Source: Mytilus galloprovincialis (taxonomy: Eukaryota > Mollusca > Bivalvia > Mytilida > Mytilidae). From it: a DNA stretch of 64,000 nt. The notes beneath the pieces were generated by a model. The model did no database searches. It worked only from the letters and a program-made list of their open reading frames with translations, and was not told where the DNA came from. A program made the translations under genes and the position numbers. The DNA is taken from assembly GCF_965363235.1 (NCBI RefSeq), contig NC_134844.1, positions 53,006,872-53,070,871 of the forward strand, given 5' to 3'. The stretch's first letter is position 1. Every line of letters starts with the position of its first letter. Below are positions 1-64,000 of the stretch, piece after piece.

Positions 1-886
1 AAGGACTGTGAAATTGGAATAAATTCTCTAATTTGGCATTAAAATTAGAATGATCTTATCAAAGGGAACATGTATACTAAGTTTCAAGTTGATTGGACTT
101 CTACTTTATCAAAAACTACCTTGACCAAAAACTTTAACCTGAAATTTGCACTATCATTTTCTATGTTCAGTGAACCGTAAAATTGGGGTCAAAACTCTAA
201 TTTGGCATTTAAATTAGAAAGATCATATCATAGGGCACATGTATACTAAGTTTCAAGTTGATTGGACTTCAACTTCATCAAAAACTACCTTGACCAAAAA
301 CTTTAACCTGAAGCCAAAAACTTTAACCTGAAATTTGCACTATCATTTTCTATGTTCAGTGAACCGTAAAATTGGGGTCAAAACTCTAATTTGGCATTTA
401 AATTAGAAAGATCATATCATAGGGCACATGTATACTAAGTTTCAAGTTGATTGGACTTCAACTTCATCAAAAACTACCTTGACCAAAAACTTTAACCTGA
501 AGCCAAAAACTTTAACCTGAAATTTGCACTATCATTTTCTATGTTCAGTGAACCGTAAAATTGGGGTCAAAACTCTAATTTGGCATTTAAATTAGAAAGA
601 TCATATCATAGGGCACATGTATACTAAGTTTCAAGTTGATTGGACTTCAACTTCATCAAAAACTACCTTGACCAAAAACTTTAACCTGAAGTCAAAAACT
701 TTAACCTGAAATTTGCACTATCATTTTCTATGTTCAGTGAACCGTAAAATTGGGGTCAAAACTCTAATTTGGCATTTAAATTAGAAAGATCATATCATAG
801 GGAACATGTGTACCAAGTTTGAAGTCGATTGGACTTCAACTTCATCAAAAACTACCTCGACCAAAAACTTTAACCTGAAGCGGGAC
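1..886. repeat. Tandem array, 189-bp unit, open at left edge
   Basis: The phrase GAACCGTAAAATTGGGG begins at 172, 361, 550 and 739, an exact 189-bp spacing. Neighbouring units are almost identical, and the last one is slightly more divergent. Each unit contains the shorter internal repeat ACTTTAACCTGAA. Reading frames cross the array because 189 is a multiple of three, but I see no protein meaning in them. The array runs off the left edge. A diverged reverse-oriented relative lies at about 58208-58720. Confidence 0.93.
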
Positions 887-985
887 AGACGGACGAACGG
901 ACGAACGGACGAACGAACGGACGAACGGACGCACAGACCAGAAAACATAATGCCCCTCTACTATCGTAGGTGGGGCATAATAAAT
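887..985 (+). repeat. GGACGAAC minisatellite and hairpin tail of the 189-bp element
   Basis: The tandem array is followed by about eight copies of GGACGAAC/GGACGAACGAAC, then by a short hairpin whose arms are ATGCCCC and GGGGCAT (about 950-977). The same order (tandem units, GGACGAAC run, ATGCCCC hairpin) is something I recall from many mussel loci, so this is probably the 3' tail of a dispersed tandem-core element. Confidence 0.7.
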
Positions 986-1135
986 GTGGATTGTGTCCAT
1001 AACCTATTAGCTGTCATTATGTGATAATAATAAGAATTCGATTTTTTTCAGTGAAAACCTTTTTTAAAAACATGCCCCTACATTTTCAAATCCTAGCTGG
1101 AACACTGATAGGGACACAGTACAGATAATGTCCCA

Positions 1136-1536
1136 GCTAACATATAAAGTAATTAAGGGACATAACTCAAGAACTGTAAAAGTAACACTACAAAATTTGA
1201 GTTTTGTGGTAATAAGCGTTATACATGTATATACATTTCATAATATTTAGTTGAGACAAACTTATTACGTAAGTTAGAAAATGAAAACAAAAATTTCATC
1301 ATTTTTCCATTTGTAAAGGGACATAACTATAGAATGGTAAAAGTAACGCCACCAAAATTCAAACTTGAACTGTGTTTTGTGATTATAGGCATTGTGTATA
1401 AATCTCATAACATTTGGTTGAGGCAAATTAACGTTATAGTTTGGGAACCAATTTTGGGACAAACGTACGGACAGACTGATGCACCTATGTACAGACGCCC
1501 AATGGTAAAACATAAAGCCCCATCTGCTACGGCTTG
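1136..1536 (+). repeat. Dispersed repeat, uninterrupted copy
   Basis: A segment with GGGACATAACTCAAGAACTG near 1158 and a second GGGACATAACTATAGAATGG near 1319, ending in a CCCCATCTGC...GGGCATAAAC tail. A second copy occupies 59590-61330 but is split by an insertion, so this copy serves as its empty site. Confidence 0.75.
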
Positions 1537-1664
1537 GGCATAAACATCATCATATGCTGTCTTATTGAAACCTTTCATCCTTGTTTGTTTCCTAATGTGA
1601 CAGGAATGAAAAAGAAACCATACATGACCCGAGTCAGGAGCCTCTTGTTTATTTAGTGGTTTTC

Positions 1665-1830
1665 ATTTCTTGATGTGCATGATGTGGTCCATAATTGTGT
1701 CTTGTTTCTCGTTTTTTATATAAATAATACTATTGGTTTTGTTTGGAATTACACATTGTGACATGGATGGAGAGTTGTCTCATTGGCATGTGTACTGATA
1801 CCACATTTTCTTATTTCTATTTTCTGTCAT
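1665..1830 (-). repeat. Dispersed mussel-type repeat, partial
   Basis: Contains GATGGAGAGTTGTCTCATTG followed by a CATACCACATTTTC-like end. The same phrase recurs at about 25535, 34865 and 51530. It sits between TM7SF3 exon 4 and the left tandem array. No coding potential seen. Confidence 0.75.
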
Positions 1831-1851
1831 TCAAGAATTTACATTACTTAC

Positions 1852-2029
1852 TTGCATAGTGACACTGTTCATCTTGTTTATTAAGATCACATGAATATGT
1901 TGTCATGGGAACATAAGAAGCTATCTGGTTTCCATGTGTTACAATTACATTGTAAATGGTTCCCTGACCTGTGTAAGATGGCAATTTAAAGAGGGGCTTT
2001 TTGGATGATGAATATTTTATTTCTTTCAG
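1852..2029 (-). CDS. TM7SF3: TM7SF3 coding exon 4
   Basis: Acceptor TTTACAG ends at 2030. The translation begins LKEIKYSSSKKPLFKLPSY and contains GQGTIYNVIVTHGN and TTYSCDLNKQDEQCHYA, matching the end of the vertebrate extracellular domain (GQGVIYNVIV, HTYACSF). Donor AA|GTAAGT at 1851. The next exon is beyond the left edge or hidden; I found no further exon in 1-1850. Confidence 0.88.
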
Positions 2030-5000
2030 CTGTAAACAAAAAATGAAATTAGTCTGTTAATTTATATTCAATTGAAGTAGACATGGTAGAGAATTAAAAA
2101 ATTAAAAGTAAAAAAAAAAAATTAACTACCATTTGATTTTTACGAGGGGCTTAAGCATGTTTAAGGATGAATAAAAAGACAGGACAGACATGACAGAGAT
2201 TAAAATAAAATAAAATTGCAGGACACAATTTTTTAAATTTCAATATGCAAGTTTAAATTATTGGAATTTATAGAACCCTGTCACAATTTTCGCAATATTA
2301 AAAACATTGTATTAATTTTCAAATTAATGCCCAAAAAAAAGAAGGGAGATAACTCACTTAAAACTGTATTCTTATGTTTGATTTCTTTGCCAGATTTATT
2401 TTGATTGATATTACTCTTTGTTCTTCAATTCCAAGTTGTTGTTAAGTGATTTTCAGTTTGCAAAGAATTTCTGTCAAATACATACTCATGATGCTAGGGG
2501 ACTTCTGAAACTTGCAGTGAGATGAGAGTTTTTGCTCTGTGTTAAAATCCTGACTTTGAGATGAAGTACAACAACAAACGTGCTCTCTGTCTTAAACATG
2601 TAAAACAAACCTTTTTTCCGTGTTTCATAACATATTCATGAGTTAGCATCTTTTTAATGCCATTAAAAAAAGCTTCTTCTGTCCAATCACTGTCACCAAT
2701 GTAATAAACATACAGCTGATAAGATAATAGTTTTAAAACTGGTGATTGTTCACAACTTGAATCCTTCGTTGAATTTTTAGCCCATTGAAACATGACATCA
2801 CTCATTTCATTTCTAAAATCAATGTGAATATTTGGGTCGTTTTCCATGTTGAATTCTAAATTACATCCTCCTGGCACAGGAGTTGAAGCTAAAATTAGAA
2901 AAAATTGAAAACACCCAATTAATGAATTATACAAATTTGATGTAAAATTTTCAAACTTTAAAAAATATATATACAAAGTCAACTTTTGACCATCGTGAGT
3001 GTTCAGAAATGTTTATTATGAATGGAAGAAGAAAAATTAACATGCATGATAATATAATGAAGTTAAAGATGACTAGATAAATCTATCAATGAGGCAGCAA
3101 CTAATGCAAAAACACTACAAATTACTCACTCAGGAAAAGTGAACGTTAGAATAGTTATAGGCTAAGCTTTTTGTGTTGTTTGTACTCATATTTCTAAATA
3201 AAATTTATTCATCTCTGCCTTAACATTTAGGTTTAAGCATACCTGATGAGGTTTAATGCAGAGTAGATCAGAGTAGTTCTTCAGACGCATAAAATTAACA
3301 GTGAAATTTCAATTTAGCATTTGTTTATAATACAGCTCTTAACATGCTGGCTAACATGTATGCTGTAAATCCTAAGTATAGATTTTTTGGAAATGGTCAT
3401 AATGAACATGATGAAAAAAAACTCTACTTAAAAAACACGGCAAATTTTTTTTTCATAAACACTTCAAAAAATCATCATGATATGACATTGCCATGATTGC
3501 TTATCATGCATGCTTATGCTTGAAAGAATTTTTTTATGGAATCTACAACAAAATTTACTTGTTTTTTTAACTTTTTTATCCCATCTACTATTTTATACAT
3601 GTAATTGACTTTCTGATCTTAAAGGTGGGTTGTTCAAGTACATGTTCAATAGAAAATTTGATTTCAATTTTTGGAATAAGCATGATAAGGATGTGAAATA
3701 ATGGTGATGATGATCATATTTCTTAAAATGTATGTATAATATATATATATGAAAAATACTTGCCATCAGCTGCAATACTGATGAAAACCAGGACATTTAT
3801 TGTAACATTTAGGTGTGATGTCAAATAAACATTTAGAGATGTTTGTCCGTTTATAACCACCAATATTCCAATACTACTTCCCGTCTCTGAGGTTTCCATG
3901 GTGATATTTGGATGTAATGATAAAGTGACATCTTTATACTGAGTGTGAGCTTGGAAAACAGCATAATTGTCATTTTCGCTAACTTGTGACACTGATAAAA
4001 CTGTCTGATTATTAGGTTCCAGGGTAACAATCTCTGGCACCCATGGTTGCAGTGCTGAAAATGAATAAATATGTTAATGATACATATATACATGATATAC
4101 ATGATATATGTACGAATCAGGTGGTTCTAGAGATATAAAAAAATCACCATAATCATGATGAAGATTATTGGTGATTTTTTACACTTTCTGTTTTAAATAG
4201 ACCTGAATCCACATAGTATGCAAAACATATCTGACAAAGATTTAGCCACTCCTTCTTCCCTTTTTTTTTTTTTATAGAAGACCCCAAAGTCTACTTACCA
4301 TGCTTACTGTTTCAAGCTATCAGAAATAAATAAAAAAAATAAACTTCATTATTTTTTTTAATCATGTTAAAGGGGCACTAGCTACGAGATATATAAAAAA
4401 TCTGAAGTTTGATTTTTTCCTGTTCCATCATTAATGAAAGTAAAATAGTGAAATAACAATTTGTTTTTTGCAGACAAAAAGGTTCAATTTTGTCAAATTA
4501 CGCTAAGAAACATTGATAATTAGTAATTCACTTGCAAGTGAATGAGTCAACCTCTTTAAATCCGTATTCATGTGAACTTCAATTTAACCCCTCGCTAGAG
4601 ATTGACAACGCATGCATTGTACATGTACTGGTTATTTAAAGAAAAAGAATGTCAACAATGAAAGTGAAACTACGGTAAATCAGTTGATTACTAATTCGAT
4701 GCACATAAAATCATTCTTATACGGTTAAAAACAATGAGAAACATGTATTTTTAATCTATAAAATAAAATTAAACAGACCTATAAAAATCTAATTGCACAT
4801 GTTGGTTTAATCTATTCATATCTTTATCTATGCAGCTAGCTATGTTTACCTTGCTTATATGTTCATCTGAGGTCAAATCGATAGGTAATAAGATGGCGTC
4901 TGGACTAAAATACACACGAAACGAACCTATATATTATCTACCCCATGCTCTGTAAACTGTTTATTTTAGACTTTTGATAGTTTGGATAAATGTTTTACAT

Positions 5001-8000
5001 TGTTATAAATCAAATATGAGAATTTGAGTCAAATTGGTGACCTTGAATTTGACAGCTAGTGCCCCTTTAACTATAGTGCAACATTTTTTCTTATACAAAT
5101 TTTATTTTAAATATAATTTTTCTTTATATCGACTATCATGACTATTGTCATGATCCATTGTTATACATTTAAACAATATAAAAAAACTTCGGATAAGTGA
5201 TAACATGCCAAAATGTATATAAGTCTTTATTCTAAATATCTATTAGCATTATCATATGAATATAAAAAAGACAACACAGATTGAAACAAAGAAAGTCATT
5301 TAATGTTTTTTTATTATTATTACACCAGATGGAGCTACTTTTACAAATAACTCCATTCAGCCCATGAAATTCTGAGAAAAATGTGTACTTCTTCTAATAA
5401 TGTCTTTTGTTACAATTAATTGATCTAAATCACTGATCATGCTGATGGGAAGATTAGAAAAATTGTGTGCGTTCATAATAATTCAAATAAAAACAAGAGT
5501 GCACACGCTTAAATGTCTAGCCTTCTATACTAATCATTGATATTATGTTGATAGTCCTAAGTATAAAGCTAAGCTTTATTACAACTGTCACATAAACTTA
5601 ACATTAACCAAGATAACCAAACAAAGACCAATGAACCTTGAAAAAGAGGTCCAGGTCAGATGAACCATGCCAGGCAGACAGGTACAGCTAACAATGCTTC
5701 TATACAACATATATAGTTGACACATTACTTATAGTTTAAGAAAAATAGACCAAAACACAAAAACTTAACACTGTGCAATGAACCGTGAAAATGAGGTCAC
5801 GGTTAAATAAAACCTGCTCGACTGACATAAAGATCATAAAATATTTCCATACACCAAATATAGTTGACCTATGGCATATAGCATTAGATAAAAAGACCAA
5901 AACTCAAAAACTTAACTTTGACCACTGAACCATGAAAATGAGGTCAAGGTCACATGACATCTGCCCGCTAGACATGTACACTTAACAATCATTCCATACA
6001 ACAAATATAGTAGACCTATTGCATATGGTATGAGAAAAACAGACCAAAACACAAATATTTAACTATAACCACTGAACCATGAAAATGAGGTCAAGGTCAG
6101 ATGACACCTGCCAGTTGGACATGTACACCTTACAGTCCTTCCATACACCGAATATACTAGCCCTATTGCTTATAGTATCTGAGATATGGACTTGACCACC
6201 AAAACTTAACCTTGTTCACTGATCCATGAAATGAGGTCGAGGTCAAGTGAAAACTGTCTGACAGACACGAGGACCTTGCAAGGTACGCACATATCAAATA
6301 TAGTTATCCTATTACTTATAATAAGAGAGAATTCAACATTACAAAAAAATTGAACTTTTTTTCCAAGTGGTCACTGAACCATGAAAATGAGGTCAAGGAC
6401 ATTGGACATGTGACTGACGGAAACTTCGTAAAATGAAGCATCTATATACAAAGTATGAAGCATCCAGGTCTTCCACCTTCTAAAATATAAAGCTTTTAAG
6501 AAGTGAGCTAACGCCGCCGCCGTAGCCGCCGCCGCCGGATCACTATCCCTATGTCGAGCTTTCTGCAACAAAAGTTGCAGGCTCGACAAAAACTTGATAT
6601 ATGTAGCATGTGTAGATCACTTTTGGATTTACTTGAGGCTCGCGGGTACAAAATTTTCAGCAAAGAATTAAACATTTGTTTTTTCATTACAAATTTTATA
6701 AAAATAACACTATTAGTTATTACTTAATGAAATGGTACAAAAATCAACCAATAAAATCAATTCTGTTTGCCCCCAGATGACTTTTAAAAATGTTTATATA
6801 TCATTGAAAAAGCTCCAAATTATCTGCCTTTGCATGCTTTGGTCCAAAAATGCCATTTTTGGCATTCAAATTGAAATATCTTTTTTAACACATCGGTGAC
6901 CTATATTTTTCATTGTTTTTTATTATTGTTTTCAAATAAGCTGTACATCATGTACATAAACTAAATAATTGTAAAATTTAATTTTATTTCTGTGATTAAG
7001 TTATTTTTTTAATTTCGATATTTCCTCTATCATGTCTAACATTAGTATATTCTGTCAAAAGATCATAAACAATAACATTGATTTATTAATTATGTATAGC
7101 TCTGAATCTCTATATTAGGTTTCGGTTATATGCACTCAATTCCGTGAATGATCATCAAACAAAATTTCTTTTACTTCTCCTATTAGTTCAACAGAAAAAA
7201 AGTACATTTACAAAAATGTATGCTTAATTCTTTCGAAGGCAGATTGTGAGATAAATGAACTGTGACCCCAAGTTTTTATTTTCTTTTTCTTTTAAGTATA
7301 AGATAAAGTTCATTTAAAGAAAAATATAGCGAAATCCTATATTAAAAAAAAAAATGATTTAGACCTGCGAGCCCCAGTTAGAACGACCATATTTATATAA
7401 TGTTCAATGACAAGCATGTGAAATGTAAATTTACTTTGCTGCTGGGAGCTCAAGTATTTTTATATTGTTCTGACATGTCACTATGACATGCATGATGTTC
7501 ATATAAAAGCCCACTATTTTTCTAACCCATCTATCATTCTATGGCAATGTATGGGGTCATTTTGAAAAAAATTATGTGACACGAAACAATTGACGATGAT
7601 TAAGCTGAAGATGAATGGTTTAATCAAAGGATGACTTTCATTTCCATAATCTTATGAAAAAAATATATATATTGCAATTGTGGAGCAGGATCTGCTTACC
7701 CTTTCGGAGCACCTGAGATCACCCCTAGTTTTTTGGTGGGGTTAATGTTGTTTATTCTTTAATTTTCTATGTTGTGTCGTGTGTGCTGTTGTTTGTTTGT
7801 CTTTTTCATTTTTAGCCATGGCGTTGTCAGTTTGTTTTAGATTTATGAGTTTGACTGTCCCTTTGGTATCTTTTGTCCCTCTTTTACAGGTACATTATAC
7901 CAATGCAAGCAAACCAAGCAAGATTTTTTATACCAGTAATTTATAACATGTCAAACCTGCTGAAGATATTGCCAGAATATTTTCTTTAGAGCAACTAAAA

Positions 8001-10908
8001 AGGCATTTTTTTATCCTACATGTGTATAAATGATGATAATAGAGACCCCTCCTTAAAATTTATTTGAAAAATAATGTAGCCAAATTTCATAACTACTAAA
8101 CCACCATACATGTGATGGACTGTGAAACTCAGATCAGGAGATTAATTTGGAAATTTTGGTCAGGAGATTAGGAGTCTAGGACTCAGATCAGGAGGTTTTT
8201 TATTGACATAAATTTTGTGGTAAATGTAACCGTTGGGTGTAGAAATTGCCTTTTAAAGTTGTTTTTTTCATCAAATTTCCATCAAAATGATATACATGAT
8301 ATATGTTTATAGTACCCTTCATGCCCTTGTTGCCTTTCTATTTGAATGATATATCACATTATTTAAAAAATATATTGAGAAGAATCTGTTTCTTGTTTTT
8401 TTTTTTTTTTTTGATAAAATGATTGTTCACCATTTTCACTGTTTGCAAATAAATCATTATGACCTTTTCTATACATTGTAGATGTGTATAGATTTGTATT
8501 CATGTCCCCATCTCCTTATCATATATAACTGTATAGACAATTAAGAAAGACTGAAACAAACTACTTTGAAGGACATGTAAGAGGTCAAACTGTCAAGGAT
8601 TTTACAGTACGTTCTTATTTAATTACAAATGGAAGTGTTTAACGACCAGTCAGGGGTACTACTTGTACAAGTTATTTTTAATTACTTGAGAAGTTATATT
8701 AATTAATTTATATAAGTAAATTTGTAGGATACTTATACAAGTGAATTTTATTTACTTGTATAGGTTAAAAAAATATTGGCTGAGTTATGTCCCTTAGACA
8801 TTCAGAATTTTTTACTTGTATAAGTAAAAAAATCATCCTTTCTTCTTTTCTTGAATCTTGAATTCTTGAGATTTCTTTGCTCTGAAAGAATTTTAAATTG
8901 TGTACCCTTTACAGATGTCTTTACTAATCATTTAAGTGTAATTTCATGGACAATGAAAATCCCATTTGTCTGTTATCTTCATAACACTGCTCATTTACAA
9001 GCCCCAAAGGAGCAATTTTTGAATGCCTTGCGCAAATATACAAGATCTTTGCTAAATCAGTTTCTTTGATTAATTAATGAGATGAAACATTGAATTTTAA
9101 TGAAAAAATTTGAGCAAACCTGGGAAAAATCATTAAAAGCATGATTTTACATCTCAAAACTTGAAGATTTTTGTGGGATTGTAAGAAAAATTTACTTATA
9201 CAAGTAAATTTTCAGAAAATTAAGGGGAGATTATTCAAACATTATTTATTTACTTATCTGAATCTGAATTAATACGTTGCAGGGCCAGGATATGGCATCA
9301 ATGGCAACGGGAGCTTGTATGTGTATATTTTTTTTTACTTCTTCAAGTAAATAAAATACACTTGTGCAAGTAGTACCCCTGACTGATTTAAATTACAAAT
9401 AGAAGTGTTTAATATTATTCATTTTTGTCTTTTAACAAATTACATATTTTAAAGCAAAACAACTTTAAACAAGATAGATTAAAGGGAAGTAACAAAATAA
9501 TATTTTAATACACAAGTTTTTATTACACAACGGCAGTTAGCCAGAGGTAAGCATCGTTGATTACCAGTATGCTTGACACCCAAGCTTTTAAGTGAAGTCA
9601 TAAAATTATACATCTTCTTTGATTTAACACATGTGTCAATTACACCCGTACGGTAGTAAGAAATGATCAAATATGGCGTCCGAAAATTTTCATTCATGAA
9701 ATATTTCACACACAGGATTTTTTTCTCTTAAGCAGGAGGACATAGATAGAGGACGGCAGGAGACCCCTGAAAACAGGATTATTGTACTCCCGTTGGGAGG
9801 TTGACATGTATGAACCACTACTGGCACTAGTTAAAATTATTATGATGTTAATTGAACCCTGTTGCCAGTGTTGGAAGGGTGTTAATTATTACTATATTTT
9901 TTTGGCTTTGAAACCTTACAGAAAGTATCACTACTAAACCACTTGTCCAAATAATTATGACGTCAACATCTAGGAAGACTACTTTAAAATTTTGCTTTGA
10001 CGCTTTCAACACCGACAACAGTTCAAGAGTCATATATAATTATTTGGACTACTAAACATTATCCAACCACTACTGTCATCATTGTCATGACTGTAGACAA
10101 TCAAAAACTGCAGTAGTATTCATGGAACTTTTAGCTCCTTACAATTCTTTCTTTTATAGTCAAATGTATTCTCGTCGGAGTCGTCCTGAACATGCATGAA
10201 ATATTTGCCACTGGACTTAGGGACGACATCAAAAGATCGATGTAGGATAAAAAACTTAAATCATATAGTTTGGGGGTGGGGGGTTAAAATTCCACAAGTT
10301 TTGTATATATATATATCTAAAATCGATTTTTACATATATCCCTATTGGTAAATCAATTTTTCCTAAATTAAGTTAAAAGGGGGGTTGGGGCGTCAGTGAA
10401 AAAACTATGTGAATTAAGTTTTTTATCCTGCATTGAACTTTTGATGTCGTCCCTTAACTAACAAATTATCAATCAATCAAATGTATCCTGCATTCACTGC
10501 AGTCGTTTGAAGAATATATATCTAGCGACTTTTTTCTATTTTTTTTGTTTATTTATCACTAAAATTCAAACGACTGTGTTGTATGTATATATCTAGCGAC
10601 TTTTTACTATTTTTTTTGTTTATTTATCACTAAAATTCAAACGACTGTACTGCATTGTAAGAGCCTTCTAGCACAGTCGCTTGAATTTAAGTGATATATA
10701 TATGAGAGAAAAAAATAAAAAATACTGTTATATACATGGTATATGTATATTATATGTCTCTGATAACGGTATTGTTTTTAATTTTTTTCATAAAATTTAT
10801 CACACAGGGGCTTGTTTAGTGGCTGTGCTTCTACTTTCACTTACCGAATGACGTGTTAATAACTGTCAGAAATATAAGGACTATAAGAAAGGATGAGTAT
10901 TTTAGCAT
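1852..10908 (-). CDS. TM7SF3: TM7SF3 (transmembrane 7 superfamily member 3), 5' part, continues off left edge
   Basis: Coding exons read on the minus strand: 10908-10845, 4054-3764, 2888-2611, 2029-1852, giving 270 codons plus one base. Exon phases join exactly. Residues 1-22 form a hydrophobic signal peptide. The rest is the extracellular domain. I recognise it by the block VFQAHTQYKD...SETGSSIGILV, the block VPGGCNLEFNMENDPNIH and the block GQGTIYNVIV, which match vertebrate TM7SF3 from memory (human block VPGGCNLEFDLDIDPNIY). The family is about 570 residues long, with this domain followed by seven membrane helices; those helices are not in the window. TM7SF3 is reported to act in the secretory pathway and in cell survival and splicing control, but its molecular activity is not well settled. 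One intron is of GC-AG type. The gene is divergent from MYG1 and shares a palindromic promoter with it. Confidence 0.92.
2611..2888 (-). CDS. TM7SF3: TM7SF3 coding exon 3
   Basis: Acceptor TTTTAG ends at 2889. The exon carries the family block VPGGCNLEF and a run ending in MKHGKK, with donor AG|GTTTGT at 2610. Length 278 bases, entering in phase 1 and leaving in phase 0. Confidence 0.92.
3764..4054 (-). CDS. TM7SF3: TM7SF3 coding exon 2
   Basis: Acceptor TTTTCAG ends at 4055, and the exon reads LQPWVPEIVTLEPNN and onward. It holds several N-glycosylation sequons (NQT, NIT, NVT). The exon must end at 3764 with a GC donor (G|GCAAGT). Using the nearby GT at 3759 would shift the frame and reach a stop after about eleven codons. 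Confidence 0.9.
4371..5066. mobile_element. piggyBac-like MITE, 696 bp, TTAA-flanked
   Basis: Ends are AGGGGCACTAGCT and its exact reverse complement AGCTAGTGCCCCT, each directly flanked by TTAA (4367-4370 and 5067-5070). A TTAA duplication is the piggyBac signature. The interior has no useful reading frame, so it is non-autonomous. It lies in the first coding intron of TM7SF3. Confidence 0.8.
5495..6597. mobile_element. Tandem-core element, 146-bp unit
   Basis: AATGAGGTC recurs at about 5645, 5791, 5938, 6084, 6230 and 6386, so the unit is 146-147 bp with one longer spacing of 156. The left edge begins near GAGTGCACACGCTTAAATG. The right edge is a GCCGCC-rich stretch followed by CTTTCTGCAACAAAAGTTGC, with hairpin halves GCAACTTTTG / CAAAAGTTGC style, and GCTCGAC. 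I recall this layout from many mollusc loci. It is probably a dispersed non-coding element. It lies in a TM7SF3 intron. Confidence 0.75.
6598..7667. other. Intron sequence without recognised features
   Basis: A+T-rich intron DNA of TM7SF3. I see only short homopolymers and no coding block, hairpin or repeat that I can place. Confidence 0.6.
7668..7890 (+). repeat. Dispersed repeat, GCAGGATCTGCTTAC family, copy 1
   Basis: Begins with AGCAGGATCTGCTTACC and ends near CCCTTTGGTATCTTTTGTCC. A second copy lies at 42255-42465 in the same orientation. Probably the 3' end of a dispersed retroposon, but this cannot be shown here. Confidence 0.75.
8647..9385. mobile_element. Foldback MITE, ends CAGTCAGGGG, word ACTTGTATAAGT
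   Basis: The ends CAGTCAGGGGTACTACTTGT and the reverse complement of GTAGTACCCCTGACTG pair over about 26 bp. The interior is sprinkled with a palindromic word close to ACTTGTATAAGT (for example near 8666, 8717, 8751, 8813 and 9191). Length 739 bp. The same outer ends are used at 15616, 22029 and 31409, but those copies carry a different word. It lies in a TM7SF3 intron. Confidence 0.85.
9386..10216. other. Intron sequence, little recognised
   Basis: The first 27 bases repeat, with two differences, the sequence just left of the 8647 element. The remainder is unassigned TM7SF3 intron with no convincing coding block. Confidence 0.5.
10220..10453. mobile_element. PIF/Harbinger-like MITE, 234 bp, TTA duplication
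   Basis: The ends GGGACGACATCAAAAG and CTTTTGATGTCGTCCC extend into arms of about 35 bp (GATAAAAAACTTAA against TTAAGTTTTTTATC). TTA flanks both sides (10217-10219 and 10454-10456). A three-base TWA duplication is the PIF/Harbinger signature. No coding capacity. Confidence 0.8.
10493..10690. repeat. Tandem/inverted cluster around ATTCAAACGACTGT
   Basis: Two copies of a segment of about 78 bp (TATATCTAGCGACTTTTT...CACTAAAATTCAAACGACTG) lie in tandem at about 10513-10590 and 10587-10648. They are bounded by inverted CAGTCGTTTGAA and CACAGTCGCTTGAATTT ends. Probably a decayed foldback element in the TM7SF3 intron. Confidence 0.65.
10845..10908 (-). CDS. TM7SF3: TM7SF3 coding exon 1 (signal peptide)
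   Basis: ATG at 10908, then MLKYSSFLIVLIFLTVINTS: a short basic start and a hydrophobic core typical of a signal peptide. Donor G|GTAAGT lies at 10844-10843. The last base joins the CA of the next exon to make an Ala codon, so phase is preserved. The upstream acceptor TTTCAG ends at 10928, which leaves 19 untranslated bases in this exon. Confidence 0.85.
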
Positions 10909-11955
10909 CGTAATCAAGTGTCACATCCTGAAATCTAAAAATTACTTGGAACAAGAGAAGTTAGTCTACAAATAAGGGAGCTAACTGTAACACTAAATCA
11001 AAACAACTTCCTAAAACATGAATTCAGTAGCCCGTACATTTTATTTTTGAAAAAAAATCATAAACAATTTTCATATTTCGTTTACATGATCAAAATTATG
11101 ATATTAAGAGAATAAATAACTACAGTGTTGAACAAAATCAAAATTTAGAGATATATTTGTTGTGAGTCTGAATTAGGTAGATTGTTTTTAGCACATCCAA
11201 TATTTTTCGGATCTACTCCATTCGATAACTGTCTGGTATTTACTTTACTCCATGCACACTTGCAAGAAAGCGTGGGTCTTTTGTTTTTTATATGTACTTT
11301 TTATAGGTGTTAATTAATTCAATGAATAACCACATCAATTAGTTACCTTCAGACTTAAAGCTTTAAGAGTTCTTTATGTTTCGTTTGTGAAAAAAATTGT
11401 AAACCACTTAATTTTCATGTGCAGACTTCGGTAACTGAAAAAAAAAAATAGACATTTCGGCACCCAGACAAATCGACACAAAAGTCAGAAGTTCTCAGAA
11501 GACGTTTCCTCATCACTTTTGGACATTTGTATATATAACAGCACCATACAAGAATTTACAGTTGGGGGAAAAGCCTGGATTCATCAGATCAGCACTAACA
11601 TGACTAAGCACAAACAAGAATATTCAAAACATACAAGCAAAGGACATATATATTTGCAGTTGCTGAATGTATTTTGAAACCAATCAGTGATATTGTTTGC
11701 CTTAAATTAATGGAGAATAAAGGCTTTTTCCCCTGGAGAAAAATCCTAAGTTGAAAAAAATGGCTTAAAATTATTCCCACGAAGACATCTTTTTTCCCAA
11801 ACAATGCAGTCTCAGTAGTAATTATAGTCGCCGTCAGCTGAAATTTGTAGCGGTTATCGGTAAAAATAATCTAAACTATCAATCGCGTTCACTCGAGATA
11901 TAGTTTTTCACATTCCATTCATAAATCGCAAAAAGAAAAACCACTACTGACCTAC

Positions 11956-12050
11956 CTTTTAAGTGATCACACTGTAATAATCCTGACCTTCACATTTTCC
12001 AGAATATTTTCCATTGTAATTCCGCCATCTTTGTTTCTATGAGGATCATT
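11956..12050 (-). other. TM7SF3: Predicted non-coding first exon of TM7SF3
   Basis: Minus strand. The exon would run from the YY1-like site to donor AAAAG|GTAGGT (donor GT at 11955-11954) and splice to the acceptor ending at 10928, just upstream of the ATG at 10908. The start boundary is approximate. Based on splice signals and position only. Confidence 0.5.
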
Positions 12051-12215
12051 TGTTTACATATATATGACATTCGTCACTGTACGCAGTTTCCTGAAATGTT
12101 CCTTTCATTGATGTGATAAGGTTTCCCGCGCTTTATGCAAATTTTATGAAATTGAACTCCACGGAAACACTTCCGGTCAAAACAATGGCTGATTCCACCA
12201 TTCAAAATCGTCTAT
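11999..12215. promoter_or_regulatory. Predicted bidirectional TATA-less promoter of TM7SF3 and MYG1
   Basis: The loop of the palindrome holds, facing left, CCGCCATCTT (the reverse complement of the YY1-like initiator AAGATGGCGG) at about 12022 and, facing right, CACTTCCGG (an ETS-type site) at 12168-12176 followed by AACAATGGC. Such motifs mark housekeeping start sites, and both neighbouring genes are housekeeping types. Transcription start sites are inferred, not seen. Confidence 0.55.
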
Positions 12216-12259
12216 GAAAAAGTGAAGGTCAGGATTATTACAGTGCGATCACTTAAAAG
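12185..12259 (+). other. MYG1: Predicted non-coding first exon of MYG1
   Basis: Ends at donor AAAAG|GTAGGT (GT at 12260-12261), the mirror image of the TM7SF3 donor. It would splice to acceptor TTTTTTAG ending at 13642. An upstream ATG at about 12184 opens an eleven-codon frame that stops before the donor. The frame leading into the MYG1 ATG is open through this exon but has no in-frame ATG. Start boundary approximate. Confidence 0.5.
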
Positions 12260-12391
12260 GTAGGTCAGTAGTGGTTTTTCTTTTTGAGATTTATGAATGG
12301 AATGTGAAAAACTATATCTCGAGTGAACGCGATTGATAGTTTAGATTATTTTTACTGATAACCGCTACGAATTTCAGCTGACGGCGACTAT

Positions 12392-13642
12392 ATATATAAT
12401 TGTGCATGAATACAAACTGAAAAACACTCATTTAAACCATTTTCATGCCTAAAATGACTATATGTGCAGATTTGAGGGTCTATTTATGTATCATTACTGA
12501 CAATATCTAAGGATCTTATTTCAAACAAGGGTTAAACTCTCGAAAGGGGGTCTGCAAATTGAAGTTCCAGTCAAATTCATCTTTCATTATTAATTTCCCA
12601 ATTTGATAAAAATGACGCATATTTTCCCAATAAAAAAGGGTAGAGGTAGTTTTGAAAAAAGCAAACAATATCACTGCCAATTCCAACAAAATAATATATT
12701 ATGTTTTCCCATCTTCTAAACATACTAAAATATCAACCAGTACACATCAAAGGGATTTGGGTACAAACAATATAGACTGACAAAAGTTATCTCGTGCAAT
12801 GCCAGAATAAACAGTCAGATCAAGCTCAGACATAAAGAAGCCGATTTTTGTTTTTGACAAACATGTATTTATTATAGAAATGGGTTTCAATTTTAGACTT
12901 ATCTAAGTCGGAAAATGACAGACTTGTTTACGTCTATTTATGTGGATGAAAAAACTTACTTGGTGGCCGAAGTACACCACCTATGACAGCAAAAACCTGT
13001 CTGAGAGTTCACAAGGACTTGATCAATCTATATTTAATTATCCTATTGAACATCCTTACTAAACACAGATGTTTTACCTCATTAAGTGTGGTTCCAGGTG
13101 GTTGCATTGCAAGGTTAATTAACATTATCTCCGATTTTTTAGACTCTTATTCGTATTTTTCTTTAGTAGACAAAGTATTGGCTTTCAATGTTGTCATTAT
13201 TTGATTTAGATGCATGACCGTTTTATAAATATTCGTGGGTCTTGAAGCTAACCAATTTTGATAACTTATCGACTTGTAGGAGTCGATATTTGCAATTTTC
13301 TTATTCTAGTCAATTATTTCTTGCTTAACAATATTTGACTTATTAAACTCATATTTTGTCTTGCATTAAAGGTAGACAAATCCTAAAACTTACAAATTTA
13401 GACCTCTATGAGTCAAAAGCAGATTCAGACTTATTTATGTCTGAGCTCTGACTAATAAAAGCATCAACAATGTTAGGGATCAAAAGTGCTCATAATTTGA
13501 TAGTCATAGTAATTATGCACATTGTACAATTGTTCATGTTGTTAAAAGTGGTCAAAATAACATTACCATTCATCATATTTAATTTTCACACAGCATTGAC
13601 ATGATTGACAGCTTAATTGGGTTTTTTTTTTTTCTTTTTTAG
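12392..13642. other. Intron between predicted MYG1 first exon and coding exon 1
   Basis: Apart from a weak inverted similarity (about 11675-11700 against 12660-12690) that may be an eroded extension of the promoter palindrome, I see no gene, tandem repeat or element ends here. Confidence 0.5.
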
Positions 13643-13685
13643 GATACTAATTTTTACAAATATCTGGCTACCAGTATCAAAACAT

Positions 13686-13825
13686 ATGACTTCCAGTCCT
13701 CCAGCTAAAAAGGCTTGTATAGAAATGAAGATTGGTACTCACAATGGCTCATTCCATTGTGATGAAGTTTTAGCTTGTTTCTTACTGAAACAATTGCCAA
13801 CTTATAAAGATGCTGAAATAATCAG
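13686..13825 (+). CDS. MYG1: MYG1 coding exon 1
   Basis: Starts [15 protein letters not shown], then the first metal-binding motif [12 protein letters not shown]. The exon itself probably begins at 13643 after acceptor TTTTTTAG. Donor AG|GTATTG at 13826. The last two bases AG join A of exon 2 to encode Arg. Confidence 0.93.
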
Positions 13826-16800
13826 GTATTGTAAATGCTACATCAACATTAATTGTACATCATGTACATGATGTTTAAATGTTGACTAAGACAGGACTTC
13901 TCATAATTAAAATTGGACAAATATTGGATAAGTAAGCTTTCTCTTTTCAATGAATTTCTCTTGCTGACACTGCTGTAACTGGGTCAATATGCACAATTTA
14001 TTTCAGGTAGGTGTACATACATGTTAAAGGTAGCATTTTCCTTCATTCAAATTCCCACATTGTAAACATGGATATGTTTTTATGATCTATAGCTGGTTTT
14101 TGAAGCTAATACATTTTCACAACATGTGGTTAAATTTTTGGGATACAAAGTGAAATTAATGTTTCCATAATTTAGTATACCTGAAGAACCTTTTGTGGTG
14201 ATGCAACTTCTTGAAGTCAAAATCTCTTTTATCTCACAATAAGTTCTTTAAAAATTAAGTTCATGCATACATTTCATAACTATATATATTTTTTACACCT
14301 TTATTCTATAGTCCTTTATCCATGTTTTTCAAACAACACGAATGGTTAAGCTGGGTCACTTGTTAAAAATTGAAACATGTACAATCTCTGCACAGAGATT
14401 TTTTACATAAATACATGTGTACTACATATTTGAGGTCTTCATTATCATGATTATTGCCTTTACTCATTGTTACTAGACATCAGGGCTTTCCATTGAAGCC
14501 AGTAGCCGGCGGAAATCCGCCGTTTATGGTGGCTTCAAGTGTCGGCTACTTCACTGACAAAAATATAAATTCAAAAAGAAAAAAATATCTTTTTCAAATG
14601 TTTACAGCCAGCCGAGAGACGTATTGTCGCAAAGTCACGGTCACGATAAACAAGGGATGAAAAGTCAGTGTTTACCTTGGGCTAAATATAGATCACATGA
14701 ATTCAGGTCATTGATTGGTTGTCTATTTAAAGTCAAAATGCATTGTTTCTTTTCAAAGATAACAAGAGAGACGTCCCGGTGATCATTGAAAGATAACAAT
14801 AGAGACGTTCCGATGGTCATTAACTCGTTGGCTTTTTTTGGCTTTTAAAACGTGAAGACAATCAAATAGGATAATAATCTTATGTTATGGAATAATATCA
14901 GTCAAATTAAAGAAAGTGTAGTAGATCATATTGTTCAGAATCTGGAAAACAGTATCTTTTAAAGTTAATTTTTCAAAGCCCTTGTGGTGTTCAGAGAATC
15001 AAGGTCAAAAACGAAAGTAGAATATTGTCAACTTGACCTCAAATAAATAATATTTTCCAAATGATTTATGTATCCGACTTATTGAACAGTTTACAAAAAA
15101 AAAGAGAAAATCAGAGGATATATATCAATTTTCTGTCAATGCTTGAGAAATAAATGTATGATTTAAATACGCGTAACAGTTTTTAGAGAGAAAAGGGGGA
15201 TCATTTGTTTACAAATGCACGTAGTTATGCAAAATAAATCTATCAAGATTTCTAACAAACCGGATTATTATATAAATAAAACTCCTTCAAAAGTAAATGA
15301 ATTTTAAGCATAAGGTAATGAAAATATTTTTTTTCTTTCTTTATATAAATTTCATACATAAAAAATGGTCATTTGAAAGATGAAATTAGGTGCCAGGAGA
15401 TTGCAAGAATGCAGGATTTAGCTCTATTTATGCCAGAGCTTCTGGGGGCCTTGAGCTGCCCCCACACCCCCTGTCGTAAGGCACCAAGCTTACAGCTTGG
15501 TGGGCGTCCGGCTTCGCCGAACGCATGTTACAGCCACCTATAATTTTAATTGAGCCTTCTACTTCAATTTCAAGGGAAAGCCCTGAGACATGCTAGAGAT
15601 ACATGTACAACTGTACAGTCAGGGGACTTACTTTAATGAGTGATTTTCTAAAATCACTGATTCAACTTCATTCAAGTAACATTAAGTCCATAAAGGTTGG
15701 AAGTAGGAGTTGTCTTTCTTTAAAAATGACCTATTTAAATAGTACAAATTGATCACTAGACCAAGTTAATTGATTTTTTTGTACATGTAGCTTTATATAT
15801 GTATATAGAAAACTAACAATTCAGGGACTAATTATGTTGCTAAAATTATCAGAACCAACCTCTGTGTTGATAGGATAACCTGGTCAAGTCAGGTGATGAC
15901 CTTGTACTGAATCTAGGATAATGACATAAAAATCACTTGTTTAAGTATCATGCCTTAATTTCTTTCCCAAAAAATCACTTCTTTAAGTATCATTATTTGA
16001 ATAACCCCCTCTAATTTCAACACCCCCGAACAGTGAAATTTTTATTGCGAACAGTAGAATTTTATTACATTGTACATATTCTGTAAGATGAAACCATGAA
16101 CTTTACTAGAAAAATACTCCAACTGCTGGGGGAAATCTGTTAAGAAAGTATCAGTTCATTATGAAGAAGAAGAAGAAATTTTTATTCCAATTATGGGCCC
16201 CAAAGGGCATACACATTACAACATCAATCATTTTCTTAATACAATATATACATGATATACAATACAAACAATGATATAAAAAGAAGATTAATGAGAACTA
16301 TTTAAGTTCTTAAAAAATATGTAGATAAAGAATCTAATATAATGTGTTTTTACTTAAATACTAATGCATTTTAATGCAAGTGTGGTTGATATAGATAACA
16401 GACAAGCAGCCCAAAAAGAAAATAGATATACATATATAACAGGCTATTATTTGAACTTGGAATTATTTTTAATTATGAAATTTGCATAATTTCTTGTGCT
16501 TGAAATTTTTAATAGATTCCATGTTCATTCAGATGAATATATTTTTCTATGTCCAATCAAATGCTCACATTGGTTAACTATCAGATTGTCTCAAACCAAA
16601 TGTTTACCATACATGCCTTAAGGGAGTTTAAAATGCTCTGTATGAAAACATGAATTTAACACATTTTGTCATCTCAGGAACTCAGGGTCTCATATACATG
16701 TACATTGTAGCTTGTTTAATATGTTTTTTTCTCATTGATGACGGCCATATTATTACATATATTTCAGGGGTCGACGTAACCGCTGGCCCGTGGCAAGTAA

Positions 16801-19800
16801 ATATACTGTCGGGCCAGTCAAACTTAACAAAGAACGACCCGACGGGCCAGTCAATATTCTCGGGCCACTTGGGCCAGCAACTTTCATTTTCTACCATGCA
16901 GAAGATTGCACATACTTCCATGTTATTGAAATCGACTGGTAATAATAGCCGGCCAATCAAATTACTCGGTAAAAATCGACAATTCCGAGGTTCCCCGGAA
17001 ACGCGCGAGATTCGTTTTTCAGGATTTGTCGAGTTAAAAATAGCAGCCCCCAGTTAAATTAAATAAATTGATGATATGGAACGTTTCCTAAAGAACTACC
17101 CCCCCAAAAAAGAAAAGCTGAAACCGATAGCAACCAAAAAGGAAAAGAATATGAAAAATCAAAAAGAAAAAGGGAGTTTATTCCTTCATGGACCGCAACA
17201 TATAAATGGTTGCAGAATGGCCAAACTGGGATGACCTGCAACATTTGTACCCTATATGATAAACATCAGTATAAAAATGGCATGTTTCAAGACAATATTT
17301 CTCTCCAAATAATGCATCAAAAGCTCTCAGATTGCAGGATTTTGTGCCAATAATAAAATTTTCTTGGGGGGAGAAACCCCCCCCCCCATAACCCTACCGC
17401 GTCAGCCCACTTCGTGAACAGACATTTCTCGCGCCAGTAAGATTTTGAGTGGGCCAGTTGATCATAAAAAATTTTGGCCCTTTCGGCCAGGTACTTCTTT
17501 TTTCTTAAGTCGACCCCTGTATTTAAGGAATGACTGTGGAATTTTTTCTGTCTATGAAGAAATAACATAAAAAATTTGGTGCACACTGAAGAACGTGCGT
17601 AGCGGGTTATTTAACAGTGTGCACCACATTTTTTATGTTATTTCGAATAGACAGAACAAATATTACAGTCATTTCTTATAATTTAATTCTAAATTCCATT
17701 TTAAACCTTAGAAAACCATGAAAGAACGTTGATGACATCACGGTCATATGACTGAATTATGTCTATGGGCTCATAACAAAATAACGTCAGCCAAACAGAA
17801 GACGTGTTACATCCAAAATTAAATTATACATATATGTAGTTGCTAACATCATTTGGTCACTAATTGATACTTGTCTTATTGACAATCTTACTGCATCTCT
17901 TTATTTTTATAAAAATGAAGTTAAAGGTCTATGATTATATATAATGGTTATATGTTATAAATTTGAAATTTACAGATGTCATGGATGTTACACAAGAAGA
18001 TGCAAATGAGATAATTATCATAGTTATTGATACCTCAGCACTTATTTATTTGCAATGGGAAACATTGTTCAGTTTATAATATGAACTGCATCTGATAAAA
18101 ATAGACCTTATGCAAATGCTCTTGTATGTGTTCATGTATATGTATAATTCTTTGTATGAGTTTTTGGTCTGAATTGTACATGTAGGGTGGCCTTCGGCTG
18201 TTGACTGCTCTATGGTCGGGTTGTTGTCGATTTGACACATTCTAAATTCTATTTTAAACCGTAGAAAACCATAAAAAAAACATTGATGGCGTCACGGTCG
18301 CATGGCTAAATTATGTCTATGGTCTCATAACAAAATAACGTCAGCCAATCAGAAGACACGAAACATCCAAAATTAAATTATTCTGATATCGAATCAATTT
18401 TCTAAGAAATACAAGACAAATGCATAGTTTTTTCCAACTCAAAATACATGTTTGTTAAGGGAGTTATCATTTAATTTTTATGGGGGGGCTAGGATGAAAT
18501 TTGAAAAAAATAGGCAGGACAGGAGTTTTGAGTAAAAAAAAAAGGCAGGATGAGACACTTGCAAAAAAAAAAAGTCAGGACGACAATTTAGGTAAAAAAA
18601 AATCAGGATAAACTAAAAAAAAAAAGGCAGGACCGAACAGAGTGAAAAATAAAAAGGCAGGACAGAGATAACAGCTAAAAAAAAATGCAGGACAAAATTT
18701 TTCCTCCTAGCCCCCCCATAAAAATCAAATGGTAGCTCCCTAACCATGATAACAGATGTACTGATATTTGATTTCATGAGGTTGTTATATATCAGACAAG
18801 GTTCATATTTTGACACTTAATCTGTATTTCAGAACAAGGGACCAGAAAGTACTGGATACCTGTGATATTGTCGTAGATGTAGGTGGTATATTCGATCCAA
18901 GTAAAAACAGATTTGATCATCACCAGAAGTAAGCTACTGTCTGTACATCAAGTTGTTAATTTTTTTGCCTGTTTGATATAGAACAGGCTATTATTTCAAC
19001 TTGGAATTATTTAAATTATAATTTCATTATTTCTTGTGCTTGAAATGTTTATTAAATTCCATGTTTATTCCGTATTTTGATGTTATGTGCGGTGCACAAC
19101 ACTTTCTATTACAAAGAAGAATGCACATATCAATAGAATGTACTGTGCTGCGCACAACACTATCTATACAAAATACATTGTATGGGAAGTGTTATGCAAC
19201 GCTAAAAAACATTATAATGCAGAATAAACATGGAATTTATTAAAAATATGTAATATCGCTAGATTGATAGAGTTATCTCCATTTATAACTTGGAAAATCA
19301 ACATTTTTTTTATTGCAGCACTCTTAATTCAATTTGCCTCAAACAAACTTAATGAAACTCATGCACAATGCTCAGAATCAAAACTGTCAGGCAGAGTTTG
19401 AATTTGATCAGTGAGTCACTTACTGTTCTTGAGTTATGCCCTTTATAACTTGGAAAATTGCCAATTCTATGAAGGTCAAACACAACACTGTGCAACACAT
19501 AGACAGAGTGTAAACTTGAGAAGTGAGTCATTTATGATTATAGAGTTACCCTTCTTTTTAACTTTGAAAATTTGAAAAGTTTGAGCAGGTACATGTGTGT
19601 CCTAAGGCACATTTTAGCAATGTTTAGTCATTTGTAAAAATCTCATAAATCGAAAATCCTGCAAAAATTCTTTAGAACCTTACAATGAAATCTGTATTAT
19701 CTCATAGTATTTCTGCTAATTAGGTATCAAAATTAACCTCTAGGACTGTATAGGCTTTGTTTACTCTAGAATGAAATAAAGTATGACAAATATGAGATCT

Positions 19801-22800
19801 TCTAGCATGGCTTCTGCTTATTTTGTTTACAATTGAAGATTAATCACATTCTGATGAATTTTAGAATTTAAAAATGGCCTCTTCCCTTAATTATGTCTAT
19901 TGGTAAATTGGGCTTTAATCCCCTCAAAAATATATGATATATCTTCCCATCAAAACGAAATAACTAGCAAAATGCATTAGGTTTGTATATATGTCGTGTA
20001 CAAGTTGCGATTTTGTACAGGTTATAACATGTACAAAAATATTGTACATATTATAACTTGTATAATACGAAAATACAAGTTATAACATTTACAAAAGTAC
20101 CTCGTACATGTTATAACCTGTACAAAATCTTGCTTAAAAATGGTAACTTGTACAAATTTGAAAAATAAAGATATGTTTCTATTATTGCAACATAAAATTT
20201 AGTACTAAGGCAGTTTTGTGAAACTGGCCTCAGATTCATAGTTTTTATAATTTCTTTATACCTTTTAAAACACACATGCAGTCAACAAAAACAATTCAGT
20301 ATTCTTATCTGATGAATTATAATTGTGTGTGTCCACTTTGAATGCACTAGTGAAATATTTTCATTCTAGTTGACACTAAAAGACGCAAGAGGATAGCCAG
20401 GATAGATTTCTCTACAAACAATACCCTGATTTCAAAGTAGAGGATATATCTTTAAAACATCAAAATGACATGCAATGATATTATAAGTTATCAAAAAAAT
20501 AAAAATTTGATGTAAAAATTTACATAAGTCATGCTGAAGGCCAAAAAAATTGAAGAGTAGATTCAAAGATATTTATAATGAAGTTTGGTCCAATCAAAAC
20601 AATTTCAGCTCTCTCTTGCTTTTAAAGAGTAAACATACGAGACATTGCTTAAGTTTTTAAATACTATAAAACAAGGGGGAGGAGTATTAAGCAAACTTTT
20701 AAGGCATTGTTCTTAAAAATTTCAGATCAATTTATTTACTAGCAATGACTAATGTATTGTCATTAAGGAAATGTATGCTTTTATCTAACAGTGTCACACT
20801 GATGTAAGCCCTTATGTACTGCATAAAACATACAATTACATGAAAACACATTAAGCCAACATAAGCCAAGAAGCATAAATTACTGAAATTTTGTGATCAT
20901 TGTCCTAAACGTGCTAAAGAAAAAAAAACACGATCTGGTCTATTGATTGTTGTTCTATATTTTTTAATAAATTTAAATGTTTTTTCTACTTCATCTAGAT
21001 TTATTCATTAATTTTTGTACAAGTTAAAACCATTTTTAACCAATATTTCGTACATGTTGTAACATGTACCTTTGTACTTTTGTACATGTTATAACTTGTA
21101 TTTTTGCATTATACAAGTTATAACATGTACAATATTTTTGTACATGTTATATACCTGTACAAAATCGCAACATGTACACGACATATATATATATATATCT
21201 ATATATATCAAGATATATGTACCATTGACCCTGAATTTCAACTTTGAAGTGTTTGCTTCCATTCAAAATTAAACTTTCCTATGTTTTTTACAGGACTTTC
21301 ACTGAAACTATGAAATCATTGTTACCAACAAAAAAATGGACAACTAAGTTAAGCAGTGCTGGACTTGTGTATTGTCACTTTGGGAAAGACATTGTAGCTA
21401 GTATCTTAGACAAGGGACTGACTGATCCAATAACAGAGACCATCTTTGACAAAGTTTATGAACATTTTGTTGAAGAGATTGATGCTATTGACAATGGAGT
21501 AAATCAATTTGATGGTGAACCTAGGTAAGGAGAACTAAAGACCTTTTCATTCTTTCTTTTCCTGAGCACCTGATTTCACCAAAGAGCTGTGAGGTGTTTT
21601 GGATTGCCAGCATGTTTTAGAACATATCTGCCAACCCACCAGGCTAGGAGGTAGATGTCGTCTGTTTCCTTTATAAATGCACAACCTTTTGCCATCCTTT
21701 TAACATAAGATCTGGAATGGACATCAAATATTTCTCTTTGAAAAAAAAAAAATCAATCGAATTTTATACCTTTTTATCATTTGAGTTGTGAGGATACATG
21801 TATATATCTCTTATTGCCTTGTATTTGGGGATAGGTGGAGGGGGTTGAGTCGGGGGTTCAATTCGACAACAGCATAGTGCAGTGATCTGGAAGGTTTTTT
21901 TCACTATGGGCCCAGGGCCCCTCAAAAATAAATTCAATGGGCCATTTGAACATGTTGAATTGAGTTCTGTAAAAAAAAAAAAAAGTATCCGTATATTTTG
22001 GCAAAGAGGTGTTCGTACTTACCTTTAACAGTCAGGGGACTTACCTAAACAAGTGATTTTCTAAATCACTGATTCAAGTAACATTATTTCTATAAAGGTT
22101 GGAAGTTAGAGTTGTCTTTCTTTAATAATCACCTATTTAAGTAGTACAAATAAATCACTAGAAGAAGTGATTTATTTTATTGTAGCTTTAAATATAGAAT
22201 ACTAATGATCCAGGGACTAATCATGTATCTTAACTTATCAGAACCAACATCTGTGTTGTCTAGGATGACCAGGTCATTTCAGGTGATGACCTTGTACTGA
22301 ATCTAGGATAATGACATAAAAATCACTTGTTTAAGTATCAGACCTCAATTTCCTTCCCAAAAATCACTTCTTTAAGTATCATTCTTTTAATAACCCCCAC
22401 TAATTTCAACACCCCCAAACAGTGAAATTTGTATCGCGAACAGTAGAATTTTATTACATAATCTGAAAGATGAAACCTTGAACTTCACAGGAAAAATACT
22501 CCCACTGCTGTGAAAAATCTTTCAAGAAAGTATCAGTTCATTATGTAAAGCCATTATTATAGCATTTTTTCAACTAAAATAGAATTTTCAGCTAAATGAT
22601 AGCATCAAAGGCATAAACCTTGCTACTTAAAAGAAGCAAAAAATTCATATTTTTTCATTTTACTAATTACAAGATATTATTTAAACATATGTGTTTAAAA
22701 TTTTGAAAAAACTACAAAATCCCAATTTGTGACAAAACCTCGAATTTGCTACTCAAATAAGTGATTTAAAAATCACTTATTTCAGTAAGTCCCTGACTGT

Positions 22801-25800
22801 TTAATATCATGTTTATGATTTTAAATAATATCATGGATATTGTTCCTGTGATTTTGTAATTTCAATTTCAATGAATATACAATAACTTCTTCCAAACCGA
22901 GTAATATTTAAGTTAACCTTTATTTACAATGTTTAAACTGGTACTGTTGCCTTGTTCATGTTCACATTTTTTTTTTGTACATTAAATTTAGGTCTTCGTT
23001 GAAACCATACTTATTCCAGACGCTCTGTATTAGAGGACATTTCAGGCATTTCCTTTGCACTTCTTGTATTATTATAACTTCATCACGGTGACATTCATAA
23101 AAAGGCTTTGGGATTTTTCAATCGAAATAATAGCAAGCTAAACTAAATGAGATTATTATTAGAGTTAAATTTCGTCTGTACTAGCCAAATTTCACAAATT
23201 TAAAGTTTTTATAAAAAATTATATCATGAATGATGGTAAATTACGATTTTTGGGTTATCAGTTAGACCGCATGGTTCTATTATTACCATAGGAAAACACC
23301 CGAGACGCTAACCACATGGTTCTATTATCATAGGAAAACACCCGAGACGTCCCAAAAAATATATAGGTGCTCCTATTATTGGAGAAACATTTCACAGTTG
23401 TGTATACACACATGGTGGCACGGAACACGATCGGAAATCCATTTGACGATATCTAAACGTTTCTAAACGTTTCGAAACAAAGTGAAAAATATCAAGTGCT
23501 TATATTATGTTCATTTTTGCCACAACTACAGATTTGGACCTCTGCTGTCGTATCCAGCTGCACTCAGTAAAGTAATTTATTTTCATTTTATTTTGAATAC
23601 AATTGCATGCATTAGTGAAAAGACACACCTGGGCATTATAAATGTTATACCAAAATAAGGTCATGTATAGATGATAAACTTACTGTAAGCCAACTTATTT
23701 TCGCTCGCAAGTGATTTATTTTCGTGAGTAGAAAAATAACGCAGACACAAATTGTTGTGAATATGTAAAACTTGGATCTTTACTTATTAAACTATATATC
23801 CTATGAATTAGAAAATTGCAAAAATAAATAGCCGCGAGGTGGACTAAAAAGGATTAATCGTGGAATAAAGTATTCAGGAAAATTAGTTGGTTTACTGTAT
23901 ATCTTTCTGTATTGAAGTGATTGAATACTTTGTATCTAAATACAAAATTTGTAATGCAAAAAGGTCAGAAAATTAAGTCCCACTTTAGTGGAGCTGGAAA
24001 AGAGGGCATCTCCCTTATTTTTATTAACTTTAACCTTTAAGTTTACCTGTATGATTTTCATTTACTATTAATATGTTGTTACACTTTTAGATACCAGATC
24101 ACAACAACACTAAGCAACAGAGTAAGGAATTGCAATCCTAATTGGAATGAAGAGAATGCAGATGAAATGGTAAACATAACAATAAATGCATTATGTAGTG
24201 ATGTAGTTAAAAAAAGTAAAAGATTTAACATGAAAGGTTTTACGTTTAAATCCATATAAGACCCAAATTATGGCTGTTTTAAAATTTTATGATCCATTTG
24301 AAATTCAAGGCCATGATTTATGAGTTATGTACAAACAATGAACGAAAAGCAAATATGATAACAGCGACAAATGACAACCACTGGATTACAGCCTTTTGAC
24401 TTGTGACAGGCACATACAGAATGTTGAGTGATTAAACATGTTGTTGCCCATGTTAACTGAGGCAGTAGTGTAACAACACAACACAATACAACACAACACA
24501 ATACAATAAACATTATTAAAACAAATATGAGAAACAGTAATCATAGTATTTAATGTCAACTGATCAATAACAGGCTCTTTATCATTACCTGGACAGGTAC
24601 AAATAGAATGTGGTTGGGTTAAACATGTTTGGAGGCACCAAACCAAACTGTATCTGTTAACCATTATGTTGGATACTGATTTATATATGCATGGTTCAAA
24701 TATCATCTATAGGATAAGACTTTATGTTATTTAGGACTTGTTTCTAAATATGATAAAAACGAATAATTGTTTTCATATGAATAATGAATTTATGAAATAA
24801 AACTAGTCTACCGGTAATACATGTAAACATAAGTACGGTACACCCCCAAAAAAACAAAAAAATAAAAATCTAGGACAGGTTATAATACTAGAAATTATGT
24901 GAATTTGACTCCCAAACTGCATCATCAAAAAGGTTCAAGTGACCTTCAAAACTTCAAAGGCTCAATTGCACTATCTTCCAATTTAATATATTTTTATGTT
25001 CATTCAATTCCTTTCTTAAGGTGTGTTTTCTGAAGGCAATGAGAGTGGTAGGAGATGAATTCATGGACAGAGTTTTGTACTACAAGAAAGCCTGGTTACC
25101 AGCCAGACAGTTGGTTGTTGATGCAATAGAGAAAAGAAAAGAGGTACCAGGTTTTTATAGGACCATATTATTCTATGATGTCGTCGTCTGCATCGTCCTC
25201 CAAAGACATATTTAATTTCCAGACAATAACTTTAGTTTAAGTAAATGCATCTCTATAAAAATTTTTAAGAAGGTTCTAAGTCAGGAATCTGATGTACAGT
25301 AGTTGTCGTTTGTTTATGTAATTTATACGTGTTTCGCGTTTCTCGTTTTTTATATAGATTAGACTAAATTGACCCTAAATTTTTTCCAGTCTTACTTGGC
25401 CTGTTTTCCCGTTTGAATGGTTTTACAATAGTAATTTTGGGGCCCTTTATAGCTTGTTGTTCGGTGTGAGCTAAGGCTCCGTGTTGAAGGCCGTACATTG
25501 ACCTTTAATGGTTTACTTTTATAAATTGATATCTGGATGGAGAGTTGTCTCATTGGCACTCACACCACATCTTCCTTTATCTATCAATACCACAAAAGGA
25601 AAGTTGCGTTTTATTTTGGCAATGATGGTCCCAATCGTTTAGAAATTAGGGACCCAAAACAAACATTTTTCTATTTCAGGATAATTACATGTGTATAAGT
25701 ATTTTGATTGCTCTGATATTGTACCACAATGTTGAATACCGCATGTAGAAGGTTTGGATTCATTTTGGGGGTTATGGAACCAAAGTTAAGGAATTAAAAA

Positions 25801-28800
25801 CCAAATACAAGCATTTTTGTAGTTTATGGACAATAACTTTGATGTTAGTGTATGGATCTCTCTGACATTGTACCACAAGGTTCCATATCACAAAGGGAAG
25901 GCTGAGATTGTGTTTGGGGGGTAAACATGCAGGCAAAAAAAGGGCCAAAAACAAACATTTTTCTATTGTTTCCAGACAATAACTTGTGTTTAAGTGAATG
26001 GATCTCTCAAAAATTGTAATGCAAGGTTTCAAACATAAAGGAAAGGCTGAGATTAAGTTTGGGGGGTAATTGCACCAAGGGGGATTCAAAAAGTTGGAGG
26101 GGGGATTTTTTTCCATTTTTTTATGTGTTAATTTTAAATTTTGGAAAAGTTTCAAGAAGAAATTTTCAATTGCGCAATAGATTTGTAAGATCCTTGACCA
26201 CATTTATTTTGTGTCAGAAACCTATATTATGTAAAAATAATCCAAATTCAGACAGTATCAAGCTTGAATATTGTTTCCAAATTTGCCCCAACTGCTCAGG
26301 GTTCGATATCTGCAGCCGTACCAGGCTGCACTCAGAAAAGCATTTTTAACCGGATTTTTGTGACAAAAATGTCGGTTATTGATTTGGGGATGTATGTCGG
26401 GCGGCCGGGCGGGCGGCAATCAAATGTTGTCCGTGCATTAACTCCTGAACCGTTCAACCAAAGCTTTTAAAATTTTGATATGTTGTTAATGACAACTAAA
26501 TGAAGGTCAAGTTCAATAATGATGATTTAGACTTTTACTGTTCAGGAGTTATGGTTCTTGAAAGATTGAAAAATGGAGTTTTCAGTCGTGTCCGTGCATT
26601 TATGCATGAACTGTTCTACCAAAGCTTCCCAAATTTTTATATGTTGTTACTGATGACTAAATGGAGGTCAAGTTCAATAATGACGATTTTCACTTTTACC
26701 GTTCAGGAGTTATGGTTCTTGAAAGATTGAAAAATGGTGTTTCCAGTCGTGTCTGTGCATTTTCTCATGAATCATTCAACCAAAGCTTTTGAAATTTTTA
26801 TATGTTGTTACTGATGACAAAATAAAGGTCAAGTTCAATAATGACAATTCTGACTTTTACCGTTCAGGAGTTATGGTTCTTGAAAGATCGTAAAATGGCG
26901 TTTCCATTCACACTGTTGCATTTACTCATGAACCATTCAATCTAAGCTTTTCAAATTTTTATATGTTGATACTGATGACAAAATGGAGGTCAAATTTGAT
27001 ATTGACGATTTTCACTTTCACCATTCATCAGTAATGGTTCTTGTGATATTGCCAGGACACAATTAAATGTTAATAAATCCGGTTTGCTGTCGTTGTGACA
27101 GCCTCTTGTATATATATATATTTTAGGTAAAGATTGCATGAACTGCAATCAAAACCATACGGGACTGACTTGATATCTAAATCTTCCAAGGCTGATCACT
27201 ACCTTTTTTGATACACAAAATATACTATCCATGAACATTTCCAAAAACTTATTGATGTAGTATATGCTCAGATATTCGAGGCACAAAATTATGTTTCACT
27301 TGTCAAGAAAATTACATAACTGTTGCAAGGTGCAGTAGTCTAATATCTGTTCTAAAAATATAGATAATGTCACTGTTAACCTTATCTTTAAAAATTGGAG
27401 TTATCTTCCTTTGTCTAGAATAGTTGTCAAATCAACAACAACCAATGCGATATTTAAGTTTACTTCCCATTGATAAATTGAAGCAATCTTTACCATTCAG
27501 TGCTTTGAAGCACTTGGATTGTTTAAAAGCTTGGTCACTAAACAAAGATAAATTGATTGTATTATTTTGAATGTTTATAAATATGTCCTTTCATGGGCGG
27601 ATCCAGCCATTATTAAAAAAGTGGGGGGATTCCAACTATATGTCCCAATTCAAGTGCATTGATCGTCAAAAAAAAAGAGATTCTAACCCCAGAACCCCCT
27701 CCACTGGATCTGCCACTGCCTTCAAAAATGAACAATGATGAAAAGAAAATTTGAAGTCCAATCTGATTAAAATACAGATCCTGTGAAAGCTGTTACTTAG
27801 TTTTACTTTATATTCTGGTAATTATTACATTGATTAGGGAATGACATTTTAGGTTTCATTTAATTGAATTTTTGTAATCAGACAAAACAAGAAAATAGGC
27901 ATGGTAATTTGGCCATATTGAATAAGGTATTAGGTCCAAGACCACAATTGTCGTCCCTTGATTTTCGTTGTTCACGAATAAAGTCTCTAGTGTTGACAGT
28001 GGGTTAAATGCCATTAATTTTTATAGCCCTTCCAAATTTATTTCTCCATGTTTAATGCCTCAAATTGCAAGTAGGGGGTTGAAATTACACTGTAAAAAAA
28101 TTTGGGTCCAGAATATTAAAGGAAAGTAGTGATTTGGTCCAGCTGAAAAAGGTTAAAAATTAGCACTTCGGAAGCTGTCAAAAGATTTCAAGACGCCCTA
28201 AACATAAAATTGTCCATATTTTGAGTTAGAGCCGATGAAGTTTTCTATAATTTTGATATAGTTTGTCCCAAAAGTTGTACAACACTCTGTAAAAATTTCA
28301 TTGAGAAAGCGCAGGTTGGATTTTTTTAGTTTTCATTATGTTCTAAAAGAAATGCACTATGAAATAATTGTGGTCTCGGACCTAAGAGGTGAAATTTGTA
28401 AATATAGAATCTGTACTTTGGCAACTTCCCTAAATGATTTGAAGGTGTCAATTTGTCAAATAGCATGAAACTAAAGGATTTAAACTTTTATTTTATAGAA
28501 TTTCTGCAAAAAATGCCAATTTTGGCATTTTCTGGTCAAAATAGGCATTTATAGCTCTTTCAATATTGATGCATAAATGGCATCCTGACTTTCTCTCTGA
28601 CAGGTTTTCATGTGTCAATATTTGTGTTTCTATGCCTTTATCTAGTTCTTTTACTTATTTATGAACTCTGAATCTACAGAAAAGAAGATTATCTCAGACA
28701 ATATGTGCAAAATGTGTTGTATAAATGACCCTTGTCTAACGCCCTGTTTGGATGAAGTCAAAACTGGGGAGCTTGGTACATAAAATTTGAAGTCCATAAT

Positions 28801-31800
28801 AAAGATCTCACTAAATTTGTATCAAAAGCACTTTACAATGTCTATTGTACCTGTTCCATTTCACATAATATCTTTCTTTTCTTCTGTAGGATAGCAAGTG
28901 GTTTAAATATAAGCCTGTACGTTGAGAATAAAATTGCATGCAAGTTTTTCACTAAAAAGGCAAAAATCTTTGTATCAGACCATACTGTCTGCAAGAAAAG
29001 TTTATTGCAAGAGTCTTTTTGTGCTCAGATTTGTTGTAACATGTCACATGAGTATAGAAATGATAAGAAAAAAAAACCATTTTTTTTATTTCTCATAGCC
29101 TCATCAATATGCATTTTTTAATGTAAATATGTCTCACAGCCTAAATTGACCCTAAATTTTTTCCAGTCTTACTTGGCCTAAGACCATGAAGACCCTTTTA
29201 AACTAATATGATATGTTATTTGTAACTTTTCTTTCCATTTAAAGTACATTCAATACATATGTAAGGATTATTTATAACCAAAAAGCTTCACAAATTTAAA
29301 ATTGCTGGAAAATATTACATCTTCATGTATAAAGGCCCCCCTTCATTGAAAAACCTCAATTTTTAGGCGCAGGCTCATATAAATTTGACTTTTGAATAAT
29401 TATGCTAAGTTTGATAAATCAAATGAGTACTCTATTGCTTTAAGTACATGATAAATTATATATTAAGGCATTCAAAAAGTATTTTTTTGCAATATTTTAA
29501 TTTTTAAAGCCCCAAATGTTGATAGTTGAAATTTTTCAATTTTATCGTCAAAATTTAACACGCAAAGATGAGTATAGAATTTAACATATTGTCTATAATA
29601 TATATCCTATTGTTATGAAACTTTGTAAGCAGTGTTATAATTTATTAAGCTTTGGTCATACCAAGTTTTTTTAAGATTGGTCAACTCTTTCTATCCTATT
29701 AGGTCCGAGACCACAATTGTCGTCCCTTGATTTTCATTGTTCACGAATATAGTCTCTAGTGTTGACAGTGGGTTACTTGCCATTATTTTTTATACCCCTT
29801 CCAAATTTATTTCTCCATGTTTAATGCCTCAAATTGCAAGTAGGGGGTTGAAATTACACTGTAAAAAAATTTGGGTCCAGAATATTAAAGGAAAGTAGTG
29901 ATTTGGTCCAGCTGAAAAAGGTTAAAAATTAGCACTTCGGAAGCTGTCAAAAGATTTCAAGACGCCCTAAACATAAAATTGTCCATATTTTGAGTTAGAG
30001 CCGATGAAGTTTTCTATAATTTTGATATAGTTTGTCCCAAAAGTAGTACAACACACTGTAAAAAATTTCATTGAGAAAGCATATGTTGGATTTTTTTAAT
30101 TTTCATTTATGTTCTAAAAGAAATGCACTACCAAATAATTGTGGTCTCGGACCAAGGGGCAGAATTTCATTTAAATTGAGTTGTGAATTGTCTTGAAAAA
30201 TACGGGAAAACATCATTAAAACAGAGCAGTTGCTTTTAAACATGCATAGGATTTCCCGTACTATCATTTATTTCCACCACCTTGTAATTTGATCAGATTG
30301 TTTGTAGTCCGAACTGTTTTCAATGTTGTTAAAATTTTTGGTCATCATGACCATTTTAAAATGATTTTAAAAACTTCAGATAACCGACTTTCTTTCAGCT
30401 GTTGATAATGTTTAATTAATTTCAGACAGATGCCAGTGGTGAGATCATGGTGTTGTCATCTGGCGGCTGTCCTTGGAGAGATCACTTATTTGATATTGAA
30501 CAAGAACAAAATATAACACCGTCAATCAAATATGTAATTTACTCAGATAATAATGGAAATTGGAGAGTTCAATGTGTTCCTGTTAGGATTGGCTCATTTG
30601 AAAATAGGTTTGTAAAACATCTAATTTTCATTGCACCAAACATATTTCATCTGACAGTCATTGTAAGAAAGGATGTTTTGTGTTTATTGTTTTTGACTTT
30701 TTGTCATATTCCAAATCCTATAGTTTTATCCATGTTAGTGCCTTTAAAATTTTGCCGGCTTACCCTTATTTTCCTTTTCATAATTTTATTTTAAATTGTT
30801 TAGAAAACCTTTTTTTTTTTTTAATCTTATATAATCCTTATTATTTTTTCATAGTTTTTGAACATGTTGAAAGAAAAAAGGTGCTAATATCATGTTTTTC
30901 TGCTGTTTTAGTTCCTTTATTTATATACTATCAATTTGTAACAGCCTTATAAAAAGCTTGATATTTTGAAACAGAGTAGCATACATATTTAAACCTAAAT
31001 AAGATAAGATTATTTATTCAGAGAAATTTAATGTTATGTTCAGTAACTACAAGTACTGCTTGTGTTTACAGCAGATTATAATGAGTATGTAGCTAAAGAT
31101 AAAATATTTTGTTAGCTTGCTTGCTAGCTGAACCGTGAAGTCATTGTTAGGTAAGGTATACAACCCTCCTTAAGAAGTAGCCTAGTCCTACAGACAGAAA
31201 GATTTGTTATCTGTCAGACTAGTCTACTCTAGATCTTAAAGGAGGGTGGTTTACCTAACCTAACAATGACTTTATGGTTCAGATAGCAAGCAAGCTTACC
31301 AAAGATATTACCTTTAGCTACACACTCAATGAAATCAGCTGTAATATTCGGTACTTCTTGTTGGGTGCTATCTGTGTTATTTTTTTATTATTTTGTTTTG
31401 TCATTTACCAGTCAGGGGTGCTACTTAAACAAGTGATTTCATTATCACCTATTTAAGTGATTTTGGTGTTTCCTTTGATCGTCAAATGCTAATTTCATTG
31501 ATTTTCCATATTTTCACAAACTTTTCTATAATTTTCCTACATAGATCAATTATCCCTTTTTCTATGGATATTAACTTCACCAGTGCGCTTGGGCAGTAAG
31601 TTAGTGCTCTAAATCATTTAAAAGTACCCTTGGGAATTGTTCTGTAATCAAATATTCATTAACTACTCTGACTATCAGACAAAGGTCAACAATATTAGGT
31701 AACCTGATTGGTTTACTAAGGAGTTAAAATGATATACTTCAAGGTTATGTCCTGATCTACAAATTATTCCAGAAAATGCATATTTTAAATAAATTGTAAA

Positions 31801-33126
31801 AACTGACAGGCTTCTCAAGCAAAAACCAATTTCTAGATGCCCATAGTTGTTTTTTTCAATGGAATTCTTGTCTTTTTACCAATAAAAAAAACAAGGTTGT
31901 GAGAAAATATCAAGAAAAAGTTATAAACACTTATTGAAGTGATCTTCTCAAATTACTTGTTTCAGTGATTTTAAAAAGTCTGCGTCTATTTATAGATTTT
32001 TTAAAAATATTTCACAGCCAAAATCACTTGAAGAAGTGATTCTGAAATCACTTGTTTAAGTAGTACCCCTGACTGAACAATGACACTTTACCTTTTTATA
32101 AGTATATAGAAACTTGTTATTTCATTATGATTTGTTCACACCCACTAAATCCAATTAAACAAGTACTACATCAGTATTTATGGAATCGGTGCATTTGAAT
32201 ATGGATAAGTCAAAAAACAAATGTCTGTTTATAGCTAAACAACCGATTCTTATTTGAGAGTCGAACCTAAGCCATTGTACTTTTGCTGTGAAAATGTGAA
32301 AAATTAAGTGAGCTGGTATCAGAAGTGAAGTTTGAGTTGCCAACTGAGTTAATCAATTGCATTATACATTCCAATGCTCACAATGGTGAATATAACAGCT
32401 GTTAATATGAGGCCTGCAACACATGAGATGAAATAAAAAATTGCTGGCATTTTACTCCAAACAATAACCAAGGGAAATAATCCAATCATTAAAAGTAGGG
32501 ATGAACTGGGCACAGGAACAAGACAAACAGCACACTTCAAAATCATGTTGCAAAAAATAAAATAGGAGAAAAAATGGAAACACCAACCTACAACATGTTC
32601 AATGTACATACCTACCATATTGTTTTTTCTTATGTCCCATTAAAAACACAAGTACATTTTGTTTTGGCCTACTGTGAATTCATTAATATTCGTTGGATAC
32701 CAATATTCGTGGATTTCGTGGGTACAGGAGAGCCACGAATTCAAATGTTCAACGAAATACAAATTTTGTAAAGGAATGAGTGTAGACTTTGCCAAAACCA
32801 CGAAATTGAATATCCACGAATATGCAAGTTTTCCTCAAAACACGAAAATTGGTACCCACGAAAATAAATGAATCCACAGTATTAAATGCTGTTATGATAA
32901 TTGGTAAATTATTTGAAAAACTTGTAACATGTTTGTTTTAAATTTCAGGTTGTCCCTCTTATCAGAATGGCAAGGTGTACGAGATGATGCCCTGTCAAAA
33001 CTGAGTGGAATTCCAGGCTGTATATTTGTTCATGCTTCAGGATTTATTGGAGGGAACAAAACTTACGAAGGTGCAATGGAAATGGCTAGGAAAACAATGA
33101 AAGATAGGGACTCAAAAGCGAGCTGA
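13686..33126 (+). CDS. MYG1: MYG1 exonuclease, complete coding region, seven exons
   Basis: Join 13686-13825, 18833-18928, 21294-21524, 24091-24169, 25021-25143, 30426-30607, 32949-33126: 1029 bases, 342 residues plus stop. All introns are GT-AG and all phases fit. The product belongs to the MYG1/UPF0160 family of the DHH phosphoesterase superfamily, a 3'-5' RNA exonuclease reported in nucleus and mitochondria, linking rRNA and mitochondrial RNA processing. Visible motifs: [12 protein letters not shown] at residues 16-27, DIVVDVGG at 58-65, DHHQK at 75-79, [27 protein letters not shown], and [17 protein letters not shown] near the C-terminus. Human MYG1 is 376 residues; the difference is mainly the longer N-terminal targeting region of the human protein. 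The ATG at 13686 is the first in-frame ATG of the exon. Upstream codons of the same exon stay open, so a longer N-terminus from another first exon is possible. Introns make up about 95% of the span and hold many MITEs. Confidence 0.97.
14481..15585. mobile_element. MITE, 1105 bp, ends CAGGGCTTTCC
   Basis: Left end CAGGGCTTTCCATTGAA, right end TTCAAGGGAAAGCCCTG: inverted ends of 17 bp with one mismatch. AGACAT lies directly outside both ends (14475-14480 and 15586-15591), a six-base direct duplication. Subterminal GCCGGCGGAAATCCGCCG and GGCGTCCGGCTTCGCCG hairpins are near the two ends. No transposase frame. It lies in MYG1 intron 1. Confidence 0.75.
15616..16163. mobile_element. CAGTCAGGGG foldback MITE, right end lost
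   Basis: Begins CAGTCAGGGGACTTACTTTA and stays closely similar to the copy at 22029-22799 as far as AAAGTATCAGTTCATTATG near 16163. There it runs into GAAGAAGAAG and another repeat. The palindromic word AAGTGATTTT typical of the family is present. It lies in MYG1 intron 1. Confidence 0.8.
16164..16540. repeat. Dispersed repeat segment adjoining the truncated MITE
   Basis: Starts with GAAGAAGAAG then ATTTTTATTCCAATTATGGG. A part of it (AACAGGCTATTATTTGAACT to ATTCCATGTTCATTC, about 16439-16535) is repeated at about 18981-19070 in the same intron region. Confidence 0.6.
16765..17519. mobile_element. MITE, 755 bp, ends CAGGGGTCGAC
   Basis: Left end CAGGGGTCGACGTAA and right end TTAAGTCGACCCCTG are inverted ends of 15 bp with one mismatch. 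TATTT lies just outside both ends, but in A+T-rich flanks, so a five-base duplication is uncertain. The word GGGCCAGT recurs near the ends (16812, 16853, 17451). CAGGG ends suggest a hAT-like origin, but an eight-base duplication is not visible. It lies in MYG1 intron 1. Confidence 0.75.
17524..17679. mobile_element. Short foldback MITE, 156 bp
   Basis: Arms of about 65 bp pair almost fully (TAAGGAATGACTGT...GTGCACACTG against CAGTGTGCACCAC...CAGTCATTTCTTA), leaving a loop of about 20 bases around GCGTAGCGGG. It directly abuts the 16765 element. Confidence 0.85.
17688..18386. repeat. Direct repeat pair of about 145 bp
   Basis: ATTCTAAATTCCATTTTAAACC (17690 on, truncated here) to CATCCAAAATTAAATTAT at 17826 recurs at 18241-18384 with scattered differences, including the phrase ATAACAAAATAACGTCAGCC. 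Between them are unique sequence and a small GTCGGGTTGTTGTCGATTTG segment known to me from mussel repeats. Confidence 0.75.
18459..18740. mobile_element. PIF/Harbinger-like MITE, 282 bp, TAA duplication
   Basis: The left end GGGAGTTATCATTTAATTTT and the right end AAAATCAAATGGTAGCTCCC pair over about 30 bp. TAA flanks both sides (18456-18458, 18741-18743). The interior is a purine-rich minisatellite of AAAAAAAGGCAGGAC-like units. Relatives with the same ends lie at 44101, 45845 and 57196. It lies in MYG1 intron 1. Confidence 0.85.
18833..18928 (+). CDS. MYG1: MYG1 coding exon 2
   Basis: Acceptor TTTCAG ends at 18832. Encodes [18 protein letters not shown] and the DHHQ motif that defines the superfamily. 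Donor AA|GTAAGC at 18929. Confidence 0.95.
18975..19600. repeat. Repeat segment and degenerate tandem units
   Basis: About 18981-19070 repeats 16439-16535. From 19260 to 19570 the phrase GAGTTAT/GAGTTAC...TATAACTTGGAAAA recurs three times at about 120-170 bp spacing, a decayed tandem core. No coding sense. It lies in MYG1 intron 2. Confidence 0.55.
19992..21183. mobile_element. Foldback element, 1192 bp, arms built of GTTATAACATGTACAA words
   Basis: Left end TGTCGTGTACAAGTTGCGAT and right end ATCGCAACATGTACACGACA are inverted. The arms extend about 170 bp (19992-20160, 21013-21183) and consist largely of the words GTTATAAC and TTGTACA/TGTACAA. Flanks are TATATA, so no duplication can be read. 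No reading frame of note. It lies in MYG1 intron 2, 110 bases before exon 3. Confidence 0.88.
21294..21524 (+). CDS. MYG1: MYG1 coding exon 3
   Basis: Acceptor TTACAG ends at 21293. Encodes [15 protein letters not shown] through [13 protein letters not shown], matching the vertebrate block SFTETM...DAVDNGISQW from memory. Donor AG|GTAAGG at 21525. Confidence 0.96.
22029..22799. mobile_element. CAGTCAGGGG foldback MITE, complete, 771 bp
   Basis: Left end CAGTCAGGGGACTTACCTAA, right end TAAGTCCCTGACTG. TTTAA lies directly outside both ends (22024-22028, 22800-22804), a possible five-base duplication. Subterminal word AAGTGATTTT / AAATCACTT. Closely similar to the truncated copy at 15616. It lies in MYG1 intron 3. 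Confidence 0.85.
23683..23897. mobile_element. TA-flanked MITE, 215 bp
   Basis: Left end CTGTAAGCCAACTTATTTTC and right end GAAAATTAGTTGGTTTACTG are inverted with a few mismatches, with TA on both sides. Interior words GAAAATAA and TTTTCG resemble the 32672 element. Tc1/mariner-like by its TA duplication. It lies in MYG1 intron 3. Confidence 0.7.
24091..24169 (+). CDS. MYG1: MYG1 coding exon 4
   Basis: Acceptor CTTTTAG ends at 24090. Encodes [18 protein letters not shown], matching vertebrate YALTTTLSARVARLNPTW. Donor TG|GTAAAC at 24170, phase 0. Only 79 bases and easily missed by frame scanning. Confidence 0.94.
24345..24520 (+). repeat. Dispersed mussel-type repeat, partial
   Basis: Contains CAACCACTGGATTACAG and GACAGGCACATACA, matching the internal part of the fuller copy at 44543-44960. 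It ends in an ACAACACAACAC-type simple repeat. It lies in MYG1 intron 4. Confidence 0.7.
25021..25143 (+). CDS. MYG1: MYG1 coding exon 5
   Basis: Acceptor TTCTTAAG ends at 25020. The exon reads [17 protein letters not shown] and [15 protein letters not shown], matching the vertebrate SWLPARALVEEAL block. Donor AG|GTACCA at 25144, phase 0. Confidence 0.94.
25296..25590 (-). repeat. Dispersed mussel-type repeat with a small inserted segment
   Basis: Minus-strand copy ending GAGAGTTGTCTCATTGGCAC. A 39-base segment at 25364-25402 interrupts it and is repeated exactly at 29141-29179. It lies in MYG1 intron 5. Confidence 0.7.
25600..26330. repeat. Degenerate tandem repeat in MYG1 intron 5
   Basis: Phrases such as AAACATTTTTCTATT, GACAATAACTT, TGGATCTCTC and AAGGCTGAGATT recur at about 25660, 25825-25900 and 25960-26060, a decayed tandem unit of about 145 bp. 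No coding meaning. Confidence 0.6.
26349..27115. mobile_element. Tandem-core element, 161-bp unit
   Basis: ATGGTTCTT begins at 26551, 26712, 26873 and 27034, exactly 161 bp apart. The flanks are ACCGGATTTTTGTGAC on the left and AATCCGGTTTGCTGTCGTTG on the right, which share inverted CCGGATT/AATCCGG. The architecture (non-tandem ends around a short tandem core) matches the 146-bp and 189-bp elements in this window. It lies in MYG1 intron 5. Confidence 0.8.
27590..27720. repeat. GGCGGATCCAG-type dispersed repeat, partial
   Basis: Starts GGGCGGATCCAGCC and ends GGATCTGCCACTGCC. Related segments lie near 48780-48930, 53738-53910 and 54012-54176. Confidence 0.55.
27933..28382. mobile_element. MITE GGTCCGAGACC, copy 1
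   Basis: Starts GGTCCAAGACCACAATTGTC and ends AATTGTGGTCTCGGACC: inverted ends of about 19 bp. Nearly identical to 29702-30153 in the same orientation. It lies in MYG1 intron 5. Confidence 0.85.
28383..29701. other. Intron segment between the two MITE copies
   Basis: A+T-rich, with no coding block and no element ends apart from the 39-base segment 29141-29179 shared with 25364-25402. Confidence 0.5.
29702..30153. mobile_element. MITE GGTCCGAGACC, copy 2
   Basis: Starts GGTCCGAGACCACAATTGTC and ends AATTGTGGTCTCGGACC. By eye only about 15 differences from copy 1 over 450 bp, suggesting recent activity or a segmental duplication. It lies in MYG1 intron 5. Confidence 0.85.
30426..30607 (+). 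CDS. MYG1: MYG1 coding exon 6
   Basis: Acceptor TTTCAG ends at 30425. Encodes [20 protein letters not shown] and [19 protein letters not shown]. Donor AG|GTTTGT at 30608. Confidence 0.96.
31089..31321. mobile_element. Foldback MITE, 233 bp
   Basis: The left arm GTAGCTAAAGAT...GCTTGCTTGCTAGCTGAACC...TCATTGTTAGGTAAG is the inverse of the right arm CCTAACAATGACTTTATGG...GCAAGCAAGCTTACC...CTTTAGCTAC, about 72 bp each. It lies in MYG1 intron 6. Confidence 0.8.
31409..32075. mobile_element. CAGTCAGGGG foldback MITE, complete, 667 bp
   Basis: Ends CAGTCAGGGGTGCTACTTAA and TTAAGTAGTACCCCTGACTG. The word AAGTGATT recurs in both arms (for example 31429, 31455, 32031 and 32045). No clear duplication flanks it. 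It lies in MYG1 intron 6. Confidence 0.85.
32672..32879. mobile_element. TA-flanked MITE, 208 bp
   Basis: Left end CTGTGAATTCATTAATATTC and right end AAATAAATGAATCCACAG are inverted, with TA on both sides (32670-32671, 32880-32881). The interior repeats CCACGAA/TTCGTGG words. A type I recall as widespread in molluscs. It ends 69 bases before MYG1 exon 7. Confidence 0.8.
32949..33126 (+). CDS. MYG1: MYG1 coding exon 7 and stop
   Basis: Acceptor TTTCAG ends at 32948, only 67 bases after a TA-flanked MITE. Encodes [19 protein letters not shown], then [19 protein letters not shown], ending KDRDSKAS and TGA. Confidence 0.97.
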
Positions 33127-33307
33127 TGGAGTTGATGGTCTGATCTGAGTTTACAAGTATTGGATTAAAAGGCAGCATAATGTATCGTTTAGATTAGTGG
33201 AGAAATTTGAAATGTCAATTAACAACTTCATAAAGGATCAGCCTCATTTCCAGTTTTGTAAACAAATGATACATTATGATCAAAGATTGAGAAGTCAGAA
33301 AGAGGCT

Positions 33308-33313
33308 AATAAA
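33308..33313 (+). promoter_or_regulatory. MYG1: Poly(A) signal candidate for MYG1
   Basis: AATAAA 182 bases after the MYG1 stop codon. A further AATAAA-like word lies near 33411. Either could define the 3' end. Confidence 0.55.
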
Positions 33314-34560
33314 GTTTCTACAGTTTAAATGTTTTTCATTATTGTTTGTGCTGTAATTGATCTAAAGTTTTTTTATAAGTAAGTGCTTTTGAGGTGATCT
33401 TGGAATTGTGAATAAAACAGTTTATGGAATTGGTATTATTTTTTTTTTAAATATGAAAGTTCCATGTTCCTTCTAGAGTCAAGTGAAAAATTGCTAAAGC
33501 TTTTGTTTTTACAGAAATATTTGTAATTCACAATACTTGAGGAATATGAATTTATATTGTACACATGTTTAATTTGTATCTATTCAATCTATCATCTATG
33601 AGGAAATAATGTTTTATATAAGATCATTTGATAATTTTTCATAGTTTGTGGTGATAATTAAGAAATGGAGTACCTTGATCTGATATAAATGTTAAAATGT
33701 TAATTTTGTATGCTTAACAAAATTTTCCTTTGAATTTCTGTTGTATGAACATGATGAACGTTATGTAATAAGACCTTTACTTGATTTATTATTTCTGTAC
33801 ATATCATGTCTATTGTCTGAAATAGGTACATTTTGAAAATTCCTTTGGATACAGCAGTTCCAGGATACAGTTGTTAGTTGAATCTGTCATGTGACTTCAA
33901 TCACCATGTGACCAAATTGCAGGCATCATCATTTCAAACACATGTTGAGCAAACAGGAGAAAAAGTTTAAACTTATACTGCACACAATATTTGGGGTATT
34001 AAAATCTAATGAGATGGTCACTCTTTCTCAGTCATTTAGGAATCAAGATTATGTTCCTACGGAACATAAATTATTTCTATTCTTCCCTACAGAATGATGA
34101 CTCTGAAACTGCTGGAAACTTTAAATATAAAAGCAGAGATACAGGTGCATCTTCTATCTGGTAAATGACGTCATAAAGGGGAGTGAAATTGACTATCTTT
34201 TCTTTTTTACAGAAATGTTTCAAGCACTTATGTTTGCAAAAATATGAAAAAACAGGTTACTGCCATTTGGGCTGAACTCTTTTCTTACTTTTTACGCAAT
34301 CATAGTTTCAATTTTCCAACATTATGCTTTACACACCAGTTACAACATCTTTACAGTTGAACTTAATAATGTGAAGTACTGATACTGAAAATATAGTTGT
34401 ACTGGAGGACTATTGTTTGTTACTTTTGAAAAACACATTGATGCCTACCAAATAACAGTAAGTCTTGCAGAAATAGGAGAAAAATCCAATCACATCACCA
34501 TGGATGAATATTACGACTAAGAACATTTATCAATTATTATTAGCTCACCCGTCCCAAAGA
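33314..34560. other. Sequence downstream of MYG1, no gene recognised
   Basis: Possible extended 3' untranslated region, then intergenic DNA. No coding block or element ends that I can support. The phrase TTAGCTCACCCGTCCC near 34541 may be the end of a dispersed element. Confidence 0.5.
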
Positions 34561-34646
34561 GCCAGTGTAATCTTTTCTCGAGACACTACCTCCCTTTTCT
34601 GTTGTTGTTGTTTGCCAACTTTAACTCCAATCTTCTCTGAAACTAG

Positions 34647-34693
34647 CACAGGCACTTGTCTCAGAATTTATTTTTTTTAGACAAGTGCTCGTG
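34647..34693. mobile_element. Miniature hairpin element CACAGGCACT, 47 bp
   Basis: Starts CACAGGCACTTGTCTCAGAA and ends AGACAAGTGCTCGTG. Arms pair over 15 bp with two mismatches around an A+T loop. GAAACTAG (34639-34646) and GCAACTAG (34694-34701) flank it, an 8-bp duplication with one difference. Confidence 0.75.
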
Positions 34694-34839
34694 GCAACTA
34701 GCTACTGGACCAAGTGTAACCAAACTTGGCCACAATCATAATTGGAATATATAAATTAGATATGAACTTGTATGAGAGTGACTGCCAACCAGTTTGGTCA
34801 ACATGGTTAAAGTTATATACTTTGACCTATATATAATTG

Positions 34840-34915
34840 TTAACGTTTTATACATGGTGACTCGGATGGAGAGTTGTCTCATTGGCACTCGTGGCACATC
34901 TTCTCATTTCTATAT
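34840..34915 (-). repeat. Dispersed mussel-type repeat, end fragment
   Basis: Contains CGGATGGAGAGTTGTCTCAT followed by a CACATCTTCTCATTTC end, as at 1772 and 25532. Confidence 0.7.
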
Positions 34916-35703
34916 AGGCACTGGCTACTGTTACATAGAAATATAACAATAATAAAATAATTATTGTTACTTTGGAGACTAATTACCGGAATGCAGGGTT
35001 GGGTAAGGAACTGATTAATTACGAATGTAACAATAATATTTGTGTCTACAGTTACATTGCGATATTGTTACATTAATGCACTGCATTATACGATGGGACT
35101 AGTAGTACATGTAGTATGTATTAAAATAAAACTTGAAAACTTTTAACATAAGTTTGATTATAACAATATTGCATGCATACATTTTTTTTAAATGTTTATA
35201 TACAATGACAGCATGTTAATTTTAGTCTGATGCATTTTTGGTGAAACCACAAACCAGTGATGCGGCGATTTGCAAATACAATTCCATTCTGCACTATCCC
35301 TTTTTGAAGTTTCGATGTCTACCATGTTTTAGGTGAAAACTATTTTCTTACTCTTGCGATGTTTATATTTTCGTCCAATATTTTTGTTGGAAGCTTGTGA
35401 GGTTGTTTCACGTTGTCTTTCAATATGATTTCATTGCCGTCTATTACTGACTTTATGTTCACCTCTGATTAAGGATAGGTGTGCAGTTACAAAATTTATG
35501 TAAATACATAAGTGAACGCTTTTCTCAGCCCAAGTTCTTAACGAACCATTGAACTATATTTTTCGCCTTTTGCACTACTAAACTGTATTTGTATCTTTAA
35601 GAATATTAAAACTAATACTTTAAACTATTCAAACACCATTTCGTGAATAAATCAATATAATATTAATATTGTTGTTATTATTATCTAGTATGTATCGAAG
35701 GAC

Positions 35704-35763
35704 CACAGGCACTCGTCTCAGAATTTAGGTATATAGGATTTTTTTCTGAGACGAATGCCTGTG
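35704..35763. mobile_element. Miniature hairpin element CACAGGCACT, 60 bp, perfect 8-bp duplication
   Basis: Left arm CACAGGCACTCGTCTCAGAA, right arm TTCTGAGACGAATGCCTGTG: 20-bp arms with one mismatch and a 20-base A+T loop. CGAAGGAC lies directly outside on both sides (35696-35703 and 35764-35771). The structure is fully readable: a complete transposed unit of only 60 bp. Confidence 0.9.
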
Positions 35764-35771
35764 CGAAGGAC

Positions 35772-36650
35772 AAATTAACAAAACTGTTATCGTATTACCG
35801 TGTCTAAACCTGAAAATACCAAGAACTTTACGACAATTTGTTAAAAGTAGTCATACGAAAACTAAATCTTGAATGAAATACAGTGTGCAATAATTTTCCC
35901 GGATGATATAAAAATATTTTAAGTGCACCAAACATAGTCTGGAATAAAACCTCGAAAGAAAGTTCAACAATAAATATGTCAGTCCTTTGTTGGTATTTGT
36001 ACCAGAGCCATTTAGGAAAACATTGATTAAGTTTCACCATCATGAAAAAAAAAAGAAGTTCAACAGCGAACTGAATGGTTATGTCCTTGTTTGTGTGTTT
36101 CACATGACTTGTGATATATCGCTACTGCGTATTTTAATGTAATTTTTCAAAAAAGATTATTAAATGAACGAAGTCGGCTGAACTGTCTGGATGTAAACAC
36201 CAGTGTATAATGTGTTGTCTTTCTAATTTACGTTCGCCTGCACCAAGTCAGGAATATGACAGTTGTTATCCATTCGTTTGATGTGTTTGAGCTATTGGTT
36301 TTGCCATATGTTTAAGGACTTTCTTTATTGAATTTTCCTCAAAGTTCAGTATTTTTGTGTTTTACTTTTTTTGCACGATTGTGGTCATTTGTTCAAGTAC
36401 CTAAACAAACGATTACATAATTATATTCGTATTCGCAATTACCACATATCTTCTTGGTTCATGTCCAGAAATTGTCGCCATTATCAACTCGCTAATTTCA
36501 CGGGTAGTAAATTCATCGAATGTCGACTACGTTTTCCCTTCTTTTGTCTCAAGAGGTTGTTATTTCTATCTTCAATATCGATTTTCACATTGTTATTAAT
36601 ATTTCAGTTGGGTTTTGTTAAATATTAATCTATTTGGTTTTATTTCAGAA
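35772..36650. other. Intergenic, no gene recognised
   Basis: A+T-rich sequence with no recognisable coding block, repeat or element end. Confidence 0.5.
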
Positions 36651-36651
36651 T

Positions 36652-36775
36652 TCATAATATTCATATAAAAGTTCTACGATTTTTCAAATATTCATTAATA
36701 TAAACTATAATTTATAATATTCATATAAAAGTTCTACGATTTTTCAAATATTCATTAATATAAACTATTATAATT
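36652..36775. repeat. Tandem duplication, 60-61 bp unit
   Basis: CATAATATTCATATAAAAGT to ATTAATATAAACTAT occurs at 36652-36708 and again at 36712-36769, nearly identical. Confidence 0.85.
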
Positions 36776-36903
36776 AATATAATAATATTTGCACAATAAC
36801 AGAAGTTTTTTTCTACAGGTAAAGTTTCGCACAAACGTATTGCATTTGGTAGCACATACAAGACAAGACAATGTTTTATTTGAGTCTCACCTCTTATAAA
36901 ACA

Positions 36904-37185
36904 TTTTATTGTATAGCAATATAATATTTCCCACAGAATGTAACCAAAATTTAGCGTGCAATAAATTCCAATATTGCACTAGTGCAATAAATCTTAGAAA
37001 TTCAACGACAAAATCTTTGTTTAAACCAATTTTTACTTTCAAATATTATATTGCTATACAATAAAAGGGTTATTGCATGAATATTGGGGAATATTGTCCC
37101 TCATATAAAATATATTGCACTCGCAAGCTCGTGCAATATAAAATTCTACTCGGGACAATATTCCCCAATATTCATGCAATAACCC
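36904..37185. repeat. Two consecutive perfect inverted repeats
   Basis: A perfect 26-bp inverted pair (36904-36929, 37041-37066) is followed after no gap by a perfect 34-bp inverted pair (37067-37100, 37152-37185) that starts GGGTTATTGCATGAATATTG. Inside the second is a smaller hairpin TTGCACTCGC/GCTCGTGCAA. The word ATATTGCAC recurs. Probably one foldback element. Confidence 0.85.
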
Positions 37186-37333
37186 TATAATATTACAATT
37201 TCACATATAAAACAAGAGCCACTCTAAAAAGAGTTATGAGAGACTATAAAAAAAATAAAAATAGTATATTATACATTTACATTATATATACACACACATA
37301 AAATATAAAACATAAAACACATTAAAAGTATAC

Positions 37334-37575
37334 AAATTTTAAGAATATAATAAACCTTTTCTTTTCAGTAAAATATCATAGCAGATATTGGCAGTATAAA
37401 AGTAAACATTTTCATCACTAAATAATAATACAAATTTATCGTCATCTGACATACTTTTAAAATCATGACAAAAAGAATTAGCATGACTAAACAATACAGC
37501 ACGAAAATCTGCATATAGTGGACATTTCAAAATTACATGTTTTTCATCTTCATTTTCTTGCGCAAACGTAAAGCG
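37334..37575 (-). mobile_element. LINE 3' coding fragment
   Basis: On the minus strand the frame reads ENEDEKHVILKCPLYADFR, then SDDDKFVLLFSDENVYFYT and ICYDILLKRKGLLYS before a stop at 37339. The pattern of a CPLY motif, a DKF motif and a terminal hydrophobic-basic tail is the C-terminal region after the reverse transcriptase of many non-LTR retrotransposons. Only the last 80 or so codons remain: upstream it is cut off at the foldback element from 37590. Family assignment within LINEs is not possible here. Confidence 0.7.
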
Positions 37576-37589
37576 GTCGATTAAACCTT

Positions 37590-37978
37590 ACTTATAGATT
37601 ATCATTGGTCATCGCAACGAGATTGATTTTCTCGCTTGATCATGAGTCGGTAAAAGTCGGTGAAAGTGAGAAAAGCAATAGAGTTGAGATGACCAATGAT
37701 ATTATCGCTATTTTGTGCATTTTTCCATTGATCTTTTTTGTGATAATTTTCATATCGTGCTACTCGCTTGAGATGGAAAACTATCGCTAAAAACTAAGGA
37801 GGCACGTGGCGTTGCTAACGAAACTGACATGAAATTGACAACGTCGTCATAGGTAAAAAAGCGATAAACAGATTATCATTGGTCATCTCAACTCGATTGC
37901 TTTTCTCGCTTTCAACGTCCCGGCTTAAGCGAGAAAAATCAATCTCGTTGAGATGATCAACAATAATCTATAAATATC
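37590..37978. mobile_element. Foldback element, family TATAGATTATCATTGG
   Basis: The left end TATAGATTATCATTGGTCAT is inverted relative to the right end (AGATGATCAACAATAATCTA, ending near 37977). Inside, a second inverted pair (about 37665-37705 and 37868-37910) carries the same AATCTCGTTGAGATGACC-like words. A reverse-oriented relative, split by an insertion, is at 54247-55205. Confidence 0.75.
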
Positions 37979-38244
37979 GGTTTAAAGCTATTTAACCTAT
38001 GCCAACGTTGTTAAGCATGTTGAGCATGAACAACGGTACGTGCGCCCTTAGTCATGTTAGTTTCTAACGATAATTTTTCATATCATTCTACTGTGCTGAG
38101 AAAGGAAATTATCAGTCAGTAAAAGATCAAAGGAAAGTTTCGTAAAATAGCTATAATGGAATGTATATCATAATGGTATTGAAAACATAATTAAATACAT
38201 TTCTAAATACTATAATATAATTTAGTATTCTGTCCAATGTTACT

Positions 38245-38434
38245 GGATCATCGATCTCGCTTTTCTGTTTCACATTTCGCCACTCCGTATCCTTTACATC
38301 GAATTATTTATACATTCTGTATTACTTTTTGTTTAGACATTTCGTCAATCATCTGTATGCGTTGTTGTCGCCACTCCGTTCCCTTACATCAAATTATTTA
38401 TACATTCTGTATTATTTTTTGTTGAGACATTTCG
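38245..38434. repeat. Tandem duplications at the 3' end of the GPCR gene
   Basis: GACATTTCGTCAATCATCTG and relatives begin at 38336, 38426, 38461 and 38493. The first copy is identical over 35 bases to the copy inside the gene (38336-38370 against 38493-38527). A larger unit of about 90 bp (CCACTCCGT...ATACATTCTGTATTA) also repeats at 38280 and 38370. Confidence 0.85.
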
Positions 38435-39766
38435 TCATGCAATCATCTGTTTTTTGTTGAGACATTTCGTCAATCGTCTGTTTTTTTGTTGTGACATTTC
38501 GTCAATCATCTGTATGCGTTGTTGTCGAACTATCTCGCCAATCTGTATTAAATTTCTCATATTTCGAATTTTAATATCACTCATCCGTGTGACACTTTGT
38601 AGAGCCATATTATTAGTCAGTATCCTGTTATGTCGCGCTATATGTATACCATTTGCTTCTGGTTGCCGATTCGCGACGAGTTCTGTGTCTGCGTTAATAT
38701 TTGTCTTAGAACAACACAATAGTTTTAATGCTTCTTTTCCGATAAGTTTCCCACTAAGAATATACAGAACGAAATTAAAGGTATTATTTGAATACATGAG
38801 AATATTTGTGATAGGCCACATTAAACCGAGTACAGCAAGGTCACGTGTGTCACCTTCCTCGTACCATTGGTTATATCCGATTACATACACACTGATAGGT
38901 ATTGATGACACTAGGAATACAGCGTTAAGCCCTACAAGCATTGTTGTCATGGACGATATTTTCGACTTTGATCCTGGTTTTCGTTGTCGATAGTCGTTTG
39001 TCGATTGTTGTGTTGCTCCAACCTTTTGCCTTGACTTGATGACTGTATATATGATAATTGTATTGCCAACAATGAGTAAAACAGAAGGTATAACGCAAAA
39101 TGAGACCAAATCCAACCAAGATCCAATGTTGTTGAAAAATAATTTATATTTTTTTGACAAATAAACACAATGCTGAATTGCCATTGTGCCGTTGTCGTAT
39201 TCAATTATATCACCTACACCGAACAATATGGGAAGTTTTGAACAAGACAAAACAACTGCTATAATAATAATTGTCGCAAGTGCTTTTTGTTTGGTGCATG
39301 AAAACTTCATTTTGTTAGGAAAACAAACCAATCCAGCACGTACTATAGTAACTGCTACTAACATCCAAGCAGAAAAGGAAAGAGCAAAATATAAAAGCCA
39401 CGTATGGAAACGGCAAAGTATATCTGATGATAGCCGTATATCTTTGTCAAATGTATATAATATCCAGTTTCTGAGAAGACCAGTATTTAGTGCCACTGTG
39501 TCTGAAATAGCCATCGCCGTTAGAAATACCGAAATAGTATACTGTCGAATAGATTTTCCATTTAAAACAATCACACACAAGATGTTTCCAAAATTTCCGA
39601 AAATTATCATGATCGGTGCTACGATTTTCCACAAATAAATTCCAGCAATATGTTCATCGTAAGTTGTGTAGTCTTCATACAACGAATCACTTTTACAGCC
39701 AACAGATCCATTTGCCTCGTTTTGATTGTCAGAGCATGTTGTATTTACCATAGATATAGTATCCAT
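38435..39766 (-). CDS. Rhodopsin-class G protein-coupled receptor, peptide-receptor-like, single exon
   Basis: An uninterrupted frame of 443 residues. An N-terminal tail with sequons NTT and NGS precedes seven hydrophobic segments at roughly 46-69, 78-98, 117-141, 162-184, 216-243, 273-298 and 308-337. Hallmarks: GN at 60-61 (TM1), D89 in LTAMAISDTV (TM2), C118 and C200 for the extracellular disulfide, P290 in FLVSSIPISVY (TM6). In place of E/DRY there is V142-R143-A144, and in place of NPxxY there is N331-F-V-L-Y335. The INFxLY-type TM7 is something I recall from the large lophotrochozoan expansions of FMRFamide/TRH-receptor-like orphans, so a neuropeptide or similar ligand is likely but unproven. 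The tail after residue 350 is long and basic, and its last 20 or so codons come from a duplicated word read in two frames. The predicted start is the first ATG after an in-frame stop. Confidence 0.92.
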   Translation of the reverse strand: MDTISMVNTTCSDNQNEANGSVGCKSDSLYEDYTTYDEHIAGIYLWKIVAPIMIIFGNFGNILCVIVLNGKSIRQYTISVFLTAMAISDTVALNTGLLRNWILYTFDKDIRLSSDILCRFHTWLLYFALSFSAWMLVAVTIVRAGLVCFPNKMKFSCTKQKALATIIIIAVVLSCSKLPILFGVGDIIEYDNGTMAIQHCVYLSKKYKLFFNNIGSWLDLVSFCVIPSVLLIVGNTIIIYTVIKSRQKVGATQQSTNDYRQRKPGSKSKISSMTTMLVGLNAVFLVSSIPISVYVIGYNQWYEEGDTRDLAVLGLMWPITNILMYSNNTFNFVLYILSGKLIGKEALKLLCCSKTNINADTELVANRQPEANGIHIARHNRILTNNMALQSVTRMSDIKIRNMRNLIQIGEIVRQQRIQMIDEMSQQKNRRLTKCLNKKQMIA

Positions 39767-39844
39767 CTATCCTACAACCTGTGTCAATTTGCCTTTGAGG
39801 TTTTAGATATAACTTGAAATACGGTTATATAACTTGAGGAGTCA

Positions 39845-40012
39845 ACATTTTTCATACAAGATTTTGACCGACCGTGCAAGGTCTGTATAGCCAGTCAAGG
39901 TCGTTGAAAACTTCCATTTGTTGTATACAAGATTTACCGACCATGCAAGTGCTGAACAGCCAGTCAAGGTCGTTAAACACTTCCAGTAGTAAATACAAGA
40001 TTTACAAGAGCG
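39845..40012. repeat. 70-bp tandem duplication upstream of the GPCR gene
   Basis: The phrase ACAAGATTTT/ACAAGATTTACCGACC, a GTGCAAG/ATGCAAG core and CAGTCAAGGTCGTT recurs at about 39856, 39926 and (partial) 39996. It starts about 80 bases upstream of the GPCR ATG, so it may fall in the 5' untranslated region or promoter. Confidence 0.8.
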
Positions 40013-40063
40013 AAACATCAAACTGGAAATCCACCGTCTAAACTCACACATAAATAGAAACAC

Positions 40064-40648
40064 TTTTAAGTTATCAAATCATATTTATGTATCTTTAAGA
40101 TATTTTTTTTCATATTACCGAAAACTGTTAATAATAAATATAGTAACTGTTAATTAACCCTTTTAAAGATTGATTCTTTGGTTATTTACCATTGTTTATA
40201 ACAGTTGTGTGACAACACACAACAAAACTGTGTTCATTAACTATATATTTCATTTAAGGTATGATGATATTACGTAATTATTGGTTTTTGATTGTTTAAA
40301 AATCGTGGTTAAATCGTTTACAATGCAAAAATGACAATCTGTATATAACAGTTTGTTTTCCAATCAGAACGCGATATCTAGATCTATAATAATGAAAATG
40401 TTCGTAATAAATTAAAAGTCAATTTAATTCATTTCTATATGATATTGCATGATCTTTATGGTATATCATGCCTTAAACCGACAAGGCAGAAATATCCGTC
40501 ACTCTTTAACAATTTGTCAGTTTTGAATACATCGTCGAATATTTGAATATGTAAGAATATTTGTAATGGGCCTCATTGAACTGAGAATACATTAATGTTT
40601 GTGTTTATTGGCCAGATAATGCTCGCCTCCTGGCGTGGACTTTTATCG
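40064..40648. other. Intergenic, no gene recognised
   Basis: A+T-rich region upstream of the GPCR gene. No coding block or repeat that I can name. Confidence 0.5.
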
Positions 40649-40656
40649 TTTTTGAA

Positions 40657-41471
40657 CACAGGCACTAGTCTCAGAAAAAAAAAAATAATCCTATATACCT
40701 TAATATAACACAAGGTACTTAACTAAATTTTTTGAAAAATGTCACCCAGTCCCGAATTTCCGTTATTTTTCGATTTCTCGGTTTTCAAACCTACTTAAAC
40801 TTATTATGCCTTAAATCTAAATTGATATATCTACACAATGGTATATGACACAACTACCATTGTTGTCGGGATCATTAGTAGCAGGCCTCAGATGTCGGTC
40901 AACGTGATTTGTTTTTGCATACCGCTCCAGACTTGGCAACACAGAGTCCGCAGGTAATGATATACCGGTTTCTTATTGGTCAATCGTCTGTCTAAAATTA
41001 AATTTGGGAAATTTTGGTCAATTTATAACTCCTGACACATTTGACAGACCTCAAATAACACTTATTTGGGTTTGTATTTCATAATCTTTAAAGAATTTAC
41101 AATAAAAATAATAATTGATATTCAGAGGGAAGCTGACAGTTTTTTTTTTATTAATAATGTTTTATAATAAATCAATCACTGCGGACTCGGTGTTGCCAAG
41201 TCTGGAGCGGTATGCAAAAAAAAAAATCATATTGACCGACTTCCGAGGCCTGCTGCTAGTGATCCCGACAACAATGGTAGTCGTGTCATATACCATTGTG
41301 TAGATAAATCAATTTAGATTTACGGCATAATAAGTTTAAGTAGGTTTGAAAACCGAGAAATCGAAAAATAACGGAAATTCGGGACTGGGTGAAATTATTC
41401 AAAAAATTTAGTTAAGTACCTTGTGTTATATTAAGGTATAGGGAAAAAAAATTCTGAGACAAGTGCCTGTG
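40657..41471. mobile_element. Long hairpin element CACAGGCACT, 815 bp, perfect 8-bp duplication
   Basis: Outer ends CACAGGCACTAGTCTCAGAA and TTCTGAGACAAGTGCCTGTG. The arms (about 40657-40951 and 41181-41471) pair almost throughout, around a loop of about 230 bases. TTTTTGAA flanks both ends exactly (40649-40656, 41472-41479). Same family as the 60-bp and 47-bp elements. No transposase frame; non-autonomous. An 8-bp duplication fits hAT-type transposition. Confidence 0.9.
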
Positions 41472-41499
41472 TTTTTGAAGACCCATTCGACGCCTTTAA

Positions 41500-41580
41500 T
41501 ATATGTTTCTGTTCGTTGGTTGTTTGATATAAAATTTTCTTTGACACATTCCCCATTTCCCTTCTCAATTTTATTATTAT
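41500..41580. repeat. Small dispersed repeat end
   Basis: TTTGACACATTCCCCATTTC and a following TCTCAATTTTATTATT stretch, a phrase I recall from mussel dispersed repeats; related to the segment near 18190-18240. Confidence 0.5.
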
Positions 41581-42254
41581 AAATGCGTCTTAAATATTGT
41601 TTCTACACTAAAAACGCAGAAAATGAGTACTTTCCAAAATAACAAAGTACCGTCGTGTTTTAAACAGAAAGTATTTCAGTACTATTATTAGTAAGTTAAC
41701 TAACATGTTGAAGCTTAAGACCAATATAATATTTGTTGATAAGGTTATCAGTAAATTTTTGACATTGTAAAATAAAATGAAATGCATCCTCTATTACATT
41801 TAGATCACTCATAATACGCATTCTACTATTTGTATTAATTCCATAAAGAAACCTACCTGTTTAAATACAGATTGTTTCAGGACTGGCAAATTTAGCAACC
41901 CATGTACAAGAAAGTAGACAAATACATTTTCGTAAATACAATTGGTATTCTAAATTTTACATAACAACCCGATAGATTCTAAACTTTGGTGATACTTCAA
42001 GCGTAAAATGTAACTCTGACTTGCGTGGCTTAGTCATTTACATGCAACCGTTGTTTGGATAATTGTAAAAATGAATAACTTATTATACTTTCGAAGGAAA
42101 ATAAACGAAAGGAAACACACAATTCCATCGAAAGGAAATGAACACACTACTATCGAAGGAAAATACACATGCTATTGAAGGAAGGATCATAAACATGATG
42201 AACAATGCATGTAATAGAAGTGGAAAAAATGCTGTAGAAGGAAAATCAACAATA
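41581..42254. other. Intergenic, weak GAAGGAAAAT short repeats
   Basis: Between 42090 and 42250 the word GAAGGAAAAT or GAAAGGAAAT recurs about seven times at 25-40 bp spacing. The rest is unassigned. Confidence 0.5.
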
Positions 42255-42465
42255 CAAGTGAAGCAGGATCTGCTTACATTCCGTAGAACTTGGGATCTCC
42301 AAAGTGTTTGGTAGAGTTCGTATTGCTCAGTCTTTGGTTTCTATGTAATGTTTTGTATTCTGTGTACTGTTGTTTGTCTGTTTGTCTCGTTGTTGTTTCA
42401 GCCATGGCATTGTCGGTTTATTTTCGACGTATGAATTTGAATATCCCTTTGGTATCTTTCTTATG
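42255..42465 (+). repeat. Dispersed repeat, GCAGGATCTGCTTAC family, copy 2
   Basis: Starts GAAGCAGGATCTGCTTAC and ends CCCTTTGGTATCTTTC, matching 7668-7890. Confidence 0.75.
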
Positions 42466-42588
42466 CTGCGCCAGAGAATAACTAGTTAATCGACCATTTC
42501 TGAAAACAGGGAGGAAATCTGCATCGTGACTTTCAGAAGTTCAACGGGCACTTTTTTGTATTGAGATCAAATCAATCAATTGGTGTTG

Positions 42589-42797
<209 letters not shown>

Positions 42798-43059
42798 TCA
42801 TTTTATAGGTCTTACTCTGTACACCCTTTCGTTTTAACATTCCAGTTCTGAATATCTGGCCTACTTTACAAATACATAACTGCAGTTTTGGATAAGTATG
42901 CTTGCCAGTTTGTATATTATATAACCAGAACTTATTAACAATAAATACAATATTGGTAGGTCTATGTCGAAGGCACTCTCCGCCTACACGAGGTTTCGGA
43001 TTTAACATTCTCATTCAGATTAAACGAGGCTGTGAACTTTTATATCCCGCACAGCCAAA

Positions 43060-43700
43060 CGGATGCCCAACCTTAGCAAGTTTTTTTACTGCCAGTCGGC
43101 GGAAGACCAAAGTGACCCTATTTTTATTCTCCAGTCCCATATGGGGATAGGACAATCGGCGGAGGACATTTGAACGCATTAATAGGACATTTGAGCGAGA
43201 GAAAAAATCGGACGTGCCAAAGTGGAACCCATTTTAACGCCTGATATTTTTATAACCCATTATAATATATGATAATGATGAATAAAAAAAACTTTAATAG
43301 ACTCAAGACAGTACAATATAAAACATATGATGTCCATCAAAATACAGCACTAAATTTCAAAAAGATTTAATGAAATGATAAAAGTTCGTTCTAGCCTGGA
43401 ATTTATATCCTAGAGAACGTACACGTAATGGGCTCAGGATATATACCCTATGTGCAATTTTATAATAGTATATAAAAAATGGAACGACTCTGGACCATGA
43501 TTTGTTCGCTTTGAATTACACTGAACTTCTGCCCAAGGCTTGGTGAGTATTTTCAACCAAGTAAGTTTTCGCTAAAATGGGCTATCGTAAATACAAAAAT
43601 GAACAGGTGAACGGATTACTCCGGCGCTAAAATGGGCTCTAATGTCGGCGCTCAAATGACCCCTAGTAATTCAATTTTTTTCGCTAAAATGTCCTGCGCC
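43060..43700. repeat. Probable decayed foldback element with AAAATGGGCT words
   Basis: Left part has GGCGGAGGACATTTGAACGC and CCCATTTTAACGCC; right part has the inverse type (GGCGCTAAAATGGGC, GGCGCTCAAATGACC, CGCTAAAATGTCC). Ends are not sharp enough to define. Confidence 0.5.
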
Positions 43701-44100
43701 CATGACAATAGATGAAAGAGTAAAAAGAGTATAAGACAATGTGAGAGTAAGAGCAAAATTTGTTTTTAAACAACATTACATACTAGTACTTAATTATATA
43801 TTGTTAGATATGCTGTTTTTTGAAGTCCAACAATAAACTTAATCAAATGAGCATTTAAATATAAGGCAATATTGACAGTTCATAAACAATAACCGTTTAG
43901 GCATTATATGGACATGTTTGCAGGAATGGACACAATTGAGCGTTCTTCAAAAGTACTTGTTTTGACGCCTTTTAGCAACTAGACATGTTTTTGTAGTTCA
44001 GTAACACGACGTTGGAACACGTCTCTGAATGTCACGTACAATGTATGTTTTATATACCTACAGATAAAGAATAAGCTTACAAATAATGCACAGTTTGTAA

Positions 44101-44359
44101 GGGAGTTACCATTTAACTTTAAAGGGGGGAGTGGGTATTTTTTTTGTCCGAGTTAGAATTTTTATTTCGACACTACCAACCAAATTATTTTTCAAAAAAT
44201 TAATACTATAACGTATGGGGAAAATCTGTATCCAGAATATTGTTTTTTGTCACATACTTGACCAAAATATGTTTTTTATGAATCAGATTTGGGATCAGAC
44301 TATTGTTTTGGTAAAATACATACCCCTACCCCTGTGAAGTTAAATAAATGGTCGTTCCC
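44101..44359. mobile_element. PIF/Harbinger-like MITE, 259 bp, TAA duplication
   Basis: Ends GGGAGTTACCATTTAACTTT and AAATGGTCGTTCCC, with TAA on both sides (44098-44100, 44360-44362). Same ends as the 18459 and 57196 elements but a different interior (ATATGTTTTTTATG-type words). Confidence 0.8.
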
Positions 44360-44542
44360 TAAAGCAATAATATTGTGGAGATTAAGTAAGTAGCGATGAT
44401 CTACTCTCCGATGTCACAGAAAACGAAGCTTAGAAATACATAAGAATATTTGACATATTTTCTAAATGCCTAATATCTACTTGTTTATCGTAGGAATAAT
44501 GAATTACCAACACAACATATTTTAGGAACTAATTATAAAAAA

Positions 44543-44960
44543 GAAGATGTGGTATGATTGCCAATGAGACAACTGTCCACAAGAGACTAAAATGACACAG
44601 ACATTAACAACTGTAGATCACCGTACGGCCTTCAACAATGAGCAAAGCCCATACCGCATAGTCAGCTATAAAAGGCACCGATATGACAATGTAAAACAAT
44701 TCAAAAGAGAAACCTAACGGCCTTACTTATATAAAAAAATAAACGAATCACAAATATGTAACACATAAACAAACAACAACCACTGAATTACAGGCTCCTG
44801 ACTTGGGACAGGCACATACATAAATAGTGTGGCGGGGTTAAACATGTTAGCGGGATCCCAACCCTCCCCCTAACCTGGGACAGTGGTGTAACAGTACAAC
44901 ATAAGAACGAACTATAAAAATCAGTTGAAAAAGGTTTAACTCATCAGATGGACAAAAAAT
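44543..44960 (+). repeat. Dispersed mussel-type repeat, long copy
   Basis: Begins AAGATGTGGTATGATTGCCA, and contains GCCTTCAACAATGAGCAAAG, CACTGAATTACAGGCTCCTG and GGGTTAAACATGTTAGCGGG. The fullest copy of the family in this window. I recall this sequence as one of the commonest repeats in Mytilus DNA; its transposition class is not evident. Confidence 0.85.
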
Positions 44961-45118
44961 ACAATTGGACGTGGCCGGGTACTTGTACATCCCGACAAAA
45001 AAAACCAATAGGAACAGATCTGAGAGTACTCGCAGTTATGAACTTTATTAAACAAAGTCAGACGCAGTAACTGCGCTACAGAAGCACTATTTATACATAA
45101 TATATCGTAATCACAGAT

Positions 45119-45176
45119 CACAGGCCCTTGTCTCATTGTAGCTTGATTTGTTTGTGCGAGAAGTAAAGTGCCTGTG
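45119..45176. mobile_element. Possible decayed hairpin element CACAGGCACT, 58 bp
   Basis: Ends CACAGGCCCTTGTCTC and GTAAAGTGCCTGTG are inverted with mismatches. No 8-bp duplication is visible. Likely a degenerate family member. Confidence 0.5.
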
Positions 45177-45379
45177 TTAAAAATGACAAAATGAGTAGAA
45201 ATTATCTAACATATAAAACTATAAAAATTTCAAGTTTTTGAAAGTTTAAACAAAAATGATAGATAAATTACCTATAAATAATTGTAAAACTGTGAATTAC
45301 AATGATGTATATTTTCAAATTAAAGGTATACAAAAGTTCATACTAAGTCTTTAACTATTTTTTGGGTGCACTCGATTCG

Positions 45380-45454
45380 GTTCTTGTACGTCACCACCAC
45401 GTGTTATTAATAGTGTGTTGTGCTATATAGCTTTTCAAGCCTTTTGGAGAAATC
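45380..45454 (+). promoter_or_regulatory. Candidate promoter/5' UTR of the fucosyltransferase gene
   Basis: Upstream of the predicted start codon lie TACGTCACC (CRE-like) and CCACGTGT (E-box-like) at about 45388-45403 and CTATATAG at about 45423. These are short words that could occur by chance; only position supports them. Confidence 0.35.
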
Positions 45455-45458
45455 ATGG
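45455..45458 (+). CDS. Predicted first coding exon: start codon plus one base
   Basis: The sequence AATCATGG|GTAAGT places a strong donor one base after ATG. Joined to exon 2 it reads MDCNCASLF and restores the frame exactly. Exon 2 has no in-frame ATG before the conserved core, so some upstream start exon is required. Confidence 0.62.
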
Positions 45459-48400
45459 GTAAGTAAAACTTATGTATTTCCTATATTCAACATTTTATAC
45501 ATTTTTAACTCACTAACCTAAAAGTACATTGACAAAGTAACCCTCTATATATTTAGTTCGGATTTCTTTCAATTCATCACAACAGAAAATATAATTAAAT
45601 TTATTTCAGTCCCGACTACTTGTATACGAATGCACGATCTATTTCATATGATCCCTTCATCCCTTAGTATATTAGCCCAACATCTCGTCTCTATTGGAAA
45701 TGTTAGATTGCTTGTTCTCAATTCTGCAGATATAGCTTATACTTACATAATATAAAAGTGAACTCTTCCAGTCTGTTGTTTTGTGAATTTGTATTATCTG
45801 AAAACCTCTTTTGTAAAATTTGATAAGTGCAACCTCTTGTCTAAGGGAGCTACCATTTGATTTTTTTTTTTTTTTTGGGGGGGGGGGGGGGTAAGTTTGA
45901 AATTTGTAAAAAAAAATGCAGGTCAGGAGATTTGAGTAAAAAAAAGGCTGGATGAAACACTTTTCCCCCTAAAATAAGGGCAGGTCAGGAGATTTGATAT
46001 ATATATATAAAAAAAAAAAGGCAGAATGTAACACTTTTCCCTCAAAATAAGGGCATGATGACAATTTATATTAAAAAAAATCAGGATTAAATTTTAAAAA
46101 AGGCAGGTCAGAATCAAGCGAATAATGAAAAGACAGGACAGAGTTTACAACTAAAATCATAATGCAAGACACATATATGGATTTAATATAATTTACCAAA
46201 AGTATGTTTCTATTGCCATTTTCACATAATTTGAATAGTAAATTATTTGTACATTTTACAAGACAACATCTCTGCATTTCCGACTAGTTTTTTTTTTCTC
46301 ACGAAACACAGTATTCAAAGATTTTATATGTATTTCTACAGGGTATCACCCAAGTTCGCCATATGCGTCCGGTTCTAATTCCTGAAATTTTATTACAAAA
46401 CTGTACATGTTTTTTTCTTCTAAATTATGTTTTTATCTTCAAACCCAAAATCTCAGAAGAATATGTCAATATAGGAGACACTTATACCATAAAATGTTTT
46501 AGTTGTAAATCTATTATAGATATACTAATTACATTACGAATTTCCGTATCGTATACAACGAATATATATAGATTTCGCCACTGCATCAAGTTTAAAATGA
46601 TATTTCTCTAATTTTATGGAAATTTATCCCTTTCTGAACCCATTGTATATAAAAAAAAAATAATCAACGTGTGGTAGCTGGTGATCTCAGAAGATCATTG
46701 GATGATTTTAAGGGTCATGACCTTTTTAGCTAACTGAATGAATCAAAATATGCTATAACAGGTGTTAATAAAATTGACAACTTCGTGCAATGTGAAAGCC
46801 GGCACTCGAAGAACAAAAAAAGAAAATGTATTTTTTAATCATTAGAGGAACAGATTCTTACATAACTCGTGGATTATCGGATTTATCCAATCTCGATAGT
46901 TAAATTGGATAAATCCGATAATCCACTCGTATCAATGTAAGAATCTAAATTTATCACTCAGACAGTTAAATATCTAAAATTTAGCTGTTGAGAGACTGAT
47001 TACGTATCTTCATTCTACTGGAAAAGTATTGACCAGTCAGTCCTGTTCACTTCAGCACTATTTATGTCTTTTTTTATTGGTTTTTTTTCTGGACAAATTT
47101 TTTTTGTTCGCCTTCGGCGAAAAACAATCTATTTTTTCGCGACAAGTCGAAAACAATTTTTTTCTTTTAATTTTAGCATTACATATAGTATACACAAATT
47201 ATAATTGTATGGTATGTCTTAGGGACTGATTGTTTGCCTTTTATTCGCAGGGGCAAGTATAATTGTATGGCATGTCTTAGGGACTGATTATTTGCCTTTT
47301 ATTCGCTGGGAAAAGTATAATTAAATTGTATGGCATATCTTAGGGACTGATTGTTTGCCTTTTATTCGCTGGGAAAAGTATAATTGTACGGCATATCTTC
47401 GGGACTGATAAATTTCCTCTATATTCGCTGGGAAAAGTATTTATCTAAATATCTTATAGACTGATTATTTACCTCTTTCGCCATCTTGGAGTGTAAAAAA
47501 ACAGAGAACATAAGGTCCAGATGTTTAATCAAGTTAGCATAATTTAATGCAATAATGCAGATAACTAAATTATGTATGTTCATTTAAGATAACAAAGTTA
47601 TAACATTATAACTTATACATATTAATATTTTTACAAGCGTAGATTATTTTTGCTTGATTTTAAATGTTTTTAAATAGGCATTTTCAGGGGAGGTAATTCT
47701 GAAATAGTGCATTTTCCGAAAGAACCTACATGGAATTTTGCTATTTTGTATTTTAGCCGGAAAAAAACGTACTGTGACTATATCTTTTCTTTTGATATTC
47801 TCAAAGAGAAAAACAAAACTATTCTAAAATCTATTTGAAATCAATTTATAATATAAAAAAAAAAAAAAGATGTGGTATGATTGCCAATGAGACAACTCTT
47901 CACAAGAGACCAACATGACACAGAAGTTAACAACTATAGGTCACCGTTCGGCCTTCAACAATGAGCAAAGCCCATTCCGCATAGTCAGCTATACATGTAA
48001 AATGCCCTTAAATGGCAATGTAAAACAATTCAAACGAGAAAACTTAATCTATTCTACCGTTTTTTTGTGTTTTTTTTTATTAGTTTAGTTAAGTTCAATA
48101 TTGACTCGACTTTGTACTCTTTATTGTACCGAGTGGTCTGTTTGAAGTTCGGTTGTCACATGGCGTTATTGAAGCAAAAATAGTACGAATTAAGTAAATT
48201 AAATTTTATATTTTCACCGTATTTGTCTCAACCAGTAGCCCATTTTCATATTACCGACTTTTGATTTTGGAATTTTTTCTACATGTTACCTTCTCTGTGG
48301 TAGGACAGCCAAGTACTCAGCCAAGCAAGATAAATTTTATAAGATATTTTATATAATGTATAAGATATCTTATATAGTTTATGAAATACCTCATATAATT

Positions 48401-50310
48401 TATAAGATATCTTATATAGTTTATGAAATACCTCATATATAATTTATAAGATATCTTATATTTTAAACCATATGAAATATTTTATAAACTATGTGAGATA
48501 TCTTATAAAGTATATAAGATATCTTATAAAGTATATAAGATATCTTATAAAGTATATGACACATCTTATATACTAAATGAGATATCTTATATATTATATG
48601 AGATAACTTGAAGTTTGAATAAATATTACAAGGGCTGGCCATATTCATGACACCAGAAGTGCAAAAGATAAATATTTTGTTGATTATGAGTTGAACGGAA
48701 TAATCTCGATTGTACATGGAATTTATGGATCGAATATCATTTATTTATAATGCTGTATTGACACATGCACTTAAGAGGCGGATTTAGGGGGCGGGGGCCC
48801 GGGCACCCCCCCTTTTTGAGAATAAAATTTGGCTGATTATATAGGGAATCACTGAAGCGTGACGGGAGCGGGGCCCTCTTAGGCAGCCAGTGGGCCCCCA
48901 CTTATGAAAATTTTTAGATCCGCCACTGCACTTGTCTCAGAATTGTTTATCCTATATACCATAATATTAAGGTATATAGGGGGAAATCTGATACAAGTGC
49001 CTTTGCGTATATGGTTCAACATTTTCGTTTCACATGAAAATGCAGCACTCATTTAATAATATGTATATTCAGACTGAAAAAAATATTTTGAATAATTTAT
49101 TTTGAATTTATTTTGAATAATTTATCTTGAATAATTTATTTGAATAATTTATTTTGATTTACTTGATTGTGCTGTTCCTGATTACATTATATATTTTCTT
49201 TCAGATTGCAATTGTGCAAGTCTTTTTCAAAAAAGATATATTTTTTGTATCTTTGCAACATTTTGGATTTTACGTGCCGTAGTAGACGATGCCATTCTAG
49301 TAGCACTTAAGACACCAATATTTCAACAAGTGATACCAAGGAGTGAAAATAAAAGCAATTATTTATTACTGTGGTATGCACCACCATTTTGGGCTCGAAA
49401 CGATATGATTAAACCCCAGAAAGGATTGAAAAATTGTGTATTCAAAAATTGTGATATATCATTTGACAAGAGTTTGATAAATAAAAGCGATGTTTTGTTA
49501 TTTCATCAGGCTGATCTGAAAACATATCCGCCATTTAGAACTGAAAATCAAATGTGGATATACATGACGTTAGAGTCTCCAGTACACATGCGCAAGATCA
49601 ATAGAAACCAACCGTGGAATGATGCATTCAACTGGACGATGAGCTATCGAAAAGATTCGGACATATTTACCCCCTATGCAAAATTGTCTAAAAGATTAAC
49701 GCCTCTAAAAAAGAATTACACAGATATCTTTAAAAAGAAATCAAAGGATGTGGCTTGGATAGTTAGTAATTGTCTTGCACATTCAAAAAGGATGAGGTAC
49801 GTGCAAATGATGAAGAAATATATCAATGTAGACATATTTGGAAACTGTGGAAAACTGTGCACCAGAACGGGCGATAACTGCATGAAAGAATTAAGTAGAC
49901 ACTATAAATTCTATCTTTCATTCGAAAATTCTTTGTGTGAAGATTATGTAACAGAAAAGGCATTCAAATTGTACAAGGACGATTTCAATATAGTTCCTGT
50001 AATAAGGGGAGCTCCTAATATTAAGGATATTTTACCAAATGATACCTTTATTTCTACCTCGGATTTTAATTCTACAAAAGTATTAGCTCTTTATCTCAGG
50101 GATGTAGCACTGAATAAAACCAAGTATTTATCCTATCTTCAAGCTAAAGACAGGTATACGACCTATTCGATCCTCGACTCGCATGTTATTGAAGAGGGAG
50201 CATGCGCATTGTGTAAATTATTGAATAGTGATAACAAAAGAAAAGGTACTGTAAATGTAACCCAATGGGCGTTGAAGAAAAAATGCTTCAGTCCTGTTGA
50301 TATAACTTAA
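45455..50310 (+). CDS. Alpha-1,3-fucosyltransferase (GT10), two coding exons
   Basis: Join 45455-45458 and 49205-50310 gives 369 residues plus stop. A type II Golgi membrane enzyme that transfers fucose from GDP-fucose to an N-acetylglucosamine-containing glycan. Features: short cytosolic tail, signal anchor at about residues 13-35, then the catalytic domain with WYAPPFW (58-64), an acceptor-side block IYMTLESP, NWTMSYRKDSDIFTPY (144-159), VAWIVSNC, VDIFGNCG, and the GDP-fucose motif YKFYLSFENSLCEDYVTEK (235-253). Several N-glycosylation sequons are present. All family motifs are there, so the enzyme is probably active. Length is normal for GT10. Acceptor specificity (core alpha-1,3 or Lewis type) cannot be told. 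The first exon is inferred from phase and splice signal. AATAAA words lie 20 and 27 bases after the stop. The intron holds a decayed MITE, a minisatellite and AT-rich arrays. Confidence 0.9.
45845..46167. mobile_element. Left end of a GGGAGCTACC PIF/Harbinger-like MITE
   Basis: TAA|GGGAGCTACCATTTGATTTT followed by T, G and AAAAAAGGCAGG-type runs as in the 18459 element, but no matching right end is found, so it is truncated or decayed. It lies in the fucosyltransferase intron. Confidence 0.7.
46168..47020. other. Fucosyltransferase intron, one short palindrome
   Basis: The inverted pair GGATTATCGGATTTATCCAA and TTGGATAAATCCGATAATCC (about 46871-46926) forms a 20-bp perfect hairpin. Otherwise nothing recognised. 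Confidence 0.65.
47070..47190. repeat. Fragment related to the 57196 MITE
   Basis: TTTTTTCTGGACAAATTTTT and TTCGCCTTCGGCGAAAAACA match, in reverse, the right half of the 57196-57477 element. No flanking duplication. Confidence 0.65.
47205..47475. repeat. Minisatellite, about 60-bp unit, five copies
   Basis: GGGACTGAT recurs at 47222, 47280, 47343 and 47401, and (as AGACTGATT) near 47458. Each unit contains CCTTTTATTCGCTGGGAAAA and TAATTGTATGGCAT. Decays at the right end. Confidence 0.85.
47860..48055 (+). repeat. Dispersed mussel-type repeat, 5' part
   Basis: Begins AGATGTGGTATGATTGCCAA and matches the first 180 or so bases of 44543-44960. Confidence 0.8.
48338..48612. repeat. Array of the palindrome TATAAGATATCTTATA
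   Basis: About ten copies of AAGATATCTTATA or close variants (AAATACCTCATA, GAGATATCTTATA) at 27-36 bp spacing. Each copy is self-complementary. Confidence 0.85.
48775..48924 (-). repeat. GGCGGATCC-type dispersed repeat, reverse orientation
   Basis: GGGGGCGGGGGCCCGGGC at the start and AGATCCGCCACTG at the end, with GGAATCACTGAAGCGTGAC between, matching inverted 54012-54176. Confidence 0.75.
48925..49014. mobile_element. Hairpin element of the CACAGGCACT family, about 88 bp, decayed ends
   Basis: GCACTTGTCTCAGAATTG and CAAGTGCC bound a strong hairpin CCTATATACC...GGTATATAGG. The outermost bases are altered, and no duplication is visible. It abuts the preceding repeat. Confidence 0.6.
49205..50310 (+). 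CDS. Fucosyltransferase main exon
   Basis: Acceptor CTTTCAG ends at 49204. The open frame extends upstream of the GTG at 49330 through the membrane anchor (YIFCIFATFWILRAVV), so 49330 is not the start. All catalytic motifs lie in this one exon. Confidence 0.95.
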
Positions 50311-51355
50311 TGATAATATACGCTATTGAAATAAATAATAAACAAAAAATGATTGAAGACTTTTCAAAAGATATACAAAATAGTTTCTGATTCATATTGT
50401 AGTAGACACACGTCGTCAATGTATTTAAAAACAACATTTGCATAGAAGAAAAACATCTCCATTACCGGGAAGTCGGCCTTTTATCCAAACTAATATGTCA
50501 CGATTGGTCTTGCCTCTTTTCTGTGGAAGGACCAATTGATTTTGTGATTATGTTTTTTTTTCTTCCTCTGCCACTTTTATTTCTTGTGTGTAAATTTTCT
50601 TTCGCAATTAAAAGATGTATTTAATCATTTCGAGGACAATCAATCCCGAACAGGCAAACTATTTCTTTTTATATGTATCTTTAAAAGTTACAGAGGAGAT
50701 CATAATACAAGAAAAAGTCAAAATTTTAAATATGACCTTGCCTTTTGATCTCAATTTCATTTTAGTGAACACATGATCTCAAATCAATATACCTAAGATC
50801 TCTATCACTTACCATTCATGCTATACATTAATCTACCACTTTAATATGTCAAATACAGGAGGGGAAATAACTCTCATACGCAGTTTTTGTACCGCTTCGA
50901 TCATAAGTGGACAAAACATCCTGAAAATATATCGAGCAATTTGGTTAAATACATTTGTCACTTTCTTCAGTGTTCGTGGAGATAACTACTACATATTGCA
51001 AAGTTTTCGGTTAAGCACTGTGATTTGCAAAGGCACTTACACTGTACATGTGCGATGTCATATACCAAGCATCGATTATTACTCCAACTTGGTACATGAT
51101 ATGGCCATATGGTCTTTTGCAAAATACTAATCTTGAACGTCATACAAATTATCACGAATCAATACGCTGGTAATTTTGGGGTGAACCCCCTGAGGTATTC
51201 ACGCTTATATCTATTGATGAGTTTAAAAGTGAATATGGCCATTCGATATCCGTGGAATCAATGCTGTCCCTCTATGGATAGGCTACCACGCAGCATTATA
51301 TATTTCAACAATCAAATTTAATTATCAGATTGGAAAGTGAAACAATAAAGACTAG
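50311..51355. other. Downstream of the fucosyltransferase, nothing recognised
   Basis: The 3' untranslated region and intergenic DNA. Short frames here have no recognisable protein content. Confidence 0.5.
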
Positions 51356-51575
51356 TAATTCAGTGGTTGTCGTTTGTTTATGTGTTACATATTTGTTTTC
51401 TCGTTTGAATTGTTTTACAGTGTCTTATCGGGGCCTTTTATAGCTGACTGCGGTATGGGCTTTGCTCATTGTTGAAGGCCGTACGGTGACCTATAGTTGT
51501 TAATGTCTGTGTCATTTTGGTCTTTTGTGGATAGTTGTCTCATTGGCAATCATACCACATCTTCTTTTTTATAGG
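51356..51575 (-). repeat. Dispersed mussel-type repeat, reverse copy
   Basis: Contains CTTTGCTCATTGTTGAAGGC and TCTCATTGGCAATCATACCA, the reverse complement of the 44543 family start. Confidence 0.85.
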
Positions 51576-53310
51576 CTGCAGTTTAAAAATCGTTTAAATG
51601 TTAGAATCTTTTTGCCTTTTGACAAAACATATTATGTGTTTTTAATAATGTGAATGTGTATTTAATACCAAGTATAATATAATAGCACAATTATATAATT
51701 CATGCTTTGAGACACACGTTGTGTGTGTAATATTTAATACAGCGTGCTGTTGTGCATTGTGACAATAAACTTGTGAATACGGTTAATTTATTTATAATGT
51801 CCCAGAATAAACTGATCATTTCAGAACGTTTATTATTTGATATTCTGTATATTCATTGCAATGGATTAATTTTGAACAGAGACTGAATTTATTTCTAATA
51901 CAATAATTTTACATAATTAGAATGTGCATATATGTTTAAGTCAAGTCAGGAAAAGAGATGTTTTATTAGACCAAAAAACCATTTAAATTTTAAAATAAAT
52001 GCATTCAGATTATTATGCAAACTGAATATTTAAATTTATATTACGTTTGGTTTGTGCAATTTGCATTAGACATACGGTTTGTAGAAACTGGGATTTGCAA
52101 GTTAGGAATAAATGATGAACACTCCGAAGTTATAAATAAAACAGTCGAGCCTTAACATGTATATTCAAATAGTAGCTGTATATTATACATTTTTCTTTTC
52201 AAACTATCCAACACTGCTTTCAACTGACATGTGCTGGAACTTGCACACAATAACTTACTTTTAATAAAGGTGTTTTAACATCACCAATATTCTATTCAGT
52301 CAATTATTTCAATTCAAAAACAAACACACAAAAATCGGATGGCCGACCCGTCAGAAGTTTTGGGTTCACGTATTGCTTTTTTTTTTTAAAGCAACTTGTT
52401 TTTTGATGTTTGGGAGGAAGAATAAATTCTCAAAACTGTAAGATTGAGTCTTGTGTACTAAAGCCTTCGTTACAGGAAAAAAAAGTGGTGGTAGGGACTC
52501 ATTTTATGATTAAAAAAACACTAAAAAACAGTTCGACTTAGTACTATATAGTAAATATATAACATGTCAAGAGAAGAATTATTTGACATCTTACTGAATG
52601 AGTATAAATATTAGTTTTCCGAAATATTTTATATCTGTTCATGATTTCACTGTTTTGTTTTGTGTTGTTGTACTCTTTTAGTCGTGCTATAATATATATA
52701 CCTTATACTTTTGGTTGACCTCTTCCAGACTCAACACTTTAGTTATCAAGAGTAATTTCTCTTCTTTATCGTTTTCATTGTATGACCTGCGCATATATAT
52801 AAATAAAATACACATCATGAGGTTCTAAACCCAGCTTTTTTTCTATAAATTATTACAGTCCTAGAATTTGATTCATCCAGATCAAACAAGCTTTTTAAAA
52901 AGCTACTACTTGTATATTAACATTTATTTTTAGATTGACTAATATTTGTTGTATTTCGTATAAATAGGTCAGTATTGCTACACACAATTTTCTAGCAGCA
53001 GTGTGTTAAAAACACATGGATAGTTTATTAATAGTAAGTATATAATATATATAATAACATTTTTTTGTAGCAGAAAATTATATATATGATGTGTATACAT
53101 TATGTAATTATGTATTATTGATTGATTGATTTACGGTCGTGTTGTTCTGCACAAAAATAGAATAATTATTATTATAATAGTACAATGTAGTAATTTGTAA
53201 TGTTTTACACCGATTAGTCATTGCACCCATCCCGTACTGACAATTTATCAACATTTTCACGCTAGTGCAGCTTGTTTTCAAACCAGAGATTTCGTTTGTT
53301 GTGTCGTTGT
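51576..53310. other. Gene-poor A+T-rich DNA
   Basis: No coding block, tandem array or element end that I can support. Confidence 0.5.
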
Positions 53311-53609
53311 TCATGAGGGTCTGGATGGGGGGGGGGGGGGGGGGGGGTTCCGTTATTCTGTAAACATTTAATTTTCACCCCTCTTTTCTGTGATCTTCAA
53401 AAAATTAACCCCTTTTTTCTCTAATCTTCAAAAAATTAACCCCTTTTTTCTCTAATCTTCAAAAAATTAACCCCTTTTTTCTCTAATCTTCAAAAAATTA
53501 ACCCCTTTTTTCTCTAATCTTCATTTTTTTTGCCCGTTATATTCTCTAATCTCATTTTTTAAGGGCATTATTCTTTAATCATTTAACCCCATCCAAACTC
53601 TCGTTCATG
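53311..53609. mobile_element. Foldback element with minisatellite interior
   Basis: Inverted ends GAGGGTCTGGATGGGG and CCCCATCCAAACTCTC. Inside are a 21-base G run (53327-53347) and five copies of a 31-bp unit containing CAAAAAATTAACCCC (TTAACCCC at 53405, 53436, 53467 and 53498). Confidence 0.75.
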
Positions 53610-53737
53610 TTTAAATGTTGAATGTTTGAGTGTTGTCTTGGGCAAAATTGTTGGGTATAACAATATACATGGACATCCCTGCCCGTCTCCCACCCGGCGG
53701 CAGTAAAACGCTTGTCGTTCGGATGTAAGGGGTGTAC

Positions 53738-53912
53738 AGTGGCGGATCCAGAAATTTTCATATTAAGGTGGGGCCCACTGACTGCCTACAATGTATTAAA
53801 GAGGGTGGCCCGCTCCGGTAATGCTTCAGTGATTCCCTACATATCCAACCAAATTCTTCCCAGAAAGGGGGGCGGGTGGACCCCCGGCCTGGCCCCCTTT
53901 ATTAAATTCCGC
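53738..53912 (+). repeat. GGCGGATCCAG-type dispersed repeat, copy
   Basis: Starts AGTGGCGGATCCAGAAATTT and ends TTCCGCCTCGG, with GGTAATGCTTCAGTGATTCC inside. Confidence 0.8.
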
Positions 53913-54011
53913 CTCGGGGTGTATGAATACACGTCCATAGGGAATCGTTCTGCTCCTATTTAACATATTTTCATTTAAAGTGGTAGTAAAAATTTCTTAT
54001 CCCTTCATCCA

Positions 54012-54178
54012 GTGGCGGATCCAGAAATTTTCATAAGTGGGGGCCCACTGACTGACCTAAGAGGGGGCCCGCTCCAGTCACGCTTCAGTGATTCCCTATA
54101 TAAGCAACCAAATTTTTTCCCAAAAAGGGGGGGGCCGGGCCCCTGCCCCCCCCCCCCCCCCCTAAATCCGCCTCTGTC
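54012..54178 (+). repeat. GGCGGATCCAG-type dispersed repeat, second copy
   Basis: Starts AGTGGCGGATCCAGAAATTT and ends AAATCCGCCTCTG, with CACGCTTCAGTGATTCCCTA. Only 100 bases after the previous copy and in the same orientation. Confidence 0.85.
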
Positions 54179-54332
54179 ATCCCCGTCAACTATTACATGT
54201 ATATCATGTATACTGCATGCAGAACCGACACGTGACTTAAATTGTATTTATAGATTATCGTTGAGATGACCAATGATAATCTGTTTATCGCTATTTTATC
54301 CTGCAATTGGGTGTTCTACTATACAGATACAG

Positions 54333-54418
54333 CCCTACAGATATCGCTATGCTGTATCTGTATACTATACAGCTGTATCTGTATACTATACAGCTGTATC
54401 TGTATACTATACAGATAT
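54333..54418. repeat. Tandem palindromic repeat, 22-bp unit
   Basis: GCTGTATCTGTATACTATAC is repeated three times in a row from about 54350, bounded by inverted CAGATATCGC / GATATCGCT. Each unit is close to self-complementary around GTATAC. Confidence 0.8.
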
Positions 54419-54893
54419 CGCTTAAAAGCTCCATCCACTGCCGGACTGAGTATTGTTTGAACCTACGTGACCTCAGAATGTGTATTCCAGTTGCATTCCA
54501 ATGACGATGACAATTGTCGATTTCAAAACTTGAATGTGTATCATTGTGTTACAAAATCAACCATGTCAATTTCAGCATGCGTGTTTAGTGAATGTCAAGT
54601 CTGAAGCGTAGGACAACTCGTACACTTCTGTTTCAAATTTGACAATGTTTTGTTATTTGTTTTTACTGTTGAAATTATTTGTTATGCTAAAATAGATAAT
54701 TATTCCCCCTTAGCGATGTATTATTGTTGACCATTCTAGATTCTTTTTTTGCGAACCCGTCTTCAGCGTAATGAGTGATTTTGATATTACTACGCGGGCC
54801 TCAAGGGATTACAAATCGAAAATAAATGCTAAATATGATAGTTTTTGTGTCTTTCAAAACACAAACAATATACATAATTAATTGCAGGATAAA

Positions 54894-55043
54894 GACAATA
54901 ACTGTTTAGTGTCTTTAAATATCAGCTGTATTTGTAGTCGGCTCGAAACAGTTGTACTTAGCTCGCTAAAAGCTCCCATACACGTTTTTTCCTAGCCTCG
55001 TACAAATACAGCTGATATTTAAAGACACTAAACAGTTATTGTC
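54894..55043. repeat. Perfect 43-bp inverted repeat with 64-bp loop
   Basis: Arms 54894-54936 and 55001-55043 are exact reverse complements (start GACAATAACTGTTTAGTGTC). Lies at the right edge of the segment inserted into the foldback copy. Confidence 0.92.
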
Positions 55044-55335
55044 TATTTACCCGGCTATGACGACGTTGTCAATTTCATGTCAATTTTATTAGCAACACCA
55101 TGTGCCTCCTTAGTTTCTAGCGATAATTTCCCATCTGAAGCGAGAAGCATGATATGAAAAATTATCACAAAAAAGATCAAAGGAAAAATGCTCAAAATAG
55201 CGATAATATATAGTTGTTCTTTTGCTCTTGTCCATGTTGTCCTGAATAGATCCTGGGACTAATATACTTAGTCCTAGGTAGATCCGAGTACAATTTGGTA
55301 CAATGCCATGACTTTTAACGGCCATATCATATTTG

Positions 55336-55337
<2 letters not shown>

Positions 55338-55371
<34 letters not shown>
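55338..55371. repeat. Poly(A) run, 34 bases
   Basis: Uninterrupted A run just left of the GGCCACACC element. It could be a retroposon tail in plus orientation, but no retroposon body is recognised upstream. Confidence 0.9.
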
Positions 55372-55374
<3 letters not shown>

Positions 55375-55386
55375 AATTAAAAGTAA

Positions 55387-56831
55387 GGCCACACCAATTT
55401 TATTTCTTGTTCTACGGATTTTTGGACTCCAAAATTTGGGGCGAGCGAGCGATTTGAAAATTTTAATAAAAAAATTTATAATTTGAAAAATTTTGAGGCG
55501 AAGCTTGAAAAGTAAAGGCGAGCGATTATAATTTTTTTTTGTAAACATAAAATAGTAGGTTTTGACAATATTAAAACTTGATTTATCACTTGAACTTTGA
55601 CATTTCTTTAATTTCTGAAGTATTTTTTCCCTGTTCACCAAGAAATAATTAAATCTGGTCTATGTATGTGTAACTGACAATGAGACAATTCTCAATCCAA
55701 GTCATAATCAGTTTTGGGGCAACCTCTTAATGTTATAAATATCCCTTTTACATGTTTTATGAGGGAACAATATAAAATATAATATATTTGTTTGAACAAA
55801 AGGGCTCATATTTTCTCAAAGAACTATATATCTATCTGGTATTAAATGGTCAAAACATGTCCAAGAATTTTTGTAATATTCCTGGACTTTAACCATGTTA
55901 ACACATTTACTTTAACAGTTTAATATTATTCAAAATAAGTGGACCCCTCTTTTAGAAAAAGTTGTTTAACATATGATGTAACTTTCCTCTTTTTGAGTAC
56001 AAAATTCTAAGTTTTCAAAGGTTTTGTATAGAAGAACTATACAAATCCTTGGTATTTCTATTTTCTTTTCTACATCAGTAAAATGACCCCTTGTCTGAGG
56101 GAGGGTTGTTCTCAACCTGATAATAACAAACACGGGTCAAAGTACGGCCTTTTACACAGGGCTTTGATACAGACCAAACAGCAAGCTAAAAAGGACCCCA
56201 AAATTATTAGCGTACACAATTCGAACAGGAAAACCAACGATCTAATTTATATATCCGAACCGGAAAATACCAATGATTGAATGAACCACATCAACAAATG
56301 ATAACTGCTGAACGACAGGCCCCTGAATCAATCAGGACAGGTGCATAAACATGCAGCGGCTATGGATAGTTTGTTTCGCCAGCATACAATATAATTGCAG
56401 TTGAAGGCAAATCCTTCAGAAGTTCTTTGTACTTTATTCTAACAACGAACATTTTTTGATAGGGAATATAAGTAAGGGGGAAAGAAACCAATTTTTTGTT
56501 CTTTACAGGTATTCCTGGTGTTATAAATTTACATCGGAGCACTCTCACTTTTGATAAATAGGTTTCATGCTAAAACAAATATTCTCACAGATATTTACAC
56601 AGTGTGGTGGGGTGCTTTTATGTTTAAAATCGTTATATACAGGTTAGACTGTGATTTTAAAACCAAATGTTGATATCTTTTTATAATATTTACAAAAAAA
56701 CGGTGCAGGAAATGGACATGATTACATTTCCGGATGCGGGAAGCGGGAATATAAAAAAAAATAAAAATATTCTATTTTGAAAAAAAAGGTGCGGGCGGGT
56801 CCGTCGAACAAGGAATCAAATTGGTGTGGCC
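55387..56831. mobile_element. PIF/Harbinger-like element, 1445 bp, TAA duplication
   Basis: Left end GGCCACACCAATTTTATTTC, right end GGAATCAAATTGGTGTGGCC. TAA flanks both sides (55384-55386, 56832-56834). Between about 56083 and 56350 it holds an internal copy of another mussel repeat (GTACGGCCTTTTACACAGGG, ATCAGGACAGGTGCATAAAC). No transposase frame seen. Confidence 0.75.
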
Positions 56832-56834
56832 TAA

Positions 56835-57192
56835 CCATAGCTATTATTAAAATGCAGACCCATAGATTTTGAAAGTGCAGGGATCAACAAAGCAACAGTA
56901 GGAGCTCACTTGTAAGAAGTCTATGCATTAAACAACATGAAGCTACTCCAAAGGAGGGAGGGCGGCTTAGCGGAATTAAATCCACTCTCTTGCCATAAAG
57001 TGTATACAGACGCGATGAAGGACGAGAGAGGGACATCAAATGCATTGCTTGTCAAACCAAAATGGGGTACAACCTCCAGCCCCCCCCCCCCACCCAATGA
57101 TCCACCTCTGTTGAAAGGACTTCAGGTGAACTTGCCCTGTGTATGTTTCTCTAACAGGCAATGACAAGCTTTAAATGTATAGACTTCAAAGC
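56835..57192. other. Short intergenic segment, nothing recognised
   Basis: One 75-codon frame with no recognisable content and a CCCCCCACCC run at about 57079-57093. Confidence 0.5.
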
Positions 57193-57195
57193 TTA

Positions 57196-57477
57196 GGCAG
57201 TAACCATTTGATTTTCTGGGGGGAAGGGGCTATGGATTTTTTTGGAAAAAAAAGTTTGTTTCCAGTTTTTGGAGAAAAAAATAATTTGTTTTTGACCCTG
57301 AGAAAAAAAAATGTTTGTTTCACCCTCAGCTGCCACTATATGTAATGCTAAAATTGAAAGAAAATAATTGTTTTCGACTTGTCGCCAAAAATAGATTGTC
57401 TTTCGCCGAAGGCGAAAAAAAAGTTTGTCCAGAAAAAAAAATCCATAGCCCCCCCAGAAAATCAAATGGTTGCTGCC
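57196..57477. mobile_element. PIF/Harbinger-like MITE, 282 bp, TTA duplication
   Basis: Ends GGCAGTAACCATTTGATTTT and AAAATCAAATGGTTGCTGCC. TTA on both sides (57193-57195, 57478-57480). Interior of GAAAAAAA/GTTTGTTT words including TTCGCCGAAGGCGAA. Exactly as long as the 18459 element. Confidence 0.85.
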
Positions 57478-57480
57478 TTA

Positions 57481-58207
57481 TTAATGTCACTGGAAATTGA
57501 ATATTTGAGAATATATTATCGAACATTTGCTTTAAATAGTGGCTATACATTTTACACATTCCAAAAAGTAATAAAGTTGTTCATAAAACCATATGTACAG
57601 TTTTTATATCATTGTAGACTATATTTACTTGCATAAGAAATAAAATTTCAACCATATCATGACTCAAATAACTGTGTAGGACCAGAATGGCAAAAGAAAC
57701 AAGCTGATTATAAAAAAGGGGGACGATGAAAATACTTGAATGGCTAAGAAGTCAGCAATGAATAAAAGCAAAACACACATTGCATAATCATAGATCCTGT
57801 ATACAACAAAAAGCAACAATCACTGAATTCAGTCTCAGTTTAAAAAAATATACAAAATTGTATAATTGTAGCCTGATTACAACGTTTTAAATATATCGAA
57901 CTTGTAAATTGCTCATTGTTGAAACAACACGTTTGTTCTTTTCTATATAGGTTCATACTATTTGTATATGTTGTATAATAAAATAGATTTTTTAAATTCT
58001 GCTTTCAGATTTATTTGCTCATGATCTTTGTCTTAATACAAGAGTACACCACAATCAAATTAAAAGGTAAACCTACATGTATGTATATTTATAGATATGT
58101 CTTAATATATCCGTATACCACAATGAAATGGGTTGAATGGCAAAACAATCTATCAGACAAGTATTCATGTAATTCAAAGTCTGTTTACTATTTATTTAAT
58201 ATTTTAT
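57481..58207. other. Gene-poor sequence
   Basis: No coding block, tandem array or element end recognised. Confidence 0.5.
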
Positions 58208-58725
58208 TCCACACTTAGAGGCATTATGTTTTTCGGTCTGTGCGTCCGTTTGTCCATCTGTCCCTCTTCAGGTTCAAGTTTTTGGTCAAGGTAGTTTTTG
58301 ATAAAGTTGAAGTTCATTCAACTTGAAACTTAGTACACATGCTCCATATGATACGATCTTTTTAATGTTATTACCATATTAGAGTTTTGGCTCCATGCAA
58401 TTTCACGGTCAACGGAATATAGAAAATGATACTGTTTCCCTTCAGGTTAAAGTTTTTGGTCACCTTTGAGTTCAGGTTTATGGTTTTTGGTCGCTTCTGA
58501 ATTCAGATTTATGGTTTTTGGTCGCTTCAGGTTAAAGATTTTTTGTGAATTTGAAGTCTAATCAACTTGAAAACTTAGTACACATATTCCCTTTGATATG
58601 ATCTTTCTAATTTAAATGCCAAATTGGAGTTTTGACCCAAATTTCACGGTTTACTGAACATAGAAAATAGTTCGAGTGGGCCATTCGTGTACTATGGACA
58701 CATTCTTGTTGTCTTTATTTTAGAT
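58208..58725 (-). repeat. Reverse-oriented relative of the 189-bp tandem element
   Basis: GGCATTATGTTTTTCGGTCT at the start mirrors the tail at 887-985. CTTCAGGTTAAAGTTTTTGG, ACTTAGTACACAT and TTTCACGGT phrases mirror the units at 1-886 and occur about twice. Confidence 0.75.
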
Positions 58726-59084
58726 ATTGTTCATTGTAAATTGAAGATGAAACTAACATATATCCTGTGTAAGCCCTCTTGACAGTTTCCACTTAAGGTA
58801 GATCATAGTTAAATATTTCTTAAGATAGAATTTTCTTATCTTTTGCATAAATTAAGATTTTCTATGCTTTTTCCAAAAATATAATAAAAAGTGTGGGCAA
58901 CCTTGATATTTTCCAAGCTATAAGTCGTTGAAAATTGCCTTAATTTGGTTAGATTGTCCATGAAGAAACACATTTGTGTGCATAAAAAGAAATCTATGCG
59001 ATATCATTTTAAATAAATTGTGAGAAGATAGGTTTTATAATAATATGTTTTAAGAAAAGAAAGAAACCAGATGCTGCACAGGGC

Positions 59085-61975
59085 TCAGCTTTATACGACC
59101 GCAGAGGTCGAACCCTGAACGGTTGGGACAAGTATGGACACACAACATTCAAACTGGATACAGCTCTGAATTTGGATTGTGGTTAAATAGTTGACACAGC
59201 ATAGGTTTCTGACACAGAATGAATGTTGTCTAATGAACTTAAAATATTTTGTTCACCTTGCTGTTGAATATTTATCCTCTCAAAAAAAATATATTTGAAG
59301 AAATTTTCTTTTTAATTTCTGAAATCTGAAATGAGAATAATTGCCCCCCCCCTTTTTTTTCGCCTCCCCCTTTCCCTTATTCCATAAATGATCTCAATTC
59401 AAATTGCTAATGGAGTTTGCAACAATAACTGCTCATTTAAATACATCATAAAATATTAAATATAAAATGTCATACAGTCATGGTTAAAATTAATATTAAT
59501 CAATAGTAAATTCTAAAAAAATAAATGGGGAATGTGTCCAAAGGGACACAGATTATGCCCCCCCCCCCCCTAAGCATATAACGTTATATAGGGACATAAT
59601 TCAAGAACTGTAAAAGTGAAGCTGCCAAAAATTGAACTTAAACAGAGTTTAGAGGTAATAAGCATTATATATGTTACAGGGAATTTGTGAAATCACTGAA
59701 CTGATTAGTGATTTTATAAAATCCCTGATTTTGACTAGTGATTTTACAAAATCTCTGAAAGAATTAAAATCTTTTTTACAGATTCACTGATTAAATTTAG
59801 GGAATTTGTAAAATACATTCATTCATTTTTATTAAGAATTTCTGTGAAAAAGTTTGAGGTTAATCTAGTCTTTATTTTAATATTAAGTGAGCGGTTTTCA
59901 TGCACAAAACAAATGACATACTGTAGAACAATGGCTCAAGCACAAATGTTTTGAAATCAAGAACAAACATACACACAACACTTACTTCAAATAATTGAGG
60001 TAAAAGTGAGGTAAAATTAAAGGGCAACATATGGAACCAGGGAAAATATGATAAACATTTAGGAATATTTTGTAAATGAACCACAGAAAGAAGACAAAAC
60101 AAGCTTGTTTGAATGAAAGTTACTGTTTATTATAGTTTTTCTGTATAATTACTGTAGAAAATAAAACCAATTATATAATTTTTTTTAAAATCAAATATAA
60201 AACGGAACATTAGGTTGATTGCTGTCATTAGAGAAGAAAACACATATGTAAGGTATAAGACATTGAGTGGGTAAAGGTATGTGATCCAGTGGCAAATATC
60301 ACATGCATATCAGAGCAAGAGCATCTTATTGCTGCATGAAAATTGATATATAAAAAACTAATAAGTGTTGTATTATTAATTTGCTGCCTACAAAATAACA
60401 TTTATATTCACAAAATAATAATAAAAAAAAGACAACAGAACATATTGGTAATTCTACTTTGTTTTGTACTTGCATGTATATGAATAGGTTCTAACCAAGC
60501 AAAAATAAACAAAGTTTTACCTACTTTGGTCATATATCAGACACATGTATTCTATCACAAAGTGGTATAACTTTGAATTAGTTTCTAAACTTTCCCGACT
60601 CTTTTAATCCAAATAAAGTAAATGTTTTGTTGATAAATGAAGGTATGAAGTTCTCCAATGTGGAGATCTGAAAAAAATGTTAAAAACGGTATTCATCAGA
60701 TGAAGATGCTTTAAAAATATTATGTATGTCTTGAAGACATGTAAAGCATAGTTAAGAAAATTCACATAAAACATTTAACTTATAGTGGTAGGGATGTCAC
60801 CCAAACTTGTCATGCAAAAATAAGCAAATTCAGAGTGGTCTAAATATTCGTTTTTATGCCTTTTAATCATTATCATTATACACTAGTTCTAGCTCAAAGT
60901 GTTTATTAAACAAATATATTTCCAAATCATTAGTGATAATTCATTTGGTCTGTTTTTATATTAAGAAAAACACATTTCTAATAGCATGTAATACTTTATT
61001 GTAATCAGGGATTTTACAAAATCCCTAGCTCTATTTTCAGTGATTTTGTAAAATCCCTAGCTCTATTTTCAGTGATTTTGTAAAATCCCTAACAATTTTA
61101 GGGATTTTACAAAACCACTGAAACTCAGTTTTAGTGATTTTACACAATCACTGATTAGTCCAGTGATTTTACAAAATCCCTGATTTTACAAATTCCCTGT
61201 AATATATACACATTTCATTAAATTTAGTTAAGGCAAACTTAAGTTAAGAGAACAGAAAGTAAAAAAATCTTCAATTTTTCCACTTGTAAAGGGGCATAAC
61301 CCTAGAATGGTAATCAAAGTGCTTGTAATCACTGAATAGTAAAGATGCTTTAATTTATCAGTTGGTAGTAAAGTGAATATTGCATTGTATATTGTATATA
61401 GCATTGATTTAAGTTGATTCAACTACTATTCTGAACAAAGAAAGATAACTCCAATTTTCAAAGAAGATTTCATAAAGCATTGGTTTAAGGTGATTCAACA
61501 ACCATTCTGGACAAAGAAAGATAACTCCAATTTATTGTCTTGAAACTACAAAAATGCTTGTTTTTGGTCCCTTTTTTGCCCTTTATATCTCGACTGTTTG
61601 CCCCATAACCCTTAAAATATATATCCCAACCTTCTACTTATGGTATTAAACATTGTGGTACAATTTCAGAACAATTGAAATACTTATAATACACAACTTA
61701 TTGTCCTGACACTAGATAAATGCTTGTTTTGGGCCCCTTTGAGCCCCTTTGAGCCCCTAATTCCTATACCTTAGGGACCATAACCCCAAAAATCAATCTC
61801 AAGCTTCCTTTTGTGGTTATAAACATTGTGTTATAATTTTATTGATTTCTATTTACTTATACTAAAGTTATTATCCGGAAACCATCCGTCTTCGGACGAC
61901 GCTGACGACGACGACGACGTTGACAACGTGATACCAATATACGACTGCAAACATTTTTGTGGTCGTATAAAAATG
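59085..61975. mobile_element. Large dispersed element, interrupted by the 59674 insertion
   Basis: The left end GCTTTATACGACCGCAGAGG and the right end GTGGTCGTATAAA are partly inverted. Within it, phrases GGGACATAATTCAAGAACTG and GGGGCATAACCCTAGAATGG match 1136-1536. Tandem-like GCTTGTTTTTGGTCCC / GCTTGTTTTGGGCCCC stretches lie at 61550-61750, and a GACGACGACGACG run near 61895. I recall these ends from mussel DNA. Class unknown. Confidence 0.6.
59674..61202. mobile_element. Foldback element, 1529 bp, ends TTACAGGGAATTTGT
   Basis: Left end TTACAGGGAATTTGTGAAAT and right end ATTTTACAAATTCCCTGTAA are inverted. Both arms are arrays of the words AGTGATTTT, TGTAAAATCCCTGA and their inverses (59680-59780, 61005-61200). 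It splits a repeat whose intact form is at 1213-1262. No coding frame of note. Confidence 0.85.
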
Positions 61976-63364
61976 ATGTCACCAAACTTGTTTTCATGCT
62001 ACAAGTACAAAAATTCCCTTAAAATATATATATAGCAGACGTCGCGTACGGTGTTGGTGATAATACGGGTTTTGCTTTCTAGTTCGCCTTTATTGCGTTT
62101 GTTAGAAGTTTCGGAATTGATAACTATATAAATGAATATATCAAAATGTGCGTAATTAAAAGTAGAAATGGAATATGCCTTAAAATCAATACTTTTATTC
62201 ATTTTGTTACTCAAATGATCCCTAATAACACTGATTTTGAGCGTGTAGACAAGTAACACCGCGACATATGAGCAGCGTTGCTTTGAAGTTATTCTTGTCA
62301 TTTTTTAAACTTATTAAAAAAAAGTTGTACTGCTAACAAGAGTAGTCTTTAGTGTTAATGGTGTATGTTTTATTTATGACGTCATCGTTAACTGGACGCG
62401 TCTGACCAGGACGAAAAGTTCACTTTGTTTTGTGGTCAAGCCGAAAATTGAAAAAAAAATATGGATAGGGGTGAAGTTAAGAGTGATTTTTAAAGGTAAT
62501 TCAAATAGATTATTCCGAAAATAATATATATTTTTATTCTGTATATAATAAGGAAACAAATTATAAAAAGTTGTGTTACAACATTTCAAAAGATCGTGGC
62601 AGAATTAATGATTTTTTGAAATTTGTATTTCTGTCACAAAACCCAAATCTCGCATATTTTTTGGAGCTCTTCAAAATTCGAACGAATGCTGCAGATCCAA
62701 ACCACAATTTACATATCCACCCTTCCTGTGTCAAAATTATACAATAAATATACAACTTTCTATGTCTTCAATTAGTAAGTATTGTTTAAATTATGTCCTA
62801 AATTGTTCATTTTATTAAATCCGTTGAAATGTCACATTCGCCGTTTTCTGACGTTTTAGTGTATTTGTTAAGTGTCTTATGAAAAGTAATAGGCAGTTGC
62901 ATTCTTTTCTACGATATAAAATTTTATTCAAACGTGAAAACTTTTTTTTTAAGTGTATGAAAAAAAATTGTGTCGAAGTTTTAAGAGAAAATATTGAAAA
63001 AAAATTAAACGCGATCTCTTTGTTTTTGTCTAGTCAAAATGTCACAATACGCCGTTTTTTACATTTTTGTTACAAGTATGATAATTCATATTATACAGTT
63101 TTGGAGGGGGGAAAATTTGAAATTATAATAGCACAAAAAATACTATATAACATTAAAATCTACTGTTCAGGGATTTTTTTGAACCCATTTTCGATCACAT
63201 GTCGGAAGTATTAACGACACAGTCAGCGACTACTTTTGTCTAGTCATAATGTCACACCAAGCTTTTTTACTTGTTTTGACGTTACGTTCTGTCAAACTTG
63301 AAATGTAGTGCCTAACGTCGAAAATTGCGGAAGCCTATACGTGCCATGCTAATTAACTTTTTCC
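61976..63364. other. Gene-poor region with a weak 205-214 bp repeat
   Basis: AATGTCAC followed by CGCCGTTTT or AAGCTTTTTT occurs near 62828, 63042 and 63248, twice preceded by TTGTCTAGTCA. Frames here are lysine/asparagine-rich and I recognise none. Confidence 0.45.
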
Positions 63365-63366
63365 AA

Positions 63367-63555
63367 TTCGATATAACGAATTATGAATTTGATATAACAG
63401 ATTATGAATTTGATATAACAAATTATCAGTTTAATATAACAGATTATCAATTTGTTATAACAAATTATCAATTCGATATAACAGATTATCAATTTGATAT
63501 AACAAATTATCAATTAGAAATAACAAATTGTCAATTTGATATAACAAAATTATAA
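63367..63555 (+). repeat. 21-bp tandem repeat, nine copies
   Basis: TTTGATATAACAAATTATCA and variants repeat every 21 bases. In one frame this reads FDITNYE/FDITDYQ heptads alternating N and D, so there is also a 42-bp higher-order unit. No gene context. Confidence 0.88.
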
Positions 63556-64000
63556 TAATGAGATTGTTTGAAACATTGTGTAACCCAAATTGGCGCATTT
63601 TTTTGTGTATTGATTCATTGTTTATCTGACGTCCAGTGACAAATATGTCATTAAATGCTTATTCAAAACTTTCTTAACAGGTTTAATGTTTCTGAAACCC
63701 TCTCCCTCCCCTTTTATCTATTATTTGAGGCAGTTTGGGGGACTAGTTTGAAGATTCTCTATTCAGTACATGGGACCTGGTGTCTTAGAACGAACGATTA
63801 TAATAGAAAAAGGATACATTTATATTGCACATTTGCAAATCAGAAAGAATGGATAGTGTGTTTCTAGGGACATAGGAACATGCAAGGATAAAAAATGCTG
63901 GCATGCTTCTTTATCAATTTCGATGGGATTATACAAGGATAAATGAAACATCCTTAAGTTCATCCTTGCATTTTTCTTTATATGTTTGTTTCAATATTTA
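63556..64000. other. Right edge, nothing recognised
   Basis: No gene or element that I can support. ACAAGGATAAA and ATCCTTGCAT words near 63875-63970 hint at a small inverted repeat. Confidence 0.4.

What the first reader, a model, noticed from the sequence alone, without database searches (positions are those of the whole stretch)
35696..35771. A complete transposed hairpin of only 60 bp with perfect 8-bp target duplications
Seen directly: 20-bp arms (one mismatch), a 20-base loop, and CGAAGGAC on both sides. That is the footprint of cut-and-paste transposition, yet the unit is 60 bp, near the lower limit for anything a transposase could mobilise. Eight-base duplications are typical of hAT-type (also P and Merlin) transposases. 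It implies that two inverted 20-bp sites are enough for some transposase active in this genome.
Basis: partly seen in the sequence, partly recalled or inferred. Interest (0 to 1): 0.85.

Follow-up and report, generated by a model that had tools for sequence, protein, structure and literature searches.

The report
Tiny hairpin transposons in mussel genome
The 60-base hairpin is a real insertion, and among the relatives sampled in the same mussel genome most are shorter than about 120 bases (one is 45), many flanked by their own copied 8 bases, which makes this a good place to ask how small a movable piece of DNA can be.

Summary
Confirmed: 60-bp unit 35704-35763, arms matching 19 of 20, CGAAGGAC on both sides. 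The same ends recur in the window on an 815-bp foldback element (TTTTTGAA on both sides) and a 47-bp unit (7 of 8). The host assembly (Mytilus) holds 1,938 exact copies of the 19-base end; the reversed control has 0. Among the 100 ends listed, 16 of 23 convergent pairs span 115 bp or less, the smallest 45 bp. Of 53 sampled units up to 180 bp, 38 have flanks matching at 7 or 8 of 8, 29 exactly; shifted controls reach 7 in 3 of 7,327. Paralogous empty sites were seen for units of 47, 58, 66, 87, 99 and 105 bp, not for the 60-bp copy. This is a MITE-like family made of centre-deletion derivatives of longer inverted repeats. Whether this copy inserted as 60 bp or shrank afterwards is not shown: most joints are unique, but one 58-60-bp joint recurs at three target sites. 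No transposase partner was found; the superfamily stays open.

The parts
35696..35703 (.). left 8-bp target duplication CGAAGGAC
35704..35723 (+). left terminal inverted repeat CACAGGCACTCGTCTCAGAA
35724..35743 (.). middle; carries AGGTATATAGGA, subterminal sequence of one family arm, joined to the end of the other arm
35744..35763 (-). right terminal inverted repeat CACAGGCATTCGTCTCAGAA (as read on the - strand)
35764..35771 (.). right 8-bp target duplication CGAAGGAC
40657..41471 (.). 815-bp foldback relative; arms align over 273 columns at 93%; TTTTTGAA on both sides (40649-40656, 41472-41479)
34647..34693 (.). 47-bp relative; flanks GAAACTAG / GCAACTAG (7 of 8); paralogous empty sites (76-79%) in other loci
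48762..49005 (.). decayed relative (244 bp) with another element, about 48773-48928, inserted in its left end; flanks match only 4 of 8
45119..45176 (.). doubtful 58-bp relative (ends alike for about 10 bases; flanks 5 of 8; 33 of 200 shuffles fold as well)
37701..37840 (-). paralogous empty site (89%) for a 58-bp unit elsewhere in the genome (L087)
55067..55207 (+). second paralogous empty site (89%) for the same 58-bp unit

Best explanation
The hairpin is one copy of a non-autonomous, MITE-like, foldback-derived family with ends CACAGGCACTYGTCTCAGAA. Shown: insertions that duplicate exactly 8 bp, with relatives across the genome and empty sites for several of them. Inferred: a transposase supplied elsewhere recognises the short ends and moves the units by cut and paste. 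The units are inverted repeats that repeatedly lose their centres (breakage of the palindrome, or incomplete gap repair after excision), giving sizes from about 0.8-1 kb through about 100 bp down to 45 bp or less. Some of the shortest forms, about 58-60 bp, probably moved again at that size, because one joint recurs at three target sites. For the copy in the window the order of shrinking and insertion is open.
For: 19 of 20 arm match and exact 8-bp duplication. Same ends on an 815-bp element and a 47-bp unit in the window. 1,938 exact ends in 1.385 Gb, reversed control 0. Flanks matching at 7 or 8 of 8 in 26 of 37 units against 3 of 7,327 shifted controls; exact abutting repeats of length 8 in 18 of 37, of length 6, 7, 9 or 10 in 0. 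38 of 53 in the larger set with duplicates removed. Units of 37, 45, 47, 54, 58, 60, 60 and 61 bp with flanks at 7 or 8 of 8. Paralogous empty sites for units of 47, 58, 66, 87, 99 and 105 bp. Joint CAGAAAAGGTATATAGGA at target sites TCACAGAT, TGCGAGTA and ACAAGTAT. 16 of 23 listed end pairs span 115 bp or less.
Against: 15 of 53 units have flanks matching at 6 or fewer of 8. Most joints are unique, as expected if many units shrank where they sit. The recurring joint lies at an A run and could form more than once; its three sites fall into two subtypes at position 11. The exact joint of the 60-bp copy was found nowhere else in the fetched DNA, and no empty site for it was found there. No coding partner: of the two longest listed pairs, 4,795 bp (flanks 8 of 8) is filled with other repeats and 2,868 bp (flanks 2 of 8 in register) is an 851-bp foldback copy plus a separate end. 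The 53 units are partly chosen by likeness to the 60-bp unit, and the 23 pairs require two exact ends, which favours young copies.
Confidence: 0.82

Rival explanations
1. Shrinkage in place: a longer foldback element inserted at CGAAGGAC and later lost its centre, leaving a 60-bp remnant with intact duplications. This 60-bp unit never moved.
For: Sampled small units show a nested series of mostly different joints. Long relatives with the same ends exist. In Drosophila, P-element excision repaired by end joining can leave both 8-bp duplications, up to 17 bases of each end and a short insertion (PMC5466332, section 9 with Tables 1 and 2 read), a similar layout.
Against: The same 58-60-bp joint occurs at three target sites. 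In the table all 53 units keep more than 17 bases on at least one side, so they are not simple 17-base scars. In the listed pairs small forms outnumber long ones.
Confidence: 0.42
2. Movement at 60 bp: a transposase mobilised the 60-bp hairpin itself.
For: Units of 51-62 bp have flanks at 7 or 8 of 8 in 5 of 6 cases, units up to 50 bp in 3 of 3. The joint CAGAAAAGGTATATAGGAA is shared by L085 and L087 at different exact target sites, and L087 has two paralogous empty sites. Very small mobile units are known elsewhere (introner examples of 67, 70 and 77 bp by the coordinates listed in PMC9860276, passages read).
Against: The window copy's exact joint is unique in the fetched DNA. Recurrent deletion at an A run can mimic shared descent.
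Confidence: 0.5
3. Chance hairpin, or part of a larger duplicated segment.
For: Some copies do lie in larger repeats: L080, L081, L082 and L084 share flanks at about 98%, L108 and L111 at 98%.
Against: The window copy's flanks match none of the units compared; shifted controls and resampled windows do not give such structures.
Confidence: 0.01

Closest known systems
P-element MITEs of Anopheles gambiae (PMC1562414, passages read) and the P superfamily
   Same: 8-bp duplications; internally deleted, non-autonomous copies; 5'-CA termini as in Drosophila P (PMC5466332) and zebrafish Pdre2 (PMC10983969, passages read)
   Different: The Anopheles P-MITEs carry numbers from 205 to 2450 in their names, and Drosophila deleted P elements are 0.5-2.8 kb (PMC7776569, passages read); here most sampled units are under 120 bp. 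No P transposase was linked to these ends.
Galileo, foldback-like P-superfamily element of Drosophila (PMC4168063, passages read)
   Same: long inverted arms, foldback structure
   Different: Galileo duplications are mostly 7 bp with consensus GTATTAC in D. willistoni; here exactly 8 bp with only a weak preference
hAT MITEs such as Mar (PMC3517528, passages read)
   Same: internal-deletion origin is proposed for Mar; 8-bp duplications are typical of hAT (recalled)
   Different: ends here start CACAGG, not the CAG/TAG start that I recall for hAT; motif nTnnnnAn in 11 of 47 sites
Introners with short inverted repeats (PMC9860276, passages read; PMC7789003, passages read)
   Same: tiny units (67, 70 and 77 bp in three examples, by listed coordinates) with target duplications and/or inverted repeats; one Aureococcus example is described with an 8-bp duplication
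   Different: introners act as introns; nothing here links these units to splicing (not tested)
Paramecium IESs (PMC3408717, passages read)
   Same: show that a domesticated transposase can cut at both ends of segments as short as 26-30 bp
   Different: removed in development, each described as single copy; not a family of new insertions

Membership tests
MITE | short, without coding capacity, with terminal inverted repeats | tested here: met
MITE | target-site duplication of fixed length | tested here: met
   8 bp; 38 of 53 units at 7 or 8 of 8; exact abutting repeats only at length 8
MITE | high copy number | tested here: met
   1,938 exact ends
MITE | length homogeneity (called typical in PMC6004678, passages read; not strictly defining, hence the wording MITE-like) | tested here: not met
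   37 to 888 bp in the fetched copies, nested centre deletions
MITE | autonomous partner with the same ends | tested here: inconclusive
   two long pairs and six 10-kb stretches beside single ends gave no transposase by reading frames and six frames put to Pfam; only 100 of 1,938 ends were listed
hAT superfamily | 8-bp duplication | tested here: met
hAT superfamily | target motif nTnnnnAn (recalled) | tested here: inconclusive
   3 of 24 against 2.4 expected; 11 of 47 against 4.8
hAT superfamily | hAT transposase on an element with these ends | not tested
   no coding element with these ends was found; no genome-wide family search was run
P superfamily | 8-bp duplication and 5'-CA termini | tested here: met
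   compared
P superfamily | THAP-domain transposase on an element with these ends | not tested
   no coding element with these ends was found; no genome-wide family search was run
Foldback element | long inverted arms reaching close to the termini | tested here: met
   815-bp copy, arms 93% over 273 columns plus the terminal 20-base ends
Merlin superfamily | 8-9-bp duplication and its own transposase (recalled) | not tested
   no transposase found

The most novel reading that the evidence does not exclude
In this mussel a transposase mobilises hairpins of 60 bp or less, perhaps down to 45 bp or below, needing only about 14-16 bases of terminal repeat. Palindrome formation and centre loss then continually create new, ever shorter mobile units, so that the family evolves towards the physical minimum for cut-and-paste transposition.
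Probability: 0.45. Interest if true: 0.7.

Novelty: new variant of a known kind. Interest (0 to 1): 0.52.

Why it matters
The lower size limit of a DNA transposon is rarely testable in an animal. Here natural units of 45-120 bp with clean duplications and empty sites give a graded series for asking what a transposase needs, how inverted repeats shrink, and whether shrinking precedes or follows insertion.

Tried and rejected
Exact end pattern in viral contigs: 0. In bacterial genome contigs: 2 matches, in contigs titled as bacterial MAGs (GC 63% and 52%) and without a second end, taken as chance. A shorter end pattern gave 60 viral contigs and a subterminal pattern 9; no paired ends were found in these 71 loci. 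A common repeat of this window and an arm sequence of the 815-bp element: 0 viral contigs each. A text search for six forms of the end sequence in the paper library: 0 papers, which covers open-licence papers only. The other paper searches were made; the one for the smallest MITE gave nothing on point.

The idea that W60 and W47 are simple P-type 17-base scars was rejected because more bases remain on at least one side. The two longest listed pairs as autonomous elements were rejected. A long frame in L121 is a TIR/LRR immune-type protein, not a transposase.

Of the 13, L081, L082, L084 and L111 are copies within larger repeats; L126, L130, L132, L135, L143, L149 and L151 are the same place listed from its other end; L152 and L153 were judged duplicates from reverse-complement target sites and matching units only, flanks not compared. 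The 104-bp pair in L110 is probably a wrong pairing but was kept.

Full report
Observation. The unit at 35704-35763 is as described: arms of 20 bases matching 19 of 20, a 20-base middle, and CGAAGGAC on both sides. Within the window the 20-base end (up to 3 mismatches) occurs 5 times, against 0 in 100 shuffles. Two are the ends of the unit itself. Two are the ends of an 815-bp foldback element (40657-41471) flanked by TTTTTGAA on both sides, whose arms align over 273 columns at 93%. One is the left end of a 47-bp unit (34647-34693) flanked by GAAACTAG and GCAACTAG. Two more loci are weaker: a decayed unit at 48762-49005 that carries another insertion, and a doubtful 58-bp unit at 45119-45176. 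A blind scan for 8-bp repeats with inverted ends gave 12 hits; apart from those with palindromic 8-mers only the 60-bp and 815-bp units remain, and 15 resampled windows gave 0.

Host. A GPCR gene of the window is 99% identical over 97% of its length to a Mytilus galloprovincialis protein. The host assembly has 1,384,861,812 bases in 331 contigs, and the window is C7:53006872-53070871.

Family. The pattern CACAGGCAYTNGTCTCAGA has 931 forward and 1,007 reverse exact matches; the backwards control has 0 and 0. The tool listed the first 100, all on C1 up to 66 Mb. Among them 23 adjacent convergent pairs under 6 kb measure 45, 65, 75, 75, 80, 81, 83, 85, 87, 89, 89, 99, 100, 105, 110, 115, 286, 359, 792, 862, 1075, 2868 and 4795 bp, so 16 of 23 are 115 bp or less. 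These pairs need two exact ends, which favours young copies. Of the first 30 listed ends, 26 have a partner within 1.9 kb when mismatches are allowed. In this sample the small form is the common one.

Target duplications. In 37 paired units (34 from the loci plus three of the window; copies within larger repeats included) the 8 flanking bases match at 8 of 8 in 18 and at 7 of 8 in 8. Shifted positions at the same spacing in the same loci reach 7 in 3 of 7,327 trials and never 8. Exact repeats of length 6, 7, 9 or 10 abutting the ends: 0. In the 53 units of 180 bp or less left after dropping 13 loci as duplicates or double listings, 38 match at 7 or 8 and 29 exactly; by size, 3 of 3 up to 50 bp, 5 of 6 at 51-62 bp, 11 of 18 at 63-80 bp, 17 of 24 at 81-120 bp and 2 of 2 above. 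The other 15 match at 6 or fewer. The smallest exact case is 45 bp with TAGAGGGT on both sides (L160); a 37-bp unit (L096) has 7 of 8.

Larger repeats. L080, L081, L082 and L084 are one insertion carried in a larger repeat (about 98% flanks), as are L108 and L111 (98%). The flanks of the window's 60-bp unit match none of the units compared there (the loci fetched later were not in that comparison).

Empty sites. Joining the flanks of 77 listed units with one copy of the target and comparing with the fetched DNA gave matches across the joint for the 58-bp unit L087 (two places in this window, 89% each), the 66-bp unit L083 (82% and 79%), the 87-bp unit L164 (best 89%), the 99-bp unit L095 (88% over 43 bases) and the window's 47-bp unit (four loci at 76-79%, 4 bases fewer at the site). 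The 105-bp unit L168:458-562 has empty counterparts in five other long family elements (82-90%), one of which (L125/L126) lacks 7 bases at the site. Weaker, gapped matches (for example L129, L150) are not counted. No match across the joint was seen for the 60-bp or the 815-bp unit. Part of the output, among L131 and L132, was cut. An empty site shows that something inserted, not how long it was on arrival.

How it gets small. Aligned to arm consensus strings, the units form a nested series of centre deletions: each keeps a prefix of one arm and a prefix of the other, with joints at different places. The 60-bp unit keeps about 23 bases of one side and 37 of the other. Most joints are unique. 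One, CAGAAAAGGTATATAGGA, occurs at three unrelated target sites: TCACAGAT (L085, 60 bp), TGCGAGTA (L087, 58 bp) and the ACAAGTAT repeat group (L081 and L084, 60 bp). L085 and L087 agree further after the joint and at position 11; the third group does not. This favours movement of the 58-60-bp form, but a recurring deletion at an A run is not excluded. The exact joint of the window copy occurs nowhere else in the fetched DNA. The base at position 11 agrees between the two arms (T/T or C/C) in 48 of 53 units, and arms of one unit are more alike than arms of different units (66 of 5,000 permutations reach the observed value, 27 units). So units come as subtypes, or their arms are made alike.

An unexpected case. 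L168:458-562 is a 105-bp perfect palindrome (0 mismatches in 52) with CAATACAC on both sides. It shares 15 of its first 16 bases with the family and has an unrelated interior. It suggests that about 14-16 end bases are enough for recognition, which the 60-bp copy alone does not show.

Mechanism and filing. Exactly 8-bp duplications and short inverted ends mean cut-and-paste insertion by a transposase supplied elsewhere (established knowledge of TIR transposons). In P elements the enzyme cuts 17 bases inside the end, and end-joining repair can leave duplications, end remnants and a short insertion (PMC5466332, section 9 read, other passages; PMC7776569, passages read). That is a known route by which remnants with intact duplications arise in place, and shrinkage in place is the main rival for any single small copy. 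The superfamily is open: 8 bp fits hAT, P, Merlin and others (recalled). The symmetrised target sites favour T at position 2 (0.48) and G at position 1 (0.30) (47 sites), which fits both hAT nTnnnnAn and P GT....AC (both recalled). No coding element with these ends was found in two long pairs and six 10-kb stretches beside single ends; six reading frames put to Pfam gave no transposase, and shorter frames were not scanned.

Verdict. A real, high-copy, unusually small and size-variable MITE-like family, and the core of the finding is right. The strongest claim, transposition at 60 bp or less, is plausible and now testable but not proven.

Changed on checking: the list of empty sites, the naming (MITE-like, and novelty moved from member to variant because length homogeneity is not met), and a Pfam scan of long frames added.

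Noticed in passing
L168:458-562 (host C1, about 21.257 Mb): 105-bp perfect palindrome with exact 8-bp duplication CAATACAC, family-like end of about 16 bases and an unrelated interior, inserted inside a long family element.
   Followed up: partly
L096:490-526: 37-bp unit with family ends and 7 of 8 flank match, in the same 2-kb stretch as a 70-bp unit with an exact duplication.
   Followed up: partly
48773-48928: Another short element with ends AAGAGGCGG / CAGTGGCGG (hAT-like by recall) sits in the left end of a family copy; its own duplication is not intact.
   Followed up: partly
11804-12411: Separate 608-bp inverted repeat (196-base arms, 93%) whose ends do not look like this family.
   Followed up: no
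L123:83-147: Two family ends in the same orientation 45 bases apart, a nested or tandem start.
   Followed up: no
49144-50307 and 38438-39766: A fucosyltransferase-like frame (Pfam Glyco_transf_10) and a GPCR frame on the other strand.
   Followed up: partly
42590-42793: A pure CA repeat of 102 units.
   Followed up: no
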